Shown: in pieces, positions 1-22,144 of the stretch
Layout of the letters: each line of letters begins with the position of its first letter
Position numbering within the stretch: the stretch's first letter is position 1
Virus record (IMG/VR): IMGVR_UViG_3300034812_000383
Span: 1-22,144 of that record
DNA: 22,144 bases
Strand: one strand, 5' to 3'
Source: a virus
Program-made: the position numbers and the translations under genes
The notes under the pieces: model-generated
What the model saw: only the letters and a program-made list of their open reading frames with translations
Databases searched by the model: none
Told to the model about the DNA's origin: nothing

Positions 1-47
1 AGAATTACATGGAGTTTATGGTGGATACAAAAAAAAGAATTGATGGA

Positions 48-1178
48 ATGACAGTGTTCAATTCCAACAAAACTGATCTTAAAAAACAACCAATGTTCTT
101 TGGAGCCCCTCTTGGGGTCCAAAGATACGATACATATAAGTATCCAATTTTTGACAAACTGACTCAGCAACAACTGGGTTATTTCTGGAGACCAGAAGAA
201 GTATCATTGCAGAAGGATCGTGCGGACTATCAGACATTACGCCCAGAGCAAAAGCACATTTTTACCAGCAATCTTAAATACCAGATCATGCTGGATTCTG
301 TACAAGGGAGGGGTCCTGGGATGGCTTTTATCCCTTATTGTTCACTACCCGAACTAGAAGCTTGTATGACTATTTGGGAAACTATGGAGATGATCCATAG
401 TCGCTCATACACATACATCATTAAGAATGTCTATCCAGATCCTTCAGAAGTATTTGATACTATTCTTGATGATGAAAGAATCTTGAAACGTGCTGAAACT
501 GTTACTAAAGCATATGACGAGTTGATTAGTCAAGCTCACATATATGATACAGGTAATCTGTGGAGACAAGATTGGAAAGATTCTCCAACTTCTATGTGGG
601 AGGTAAAGGAACTGAAGCGTAAACTGTATCGTGCAGTGATGAATGTTAATATCCTTGAGGGTATTCGTTTCTATGTTTCATTTGCATGTACGTTTGCATT
701 TGGTGAACTGAAACTTATGGAAGGTTCAGCAAAAATTATCTCACTGATTGCTCGTGACGAAAGTCAACACCTAGTAATCACCCAAAACATTCTAAAGAAC
801 TGGGCGAATGGTGATGATCCTGAGATGTTAGAAATCATGCAGGAAGAAGAAGAGAATGTCTATCAGATGTTTAAAGACACTGTAGAAGAAGAGAAGGATT
901 GGGCAGAATATCTCTTCAAAGATGGATCTATGATTGGTTTGAATGCTAAACTACTCGATTCTTATGTTGAGTATATTGCTAACCGTCGTATGAAAGCAAT
1001 TGGTTTAAAACCAATCTTTGATACTCCTATGTCAAACAATCCATTACCTTGGACACAACATTGGTTGAACTCCAAGATGATGCAGAATGCTCCTCAGGAA
1101 ACTGAGATTGAATCTTATGTCATTGGAGGTATTAAACAGGATGTTAAGAAGGATACGTTCGCTGGTTTCCAATTGTGA
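48..1178 (+). CDS. nrdB: Ribonucleotide reductase class I beta subunit (NrdB)
   Basis: Small subunit of class I ribonucleotide reductase; it carries the di-iron/tyrosyl radical that starts reduction of ribonucleotides to deoxynucleotides with NrdA. Numbered from ATG 48, the di-iron ligands D83, E114, H117, E204, E238 and H241 and the radical tyrosine Y121 (in SRSY) all fall within one residue of the E. coli NrdB positions, so nothing essential is missing (376 aa). The frame is open back to ATG 9 and ATG 18. I prefer ATG 48 because the protein then begins MTVFN, like its family as I remember it, and because another frame (ending YGGYKKKN, stop at 41-43) may be the tail of the preceding gene. 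No clear ribosome site marks any of the three starts. A GTG-started gene overlaps its stop. The phage nrdC-like gene lies at the far end of the window. Confidence 0.96.
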   Translation: MTVFNSNKTDLKKQPMFFGAPLGVQRYDTYKYPIFDKLTQQQLGYFWRPEEVSLQKDRADYQTLRPEQKHIFTSNLKYQIMLDSVQGRGPGMAFIPYCSLPELEACMTIWETMEMIHSRSYTYIIKNVYPDPSEVFDTILDDERILKRAETVTKAYDELISQAHIYDTGNLWRQDWKDSPTSMWEVKELKRKLYRAVMNVNILEGIRFYVSFACTFAFGELKLMEGSAKIISLIARDESQHLVITQNILKNWANGDDPEMLEIMQEEEENVYQMFKDTVEEEKDWAEYLFKDGSMIGLNAKLLDSYVEYIANRRMKAIGLKPIFDTPMSNNPLPWTQHWLNSKMMQNAPQETEIESYVIGGIKQDVKKDTFAGFQL

Positions 1179-1342
1179 CGAATTATTCTTTGCCTGGTTG
1201 GAGGGAAAAGATCCTAAAATCAAACCTTCCAACCCAAGCGGAGAGAGACCTACTATCAAGAGGTCCGTCAAGTCTCGCTCAAGCCTGGAGAATGCAGGCA
1301 ATAAAATACAAATACCAGATCCATGGGATTAAGGAGCCGTAA
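1175..1342 (+). CDS. Small conserved-looking protein, GTG start, overlapping nrdB stop
   Basis: A 55-residue protein starting MTNYSLPGWREK and ending HGIKEP. It begins at GTG 1175, giving a GTGA start/stop overlap with nrdB like the ATGA junctions elsewhere in this window. Its stop codon TAA is the loop of the terminator hairpin that follows. The composition is protein-like (PTQAERDLL, a Trp- and Tyr-bearing helix near AQAWRMQAIKYKY). A longer open frame at 1087-1332 covers the same bases but lies mostly inside nrdB and has lower-quality composition. I cannot name a family. It is probably co-transcribed and translationally coupled with nrdB. Confidence 0.65.
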   Translation: MTNYSLPGWREKILKSNLPTQAERDLLSRGPSSLAQAWRMQAIKYKYQIHGIKEP

Positions 1343-1356
1343 GGCTCCTTTTTTTA
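1331..1356 (+). terminator. Rho-independent terminator after nrdB unit
   Basis: A perfect 8-bp stem AAGGAGCC/GGCTCCTT with GTAA loop, followed by a run of T. It ends the nrdB transcript. The last codons of the small GTG-started gene are inside the stem. Confidence 0.9.
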
Positions 1357-1366
1357 TATCTAAATA
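1357..1366 (+). promoter_or_regulatory. T4-type late promoter variant TATCTAAATA
   Basis: TATCTAAATA followed by CTTAAGG, 21 bases upstream of the ATG at 1388 and just after a terminator. The same 10-mer occurs twice more, facing outward, at 5656-5665 (minus) and 5699-5708 (plus). T4-like late promoters are TATAAATA; cyanophage versions are known to vary at the first bases. Confidence 0.6.
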
Positions 1367-1387
1367 CTTAAGGTAATAAAAAAGCAT

Positions 1388-1705
1388 ATGTTGTCTACAC
1401 AATACCGTCTAAGGATGGAGTTTATTTGCACAAAGATTGCCAACAACGAAGAGGTAAAAATTGAAGATATGATCTGGGCGCAGAAATTAGCTAAGTCTAA
1501 TAAATCTGCTGAAGCCATGTTACGTATGGCCAGGAGGAAAGCAACCTCTCCAGACGCGCCTGAGGGTGGCTTAGATGATTTTATGAATAGGATGGATATT
1601 GGCGATCCCGATCCATCCAATCACAGGTCAGGGTTCGGTAGTGTGGATGAAATTGTTGAATGGTTTCATCAGGAAAAAACAGATGACTGGCGCCAGAGGG
1701 ATTGA
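1388..1705 (+). CDS. Conserved phage hypothetical protein
   Basis: A 105-residue soluble, charged protein. The N-terminal half is helical (residues about 4-50, rich in Lys, Glu and Ala); the C-terminal half is acidic and polar with the stretch DFMNRMDIGDPDP and a Trp pair near the end. No signal peptide, membrane span or catalytic motif is visible and I do not recognise a function. It stands alone between a terminator/late promoter and the sigma70-like promoter whose -35 box overlaps its stop codon. It may be a virion or assembly protein if the late promoter is real; that is inference. Confidence 0.8.
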   Translation: MLSTQYRLRMEFICTKIANNEEVKIEDMIWAQKLAKSNKSAEAMLRMARRKATSPDAPEGGLDDFMNRMDIGDPDPSNHRSGFGSVDEIVEWFHQEKTDDWRQRD

Positions 1706-1730
1706 CACATCTGTTGAATATCAGTAGAAT
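1702..1730 (+). promoter_or_regulatory. Sigma70-type promoter, -35 overlapping stop codon
   Basis: TTGACA (1702-1707), 17-base spacer, TAGAAT (1725-1730), about 50 bases upstream of the nuclease-like gene. The TGA of the preceding gene is part of the -35 box. An 8-bp inverted repeat TATAGCTT/AAGCTATA (about 1757-1779) lies between promoter and start codon and could be a leader hairpin. Confidence 0.75.
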
Positions 1731-1781
1731 AACTCTGCTAGGGTTCAAGGGAACTATATAGCTTAAATTTAAAGCTATAAT

Positions 1782-2114
1782 ATGAAACCTCAAAGTGCAA
1801 AGGCGAAAGGTAGAAATTTACAGAAGTGGGTTAGAGAACAACTCATTGAAAGATTAGATATTCATCCTGAGGATGTTGAATCTAGATCTATGGGTGCTGG
1901 TGGAGAGGATTTAATTATGGCACGTGCTGCCAGAGAAAAGTTTCCACATAGTATTGAATGTAAGAATGTAGAAAAATTAAATGTATGGGACGCTTACGAT
2001 CAGGCAAAAGCTAATTGTGGTAAGTATGAACCTCTTGTGGTTATGAAAAAGAATCATAAAAAACCACTAGTTGTTGTGGATGCAGAATATTTTATTAGCC
2101 TTTTTAATAAATAG
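1782..2114 (+). CDS. PD-(D/E)XK nuclease-like protein (resolvase/VRR-type)
   Basis: A 110-residue protein with the layout of a small PD-(D/E)XK nuclease: a basic N-terminal helix with KGR and Q (residues 9-14), an Asp in GGED (D43), then the strand IECK (E59, K61), then a helix with W69 and Q74 and a strand ending VVMKKN. This fits the Holliday-junction-resolvase/VRR-NUC-like phage nucleases. Such a protein could act in recombination, branch trimming or host DNA breakdown; which one cannot be said. It has its own sigma70-type promoter, suggesting early expression. Confidence 0.75.
   Translation: MKPQSAKAKGRNLQKWVREQLIERLDIHPEDVESRSMGAGGEDLIMARAAREKFPHSIECKNVEKLNVWDAYDQAKANCGKYEPLVVMKKNHKKPLVVVDAEYFISLFNK
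2106..2113 (+). promoter_or_regulatory. T4-type late promoter AATAAATA
   Basis: AATAAATA matches the NATAAATA cyanophage late motif. It lies 22 bases before the ATG at 2136 and overlaps the end of the nuclease-like gene. It would drive the four-gene membrane/secreted operon. Confidence 0.5.
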
Positions 2115-2135
2115 GGCTGCCTTACCTTTTTTAAT

Positions 2136-2420
2136 ATGGAGTCAAATCCACAGAAGAAAGAGGAAACCAAAAAGGAAAATAAATTTGAGTGGGCTGATGA
2201 AGGGGTATCTACCCTGGTACGTGTTGTTATTTTAGGCTGGTCAGCATCAATCCTGACCCTTAATTATGTAACTGTTCCTGGTATTCCTCAGAAAAACATC
2301 GATCCAACTTTTATAGCATCTGTCTTTACTGGCACGCTAGCTACTTTTGGAGTTATGCCTGCTAAAAAGAAGGATGAAGAAAAATCTAAAGAGGAAAAAA
2401 CTGATGCAAAAATTAATTAA
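2136..2420 (+). CDS. Small two-span membrane protein, possible holin
   Basis: A 94-residue protein with a charged N-terminus (Lys/Glu, residues 1-20), a hydrophobic segment around 28-48, a short loop with GIPQKNIDP, a second hydrophobic segment around 58-73 and a highly charged Lys/Glu C-terminus. Two spans, short length and a charged C-terminal tail are the general layout of class II phage holins. No homolog is recognised, so this is only a candidate. It is first in a tightly packed operon: the next gene starts 17 bases before its stop. Confidence 0.75.
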   Translation: MESNPQKKEETKKENKFEWADEGVSTLVRVVILGWSASILTLNYVTVPGIPQKNIDPTFIASVFTGTLATFGVMPAKKKDEEKSKEEKTDAKIN

Positions 2421-2661
2421 TATTCTCGCTCTTGCTTCTTTTGCTGTATCTGCTTCTATTGTTGGTGCAGGTACATATCTCTATCTTAATAAAGATGTAT
2501 TAATTGAAGATGCAAGAAACAATGTAACTAAGGCTGCTACCGAAGCAATTACTGATGCGCTTCCTGGTTTAGTTAACTCAGCAATGCCTAAGTTACCATC
2601 CGCTACTGGTGGTGCAATTCCAACTGGTGGTATGACTGGTCCTGATATTCGATTACCATGA
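2404..2661 (+). CDS. Small exported or anchored protein
   Basis: An 85-residue protein starting MQKLINILALASFAVSAS, an N-terminal hydrophobic segment (residues 4-28) that could be a signal peptide or an anchor. A helical middle (DARNNVTKAATEAITDAL) and a Gly/Pro/Thr-rich C-terminus follow. I choose ATG 2404; the frame is open further upstream, but that part is out-of-frame sequence of the preceding gene. It overlaps both neighbours, so translation is probably coupled. Function unknown. Confidence 0.75.
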   Translation: MQKLINILALASFAVSASIVGAGTYLYLNKDVLIEDARNNVTKAATEAITDALPGLVNSAMPKLPSATGGAIPTGGMTGPDIRLP

Positions 2662-3242
2662 CAAAACCTTCTCCATTAAAAATAACAGCTATCGCATTAG
2701 GTGCGGTTGTAGGAATTTCTCATGTAGGATTACTCGGTTATGTTCTGAGAGACAATACTCCTACAGTTAAACAAGTTCCTACTATCAATATTCCCCGTGG
2801 TGATTATTCTTCTTACACTATTAAAGCGGGTAAAGATGGATATGAAATAGAATACCGTGCTAACGATCCTGCTATTTTAGAATCAGAAAGATCTCTACAT
2901 CTTGATAAAGATAAGAGAGGATGGTTCGGTGGAGGTTCTGAAGTACGGAATGAGTATCGTCGTGATCAATATACTATGGACGGAACCCGTAATATCGGAG
3001 GAGGTGAAATAGGTGAAGTGGGAAAGACAGGAGGTGTCAGCGCCGAGTGTTTAGTGGCAGACGCTGGGGCCCGATCACAAGGTGCGATGGCGGGAACTAG
3101 TATTGCTGCTGGTATCGGTGTTCCTGCTGTTGCTAGTATTCCATACATCGGTTGGTTAGCTGGTGGGTGGATGTTACTCCTAGGACAGAAAGCAGGATCT
3201 GAATTAGGATCACAAGTTGGTAGTGTATTTAATGATTGCTAA
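2658..3242 (+). CDS. Membrane-associated protein with Gly-rich hydrophobic C-terminus
   Basis: A 194-residue protein. Residues 8-30 form one hydrophobic N-terminal span. The middle (35-120) is polar, with many Tyr, Asp and Arg. The C-terminal 60 residues are Gly/Ala-rich and hydrophobic (about 140-178), with Cys at 131 and at the penultimate position. The glycine-zipper-like C-terminus suggests membrane insertion or oligomer packing. ATGA overlap upstream and TAATG overlap downstream. No family recognised. Confidence 0.75.
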   Translation: MTKPSPLKITAIALGAVVGISHVGLLGYVLRDNTPTVKQVPTINIPRGDYSSYTIKAGKDGYEIEYRANDPAILESERSLHLDKDKRGWFGGGSEVRNEYRRDQYTMDGTRNIGGGEIGEVGKTGGVSAECLVADAGARSQGAMAGTSIAAGIGVPAVASIPYIGWLAGGWMLLLGQKAGSELGSQVGSVFNDC

Positions 3243-4060
3243 TGGATATTCCAGAAATTCGAGTTGATAATTTAGATATTAGAACAACTAAATTAGATAT
3301 TAAATCAATTGAAATTGTTGATGTATTGAATGCACCATCATCATCGATACCAGTTGCGCCTCCAGTTGTTCTTAATGTAGGTATACCAGTTGTTGATATG
3401 CCTGGTTGCGTAGAGGCGCATGAAACTAATAACGTAAAGAATGATAAAATCAATGAAGACGATTCAAACGGTCTGGTCACGTACTGCGATACTGGTCTTC
3501 CTGGTTTCAATCCTATTTCTTTTGAACCTGAGCAGATGATATTTACTGGTGAGGCTGAAGTGCCACCAGTAAAACCACCAGAGTCTCCAGAAGTTCCTGA
3601 AGCACCAGAAGTTAAACCACCACCAGTCAAGTCTGCAACAATAGAGTGTCCAACGCCTGCTCAAGACGCAAAAGAACCCGTCGGCACATTGGTCAACGGG
3701 TTCAGAGAAAAAGTTACTGGATATAAACTAATAGGAAATGAATGTATTCAGGAAACTGAACCAGTTCCTATTCAAGTACAATTAGTAGAAGGATTACCTA
3801 GCGCTGGTGCGGTGACCGCCACCGCTTCGATTGCTGTTGTTGCGACGACTTCTGCACTGCTCGCAAAACCTCTTGCTGACCTTCTGTTAAAAGTGGTGAA
3901 ACCTGCTGTGAAGAAAGTGATGAAGAAGATTGCTGCGATAAGGGGGAAGACTCTCCCTGTCCAGTCCGTGAAGGAACGTCAGGTTGAACAACGTCAGAGG
4001 AATCATGCGATTCGTGCTCTTCGTGAGGTTTTACCGAAGAAGAAGAAACCGAAGGGATAG
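3242..4060 (+). CDS. Pro-rich protein with C-terminal membrane segment and basic tail
   Basis: A 272-residue protein starting at ATG 3242, whose A is shared with the previous stop codon; an in-frame TTG lies at 3236. The N-terminal part has repeated D-I/L-D-I spacing (residues 2-30). A Pro/Glu/Val-rich linker with PP and PEVPEAPEV repeats follows (about 108-130), then Cys-bearing modules and a hydrophobic span (about 190-215, Ala/Val/Leu) followed by a strongly basic helix and tail ending KKKKPKG. The Pro/Glu-rich spacer looks like a periplasm-spanning linker. The last 263 bases lie antisense to the 3' end of the leftward gene. Function unknown; possibly an envelope-spanning or virion protein. 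Confidence 0.78.
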   Translation: MDIPEIRVDNLDIRTTKLDIKSIEIVDVLNAPSSSIPVAPPVVLNVGIPVVDMPGCVEAHETNNVKNDKINEDDSNGLVTYCDTGLPGFNPISFEPEQMIFTGEAEVPPVKPPESPEVPEAPEVKPPPVKSATIECPTPAQDAKEPVGTLVNGFREKVTGYKLIGNECIQETEPVPIQVQLVEGLPSAGAVTATASIAVVATTSALLAKPLADLLLKVVKPAVKKVMKKIAAIRGKTLPVQSVKERQVEQRQRNHAIRALREVLPKKKKPKG

Positions 4061-4841
4061 CATGAACGTGTGGGTGTGTATGTCCTGGTGGATTATTTAC
4101 CAACACATCGGCACAAATTTTATAATAGGGACTCTTGGGGTGGAATTGAATACCACGTAGCATCAAATCGCCACAGTTCTTAAGTCTTGCTATTTCAAAA
4201 TCCAATCTCTTATTAGCAGTTAGTTGTTGCATCATTTCGATGTTAGCAGCTGCTGCTTCTTTACATTGTTCTTGTAACTTATTATCTAATGGTCTAGACC
4301 ATGTAGCAGAAAAACCTATTGATAGGTTAGTATTATTCTTTTGACCTGTTCTAACTGGAACTTGATAAAGCACTGATCCTGGATTATCCGGTGCTCCGTC
4401 TTCATCTAGATCACGCATGTCATAAACATTATCAAAGTATTGATCCTCAAATGGATGTTGTTGTGATAAAGACCCCGTTACATACGGGGTAACATTCATA
4501 GTTGGTCCCTGGCATTGAATTCCTCCGCCATAAGTATTTGTGATATAGGGACCTTGTAAAACCTGGATCGCTTGATTAGTAACAGAGCCTGAAGAATTAG
4601 CAACAGGAGCAGCTGTGGCGCTAACACCACCCACAGTCTCAGCGATTGCTTGAGATGGAAATAATACACTTAAACCTATTGCGAGAAGATACTTGTAGTG
4701 TCCGTTATACTTTGAACCTCTGTCACTCTTTCTATAATTGTATGGTTGCTTAGCCCTGGACCTTGATAGGTTTCGGTGAATTGAAAAGCAGCCCCTGGTG
4801 TTGTTTGTGTGAATTGGGGTTTGGTGCTGATTCCTGTCCAT
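3798..4841 (-). CDS. Exported protein with Ser/Gln-rich tail; start unclear
   Basis: The core is recognisable as a secreted protein. A signal peptide (YLLAIGLSVLFPSQAIA, cut before ETVGG) sits about 50 residues into the open frame. A domain with CQGP, a Tyr/Asp-rich acidic loop, and a Cys-containing helix ending near HTHPHVHAIP follows. About the last 84 residues are Ser/Gln-rich, low in complexity, and coded entirely antisense to the end of the rightward gene. The only nearby in-frame ATG is at 4841, which would overlap the upstream leftward gene by 166 bases and put a poor-quality, basic leader ahead of the signal peptide. No ATG, GTG or TTG sits at the signal peptide itself (about 4700). 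The real start may be non-canonical or reached by frameshift. Third gene of the leftward exported set. Confidence 0.65.
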   Translation of the reverse strand: MDRNQHQTPIHTNNTRGCFSIHRNLSRSRAKQPYNYRKSDRGSKYNGHYKYLLAIGLSVLFPSQAIAETVGGVSATAAPVANSSGSVTNQAIQVLQGPYITNTYGGGIQCQGPTMNVTPYVTGSLSQQHPFEDQYFDNVYDMRDLDEDGAPDNPGSVLYQVPVRTGQKNNTNLSIGFSATWSRPLDNKLQEQCKEAAAANIEMMQQLTANKRLDFEIARLKNCGDLMLRGIQFHPKSPYYKICADVLVNNPPGHTHPHVHAIPSVSSSSVKPHEEHESHDSSDVVQPDVPSRTGQGESSPLSQQSSSSLSSQQVSPLLTEGQQEVLRAVQKSSQQQQSKRWRSPHQR

Positions 4842-5125
4842 GTTGATGTCACTCCGTCAATCGTTACATTGTTTGTTCCTGTCCCTGGAGACAGATTTCC
4901 ATTTGCTGTAACACCACTACCAGTTGCTGAATACTGGTATCCGGTGTTATAATCCATTGAATTAATGGTTTCAGTTATTTTCTGAGTCGTCTCTGTGTGA
5001 CTCGTCATTGAGCCCTGTGTGAAGTTTGGGACCACGGGGACCGCCTGGGCACTTGCAGCAGTAAGAGAGACTGCCACCACACTTATCACAGTAGATGTGA
5101 TTGTCTTTCCAAAATGGATGTTCAC
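4676..5125 (-). CDS. Exported Thr/Ser-rich protein, GTG start
   Basis: A 149-residue protein with an N-terminal signal peptide (TVISVVAVSLTAASAQA, cut before VPVV) and a Thr/Ser/Asn-rich, probably beta-structured mature part. I choose GTG 5125 because GAGGA lies 8 bases before it; an in-frame TTG at 5140 overlaps the upstream stop. Near the C-terminus it has GAAFQFTETYQGPG, closely resembling GAAFSFSQSYTQGD in the neighbouring gene, so the two are probably paralogs. Export and repetitive Thr/Ser composition suggest a periplasmic, outer-surface or virion-surface role; no function is known to me. Confidence 0.75.
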   Translation of the reverse strand: MNIHFGKTITSTVISVVAVSLTAASAQAVPVVPNFTQGSMTSHTETTQKITETINSMDYNTGYQYSATGSGVTANGNLSPGTGTNNVTIDGVTSTWTGISTKPQFTQTTPGAAFQFTETYQGPGLSNHTIIERVTEVQSITDTTSIFSQ

Positions 5126-5136
5126 GGGGATTGTCC

Positions 5137-5640
5137 TCAATCAATTACCGTGATCTCTGATACAAATTGTCCGATTCCACTTGTTCCGGCGCCTCCTGCG
5201 GTGACTGTGAGGACTCCAGCAGAGGTGACAGTTCCAGCAAGGCTTCCAGGAGTACCTGCAGTGTAAGAAGTGGTGTTAGAAAAGTTAGGCACTGTACCTA
5301 CCGTTGCAGCACTAGTTGGAACAGCATCACCTTGAGTGTATGATTGACTAAAGGAGAATGCAGCTCCTGCTGTATCTTGAGTAGCAGCGATAGTACCTGG
5401 TGCATAGATACCAGAAGTGATAGTACCAGCAGAAACAGTTCCTGCAGTATTACCATCAGTAGTATCTATATTAGATCCAGAGATACTAAATGTTGAGCCA
5501 ATTCTAGTTGCTTGTGTTCTTGCTGCATCTACGGTCAGCTGAACACTAGAAGCGTGTTTGGATACTATACCACCAGCGTGTGCTGCTGATGTTGTCATCA
5601 ATAACATTACGAGTGGAAGAATTTTATTCATAACGCTCAT
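5137..5640 (-). CDS. Exported Ala/Thr/Gly-rich beta protein
   Basis: A 167-residue protein with a clear signal peptide (residues 1-22, KILPLVMLLMTTSAAHA, cut before GGIV) and a mature part made of short Thr/Ser/Gly/Ala-rich strands (SAGTITSGIYAPGTIAA). GAAFSFSQSY at about 93-102 is shared with the downstream paralog. First gene of the leftward operon, 15 bases after the minus-strand TATCTAAATA late motif; a second ATG lies at codon 4. Composition resembles surface-exposed, repeat-like proteins. No family recognised. Confidence 0.75.
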   Translation of the reverse strand: MSVMNKILPLVMLLMTTSAAHAGGIVSKHASSVQLTVDAARTQATRIGSTFSISGSNIDTTDGNTAGTVSAGTITSGIYAPGTIAATQDTAGAAFSFSQSYTQGDAVPTSAATVGTVPNFSNTTSYTAGTPGSLAGTVTSAGVLTVTAGGAGTSGIGQFVSEITVID

Positions 5641-5655
5641 AGTTTGGACTGCTAT

Positions 5656-5665
5656 TATTTAGATA
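5656..5665 (-). promoter_or_regulatory. Late promoter TATCTAAATA driving leftward genes
   Basis: The minus strand reads TATCTAAATA 15 bases before the ATG of the leftward exported-protein operon. It is the mirror partner of the same 10-mer on the plus strand at 5699-5708. Confidence 0.65.
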
Positions 5666-5698
5666 CTCTCACATTTTAACATTAAAACATTATGGGGA

Positions 5699-5708
5699 TA
5701 TCTAAATA
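5699..5708 (+). promoter_or_regulatory. Late promoter TATCTAAATA driving rightward genes
   Basis: TATCTAAATA 20 bases before the ATG at 5729 and back-to-back with the minus-strand copy. Identical to the motif at 1357-1366. A TATAAT-like hexamer (5725-5730) also occurs but overlaps the start codon, so it is less likely to be used. Confidence 0.6.
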
Positions 5709-5728
5709 GCTTGAAATTATTGGTTATA

Positions 5729-5893
5729 ATGGCTAGGAATCAAATCACCAAGATTGACCTTATGTCAACCATCTACAAATGGAAAACTAGTTTATATGAC
5801 CATGGAAAATCAAATTTATCAATTGAAGCCCAAACAGGGTATCATGAGGCGCTTAATGACATTCTTGAATATCTCAAACAGTTCGGACGTTAA
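5729..5893 (+). CDS. Small hypothetical protein
   Basis: A 54-residue soluble protein beginning MARNQITKIDLMSTIYKWK and ending LEYLKQFGR; the C-terminal half (YHEALNDILEYL) looks like an amphipathic helix. I chose ATG 5729; the frame is open to a TTG at 5711, and ATG 5762 is also possible. It is the first gene after the rightward late promoter. No family recognised. Confidence 0.6.
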   Translation: MARNQITKIDLMSTIYKWKTSLYDHGKSNLSIEAQTGYHEALNDILEYLKQFGR

Positions 5894-5969
5894 TAGTAAC
5901 ATTACGGATGTTACAAATTCACCTGCAGATTGGGAGGATTTTTGGTATAATGAAGATGGAAGAAATTAA
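5856..5969 (+). CDS. Very small acidic protein
   Basis: A possible 37-residue gene starting at ATG 5856 with TGAGG six bases upstream and ending PADWEDFWYNEDGRN. The Trp/Asp/Glu-rich end looks like real protein. It overlaps both the preceding gene (38 bases) and the following gene (20 bases), which lowers confidence. No function can be given. Confidence 0.4.
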   Translation: MTFLNISNSSDVNSNITDVTNSPADWEDFWYNEDGRN

Positions 5970-6198
5970 ACCTTCTCACTACGTAACGGAAGAAAAGTGT
6001 CAGGAGATGATTGATGCTGCTATTACTCAGCACAATCGTAATGCGTCTATGATTAGTATGATCCTAGGGATTATATTTTTCGCACTCTTTGCTGATGGAT
6101 TCTTCAGAATAATTGGCATGATCCCTCCTTTCCTGGGGATCGATGTTAGTATCATCAAAGAAATTGTTCAGGAAGTTTTGGAAAAAATTCAATCATGA
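5950..6198 (+). CDS. Small membrane protein ahead of gnd
   Basis: An 82-residue protein with a polar N-terminus containing EEKCQEMIDAAI, one strong hydrophobic segment (about residues 36-58, MILGIIFFALFADGFFRIIG) and an amphipathic C-terminal helix (IIKEIVQEVLEKI). A GGAGG lies 12 bases before ATG 5950; a second ATG is at 5956. Its stop overlaps the gnd start as ATGA, so it probably shares the gnd/zwf transcript. No family recognised. Confidence 0.72.
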   Translation: MKMEEIKPSHYVTEEKCQEMIDAAITQHNRNASMISMILGIIFFALFADGFFRIIGMIPPFLGIDVSIIKEIVQEVLEKIQS

Positions 6199-7262
6199 AA
6201 GTAGGTATTATTGGTCTGGGTCGCATGGGTGAGGGTATGTCTCGCCGCATGATGAAAGCAGACATCGAAGTTCACGGTTATAGGAGAAACTATGCTAAAG
6301 CTCAAGAACAATTTGAAAAGGGTTATATCAGTGGATGTACCACTTCTATTGAAACTCTTGTTCAAGTAGTAAAATTTAAGGAGGTTATCTACGGAGAAAA
6401 ATCTGGAGAAACAATCCACACAGAACAACCAGGTGTTTTCATGATGGTTGTCCCAGCAGAACTTGTACAGGAGACTTTAGATGAGCTACTACAGTTTTGT
6501 AGCGAGGGAGATATTATTATTGATCATGGCAATAGCAATTTTAAAGACAGTCGGAAGAGAGCCGAGTACTGTGCAAAATTGGGCATCGCATATCTTGACT
6601 GTGGCACTAGTGGTGGTGTCTATGGTTTGGATCGTGGATACTGTCTTATGGTTGGTGGCGGAGGTACTGCAGTCGATGCTTGCCGCTCAATCTTTGATGC
6701 ACTCTCTCCAGGCATCAATGCTGCACCAAGAACAGGTGACAAAGATTATGTGTGGTATCCAGAAGAATATGGATGGATGCACTGTGGTGGACCAGGTGCG
6801 GGTCATTTTGTAAAGATGGTCCACAACGGTATTGAATATGGTATCATGCAAGCATATGCAGAAGGTTTTAATATTCTTCATGAGGCAAATGCAGGAAGAG
6901 CTTATGTTGCTGAAGGTGATGCCGAAGTGGCTCCCATGGAACACCCCGAAGATTATTGTTACGATATTGATGTATCTAAGGTTGCTGAGTTATGGCGTAG
7001 GGGTTCTGTTGTTGGTAGCTGGTTACTTGACCTTACCGCTGATGTTTTACGGAGCGATCGAGAGCTTAGCAAGTTCGATGGGGGAGTATCAGATAGTGGT
7101 GAGGGTCGTTGGACTGTTCACGCTGCTGTGGATCTCGGTGTTCCAGCCCCTGTTATTTCTTCTGCTCTCTATGAACGTTTCGGATCTAGGAGATTAGGGA
7201 AATTTGCAAACAAAATTTTGAACGGAATGCGTGCTATGTTTGGTGGTCATGACGTTCGCTGA
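6195..7262 (+). CDS. gnd: 6-phosphogluconate dehydrogenase, decarboxylating
   Basis: Converts 6-phosphogluconate and NADP+ to ribulose 5-phosphate, CO2 and NADPH in the oxidative pentose phosphate pathway. The N-terminal Rossmann fold has GLGRMG (residues 8-13). The substrate motif DCGTSGG spans 135-141, and the catalytic Lys and following HNGIEY lie at K207 and 210-215. At 355 residues it is the short bacterial type rather than the 470-residue form. It starts by ATGA overlap with the small membrane gene, and its last codons overlap a 43-residue gene in another frame. Together with zwf and talC it makes a phage pentose phosphate set, expected to supply NADPH and pentose for nucleotide synthesis. 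Confidence 0.95.
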   Translation: MKVGIIGLGRMGEGMSRRMMKADIEVHGYRRNYAKAQEQFEKGYISGCTTSIETLVQVVKFKEVIYGEKSGETIHTEQPGVFMMVVPAELVQETLDELLQFCSEGDIIIDHGNSNFKDSRKRAEYCAKLGIAYLDCGTSGGVYGLDRGYCLMVGGGGTAVDACRSIFDALSPGINAAPRTGDKDYVWYPEEYGWMHCGGPGAGHFVKMVHNGIEYGIMQAYAEGFNILHEANAGRAYVAEGDAEVAPMEHPEDYCYDIDVSKVAELWRRGSVVGSWLLDLTADVLRSDRELSKFDGGVSDSGEGRWTVHAAVDLGVPAPVISSALYERFGSRRLGKFANKILNGMRAMFGGHDVR

Positions 7263-7380
7263 TGTCCTTCTTTGGGGAGCAATACCGTTTGTACTTTCCA
7301 CAGTATATTTCGGGTTACGAAAAGGTGAAAATGTCTACTATGAATCGGAGGATTATGACGGAAATGGAACTGCCCATTAG
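7249..7380 (+). CDS. Hidden 43-residue membrane protein spanning the gnd/zwf junction
   Basis: A 43-residue protein from ATG 7249 to TAG 7380, in a different frame from both gnd (overlap 14 bases) and the zwf start region. It begins MTFADVLLWGAIPFVLSTVY, a single membrane span at residues 5-22, then GLRKGENVYYESEDYDGNGTAH, a basic patch followed by an acidic tail. The clean topology and composition argue for a real gene. Its presence also shows that the first 31 codons of the open zwf frame are probably not translated. It resembles single-span accessory subunits of thylakoid complexes in size and layout, but I cannot identify it. Confidence 0.7.
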   Translation: MTFADVLLWGAIPFVLSTVYFGLRKGENVYYESEDYDGNGTAH

Positions 7381-8704
7381 TAAACGTATAGTTATTTTTG
7401 GTGCTACTGGAGATCTATGCAGGAGAAAATTAATTCCAGCACTATATCAATTATGGTGTAAACATCTACTACCACAAAGTCTTTTAATTGTAGGTGCTTC
7501 TAGAAGAGAAATTGAAAGACAAACCTGGATAGATTCATTAGGAGAATATGCAGAGGAGTTTACACACTGGTTAGACTTTGTGTCTTGTGATTTATCTTGT
7601 CCAGAAAGTCTAATGAAACTGCATGATAAAAGTGCAGATACAACTTATTTTTTATCAGTTCCGCCTAATACATATGCGGATGCAATTACTAATCTTAAAT
7701 TAGCAGGATTCTTAGATGACCCAGAAAGATCGCGTGTTGTTATTGAAAAACCCTTTGGGTACGATCTTAAATCTGCTGATCATCTACAGCATGTGGTGGA
7801 GCGAAATCTACGCGAGAAACAAGTCTATCGCATTGATCATTATCTCGGTAAAGATACTGTTAATAATATCCTTACCACCCGTTTTAGCAATACTTTACTG
7901 GAACCACTTTGGAACCGGCAGTACATAGATGAGGTTCAGATCTTCGCTACCGAAACTATAGGGTGTGAAGGTCGTTCACAATACTATGATGGTTCGGGTG
8001 TCGTTAGAGACATGTTACAGAACCATATGCTACAGGTTCTTGCATTGATTGCTATGGAAGCGCCATGTAGGATGAATGCTACAGAGATTCGTAGAGAAAA
8101 AACAAAAGTTCTTGCTGCAACTAGATTAGGACACAAAGTAGTTTTTGGACAATATGACACATACAAATCTGAGGAAGGTGTTGATCCTGACAGTCACACT
8201 GCTACCTATATTGCTGGTGACTTATATATCGATAACTGGCGTTGGGAGGGAGTTCCTTTTCACTTTATGAGTGGAAAGAAAATGCCTTATCAATGTGTTG
8301 AGGTAGTTATTAAACTTAAAGCACCACCACAACAATTGTTTGATGGTCATGAATATAATGACCGTATTGTAATGAGATTACAACCACATCCACACTTTGA
8401 TATTAGAATTAATATGAAAGCACCTGGATTTAAAAATGATGTTGAGACTGCAACTCTCACTCATCGATATCCAGATTGGTTAGGTGTCGATGGTTATGAA
8501 AAACTTCTATATGATGCTCTTTATAATGACCAGTCACACTTTGTTCATTCAGAAGAAGTTCTAGAATCTTGGAGGATTGTCGATGATTTACTTTGCACTG
8601 GGGATAATTGCCCCATACGTACTACTCCTTATGTCTATCGTCCTGGTTCCTGGGGACCATGGCACAAAACTCAAACAATAACCGATTGGGATTTTCCAGC
8701 ATGA
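7355..8704 (+). CDS. zwf: Glucose-6-phosphate 1-dehydrogenase
   Basis: Oxidises glucose 6-phosphate to 6-phosphogluconolactone with NADP+, the entry step of the pentose phosphate route that gnd continues. The coenzyme motif GATGDL is at residues 16-21, EKPFG at 131-135, and the active-site signature RIDHYLGKD at 159-167. Length is 449 residues, slightly short of typical bacterial enzymes. The frame is open back to 7262, but that stretch overlaps the 43-residue membrane protein in another frame. GGAGG at 7347-7351 points to ATG 7355 (3 bases away) or ATG 7364 (12 bases away); neither spacing is ideal. Its stop overlaps the next tiny gene as ATGA. Confidence 0.95.
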   Translation: MTEMELPISKRIVIFGATGDLCRRKLIPALYQLWCKHLLPQSLLIVGASRREIERQTWIDSLGEYAEEFTHWLDFVSCDLSCPESLMKLHDKSADTTYFLSVPPNTYADAITNLKLAGFLDDPERSRVVIEKPFGYDLKSADHLQHVVERNLREKQVYRIDHYLGKDTVNNILTTRFSNTLLEPLWNRQYIDEVQIFATETIGCEGRSQYYDGSGVVRDMLQNHMLQVLALIAMEAPCRMNATEIRREKTKVLAATRLGHKVVFGQYDTYKSEEGVDPDSHTATYIAGDLYIDNWRWEGVPFHFMSGKKMPYQCVEVVIKLKAPPQQLFDGHEYNDRIVMRLQPHPHFDIRINMKAPGFKNDVETATLTHRYPDWLGVDGYEKLLYDALYNDQSHFVHSEEVLESWRIVDDLLCTGDNCPIRTTPYVYRPGSWGPWHKTQTITDWDFPA

Positions 8705-8784
8705 GTTCTTTATTTGTATTCACATTTATATTACTCCTCGTCTCGGTGATGGAGTACACATGGCCTATTAAAAACAGAAGGTAG
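8701..8784 (+). CDS. 27-residue single-span membrane peptide
   Basis: ATG 8701 overlaps the zwf stop (ATGA). The 27-residue product is almost wholly one membrane span (SSLFVFTFILLLVSVMEY) with a short basic end KNRR. This is the size of the smallest photosystem and cytochrome subunits, but no match is recognised. Position and overlap are the main support. Confidence 0.5.
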   Translation: MSSLFVFTFILLLVSVMEYTWPIKNRR

Positions 8785-8786
8785 TA

Positions 8787-8945
8787 ATGCATTTCATTCA
8801 ACTATTTGTTCGACATACCATGGAGAATCCATATTCTCTAGGACTGCTGTCTTTACTACTAATTGTAGTTCCTATTATAGGAATGGACTTAGTTCATAAA
8901 TACGGCTGGGAGCATTGGGAACCTTTTACGAGGAAACATGAATGA
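8787..8945 (+). CDS. 52-residue single-span membrane protein
   Basis: From ATG 8787 to TGA 8945. A polar N-terminus MHFIQLFVRHTMENPYS, one hydrophobic span (about 18-35, LGLLSLLLIVVPIIGMDL) and a Trp/His-rich end (YGWEHWEPFTRKHE). It begins two bases after the preceding stop and its own stop overlaps the next start (ATGA). The Trp/His tail could lie at a membrane face or bind a cofactor; that is only a suggestion. Confidence 0.65.
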   Translation: MHFIQLFVRHTMENPYSLGLLSLLLIVVPIIGMDLVHKYGWEHWEPFTRKHE

Positions 8946-9151
8946 ATCCAATAATTTTAATTGGTTGTTTATCGCCGATAGTTATAATTTTTATTGTGAT
9001 GAAGATTGCTGTTTGGATGTCTGCTGTAAATACTGAGGCGGATTATGTCAGAAAAGAACCTTTACGAAAACGAGGACCCTACGTGGCAAATCCATATGCA
9101 GATGTTGACGAAGAGGAAGAAGAATATGGAGATCGCACAGATTATAGATGA
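8942..9151 (+). CDS. 69-residue membrane protein with acidic tail
   Basis: An N-terminal span (residues 3-27, PIILIGCLSPIVIIFIVMK), then a basic stretch KEPLRKRGPYVANPY and an acidic end DEEEEEYGDRTDYR. Membrane anchor followed by a charged cytoplasmic or stromal tail. Part of the ATGA-linked chain after zwf. No family recognised. Confidence 0.7.
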   Translation: MNPIILIGCLSPIVIIFIVMKIAVWMSAVNTEADYVRKEPLRKRGPYVANPYADVDEEEEEYGDRTDYR

Positions 9152-9275
9152 GGTTTTGTATAAATATTATACAATTGAAAATGGAAAACCTGTACCCGAT
9201 TGGAAAGTGTGTAGGAATCCAGATTGGTGGAAAGAGTACCTAATCAGTCTAGGAATAGACCCTAAGAATCCATGA
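9126..9275 (+). CDS. Small soluble protein
   Basis: A 49-residue protein MEIAQIIDEVLYKYYTIENG... ending GIDPKNP, with several Trp (PDWKVCRNPDWWKEYL). I prefer ATG 9126, which follows GAGGAAGAAG, and note that the frame is open to ATG 9045, which would add MSEKNLYENEDPTWQ and overlap the previous gene by 107 bases. Its stop overlaps the next ATG. Function unknown. Confidence 0.6.
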   Translation: MEIAQIIDEVLYKYYTIENGKPVPDWKVCRNPDWWKEYLISLGIDPKNP

Positions 9276-9466
9276 CAGAAGATGGCGAATCGCCGAAAGA
9301 CTACACATATAATTTTACAATAGAGGATGTACATCTTCTATATACCTGTGTCGCTAACAGATTAGAGACATGGGCTGGTGGACATCCAACAGAACAAGAA
9401 CATTTAATTCATTTAAAAAACGAACTATATAAAGGTGTATTAGATTTTAAATTTAATCATCTATGA
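9272..9466 (+). CDS. Small conserved-looking soluble protein
   Basis: A 64-residue protein with an acidic start (MTEDGESPKDYTYNFTIED) and a helical remainder (VHLLYTCVANRLETW, LIHLKNELYKGVLDF). ATGA overlaps at both ends. No motif identifies a function. Confidence 0.7.
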   Translation: MTEDGESPKDYTYNFTIEDVHLLYTCVANRLETWAGGHPTEQEHLIHLKNELYKGVLDFKFNHL

Positions 9467-9669
9467 ATTTATTATTGCGTCCTTTAGAAAACGCGAATGA
9501 TCCTGTATGGAGTGTAATAATTTTACTTATTATTCTTTTGATGGGAGTGACATATTACATCGTATATATAATGCGTATGGCTTTTAAAGAATTGGAAAAT
9601 GACGGATCAGATCAACACCAAAGACGCGAGTCAGGACCAAGCGATAGCCCTCCTGACACACAGGATTGA
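9463..9669 (+). CDS. Small single-span membrane protein
   Basis: A 68-residue protein with one hydrophobic span (about 16-38, VWSVIILLIILLMGVTYYIV) and a polar, disordered tail rich in Ser, Asp, Gln and Pro. The last 71 bases overlap the next gene in another frame, and the disordered tail is exactly that overlap. ATGA start. Unknown function. Confidence 0.65.
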   Translation: MNLLLRPLENANDPVWSVIILLIILLMGVTYYIVYIMRMAFKELENDGSDQHQRRESGPSDSPPDTQD

Positions 9670-9871
9670 AGATATCGAAAAAATGGCTGAAGAACTCCGT
9701 GATCGTGTTCGTAAATTAGAACGCTGGGTCTGGGGTGCTGGTGCCGTCATCACTGCCGCCATTACATTAATAGGAATAGTTACTGCAGCTGATGCAGAGG
9801 AGATCAATTATGGGCGCAATGGTTCCACCGAGTCGGAAATCGTGTTACAATTTCCGAGTGGTAGAGATTAA
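9599..9871 (+). CDS. Coiled-coil plus membrane-span protein, XhlA-like layout
   Basis: A 90-residue protein. Residues about 12-42 are an amphipathic coiled coil (IEDIEKMAEELRDRVRKLE), then W-containing WVWGAGAVITAAITLIGIVTA (43-63) as a membrane span, then a polar tail. Coiled coil followed directly by a C-terminal span is the layout of the haemolysin XhlA family and similar phage membrane proteins found near lysis genes. I see the layout only, not a proven match. It overlaps the preceding gene by 71 bases and the nuclease by 62. Confidence 0.68.
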   Translation: MTDQINTKDASQDQAIALLTHRIEDIEKMAEELRDRVRKLERWVWGAGAVITAAITLIGIVTAADAEEINYGRNGSTESEIVLQFPSGRD

Positions 9872-10271
9872 TCGAGTTCTTGATGGAGACACTATTGATG
9901 TCACTATTGACCTCGGATTTGATCTTTATAAAAAGGAAAGAGTACGAGTTGCTGGGGTTGATACTCCAGAAAAAAGAACTAAAAATCTAGAGGAAAAAGC
10001 TCTTGGAATCGACGCAACCAACTGGCTCAAAGAGAAACTGGAGGGTGCTATCTCTGGTGACGATGAGTTGTCTGTTAGGACTGAACTTGTTGGTGGCGTG
10101 GGGAAATATGGCCGTCTTCTTGGGTGGTTATACATTGGGGATGCAGAGTTGTCCCTCAATGAACAAATGATCACCGAAGGATATGCTCACGCATATGATG
10201 GTGGCACAAAAGATATGAATCTTGAAAAATTACGTGAAATCCGCCGTGCTCATGGCACGTTAGTAGAATGA
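9810..10271 (+). CDS. Staphylococcal-type (thermonuclease) nuclease
   Basis: A 153-residue SNase-fold protein. Counterparts of the S. aureus active-site residues are all present with matching spacing: D27 in DGDT, R46, D51 and E54 in RVAGVDTPE, and R102 in YGRLLGW. It should be a calcium-dependent endonuclease acting on DNA or RNA, useful for host nucleic acid breakdown. There is no signal peptide, so it should act in the cytoplasm. I chose ATG 9810 because GAGGAG lies 7 bases before it; the frame is open to 9792. It overlaps the coiled-coil gene and is followed by an ATGA-linked gene. Confidence 0.88.
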   Translation: MGAMVPPSRKSCYNFRVVEINRVLDGDTIDVTIDLGFDLYKKERVRVAGVDTPEKRTKNLEEKALGIDATNWLKEKLEGAISGDDELSVRTELVGGVGKYGRLLGWLYIGDAELSLNEQMITEGYAHAYDGGTKDMNLEKLREIRRAHGTLVE

Positions 10272-10468
10272 AACAACGAATGATAAAAGCTCTTAAAGCA
10301 AACGCTTTGGGACAAATCGAAAAACATAAAGTAAACATTGAAATCTATATGCATAATGCTGTAGGTATTGGTGAACATTCAGATGTTATGGCTGCGGTAG
10401 AATCTGAGATTGATAAAATATCTCATTTTCATGACCAACTAGAGGTAATTGAAAAGTATTTGGAGTGA
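10268..10468 (+). CDS. Conserved small helical protein
   Basis: A 66-residue soluble, mostly helical protein, beginning with basic residues (KQRMIKALKANALGQIEKHK), with a central VGIGEHSD and an acidic C-terminal helix. The pattern is familiar to me from many T4-like cyanophage genomes, always unnamed. ATGA overlap with the nuclease gene; last gene of the chain before petE. Confidence 0.75.
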   Translation: MKQRMIKALKANALGQIEKHKVNIEIYMHNAVGIGEHSDVMAAVESEIDKISHFHDQLEVIEKYLE

Positions 10469-10482
10469 TAGTGATACATAAT

Positions 10483-10498
10483 GTAGTTGCACAACTAC
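10483..10498. repeat. Inverted repeat just upstream of petE
   Basis: GTAGTTG/CAACTAC, a 7-bp inverted repeat around a 2-base centre, ending 4 bases before the petE ATG. It sits where a ribosome site would be, and no other such site is visible. It may be an operator or a hairpin hiding the start. Confidence 0.4.
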
Positions 10499-10502
10499 TC
10501 AC

Positions 10503-10826
10503 ATGAAGTTCTTTTTTGCACTACTCGCTACACTTTTTCTTGCTGCTCCAGCGTGGGCAGTTGACGTTACAATGGGATCAAATGGCAATTTAGTATTTGA
10601 ACCAAATGACATTACAATCTCGGCTGGAGAAACTGTTCATTTCGTTAATGGTATGCTCCCACCCCACAATATCATTGTGGAAGGACGTGCTGATTTATCA
10701 AGAGAAGCATTGATGTTTTCTCCTGGAGAATCACAAGACATTAAATTTGCAGATGCAGGAGATTACGATTTCTTCTGTGGACCACACCAGGGTGCAGGCA
10801 TGGTAGGGACGGTACATGTAGAATGA
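10503..10826 (+). CDS. petE: Plastocyanin
   Basis: A small blue copper protein that carries electrons from cytochrome b6f to photosystem I or a terminal oxidase in the thylakoid lumen. The signal peptide is residues 1-19 (FFALLATLFLAAPAWA). The copper ligands are H55 (in PPHN), C92, H95 and M100 (FFCGPHQGAGM). 107 residues including the signal, normal for the family. The stop overlaps the PTOX start as ATGA, so the two electron-transport genes are translated together. An inverted repeat covers the bases just before the start. Confidence 0.95.
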   Translation: MKFFFALLATLFLAAPAWAVDVTMGSNGNLVFEPNDITISAGETVHFVNGMLPPHNIIVEGRADLSREALMFSPGESQDIKFADAGDYDFFCGPHQGAGMVGTVHVE

Positions 10827-11341
10827 AACAAATCAACATTGTTGTTTTAAACTTCACTGTTGCAATACTTGATTTCTTATATCAAGGAAGAGATTATCCA
10901 CGATTCTGGGTGCTTGAAACTATTGCTAGAGCACCCTACTTCGCTTTCTTGAGTGTATTGCATTTCAGAGAAAGTTTAGGATTGAGAGGTCCAGAACACA
11001 TTTACTTGATGAAGGAACACTTCTATCAATCAATAAATGAAACTGAGCACCTAGAATATATGGAAAGTAGAAATGGTAATCGTTATTGGATTGATCGTTT
11101 TATCGCCAAACACCTTGTTCTTATCTATTACTGGATTAATGTAGTATATTATTTAATATTACCTCGCTATGCATATCACCTTTCATATGAAGTAGAAGTT
11201 CATGCATCATTAACATATGCAAAGTATCTTTCTACACATAGTGGTGGTGATGACTTTGACAAAATTACAGAAATTATGAATGATGAGGTACAACATTTTC
11301 AAGAGCTGAAAGACGCTATGGAAATGCTAGCAATCTCTTGA
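10823..11341 (+). CDS. PTOX: Plastoquinol terminal oxidase (PTOX, alternative oxidase family)
   Basis: A di-iron oxidase that passes electrons from plastoquinol to oxygen, relieving over-reduction of the photosynthetic chain. The four expected helical motifs are present in order: LETIARAPYF (E32), NETEHL (E73, H76), the E-rich YEVEVHA (about 123-127) and DEVQHF (E155, H158). 172 residues is short compared with plant PTOX, as expected for cyanobacterial and phage forms. It is coupled to petE. Its TGA stop is part of the -35 box of the next promoter. Confidence 0.9.
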   Translation: MKQINIVVLNFTVAILDFLYQGRDYPRFWVLETIARAPYFAFLSVLHFRESLGLRGPEHIYLMKEHFYQSINETEHLEYMESRNGNRYWIDRFIAKHLVLIYYWINVVYYLILPRYAYHLSYEVEVHASLTYAKYLSTHSGGDDFDKITEIMNDEVQHFQELKDAMEMLAIS

Positions 11342-11366
11342 CATTCCGCCCCAGACCTCCTATAAT
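11338..11366 (+). promoter_or_regulatory. Consensus sigma70 promoter for the tRNA-Ser unit
   Basis: TTGACA (11338-11343), 17-base spacer, TATAAT (11361-11366): a perfect match to the bacterial consensus, 18 bases before the mature tRNA-Ser. The -35 box overlaps the PTOX stop codon. Confidence 0.9.
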
Positions 11367-11383
11367 ATGGAGGTCCACCCATT

Positions 11384-11468
11384 GGAAAGGTGGTCGAGTG
11401 GTTTATGGCACTGGTCTTGAAAACCAGCGATGTGAAAGCATCCGTGGGTTCAAATCCCACCCTTTCCG
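11384..11468 (+). tRNA. tRNA-Ser (UGA)
   Basis: Acceptor GGAAAGG/CCTTTCC with discriminator G, anticodon stem CTGGT/ACCAG with loop CTTGAAA (anticodon TGA), a long variable arm as expected for serine, and T arm GTGGG-TTCAAAT-CCCAC. CCA is not encoded. Confidence 0.95.
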
Positions 11469-11488
11469 TGTCCTTCGACTGATTTCAA

Positions 11489-11659
11489 ATGAAAATCAAT
11501 CTATGGTATTCTCAATCTCAACGTCAGTGGAGATGGTCATTATGTGACGACAGTGACGCTATGAGACAAGAATCTGGTCAACGACCATTCCTTCGAGATG
11601 CTATGAACGACGTTGCAGATACTGTAGAATATATGCTACAGTGTAAACAACCCGAATGA
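11489..11659 (+). CDS. Small Trp/Gln-rich conserved-looking protein
   Basis: A 56-residue protein starting MKINLWYSQSQRQWRWSL and continuing through QESGQRPFLRDAMNDVA to a helical end ending CKQPE. It lies between tRNA-Ser and the lysozyme-like gene and is likely co-transcribed with the tRNA. The pattern RQWRW...RQESGQR is familiar from cyanophage unnamed proteins. A small hairpin (AACCC/GGGTT) overlaps its stop. Confidence 0.7.
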   Translation: MKINLWYSQSQRQWRWSLCDDSDAMRQESGQRPFLRDAMNDVADTVEYMLQCKQPE

Positions 11660-11687
11660 AGGGTTCCTCTTTGAGGATACAAATTTT

Positions 11688-12284
11688 ATGAGGATTATGA
11701 TTAAATCAATTATTGGAATGAGCATTCTTGCTGCATCAGTTGCGATTACGCCCAATGCAGACAAGCATGTTTCGTCATCATCACAATCAGAACCAATTGA
11801 AATTCCACAGGTTGCATATAAGCCTGTTTGGACGTGTCCTGATTGCACACCAGAAGAAAAATATGTTCTTGAACAACTTCAAGAACATACACGTATTACG
11901 GATAGAAATGCCCTGGCGACAATTTTGGGAAATATTAAACAGGAAAGTCTTTTCATTCCCAACATATGCGAGGGAGGGGCTAGAGTTTCTTACAACAATT
12001 GCCATAGTGGTGGTTATGGGCTTATTCAGTGGACCTCAGTAGGACGCTATAATAATCTCGGTAAGTTCTGTGTTAAGTACAACTGCGATCCGAGTAGTCT
12101 TGAGGGACAAACTCGTTACATGATCAATGAAAATATTTTTCAACGTTATCTTCCAGAGTTTGAAGGTAATGGAAAAACAGTTAGACAGTATATGGTTCCT
12201 GCTTATTATTGGTTAGGGTGGGGTATTAAAGGAAACAGAGAAATTTACTCGTATGACTACACAAAAAAATTGGTGTTGACATGA
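11688..12284 (+). CDS. Exported lysozyme-like protein (phage tail-lysozyme type)
   Basis: A 198-residue protein with an N-terminal hydrophobic signal (about 5-20) and a lysozyme-like domain from about 65 to 195. The likely catalytic Glu is E86 in NIKQES, followed by the substrate-cleft motif GGYGLIQWTSVGRY (108-121) and SLEGQTRYM. This pattern matches the 'phage tail lysozyme' family, which cleaves peptidoglycan. A signal peptide suggests export to the periplasm without a holin, or release after signal cleavage. Cys pairs (C50/C53, others later) may form disulfides. GAGG lies about 10 bases before ATG 11688. Alternative: a virion-associated lysozyme. Confidence 0.82.
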   Translation: MRIMIKSIIGMSILAASVAITPNADKHVSSSSQSEPIEIPQVAYKPVWTCPDCTPEEKYVLEQLQEHTRITDRNALATILGNIKQESLFIPNICEGGARVSYNNCHSGGYGLIQWTSVGRYNNLGKFCVKYNCDPSSLEGQTRYMINENIFQRYLPEFEGNGKTVRQYMVPAYYWLGWGIKGNREIYSYDYTKKLVLT

Positions 12285-12304
12285 TTAACGACTGGCGTTA
12301 TAGT
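12276..12304 (+). promoter_or_regulatory. Sigma70-type promoter at lysozyme gene end
   Basis: TTGACA (12276-12281), 17-base spacer, TATAGT (12299-12304). It overlaps the last codons of the lysozyme-like gene and the start of the next, so it would mainly serve the gene at 12490 and tRNA-Arg downstream. Confidence 0.5.
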
Positions 12305-12493
12305 GATCAAAAAATGAAAACAAGACAGCAAGCTTATTCTATTCTTCTTGCTCGCTATGGGTCACAATTAAACCCAGATGGTAGTCCCATATATAATATG
12401 AAGTCAATCACAGAGTGTGCTCATGATTGGGTTTCACAAGGAAATGTTAGATGCGATGGTATTGTAAAATACTTTGAAGCTTATTACACATGA
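12281..12493 (+). CDS. Small hypothetical protein
   Basis: A 70-residue soluble protein. The N-terminal half is basic and helical (KMKTRQQAYSILLARYG); the second half contains ITECAHDWVSQGNVRCDGIV with two Cys. ATGA overlaps at both ends link it with the lysozyme-like gene and the next gene. Partner or inhibitor of the lysozyme is possible from position only. Confidence 0.72.
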   Translation: MINDWRYSDQKMKTRQQAYSILLARYGSQLNPDGSPIYNMKSITECAHDWVSQGNVRCDGIVKYFEAYYT

Positions 12494-12690
12494 CAAATTC
12501 TTCTAAATGGGAATTTGGTGGTCTTGACAGACACCCTGTTAATGTGTTAAGGTTAATCAGTGAACTTGAGGGGTCTTCACAACTCCTCAAGTACATGGGT
12601 TTCAAAGAAGACATGGAAACCATCAATGAGATAAAGAAAAGGTATTACAAACTTTACTTTAAACTCAACAAAGAACTTAAGACTCAGTAG
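12490..12690 (+). CDS. Small hypothetical protein ending inside tRNA-Arg
   Basis: A 66-residue helical, basic protein (EFGGLDRHPVNVLRL, then EIKKRYYKLYFKLNKELK). ATGA overlap with the previous gene. Its last three codons and stop TAG lie in the first ten bases of tRNA-Arg, so tRNA processing must cut the mRNA. Confidence 0.7.
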   Translation: MTNSSKWEFGGLDRHPVNVLRLISELEGSSQLLKYMGFKEDMETINEIKKRYYKLYFKLNKELKTQ

Positions 12691-12754
12691 CTCAGCTGGA
12701 TAGAGCAACTGCCTTCTAAGCAGTCGGTCGTAGGTTCAAATCCTACCTGAGTCG
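12681..12754 (+). tRNA. tRNA-Arg (UCU)
   Basis: Acceptor GACTCAG/CTGAGTC with discriminator G, anticodon stem ACTGC/GCAGT with loop CTTCTAA (anticodon TCT), T arm GTAGG-TTCAAAT-CCTAC. The 5' end overlaps the upstream gene's stop. Confidence 0.95.
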
Positions 12755-12880
12755 CTAATGGGACTGGAATGCATCCCGGCTCACATCTCCGAGAGAAAAA
12801 AGAATCGGAACACCAACCCATGTGAGAGAGAGGTGGGATCCCTCTTGAGCCTCCCCTGCTGACGAGCAGGGGATATTTTT
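12755..12880 (+). ncRNA. Candidate structured RNA between tRNA-Arg and tRNA-Asn
   Basis: No convincing gene is present, but several pairings nest: GGGA/TCCC (12760/12774), CTCACAT/ATGTGAG (12780-12786/12820-12826) enclosing TCCGA/TCGGA (12788-12792/12805-12809), AGAGG/CCTCT (12829/12841) and the terminator hairpin at 12853. T4 makes two stable RNAs of unknown role from its tRNA cluster, which is the closest known parallel. Could instead be a processing spacer. Confidence 0.4.
12853..12880 (+). terminator. Strong hairpin with short T run between tRNAs
   Basis: A perfect 8-bp stem CCCCTGCT/AGCAGGGG with GACG loop, followed by ATATTTTT. It looks like an intrinsic terminator, just before tRNA-Asn, which has no obvious promoter of its own; it may be partial or act as a processing signal. 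Confidence 0.65.
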
Positions 12881-12882
12881 AT

Positions 12883-12955
12883 TCCTCTATAGCTCAGTTG
12901 GTAGAGCAGGTGACTGTTAATCACCCTGTCCCTGGTTCGAGTCCAGGTGGAGGAG
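12883..12955 (+). tRNA. tRNA-Asn (GUU)
   Basis: Acceptor TCCTCTA/TGGAGGA with one G-T pair, discriminator G, anticodon stem GGTGA/TCACC with loop CTGTTAA (anticodon GTT), T arm CCTGG-TTCGAGT-CCAGG. Confidence 0.94.
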
Positions 12956-12958
12956 TCC

Positions 12959-13030
12959 GCTCGAATAGCTCAGCGGTAGAGCACCTCGTTTACACCGAGG
13001 CTGTCGGGGGTTCGATCCCCTCTTCGAGCA
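12959..13030 (+). tRNA. tRNA-Val (UAC)
   Basis: Acceptor GCTCGAA/TTCGAGC with discriminator A, anticodon stem CCTCG/CGAGG with loop TTTACAC (anticodon TAC), T loop TTCGATC with one weak stem pair. Three bases after tRNA-Asn. Confidence 0.94.
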
Positions 13031-13047
13031 TTAGTATCATACATACT

Positions 13048-13308
13048 ATGAACAAAGAAAAAATCAAAGACAATCTACACGAAATCCACCTAGAACTAGC
13101 CTATTTGAGAGCTATGGTAGAAAATGTTAGTAATCAGATGCAAGAATTGCGGGATGCAATTGGAGAGTCATCCAACCAAAACCAGAAGTTGCCGTTGCCC
13201 CAACCATACGAGCATCCGTGGTACAAATATAAGCGGGAACAACTTATCGTTAGTGGAAATAGTCAGCGGGATGACTCCAAAGAAAAAGAAATCTCAATCA
13301 ATCTTTAG
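13048..13308 (+). CDS. Coiled-coil protein
   Basis: An 86-residue protein from ATG 13048. Residues 1-40 are a strong amphipathic helix or coiled coil (LHEIHLELAYLRAMVENVSN, then QMQELRDAIG); the rest is polar with a PLPQPYEHPWYKYK segment. The open frame extends back across tRNA-Val and tRNA-Asn, but that part is tRNA sequence. It overlaps the next gene by 38 bases. Unknown function. Confidence 0.68.
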   Translation: MNKEKIKDNLHEIHLELAYLRAMVENVSNQMQELRDAIGESSNQNQKLPLPQPYEHPWYKYKREQLIVSGNSQRDDSKEKEISINL

Positions 13309-13381
13309 CGAACAAGATCTTTTGTATCAAGAAAACAGACGCAAAAGAAAAGTTAGAAAAATAGACTTTGAAGAAAGGTAA
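13271..13381 (+). CDS. 36-residue highly basic protein
   Basis: ATG 13271 to TAA 13381. MTPKKKKSQSIFSEQDLLYQ then ENRRKRKVRKIDFEER: 13 Lys/Arg in 36 residues. Possibly binds nucleic acid. It overlaps the coiled-coil gene. Modest support from composition and from the gene-like spacing. Confidence 0.5.
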   Translation: MTPKKKKSQSIFSEQDLLYQENRRKRKVRKIDFEER

Positions 13382-13429
13382 ATCAAATCTATAGAGAGTG
13401 TTAAATATGAACAGGTTCTGAAGAACTTT

Positions 13430-13438
13430 TGTTATAAT
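13430..13438 (+). promoter_or_regulatory. Extended -10 promoter before the 66-residue gene
   Basis: TGTTATAAT, a consensus -10 with the upstream TG of extended -10 promoters, 22 bases before ATG 13461. No good -35 hexamer is present, which fits the extended type. Confidence 0.5.
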
Positions 13439-13460
13439 ACTCACACAAACGGAGACACCC

Positions 13461-13661
13461 ATGATCAACTTAGATGAACGCTACCATTCTTATCTTTCAG
13501 GACAAAAGAAGTTTCGTATCGATGATATTGAAGAATCTGTGAAAGGATATGGATATGAATGTGATGGTTCATCCATAGTTGGTTATTACGTGTTGACAGA
13601 GAACCACAAATTATACTATAATCTCAACGAGCAATTCAATCGAATGGAGAAACTTAAATGA
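13461..13661 (+). CDS. Small hypothetical protein upstream of talC
   Basis: A 66-residue soluble protein (INLDERYHSYLSGQKKFRID, later YGYECDGSSIVGYYVLTEN), looking like a small alpha/beta fold. ATG 13461 follows GGAGA by eight bases. Its stop overlaps the talC ATG. The talC promoter lies inside its C-terminal half. No family recognised. Confidence 0.75.
   Translation: MINLDERYHSYLSGQKKFRIDDIEESVKGYGYECDGSSIVGYYVLTENHKLYYNLNEQFNRMEKLK
13593..13622 (+). promoter_or_regulatory. Sigma70 promoter for talC inside the preceding gene
   Basis: TTGACA (13593-13598), 18-base spacer, TATAAT (13617-13622), 35 bases before the talC ATG. Both hexamers match the consensus. Confidence 0.65.
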
Positions 13662-14302
13662 AAATCTTTCTTGATACAGCAGACTACAGAGAGATCAAAG
13701 ATCGTTATGAAACTGGATTGGTAGATGGTATTACTACCAATCCTACACTAGTACGTAAGTCGGGTGTAAATTATTTTGATTTCATCAGTCGTCTATCTCG
13801 CGATTTCTCTTTCGAGAGTATTTCTGCTGAGGTTGATGGGCAGACTGCTGATGATATGTTGGAAAATGCTCAAGAATATATTGCAATTGGTTCGGAAGTT
13901 ACCATCAAACTTCCCCTGACAAAGGAGGGTCTTATTGCTTGTAGGATTCTTTCTGAACAGGGTGTGAAGACTAACGTTACTCTTTGTTTCTCTGCTGCAC
14001 AAGCAGTTATGACTGCAAAAGCAGGTGCTACATATATTTCTCCTTTTGTAGGTCGCATGAATGACAACTCCTTGAGTGGTGTTGAACTTGTACGTGCTAT
14101 CTCTGGTCTATATTGTGCTCAAGGAGTTAAAACAAAAATTCTTGCTGCATCACTTCGAGATGTACATCATGTTTCTAGGTGTCTGATGTATGGTGCTGGT
14201 GTTGTAACACTACCAACTAAAGTTTTTGATAAGATGTATAACCACGTTCTGACTGATGCAGGACTTGCTATCTTTGAAGAAGACTTCAAAAATATTACTT
14301 GA
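13658..14302 (+). CDS. talC: Transaldolase (TalC type)
   Basis: Transfers a dihydroxyacetone unit between sugar phosphates in the non-oxidative pentose phosphate pathway. 214 residues, the short single-domain form. TTNPT is at 26-30, the Schiff-base lysine is K84 in VTIKLP, and SPFVGR lies at 128-133. It complements zwf and gnd and is a well-known cyanophage metabolic gene, thought to push carbon to pentose and NADPH. It has its own promoter inside the upstream gene, and its TGA stop forms part of the next promoter's -35 box. Set among tRNA genes, away from gnd/zwf. Confidence 0.95.
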   Translation: MKIFLDTADYREIKDRYETGLVDGITTNPTLVRKSGVNYFDFISRLSRDFSFESISAEVDGQTADDMLENAQEYIAIGSEVTIKLPLTKEGLIACRILSEQGVKTNVTLCFSAAQAVMTAKAGATYISPFVGRMNDNSLSGVELVRAISGLYCAQGVKTKILAASLRDVHHVSRCLMYGAGVVTLPTKVFDKMYNHVLTDAGLAIFEEDFKNIT

Positions 14303-14327
14303 CAAGTATTTGTCCCTATACTATAAT
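14299..14327 (+). promoter_or_regulatory. Consensus sigma70 promoter for the tRNA-Pro unit
   Basis: TTGACA (14299-14304), 17-base spacer, TATAAT (14322-14327), 15 bases before tRNA-Pro. The -35 box overlaps the talC stop codon. Likely drives the Pro-Ile-Met-Thr tRNA run. Confidence 0.9.
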
Positions 14328-14341
14328 AAGGGACAGTTCAC

Positions 14342-14415
14342 CGGGGTGTAGCGCAGTTTGGTAGCGCGCCTGCTTTGGGAGCAGGATGTCGCAGGTTCAA
14401 ATCCTGTCACCCCGA
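14342..14415 (+). tRNA. tRNA-Pro (UGG)
   Basis: Acceptor CGGGGTG/CACCCCG with discriminator A, anticodon stem CCTGC/GCAGG with loop TTTGGGA (anticodon TGG), T arm GCAGG-TTCAAAT-CCTGT. Confidence 0.95.
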
Positions 14416-14432
14416 TTTTTCATCTTAAAAAT

Positions 14433-14603
14433 ATGGAAGTATTCACGATTCAAGAATGGGAAGAAAACTTCGACGAACTTTTTAAGAGAGTTGAGGATGG
14501 AGAAACGATAGGTATCCTAAGGGAAGATGGTCAAGCAGCAGTAATGATGCCAGCGGATGATGAACTCATACGCATATACACAGATCATGAAGAAGCTTCC
14601 TAA
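14433..14603 (+). CDS. Phd/YefM-like small protein (antitoxin-like orphan)
   Basis: A 56-residue protein: MEVFTIQEWEENFDELFKRV, then EDGETIGILREDGQAAVMMP and a short acidic end. The order strand, helix (NFDELFKRVEDGE), strand (TIGILRED), strand (AAVMMPAD) is that of the DNA-binding N-terminal part of Phd/YefM antitoxins. No toxin gene lies beside it: tRNA-Pro ends 17 bases upstream and tRNA-Ile starts at the base after its stop codon. It could be an orphan repressor or a decoy antitoxin against a host toxin; that is inference. I started at ATG 14433; upstream of it the frame is tRNA sequence. Confidence 0.72.
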   Translation: MEVFTIQEWEENFDELFKRVEDGETIGILREDGQAAVMMPADDELIRIYTDHEEAS

Positions 14604-14675
14604 GGGACCGTCGCCTATCGGTTAAGGCCCACTGCTTATAACGGTGTGAACTGGGTTCAACTCCCAGCGGTCCTA
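14604..14675 (+). tRNA. tRNA-Ile (UAU)
   Basis: Acceptor GGGACCG/CGGTCCT (one G-T pair), discriminator A, anticodon stem CACTG/CGGTG with loop CTTATAA (anticodon TAT), T arm CTGGG-TTCAACT-CCCAG. UAU reads AUA directly, the rare isoleucine codon that bacteria normally read with a modified CAU tRNA. Confidence 0.9.
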
Positions 14676-14677
14676 TT

Positions 14678-14750
14678 GGGGGATTAGCAATCTGGTGAAT
14701 GCACCGAACTCATAATTCGGCTAAGGTGGGTTCGATCCCCTCATCCCCCA
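14678..14750 (+). tRNA. tRNA-Met (CAU), elongator-like
   Basis: Acceptor GGGGGAT/ATCCCCC with discriminator A, anticodon stem CCGAA/TTCGG with loop CTCATAA (anticodon CAT). The first pair is G-C, not the C-A mismatch of initiators, so it is elongator Met or a lysidine-type Ile. The presence of tRNA-Ile(UAU) next door makes Met more likely. Confidence 0.88.
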
Positions 14751-14774
14751 TCAACTAAATATTTTTAGTTGTAT

Positions 14775-14847
14775 GCCATTCTAGCTCAGCTGGTAGAGCA
14801 GGGCTTTTGTAAAGCTCAGGTCGCAGGTTCAAGTCCTGTGAATGGCT
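14775..14847 (+). tRNA. tRNA-Thr (UGU)
   Basis: Acceptor GCCATTC/GAATGGC with discriminator T, anticodon loop TTTGTAA (anticodon TGT) on stem GGGCT/AGCTC, T arm GCAGG-TTCAAGT-CCTGT. A short inverted repeat (AACTAAA/TTTAGTT) precedes it. Confidence 0.94.
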
Positions 14848-14850
14848 TAG

Positions 14851-15039
14851 TCTCGGAAAGACTCTAAAAGTGCCCTGGTCGGTGAAGGTCCCCCTTCAAT
14901 CCCGAAGTCATGGAGAGACTTAAACAACCCTGGTGCGGATGGGATTACTCCCGCCCAGTTTCTTGCTTCTGGTAAAAAGTAAGTGGTGGATCCAAAAGAC
15001 CCCTTCCGTGTGGTTGATTCCTATTTGCAACTAAACTAA
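14851..15039 (+). pseudogene. Coding remnant without start codon between tRNA-Thr and tRNA-Leu
   Basis: One reading frame gives protein-like sequence: from 14851 ALVGEGPPSIPKSWRDLNN then PGADGITPAQFLASGKK, stop TAA at 14980-14982, and in the same frame after the stop VVDPKDPFRVVDSYLQLN to TAA 15037-15039. No ATG, GTG or TTG precedes the first part; the second could start at GTG 14983. Small hairpins AGTCT/AGACT (14849-14863) and GAAGG/CCTTC (14884-14897) lie in it. It may be a decayed gene cut by tRNA insertion, or a gene with an unusual start. Confidence 0.35.
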
Positions 15040-15046
15040 ATAGGTG

Positions 15047-15083
15047 GCGAGCCTGCTCTGGGGGATGACCTCCCCCTCCTCGC
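15047..15083 (+). other. Strong hairpin directly upstream of tRNA-Leu
   Basis: GGGGGA/TCCCCC (15060-15065/15071-15076) with a TGACC loop inside a flanking GCGAG/CTCGC pairing (15047-15051/15079-15083) that reaches the first two bases of tRNA-Leu. No T run, so probably a processing or folding element. A CTAAATA late-like motif lies just before it at 15036. Confidence 0.45.
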
Positions 15084-15163
15084 ACGTATGGCGGAATTGG
15101 TAGACGCGCTGGGTTTAGGTTCCAGTGGGGTATCCCGTGAAGGTTCAAGTCCTTTTACGTGCA
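15082..15163 (+). tRNA. tRNA-Leu (UAG)
   Basis: Acceptor GCACGTA/TACGTGC with discriminator A, anticodon stem CTGGG/TCCAG with loop TTTAGGT (anticodon TAG), a long variable arm, T arm GAAGG-TTCAAGT-CCTTT. Confidence 0.93.
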
Positions 15164-15183
15164 TTAACAACTAAGAGAAAATT

Positions 15184-15834
15184 ATGAACAAATTATTACT
15201 TGCTTTGATTTTAGCTGCCGCACCAGTTGCAGCTGCTCCTTCTAAGGGGTACTTTACGATGGATGCTATGGGGTGCATGCTGTTACGAGAATGTACCGAA
15301 GATGTTAAACGAGTCAGAAGTATTCAAGATATTAAAAACCATTATCCCGATAGTGATTACAGTAGCGTTGCTACTGAGTTTAATGACATCATCGAGTCTT
15401 TTAATCGGATCGGAGTTGGTGTCTTTTTAGCAGATACAAAATACTTCCCTCCGGGTCATCGTGGAGTCTATCATACAGTAGGAAATAACTTCTTTTTGAA
15501 TAGTGCATTTATGCATCGTCAGAGCACGCTCATGTCCGTCACAAGACACGAAGGATGGCATGCTGCCCAGGATTGTATGGCTGGGACAATTGATAACAGT
15601 TTTATTGCTATTATTAAATCTGAAGAATCTGTTCCTATGTTGTGGAGAACAATGGCAGAACGTACATATCCAAAGTCTGCTGTCCCTTGGGAAGCAGAAG
15701 CAGGTTGGGCAGGACGTACTGAAGGTATGACTGCTAAGGCATTGGATGCTTGTGCTACCGGTGAGATGTGGAAAGTTTACGAACCTACACCTAAGACTGG
15801 TGAGTGGCTTAGACAAAATGGATACATCGATTGA
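15184..15834 (+). CDS. Exported protein with HExxH zinc-protease motif
   Basis: A 216-residue protein with a signal peptide (residues 1-18, LLLALILAAAPVAAA). The motif HEGWH at 122-126, inside TRHEGWHAAQD, is an HExxH zinc site, and a Glu-rich helix PWEAEAGWA (169-176) further on could give the third ligand. Several Cys (C31, C37, C131 and one near the end) suggest disulfides in the periplasm. This looks like an exported metallopeptidase; substrate unknown, possibly envelope protein. It begins 20 bases after tRNA-Leu, and its stop overlaps a -35 box. Confidence 0.78.
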   Translation: MNKLLLALILAAAPVAAAPSKGYFTMDAMGCMLLRECTEDVKRVRSIQDIKNHYPDSDYSSVATEFNDIIESFNRIGVGVFLADTKYFPPGHRGVYHTVGNNFFLNSAFMHRQSTLMSVTRHEGWHAAQDCMAGTIDNSFIAIIKSEESVPMLWRTMAERTYPKSAVPWEAEAGWAGRTEGMTAKALDACATGEMWKVYEPTPKTGEWLRQNGYID

Positions 15835-15859
15835 CAAACCCGGATCAATCCCCTATAAT
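15831..15859 (+). promoter_or_regulatory. Consensus sigma70 promoter before the 94-residue gene
   Basis: TTGACA (15831-15836), 17-base spacer, TATAAT (15854-15859), 21 bases before ATG 15881. The -35 box overlaps the stop of the exported HExxH gene. Confidence 0.9.
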
Positions 15860-15880
15860 ATACAAGTCTGAAACGATTCT

Positions 15881-16165
15881 ATGAAAAGTCCTATTGTTGG
15901 TGAAGATAATACTTACGAATATCATCGTAGGTGTCGCATGGCTGATTCAATTGGTGACTATCTCTCTGATGAGAAAGTAGATGCTCGTCAATGTTACGAA
16001 GAAATTTTAGCTGAAGTCGATGAAGTTATTGAATATCATCGAACCTACTTGTCCAAAGCGCAAAGATTTAAAGAATTGATGCTTGGTAATCGAGAGATTG
16101 ATTTCTTTGATGACAAAGAACTTGCAACCAAGTGGAAATATGATAGAATTCTTTTGAACGAGTGA
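15881..16165 (+). CDS. Conserved-looking acidic helical protein
   Basis: A 94-residue soluble protein rich in Asp, Glu and Tyr. Mainly helical: EYHRRCRMADSIGDYLSD, then CYEEILAEVDEVIEYHRTYL and a final basic helix. No membrane segment or catalytic motif. A consensus promoter and a terminator whose hairpin starts in its last codons make it a single-gene unit ahead of tRNA-Gly, probably early. Function unknown. Confidence 0.78.
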   Translation: MKSPIVGEDNTYEYHRRCRMADSIGDYLSDEKVDARQCYEEILAEVDEVIEYHRTYLSKAQRFKELMLGNREIDFFDDKELATKWKYDRILLNE

Positions 16166-16179
16166 TACGTCACTCTTTT
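16160..16179 (+). terminator. Terminator overlapping a stop codon
   Basis: GAGTGA/TCACTC with TACG loop and TTTT. The gene's TGA stop is inside the left arm. tRNA-Gly starts 2 bases later, so some readthrough or another promoter must supply that tRNA. Confidence 0.75.
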
Positions 16180-16181
16180 CT

Positions 16182-16253
16182 GCGGATGTAGTTCAGCGGT
16201 AGAACGCTATCCTTCCAAGTTAGATGTCGTCGGTTCGATTCCGATCATCCGCT
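16182..16253 (+). tRNA. tRNA-Gly (UCC)
   Basis: Acceptor GCGGATG/CATCCGC with discriminator T, anticodon loop CTTCCAA (anticodon TCC) on stem CTATC/GTTAG with one T-T mismatch, T loop TTCGATT. Confidence 0.92.
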
Positions 16254-16255
16254 TC

Positions 16256-16275
16256 GGAAAACCGTAAAGTTTTCC
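16256..16275 (+). terminator. Hairpin after tRNA-Gly
   Basis: GGAAAAC/GTTTTCC with a 6-base loop; no long T run follows. Possible weak terminator or 3' processing hairpin separating tRNA-Gly from the late promoter. Confidence 0.45.
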
Positions 16276-16278
16276 TGG

Positions 16279-16286
16279 TATAAATA
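16279..16286 (+). promoter_or_regulatory. T4-type late promoter TATAAATA
   Basis: An exact TATAAATA, followed by CTTAACC. It lies about 100 bases before ATG 16388, leaving a long leader. The downstream ATACTTAACC recurs before psbA at about 18543. Confidence 0.75.
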
Positions 16287-16290
16287 CTTA

Positions 16291-16367
16291 ACCTTGTGTC
16301 AATTATGACAGAAGGTAACAAACGGGACATGTCGAGTCCCTATTCATCTGCGGGTAATCACTCCGCA
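16291..16367 (+). promoter_or_regulatory. Structured leader of the exported barrel-like gene
   Basis: Three consecutive hairpins: ACCTT-g-TGTCA/TGACA-g-AAGGT (16291-16316), GGGAC/GTCCC (16324-16340) and TGCGG/CCGCA (16349-16367). The ribosome site AAAGG and ATG 16388 follow. A leader of this size is unusual in this compact genome. Confidence 0.5.
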
Positions 16368-16387
16368 AGTAACTAAAGGTAATTCAA

Positions 16388-16759
16388 ATGATCAAATCTG
16401 TATTCGCAGCGACCGCTGCTCTGTCCATGTCCGCCGGCGCTGCCCTTGCAGGTCCATACGTTAATGTCGAAGCCAACTCTGGTTGGACTGGCGATGACTA
16501 TAATGGAACCGCTACCGATTTCCATGTTGGCTATGAAGGTGAACTTGGTGAGCGTGGTTCATACTATGTTCAAGGTGGTGCTACTCTGGTCAGCCCTGAC
16601 GGTGGTGAGTCTGACACTGTTCCTTCCGGTAAGGCAGGTCTTGGTTTCGCTGTAACCGATGCTCTCGGTGCTTATGGTGAAGTCTCATTCGTTGGATCTG
16701 GTGATGATGACATCGATCGTGGTTATGGCACCAAGTTGGGCCTGAAGTACAACTTCTGA
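16388..16759 (+). CDS. Exported small beta-barrel-like (porin-like) protein
   Basis: A 123-residue protein with a signal peptide (residues 1-21, SVFAATAALSMSAGAALA, cut before GPYV). The mature part alternates polar and hydrophobic residues with many Gly/Tyr (YEGELGERGSYYVQGGATL, KAGLGFAVTDALGAYGEVSF) and ends in Tyr-Asn-Phe; a terminal Phe is typical of outer membrane barrel proteins. The length fits a small barrel or a fragment. It is richer in G and C than its neighbours, which hints at host origin or strong expression. Driven by an exact TATAAATA and closed by a strong terminator, a late single-gene unit. Confidence 0.82.
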   Translation: MIKSVFAATAALSMSAGAALAGPYVNVEANSGWTGDDYNGTATDFHVGYEGELGERGSYYVQGGATLVSPDGGESDTVPSGKAGLGFAVTDALGAYGEVSFVGSGDDDIDRGYGTKLGLKYNF

Positions 16760-16793
16760 TAAGTAGACAAATATATATCTAGATACTAGAATG

Positions 16794-16817
16794 GGGGTGC
16801 GACGGCACCCCTTTTTT
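16794..16817 (+). terminator. Strong intrinsic terminator
   Basis: GGGGTGC/GCACCCC with GACG loop and six T. Same GACG loop as the hairpin at 12853. Confidence 0.93.
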
Positions 16818-16818
16818 A

Positions 16819-17019
16819 ATGCTTATGAAAAAGATTACTTCTGTTCTATTTCATCCAGTTACTACTCTCAATTTATTACTAGTAGGTTCTCTAGGGGTGA
16901 TTCAGTTTGTTCATACTAAAGCACACTACACTTTAGAACAAGATGTACATGGTCATGTTCACCGAGCACTAAAACAAAATCCAGAACTCGCCCGGTCAGC
17001 TTGCTGGGAGTTGGACTAG
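16819..17019 (+). CDS. Small single-span membrane protein
   Basis: A 66-residue protein with a hydrophobic segment at about 14-30 (VTTLNLLLVGSLGVIQFVH) followed by a polar, His-rich helix (LEQDVHGHVHRALKQN) and one Cys near the end. ATG 16819 comes right after the terminator's T run; a second ATG is at 16825. No ribosome site is seen. The TATCTAGATACTAG stretch at 16776-16789 resembles a late motif and might serve it, upstream of the terminator. Unknown function. Confidence 0.65.
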   Translation: MLMKKITSVLFHPVTTLNLLLVGSLGVIQFVHTKAHYTLEQDVHGHVHRALKQNPELARSACWELD

Positions 17020-17023
17020 GTAC

Positions 17024-17052
17024 TTGACAAAGCTTAAATTTTTATATATAAT
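17024..17052 (+). promoter_or_regulatory. Consensus sigma70 promoter for hli
   Basis: TTGACA (17024-17029), 17-base AT-rich spacer, TATAAT (17047-17052), 26 bases before the hli ATG. Confidence 0.9.
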
Positions 17053-17078
17053 ATGTAAAGTTTCTTAACAATAAGTAA

Positions 17079-17297
17079 ATGACTGTTACAACTAACGATC
17101 GTGGACAACAAAACATGTGGGCCACAGAGCCACGCATGTACATCTCTCAGACTGATGCTGAGCGTTATGGTTATGAAACTCATGCCGAAAAGGCGGAGAA
17201 ACTAAATGGACGCACTGCTATGCTTGGATTTGTTGCTGCTGTTGTCAGCTATGCTACTACTGGTAGTGTATTCTTTTTTGGTGCGTTCGGATTCTGA
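17079..17297 (+). CDS. hli: High-light-inducible protein (HLIP)
   Basis: A single-helix relative of chlorophyll a/b-binding proteins that binds pigments and protects photosystem II. The signature EKLNGRTAMLGFVAA (40-54) with the chlorophyll-binding ExxNGR starts the one membrane helix (about 46-68). 72 residues with a polar N-terminus. It has its own consensus promoter and lacks a clear ribosome site, like petF and psbA nearby. Part of the photosynthesis block. Confidence 0.93.
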   Translation: MTVTTNDRGQQNMWATEPRMYISQTDAERYGYETHAEKAEKLNGRTAMLGFVAAVVSYATTGSVFFFGAFGF

Positions 17298-17299
17298 TA

Positions 17300-17654
<355 letters not shown>

Positions 17655-17655
<1 letters not shown>

Positions 17656-17813
17656 TGACGAATCCAAACGCACTTTATGAAGACATGGAAAAACTCAACG
17701 CTCTTTATGAAGAACTTTGTTGGGACCATGACGATGAACTAGTCTTTACTCATGACGGTAAAGAAATTATTATTTACAACAAAACAAGAGAAAATGGAAC
17801 AGAGTCTGATTGA
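17655..17813 (+). CDS. Small acidic protein
   Basis: 52 residues, MTNPNALYEDMEKLNALYEE and so on, with LCWDHDDELVFTHDGKEIII and a polar end. Starts by TGATG overlap with petF and overlaps the following membrane gene by 20 bases. An N-terminal helix and a C-terminal strand pair are likely. Familiar as an unnamed cyanophage protein next to ferredoxin; function unknown. Confidence 0.7.
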
Positions 17814-18030
17814 TCTTCTTATTAATACAAATTATTCATGGGCAGCAAACCATACGATTGTTGAATTTTTAGCAGGATATGTGTTTGCTGCAGCACTTAT
17901 TGTAGGTGCTCCAAGTGTTTTTCTCTTGATTGCATTTATGCCTGCACTGATGAACACTAAAGGTGCAGTTGTTGGTTACAAAATTCACCGTGATTATGGT
18001 GACACATCTATCTACTCTAAACTAAACTAA
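17794..18030 (+). CDS. Small membrane protein in the photosynthesis block
   Basis: A 78-residue protein from ATG 17794. One long hydrophobic stretch (about 23-53, TIVEFLAGYVFAAALIVGAP, then SVFLLIAFMPAL), perhaps two short spans broken by a Pro, then a basic polar tail with GYKIHRDYGD. The frame is open to 17752, but that is the previous gene's territory. It lies between petF and a short hli gene, so a photosystem or thylakoid role is plausible, though I cannot identify it. Confidence 0.7.
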   Translation: MEQSLIDLLINTNYSWAANHTIVEFLAGYVFAAALIVGAPSVFLLIAFMPALMNTKGAVVGYKIHRDYGDTSIYSKLN

Positions 18031-18043
18031 CAGGAGAAATCAA

Positions 18044-18151
18044 ATGAACGAAACTGCAGAACGTTTTAATGGTTGGGCAGCAATGATCGGAGTAATCGCT
18101 GCTATGGGTGCTTATGCAACAACAGGACAAATCATTCCTGGTATCTGGTGA
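18044..18151 (+). CDS. hli: Short high-light-inducible protein
   Basis: A 35-residue HLIP: ERFNGWAAMIGVIAAMGAY then ATTGQIIPGIW. The chlorophyll-binding ExxNGW/R signature begins at residue 6 and the single helix fills the rest; almost no N-terminal extension remains. AGGAG lies 8 bases before ATG 18044. TGATG overlap with the next tiny gene. Protects photosystem II like its longer partner at 17079; the two differ strongly in N-terminal length. Confidence 0.9.
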   Translation: MNETAERFNGWAAMIGVIAAMGAYATTGQIIPGIW

Positions 18152-18216
18152 TGGGATTCATAGTAGCAGCATTGCTGGTGCTAATTCCTATTGCAGCAGT
18201 AGCAAGAAACTCATGA
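18151..18216 (+). CDS. 21-residue single-span peptide
   Basis: MGFIVAALLVLIPIAAVARNS: one short membrane span and a basic end. It starts by TGATG overlap with the short hli, and its stop overlaps the next ATG (ATGA), so it fills exactly the gap between two genes. The position is strong support; the tiny size keeps confidence modest. Confidence 0.5.
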   Translation: MGFIVAALLVLIPIAAVARNS

Positions 18217-18362
18217 CATATGATTGGACACTATTACAAACTCTAATCTTTATCATCACTCCATTCTTTGTTATGCTCGCTTTAACGAGTGAAAATGATG
18301 AAGATGATGGTCCGCCGGATGGTGGTCTTATGACCCCAGCGTACGCACCAACCCCCTCTTAG
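18213..18362 (+). CDS. Small membrane protein upstream of psbA
   Basis: A 49-residue protein: MTYDWTLLQTLIFIITPFFV, one membrane span (6-25), then an acidic, Pro/Gly-rich tail (SENDEDDGPPDGGLMTP). ATGA overlap with the 21-residue gene. The terminator hairpin covers its last codons. Likely co-expressed with hli; I recall similar unnamed proteins ahead of psbA in cyanophages. Confidence 0.68.
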   Translation: MTYDWTLLQTLIFIITPFFVMLALTSENDEDDGPPDGGLMTPAYAPTPS

Positions 18363-18375
18363 GGGGATTTTTTTT
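18352..18375 (+). terminator. Intrinsic terminator before psbA
   Basis: CCCCCT/AGGGGG with CTT loop and eight T. The small gene's TAG stop overlaps the loop end. The psbA promoter starts 2 bases after the T run. Confidence 0.93.
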
Positions 18376-18377
18376 GC

Positions 18378-18411
18378 TTGACAGGCACTGGAAATTGGTG
18401 TATTATAAATA
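18378..18411 (+). promoter_or_regulatory. psbA: psbA tandem early/late promoter
   Basis: TTGACA (18378-18383), 17-base spacer, TATTAT (18401-18406), and an exact TATAAATA (18404-18411) overlapping the -10. The same DNA thus reads as a host sigma70 promoter and as a T4-type late promoter, allowing psbA expression throughout infection. Confidence 0.8.
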
Positions 18412-18419
18412 TATGGACG

Positions 18420-18515
18420 GGTGAGGATTTCCTCACCATCCACACACGCCTCACCAGGACTAAACAGCGTGTCTAAAAAATAGTCCTTCATACCTTCTCC
18501 TGAGGGTGGAGAAGG
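18420..18515 (+). promoter_or_regulatory. Structured psbA leader with possible pseudoknot
   Basis: Hairpin GGTGAGG/CCTCACC (18420-18437); then ACACGC/GCGTGT (18444-18449/18467-18472) whose loop carries GGACTA (18457-18462) complementary to TAGTCC (18481-18486), the topology of an H-type pseudoknot with an A-rich third loop; then hairpin CCTTCTCC/GGAGAAGG (18493-18515). About 150 bases of leader in all. No ribosome site precedes the ATG. Could be a ligand or protein sensor, or a stability element. Confidence 0.5.
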
Positions 18516-18564
18516 AATACTATAACCAGTGTTCCCCGCACTAATACTTAACCCTTTTGTTCAA

Positions 18565-19641
18565 ATGACTACAACTCTTTCAAGGCAACAATCATCCACT
18601 TGGGAATCTTTCTGCGAGTGGGTAACTTCAACAAACAACCGTCTTTATGTTGGTTGGTTTGGTGTTCTTATGATCCCAACCCTACTTGCTGCTACGGTAT
18701 GTTTCATTACTGCGTTTGTCGCAGCACCTCCTGTCGATATCGACGGAATTCGTGAACCAGTTGCTGGTTCACTCATGTATGGAAACAACATCATCTCTGG
18801 TGCAGTTGTTCCTTCTTCAAACGCAATTGGTCTTCACTTCTATCCCATTTGGGAAGCCGCATCACTTGATGAATGGCTCTACAACGGCGGTCCTTACCAG
18901 CTCGTTGTCTTCCACTTCCTCATTGGCATCTTCTGCTACATGGGTCGTGAGTGGGAACTTTCTTACCGTTTAGGTATGCGTCCATGGATCTGTGTTGCTT
19001 ACTCTGCACCAGTTGCAGCAGCATCTGCAGTCTTCCTTGTCTATCCTTTCGGTCAGGGTTCATTCTCTGATGGTATGCCACTTGGTATCTCTGGTACGTT
19101 CAACTTCATGCTTGTCTTCCAAGCAGAACACAATATCCTTATGCACCCCTTCCATATGCTTGGAGTCGCTGGTGTATTCGGTGGTTCATTGTTCTCTGCA
19201 ATGCATGGTTCACTCGTTACCTCTTCACTCGTTCGTGAAACCACTGAGACAGAATCTCAGAACTATGGTTACAAGTTCGGTCAAGAAGAAGAGACCTACA
19301 ACATCGTTGCTGCTCATGGATACTTTGGTCGTCTAATCTTCCAGTATGCATCGTTCAACAACTCCCGTTCACTACACTTCTTCCTTGCAGCATGGCCTGT
19401 AGTCGGAATCTGGTTCACTGCACTTGGTGTCAGCACCATGGCATTCAACCTCAACGGTTTCAACTTCAACCAGTCCATCCTTGCTAACGATGGTCGTGTT
19501 CTTAACACCTGGGCAGACGTACTTAACCGTGCTAACCTCGGTATGGAAGTAATGCATGAGCGCAACGCTCATAACTTCCCACTTGACCTCGCCGCTGCTG
19601 AGTCAACTCCTGTTGCACTCACCGCACCTGCTGTTGGTTGA
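18565..19641 (+). CDS. psbA: Photosystem II D1 protein
   Basis: Core reaction-centre subunit of photosystem II, the fastest-turning-over thylakoid protein; phage copies keep photosynthesis running in the infected cell. 358 residues from ATG 18565 (an in-frame ATG lies 36 bases upstream but D1 always begins MTTTL). Conserved [11 protein letters not shown], the donor-side [17 protein letters not shown] and the C-terminal processing site after LDLA are present. GREWE puts Glu at the position called 130, the high-light type of D1. No intron interrupts it, unlike some cyanophage psbA genes. A dual promoter and long leader precede it; a palindromic terminator follows. Confidence 0.98.
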
Positions 19642-19665
19642 CACTAAAAACTGAATAACTATGAG

Positions 19666-19692
19666 AGGGGACTTAAGTCCCCTTTCTTTTTC
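19666..19692 (+). terminator. psbA terminator
   Basis: A perfect palindrome AGGGGAC-TTAA-GTCCCCT followed by TTCTTTTTCTTT. Closes the psbA transcript. Confidence 0.9.
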
Positions 19693-19719
19693 TTTACAAA
19701 TATTAAGTTTTTTAAACTC

Positions 19720-20013
19720 ATGATTGGTAAACTGGATCCAGATGAACGTATTATGAATGAACCTAGTGTTCTTGAAAAAATTAATACATTGGTAGAAGCT
19801 CTCCGATGGGAGACTGGTGATGATATAGTAGTGGAGATTGGTGGAACTCAGGTATCAGGTATTGATGTTGGCGAGGAGTACAATAAGAAGTGGCAGTCTC
19901 CGATTGGCACTCGTAAGTACAACAAAGATGCTTTCATCGTTATCAAAAACCTCTCACGTTCTCCAGTCGAATCTAGTAAACCAAACCCTGAATTGAAACA
20001 ACACCATGTCTGA
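19720..20013 (+). CDS. Hypothetical protein between psbA and psbD
   Basis: A 97-residue soluble protein. An acidic N-terminus (DPDERIMNEPSVLEKINTL), a strand pair DDIVVEIGGTQVSGID, then a basic segment and a polar end. No known motif. It begins after the psbA terminator with no obvious promoter and overlaps the next gene by 8 bases. Presumably in the psbD transcript. Confidence 0.75.
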   Translation: MIGKLDPDERIMNEPSVLEKINTLVEALRWETGDDIVVEIGGTQVSGIDVGEEYNKKWQSPIGTRKYNKDAFIVIKNLSRSPVESSKPNPELKQHHV

Positions 20014-20215
20014 ATACTTTACACAGACATCTGATGGTCTTTATGACCGACATAGTTATAAACTAAATTTTCCTAACAGAGACAGTGTAATCATAGAGGA
20101 CTATGAAACTCTAAGAAAAGTATGGTTTGAAAGTGTTAGAAACTACACTGGATGCACTGTTGAAGTTTTGGATTTAAAACAAAAAAAGAAAACAAATACT
20201 GGAGGTTTTAAATAG
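20006..20215 (+). CDS. Small hypothetical protein upstream of psbD
   Basis: A 69-residue soluble protein rich in Tyr, Asp and Asn ([19 protein letters not shown], then [19 protein letters not shown]) with a basic end [15 protein letters not shown] overlap with the preceding gene; its TAG stop overlaps the psbD GTG start, so psbD is translationally coupled to it. Unknown function. Confidence 0.75.
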
Positions 20216-21273
20216 TGACAACATCAACATTATCTCAACAATACCAACGGGGGTGGTTCGATGTCCTTGATGACTGGCTTAAACGAGATCGCTTTGTCTT
20301 TGTGGGTTGGTCTGGATTATTACTTTTTCCCACTGCTTATCTGGCCATTGGCGGCTGGCTTACTGGCACGACTTTTGTCACGAGTTGGTACACCCACGGT
20401 CTTGCTAGTTCCTATCTTGAGGGTGCTAATTTTCTCACGGCGGCTGTGTCAACGCCTGGTGATGCTATGGGTCATTCTCTTCTTTTACTTTGGGGTCCTG
20501 AAGCTCAGGGCAGTTTCGTCCGGTGGTGCCAACTTGGAGGGCTTTGGGCCTTTGTTGCTCTCCACGGTGCGTTCGCTCTGATTGGTTTCATGCTCCGCCA
20601 GTTTGAACTGGCACGTCTTATCGGTATCCGTCCCTACAATGCAATTGCTTTCTCTGGTCCTATTGCTGTCTTCGTTAGTGTCTTTCTCATCTACCCTTTG
20701 GGTCAATCAAGCTGGTTTTTCGCTCCATCTTTTGGGGTCGCCGCAATCTTCAGATTCCTCTTATTCCTCCAAGGATTCCATAACTGGACTCTGAACCCAT
20801 TTCATATGATGGGTGTTGCAGGTATCCTGGGTGGTGCTCTTCTCTCTGCTATTCATGGTGTGACTGTAGAAAATACGCTCTATCAAGATGGCGAACAAGC
20901 AAATACTTTCAAAGCTTTTGATAGTACGCAAGAGGAGGAAACTTACTCGATGGTTACTGCGAACCGTTTCTGGTCACAGATCTTCGGTGTTGCTTTTAGT
21001 AACAAGCGTTGGTTGCATTTCTTTATGCTCTTCGTTCCCGTCATGGGTCTCTGGGTCAGTTCTATCGGTATTATTGGACTCGCTCTTAATCTTCGTGCTT
21101 ACGACTTTGTATCTCAGGAGATTCGTGCAGCGGAGGATCCAGAGTTTGAGACTTTCTATACCAAGAATATTCTCTTGAATGAAGGTCTACGTGCTTGGAT
21201 GGCACCTGCTGACCAACCACATGAGAACTTTGTATTCCCTGAGGAGGTTCTACCCCGTGGTAACGCTCTCTAA
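20215..21273 (+). CDS. psbD: Photosystem II D2 protein, GTG start
   Basis: The second reaction-centre subunit of photosystem II, partner of D1. 352 residues, full length, with [19 protein letters not shown] at the start, [15 protein letters not shown] for the iron/chlorophyll region and the C-terminal [19 protein letters not shown]. It begins at GTG 20215, sharing bases with the preceding TAG, so coupling probably sets its level. psbC, which follows psbD in host genomes, is absent. A 22-residue Cys-rich gene overlaps its 3' end in another frame. Confidence 0.98.
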
Positions 21274-21325
21274 AGGATGCTGTGGTGCTGGATGTCCTGA
21301 CTGTCCATTCAGACTGAAAAAATAA
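21257..21325 (+). CDS. 22-residue four-cysteine peptide overlapping the psbD end
   Basis: GTG 21257 to TAA 21325, in another frame from psbD. The product, [18 protein letters not shown] and then RLKK, has four Cys (positions 8, 9, 13, 16) in a CC-x3-C-x2-C pattern with CPF. A full AGGAGG ribosome site lies 9 bases before the GTG, inside psbD. The CCGxGCxxCPF pattern occurs in small bacterial metal-binding proteins as I recall. Possibly binds zinc or an iron-sulfur cluster. Confidence 0.6.
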
Positions 21326-21339
21326 AATATATAAATTAT

Positions 21340-21368
21340 AAGGGGGGTTGCAAAGACTCCCCTTTTTT
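21340..21368 (+). terminator. psbD terminator overlapping the next promoter
   Basis: AAGGGGGGT paired with the A-C-T-CCCCTT arm (9 pairs, one G-T), GCAAA-type loop, and TTTTTT. The -35 box of the following promoter is in its loop. Confidence 0.85.
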
Positions 21369-21376
21369 GGTAGAAT
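21348..21376 (+). promoter_or_regulatory. Sigma70-type promoter for the speD unit
   Basis: TTGCAA (21348-21353), 17-base spacer, TAGAAT (21371-21376), 17 bases before ATG 21394. Embedded in the psbD terminator. Confidence 0.65.
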
Positions 21377-21393
21377 AAAAAAAACAAATTACT

Positions 21394-21594
21394 ATGACTG
21401 AAGAAAACCTAATCGTTGATGTCGAAGCACAAGAGGTTGTTGATGAACCAGAACAACCAGTGCAACCAGAGATGTCATACCACGAAAGAAAGGCTCTTGA
21501 AAAAGCGAGAGCAACAACACTAAATAAAATGTTGAAAAATTATCGTCGTCAACAAAAGAACCCACTCTCGATTGTAAAGAAACTTAGTAAATGA
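21394..21594 (+). CDS. Small charged hypothetical protein
   Basis: A 66-residue protein with an acidic, disordered N-terminal half (ENLIVDVEAQEVVDEPEQP) and a basic helical second half (RKALEKARATTLNKMLKNYR, QQKNPLSIVKK). Acidic/basic division suggests a nucleic-acid or protein adaptor. ATGA overlap with speD. Unknown function. Confidence 0.75.
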   Translation: MTEENLIVDVEAQEVVDEPEQPVQPEMSYHERKALEKARATTLNKMLKNYRRQQKNPLSIVKKLSK

Positions 21595-21932
21595 AACATG
21601 TACTCTTCACTTTATATGGGTGTGATGCAGAGTTACTAGATGATGAAGACTATATAAGAAAGACTTTGTTTGAGGCAACTAATCACATGGGTGCCACATT
21701 TTTAAAAACACAGTCACATAAATTTTCTCCACAGGGTGTTACAGCAGTTACTCTTCTTGCAGAAAGTCACATCAGTATCCATACATGGCCTGAGAATGGA
21801 ACCGCAGTTTGTGATGTATTTACATGCGGTGATACCAATCCAAGGAAGGGTGCTATTTACATGGGTAGAAAATTAAAAGCAAAAGATTTTGTAGCTAAAA
21901 CTATAGACCGGAGTTTAGAATGCAAGCAGTAG
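21591..21932 (+). CDS. speD: S-adenosylmethionine decarboxylase (SpeD)
   Basis: Makes decarboxylated AdoMet for spermidine synthesis; polyamines may help pack phage DNA or steady photosystem II. 113 residues, the short bacterial pro-enzyme. The self-cleavage site is E58/S59 in LLAESHISIHTWPE, giving the pyruvoyl group; H64 and the Cys in VFTCGD are the other conserved residues. ATGA overlap upstream; overlaps the glutaredoxin gene by 13 bases. A known cyanophage metabolic gene. Confidence 0.93.
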   Translation: MKHVLFTLYGCDAELLDDEDYIRKTLFEATNHMGATFLKTQSHKFSPQGVTAVTLLAESHISIHTWPENGTAVCDVFTCGDTNPRKGAIYMGRKLKAKDFVAKTIDRSLECKQ

Positions 21933-22144
21933 TTTACACAAAAGAAAATTGTCAGTGGTGCGATAGAGTTAAACAACTGTTCAATGCAGTTGATATTGAC
22001 TACCTAGAATATAAGTACAATAAAGACTTTGATAAGTCACAATTTTATAATGAATTTGGAGAAGGTGCTACCTTCCCTCAAGTATCCATTGGAATGAAAC
22101 ACATCGGTGGATGCAAAGAAACCCTTCAGTATTTACAGGAACAA
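21920..22144 (+). CDS. nrdC: Glutaredoxin, NrdC-like (partial, runs off the window)
   Basis: 75 codons are visible from ATG 21920 to the window edge with no stop. It has the redox site CQWC (residues 11-14) after a first strand QAVVYTKEN, the cis-Pro strand TFPQVSIG (about 52-59) and the GGC(K)E glutathione-binding turn: a complete glutaredoxin core. It would reduce ribonucleotide reductase, tying it to nrdB. The speD tail overlaps its start. Confidence 0.9.
   Translation, partial: MQAVVYTKENCQWCDRVKQLFNAVDIDYLEYKYNKDFDKSQFYNEFGEGATFPQVSIGMKHIGGCKETLQYLQEQ

Follow-up and report, generated by a model that had tools for sequence, protein, structure and literature searches.

We have asked why the reading frame of a leftward cyanophage gene continues past a conserved region of its product into the complement of a convergent gene, R, and whether the Ser/Gln-rich tail coded there is a selected protein segment or a by-product of the codons used in R. 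The window, the whole stretch of 22,144 nt that was analysed, is derived from a T4-like marine cyanophage; the relatives of its proteins are those of T4-like cyanophages, and nrdB, gnd, zwf and tRNAs are present.

A convergent gene pair in a cyanophage cassette

The features considered are as follows.

2658..3242, plus strand: phrog_605 gene (T4-GC 219), upstream neighbour of R
3242..4060, plus strand: rightward gene R, 272 aa, phrog_570 / T4-GC 234, stop codon at 4058-4060
3798..4060, both strands: antisense double-coding overlap of 263 nt, leftward residues 262-347 opposite R residues ∼186-272
3798..4841, minus strand: leftward gene, 347 aa, phrog_848/phrog_1755 / T4-GC 235, stop at 3798-3800
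4676..4841, minus strand: same-strand overlap of 166 nt, the N-terminal ∼55 codons of the leftward gene lying in the 3′ end of the DUF6322 gene
4676..5140, minus strand: DUF6322 gene (PF19847, phrog_650, T4-GC 236), upstream neighbour of the leftward gene
5137..5640, minus strand: phrog_564 gene (T4-GC 237), first in the leftward arm

R and the leftward gene are convergent and their ends are interlocked. The cassette order met in the window, phrog_605, 570, 848, 650 and 564, is identical in Syn1 and S-CAM22, with R, the leftward gene, the DUF6322 gene and the phrog_564 gene labelled T4-GC 234, 235, 236 and 237, respectively, in the Syn1 record. Relatives of R are encoded in 401 phage records and those of the leftward protein in 442. 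Both overlapping proteins matched only PHROGs families without an assigned function, a Pfam search gave zero matches for either, and a profile search for relatives of solved structure returned none. Excerpts of Sullivan et al. 2010 (PMC3037559) describe a T4-GC 218/219/234/235/237 hypothetical gene cluster, which 15 of 16 cyanophages carry and which is possibly mobile and composed of genes that are possibly functionally linked. These are the same genes as in the window (T4-GC 219/234/235/237), and the locus belongs to a cassette that nearly all T4-like marine cyanophages carry, but the antisense overlap, the tail and the double coding are absent from the cassette description in those excerpts.

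Elsewhere in the window, ten tRNA genes are located from 11384 to 16253, and Rfam matches at 14903-14997 and 18433-18528 correspond to wcaG RNA and PhotoRC-II cis-regulatory RNAs. Genome contigs were also matched, namely cyanophage-like contigs (L247-L254), which were binned in Lewinella, Formosa, Euryarchaeota, Bacteroidetes, Gammaproteobacteria and Chloroflexota MAGs or, in one case of 188 kb, contained in a Nonlabens xiamenensis assembly, and, as one further match, a Prochlorococcus single-cell contig. These are likely cyanophage DNA and not host genes, the MAG and Nonlabens placements likely reflecting contamination.

As a preliminary description of this DNA had noted, the leftward frame remains open well past HAIP. 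From the Ile of that motif, 86 residues (I262 to R347) and a stop are read, the change to low complexity coincides with the R stop at 4060, and the tail is rich in Ser and Gln. Among relatives, overlap-coded tails contain 24% Ser and 11% Gln compared with 11% and 3%, respectively, in non-overlapping tails. A sequencing error that removed a stop, raised in the same description, is ruled out because an identical 263-nt overlap is present in another contig (L081) and comparable overlaps of 206-230 nt occur in five isolates (S-H9-2, Sf-FP1, Sf-CH11, S-CAM22 and S-SCSM2R). Nor is the 86-codon overlap a matter of chance, synonymous recoding of the window R leaving a mean of 7.8 antisense codons open compared with the 86 observed, a length reached in 0/5000 recodings. 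The membrane span plus basic tail assigned to the end of R was retained in part, as a basic helix, the span being read as only a hydrophobic Ala/Val/Leu-rich stretch; an AlphaFold model of R (pLDDT 61) places helices at 187-203, 208-232 and 242-262 with modest confidence.

Overlap classes and their history

From 246 loci collected, 181 distinct loci were kept for the survey. An overlap of at least 60 nt was present in 139 of the 181 and in a single phase throughout, the second codon position of the leftward frame being the complement of the R wobble base and the leftward wobble that of the R second base. Loci were classed as separate (25), tiny (<60 nt; 13), short (80-130 nt; 74) or long (190-350 nt; 65), with 4 unclassed. 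The two genes are an antisense, tail-to-tail overlapping pair in which both frames are conserved across relatives over the shared stretch. The C-terminal length of the leftward protein after a conserved CADV equals ∼17 residues plus overlap/3 (r = 0.98), with no more than 42 residues in 40 non-overlapping or barely overlapping relatives and up to 141 in overlapping ones. The extension is absent where R is not opposite, the long Ser/Gln tail being confined to the complement of R; the same tail in the absence of R opposite, which the preliminary description had named as the observation that would count against overprinting, occurred in 0/40 of these relatives. Conversely, the C-terminal region of R exists without the leftward tail in separated genomes. 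The expectation that homologues stop near HAIP held for only a few (the L033, L055 and L159 types, within a few residues of HxI) and not for most, the majority of non-overlapping homologues continuing for ∼20 residues more with a conserved A-E-D-L-G-G-P-like (AEDLGGPL-like) motif.

Two further observations were made at the leftward end. In deep long-overlap loci, L141, L113 and L125 among them, the LLGGPMSLP at the very C-terminus is similar to the DLGGPI motif seen in tails that do not overlap R; it is encoded at a different place on R, and convergence on a C-terminal motif is possible. At another locus (L024:1559-1951), the same in-phase stop, there opposite HSIP, terminates an unrelated neighbour gene that overlaps the leftward tail by 74 nt, constituting a second independent antisense overlap at this leftward end.

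The overlap is old and family-wide, not recent in the window genome. In core-protein trees of both genes the classes are intermixed, with 34-35 parsimony changes compared with 76-79 for shuffled labels. With midpoint rooting, the first two branches to diverge in the leftward tree consist entirely of long-overlap loci, and the Fitch root state is LONG on the leftward-core tree and ambiguous for R. It is simpler to assume an ancestral overlap that was repeatedly shortened or separated, and midpoint rooting favours this, the class trees being weak on short versus long polarity because recombination scrambles them.

The preliminary description had attributed the whole tail over R to a recent stop loss in the window lineage, followed by overprinting. 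Overprinting on R was upheld; a recent event of the window genome was not, and as the origin of the entire tail it is unlikely. Non-overlapping homologues do end 0-25 residues past HxIP, and the last ∼12-14 tail codons (the end of SSQQQQSKRWRSPHQR) are common only to the window, L081 and L002, other long tails stopping earlier; for these codons, a recent extension by stop loss is plausible. However, the occurrence of the overlap in the same phase in most relatives and on the deepest branches, together with the LONG root state, stands against a recent origin of the tail as a whole. The reverse history, in which the C-terminal region of R grew leftward into an older leftward tail, is quite improbable. 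The neighbour gene in L024 indicates that the leftward end can catch genes from the other side at the same stop, and AEDLGGPL-like tails exist without R opposite, but the basic C-terminal region of R is conserved in separated R genes, and every long Ser/Gln tail has R opposite.

The likeness of AEDLGGPL tails in separated and short-overlap genomes also brought up a scenario in which the overlap is ancestral and separated genomes arose via insertion and duplication of the shared stretch. The codons of those motifs differ (CTC/CTT GGC versus CTT/TTA GGT), convergence is possible, and duplication is not claimed.

Codon choice in R and the leftward tail

A Lys/Ala/Val-rich, GC3-shifted R 3′ end might leave a long antisense frame as a by-product, in which case the tail would be unselected. 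The composition of R does permit open antisense frames, and an unrelated antisense ORF of 133 aa is present at 3229-3630, but the 3′ stretch of R is full of stops in separated genomes, in which antisense stops occur at 1-21% per codon over the last 84 R codons. Antisense stops in the short class number 0/1776 in the first 24 codons and reach 21% at codons 36-48, and in the long class number 0/3900 in the first 60 codons. When centred on the leftward stop, antisense stop density decreases from 28-30% just outside to 0 inside. Since the leftward ORF is in part defined by being stop-free, the evidential weight lies with the separated genes, the shift in codon choice and the recodings of R.

Codon choice in R changes at the leftward stop. 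At R codons 36-66 from the end, 0.78 of Val codons are GTG in the long class, compared with 0.12 in short-class genes and 0.09 in separate ones. Lys is coded by AAG at 0.70-0.75 in the overlap compared with 0.41 upstream, and GC3 of R is 0.54-0.60 and 0.23-0.27, respectively, with a step at the leftward stop from 0.13 to 0.45 in the long class and from 0.34 to 0.57 in the short class. In each of two classes that differ in the position of the boundary, the composition shift follows the leftward stop, contrary to what an unselected frame would give. Stop avoidance is neutral on AAG versus AAA; before an A-starting codon, AAG yields a leftward Ser and AAA a Phe.

Substitution patterns were also altered within the overlap. 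A four-fold-site test over all pairs was noisy and closer pairs were used instead. Third-position differences at codons 42-66 amounted to 0.088 per codon in long pairs and to 0.201 and 0.194 in short and separate pairs, respectively; upstream, every class had values of 0.30-0.34. The comparisons are between loci that are heavily recombined and not phylogenetically independent. Only in the overlap of the long class does synonymous change fall by more than half, which again is not expected of a by-product. In codons 8-32, common to short and long overlaps, the ratio of second- to third-position changes is 0.68-0.73 versus 0.29 in separate pairs, the raised second-position changes corresponding to the leftward wobble. 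The window and L081 differ at the third position in 2 of 87 overlap codons and in 21 of 185 elsewhere; a drop in third-position change within the overlap was not seen when the window was compared with L001 or L002. At an L-G-A-P motif of the short class, the R Arg is CGC in 65/65 genes and the following Gln is CAG in 65/65, whereas the site is mixed in separate genes (Arg CGT/CGC/AGA, Gln CAA/CAG). With the wobble bases of the motif fixed in this manner, an unselected antisense frame is very improbable and is already largely refuted. The conservation of R residues, combined with leftward stop avoidance, the codon shift and lowered synonymous change, indicates selection on both products, as judged from sequence comparison. 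Least probable of all is that the codon shift is caused by a nucleic-acid element where the two genes converge, be it a bidirectional terminator, a structured RNA or a recombination site: terminators are common at convergent 3′ ends, but neither a terminator-like site nor an Rfam match was found in 3798-4060, and the position of the shift changes with that of the leftward stop and depends on codon position.

Hydropathy of the tail is reduced relative to stop-free synonymous recodings, with median z of −5.2 and −3.25 in the long and short classes, respectively, and −7.7 in the window. When the null is matched to third-base composition, the medians are −2.1 in the long class (92% below −1.64) and −1.2 in the short class (35%). 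The matched null removes much of the signal, a point in favour of an unselected, compositional origin, and because it shrinks z the hydropathy effect is exerted mostly via the third-base shift; the boundary of that shift follows the leftward stop. The leftward protein consists of a basic N-terminal extension, a signal-peptide-like segment, a conserved core and the Ser/Gln tail. The signal-peptide-like segment suggests that the protein is exported, and the tail is probably disordered, as the low-confidence AlphaFold model (pLDDT 48) gives most of it a value of ∼30, with a possible helix at 320-340.

The codon switch at the leftward stop, the more than halved synonymous change, the hydrophilicity and the presence of a tail only opposite R indicate a tail that is under selection as protein and has been overprinted on R. 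Taken as a whole, interlocked cassette arms in which the R wobble bases keep a hydrophilic leftward tail open are very probably the correct explanation. The arms (T4-GC 219/234 rightward; T4-GC 237/236/235 leftward) interlock at their 3′ ends, the leftward frame running in fixed phase past the conserved HxIP into sequence complementary to the terminal 80-350 nt of R. R residues are kept, with R third bases chosen for a stop-free other strand and a hydrophilic, Ser/Gln/Pro-rich tail whose length is set by the next usable stop, ∼35 or ∼70-110 codons in. In the short class, the most constrained piece of the tail appears to be the L-G-A/G-P motif. The tail would be translated and may serve as a flexible exported linker or as a C-terminal sorting or contact segment. 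One DNA stretch would be maintained for two proteins, and the interlock would tie both arms, with mRNAs that would be complementary over their last 263 nt in the window phage. A function of the interlock beyond space, in which it would lock the arms of a mobile cassette, with a membrane-associated basic R C-terminus and the exported tail in one complex and joint control via the complementary mRNA ends, is conceivable but rather doubtful.

Related systems and the N-terminal overlap

The function of antisense-coded segments has been argued mostly from expression data, and this locus adds evolutionary evidence with built-in controls, R being found with no, short or long overlap across scores of related phages and codon choice following each boundary. 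A literature search for transcript, ribosome-profiling or peptide data on the gene pair found none. In viruses and E. coli, overlapping genes that arose through stop loss or through overprinting are described (excerpts of PMC8227390 and PMC2268670). In those excerpts, as here, two proteins are obtained from one DNA stretch, with a younger segment over an older gene; here, in contrast, the younger part is an antisense C-terminal extension of a conserved, putatively exported protein, and it is family-wide, graded in length and accompanied by natural non-overlapping controls. Bacterial antisense overlapping genes, in the portions of the reports concerned, include ano in E. coli O157:H7 (PMC5960689) and three in EDL933 (PMC9927249), which resemble the present case as protein-coding frames antisense to an annotated gene. 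According to those portions, ano is almost wholly embedded and was found by expression data, whereas the overlap described here is partial and tail-to-tail, with evolutionary evidence. CfrI of cyanophage S-PM2, an RNA antisense to psbA and a homing endonuclease gene (PMC2984593), similarly represents antisense transcription in a cyanomyovirus but at another locus.

From an ATG at 4841, the leftward frame also reads across the 166 nt with which the DUF6322 gene ends. In 139 relatives, stops in the leftward frame were observed in 1/8332 codons within the 60 that precede the DUF6322 stop, increasing to 3-9% further upstream, and wobble T before AA/AG/GA occurred in 0/727 cases in the DUF6322 overlap versus 333/1080 upstream. 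The distal ATG was found in 140/163 loci, and no other ATG, GTG or TTG is present within 45 codons of the mature start in 115/164. The double-coded N-terminus is a ∼50-residue basic extension ahead of the signal-peptide-like segment. This pattern supports a leftward N-terminus that is double-coding with the DUF6322 gene, and because of the overlaps at both ends (263 nt + 166 nt) ∼41% of the leftward ORF would be double-coding. In 11 annotated phage records (L239-L246 and L255-L257), the leftward gene is absent from six, N-terminally truncated in three and full length in two, probably because gene callers reject overlaps; missing or truncated in 9/11 records, it is easily overlooked.
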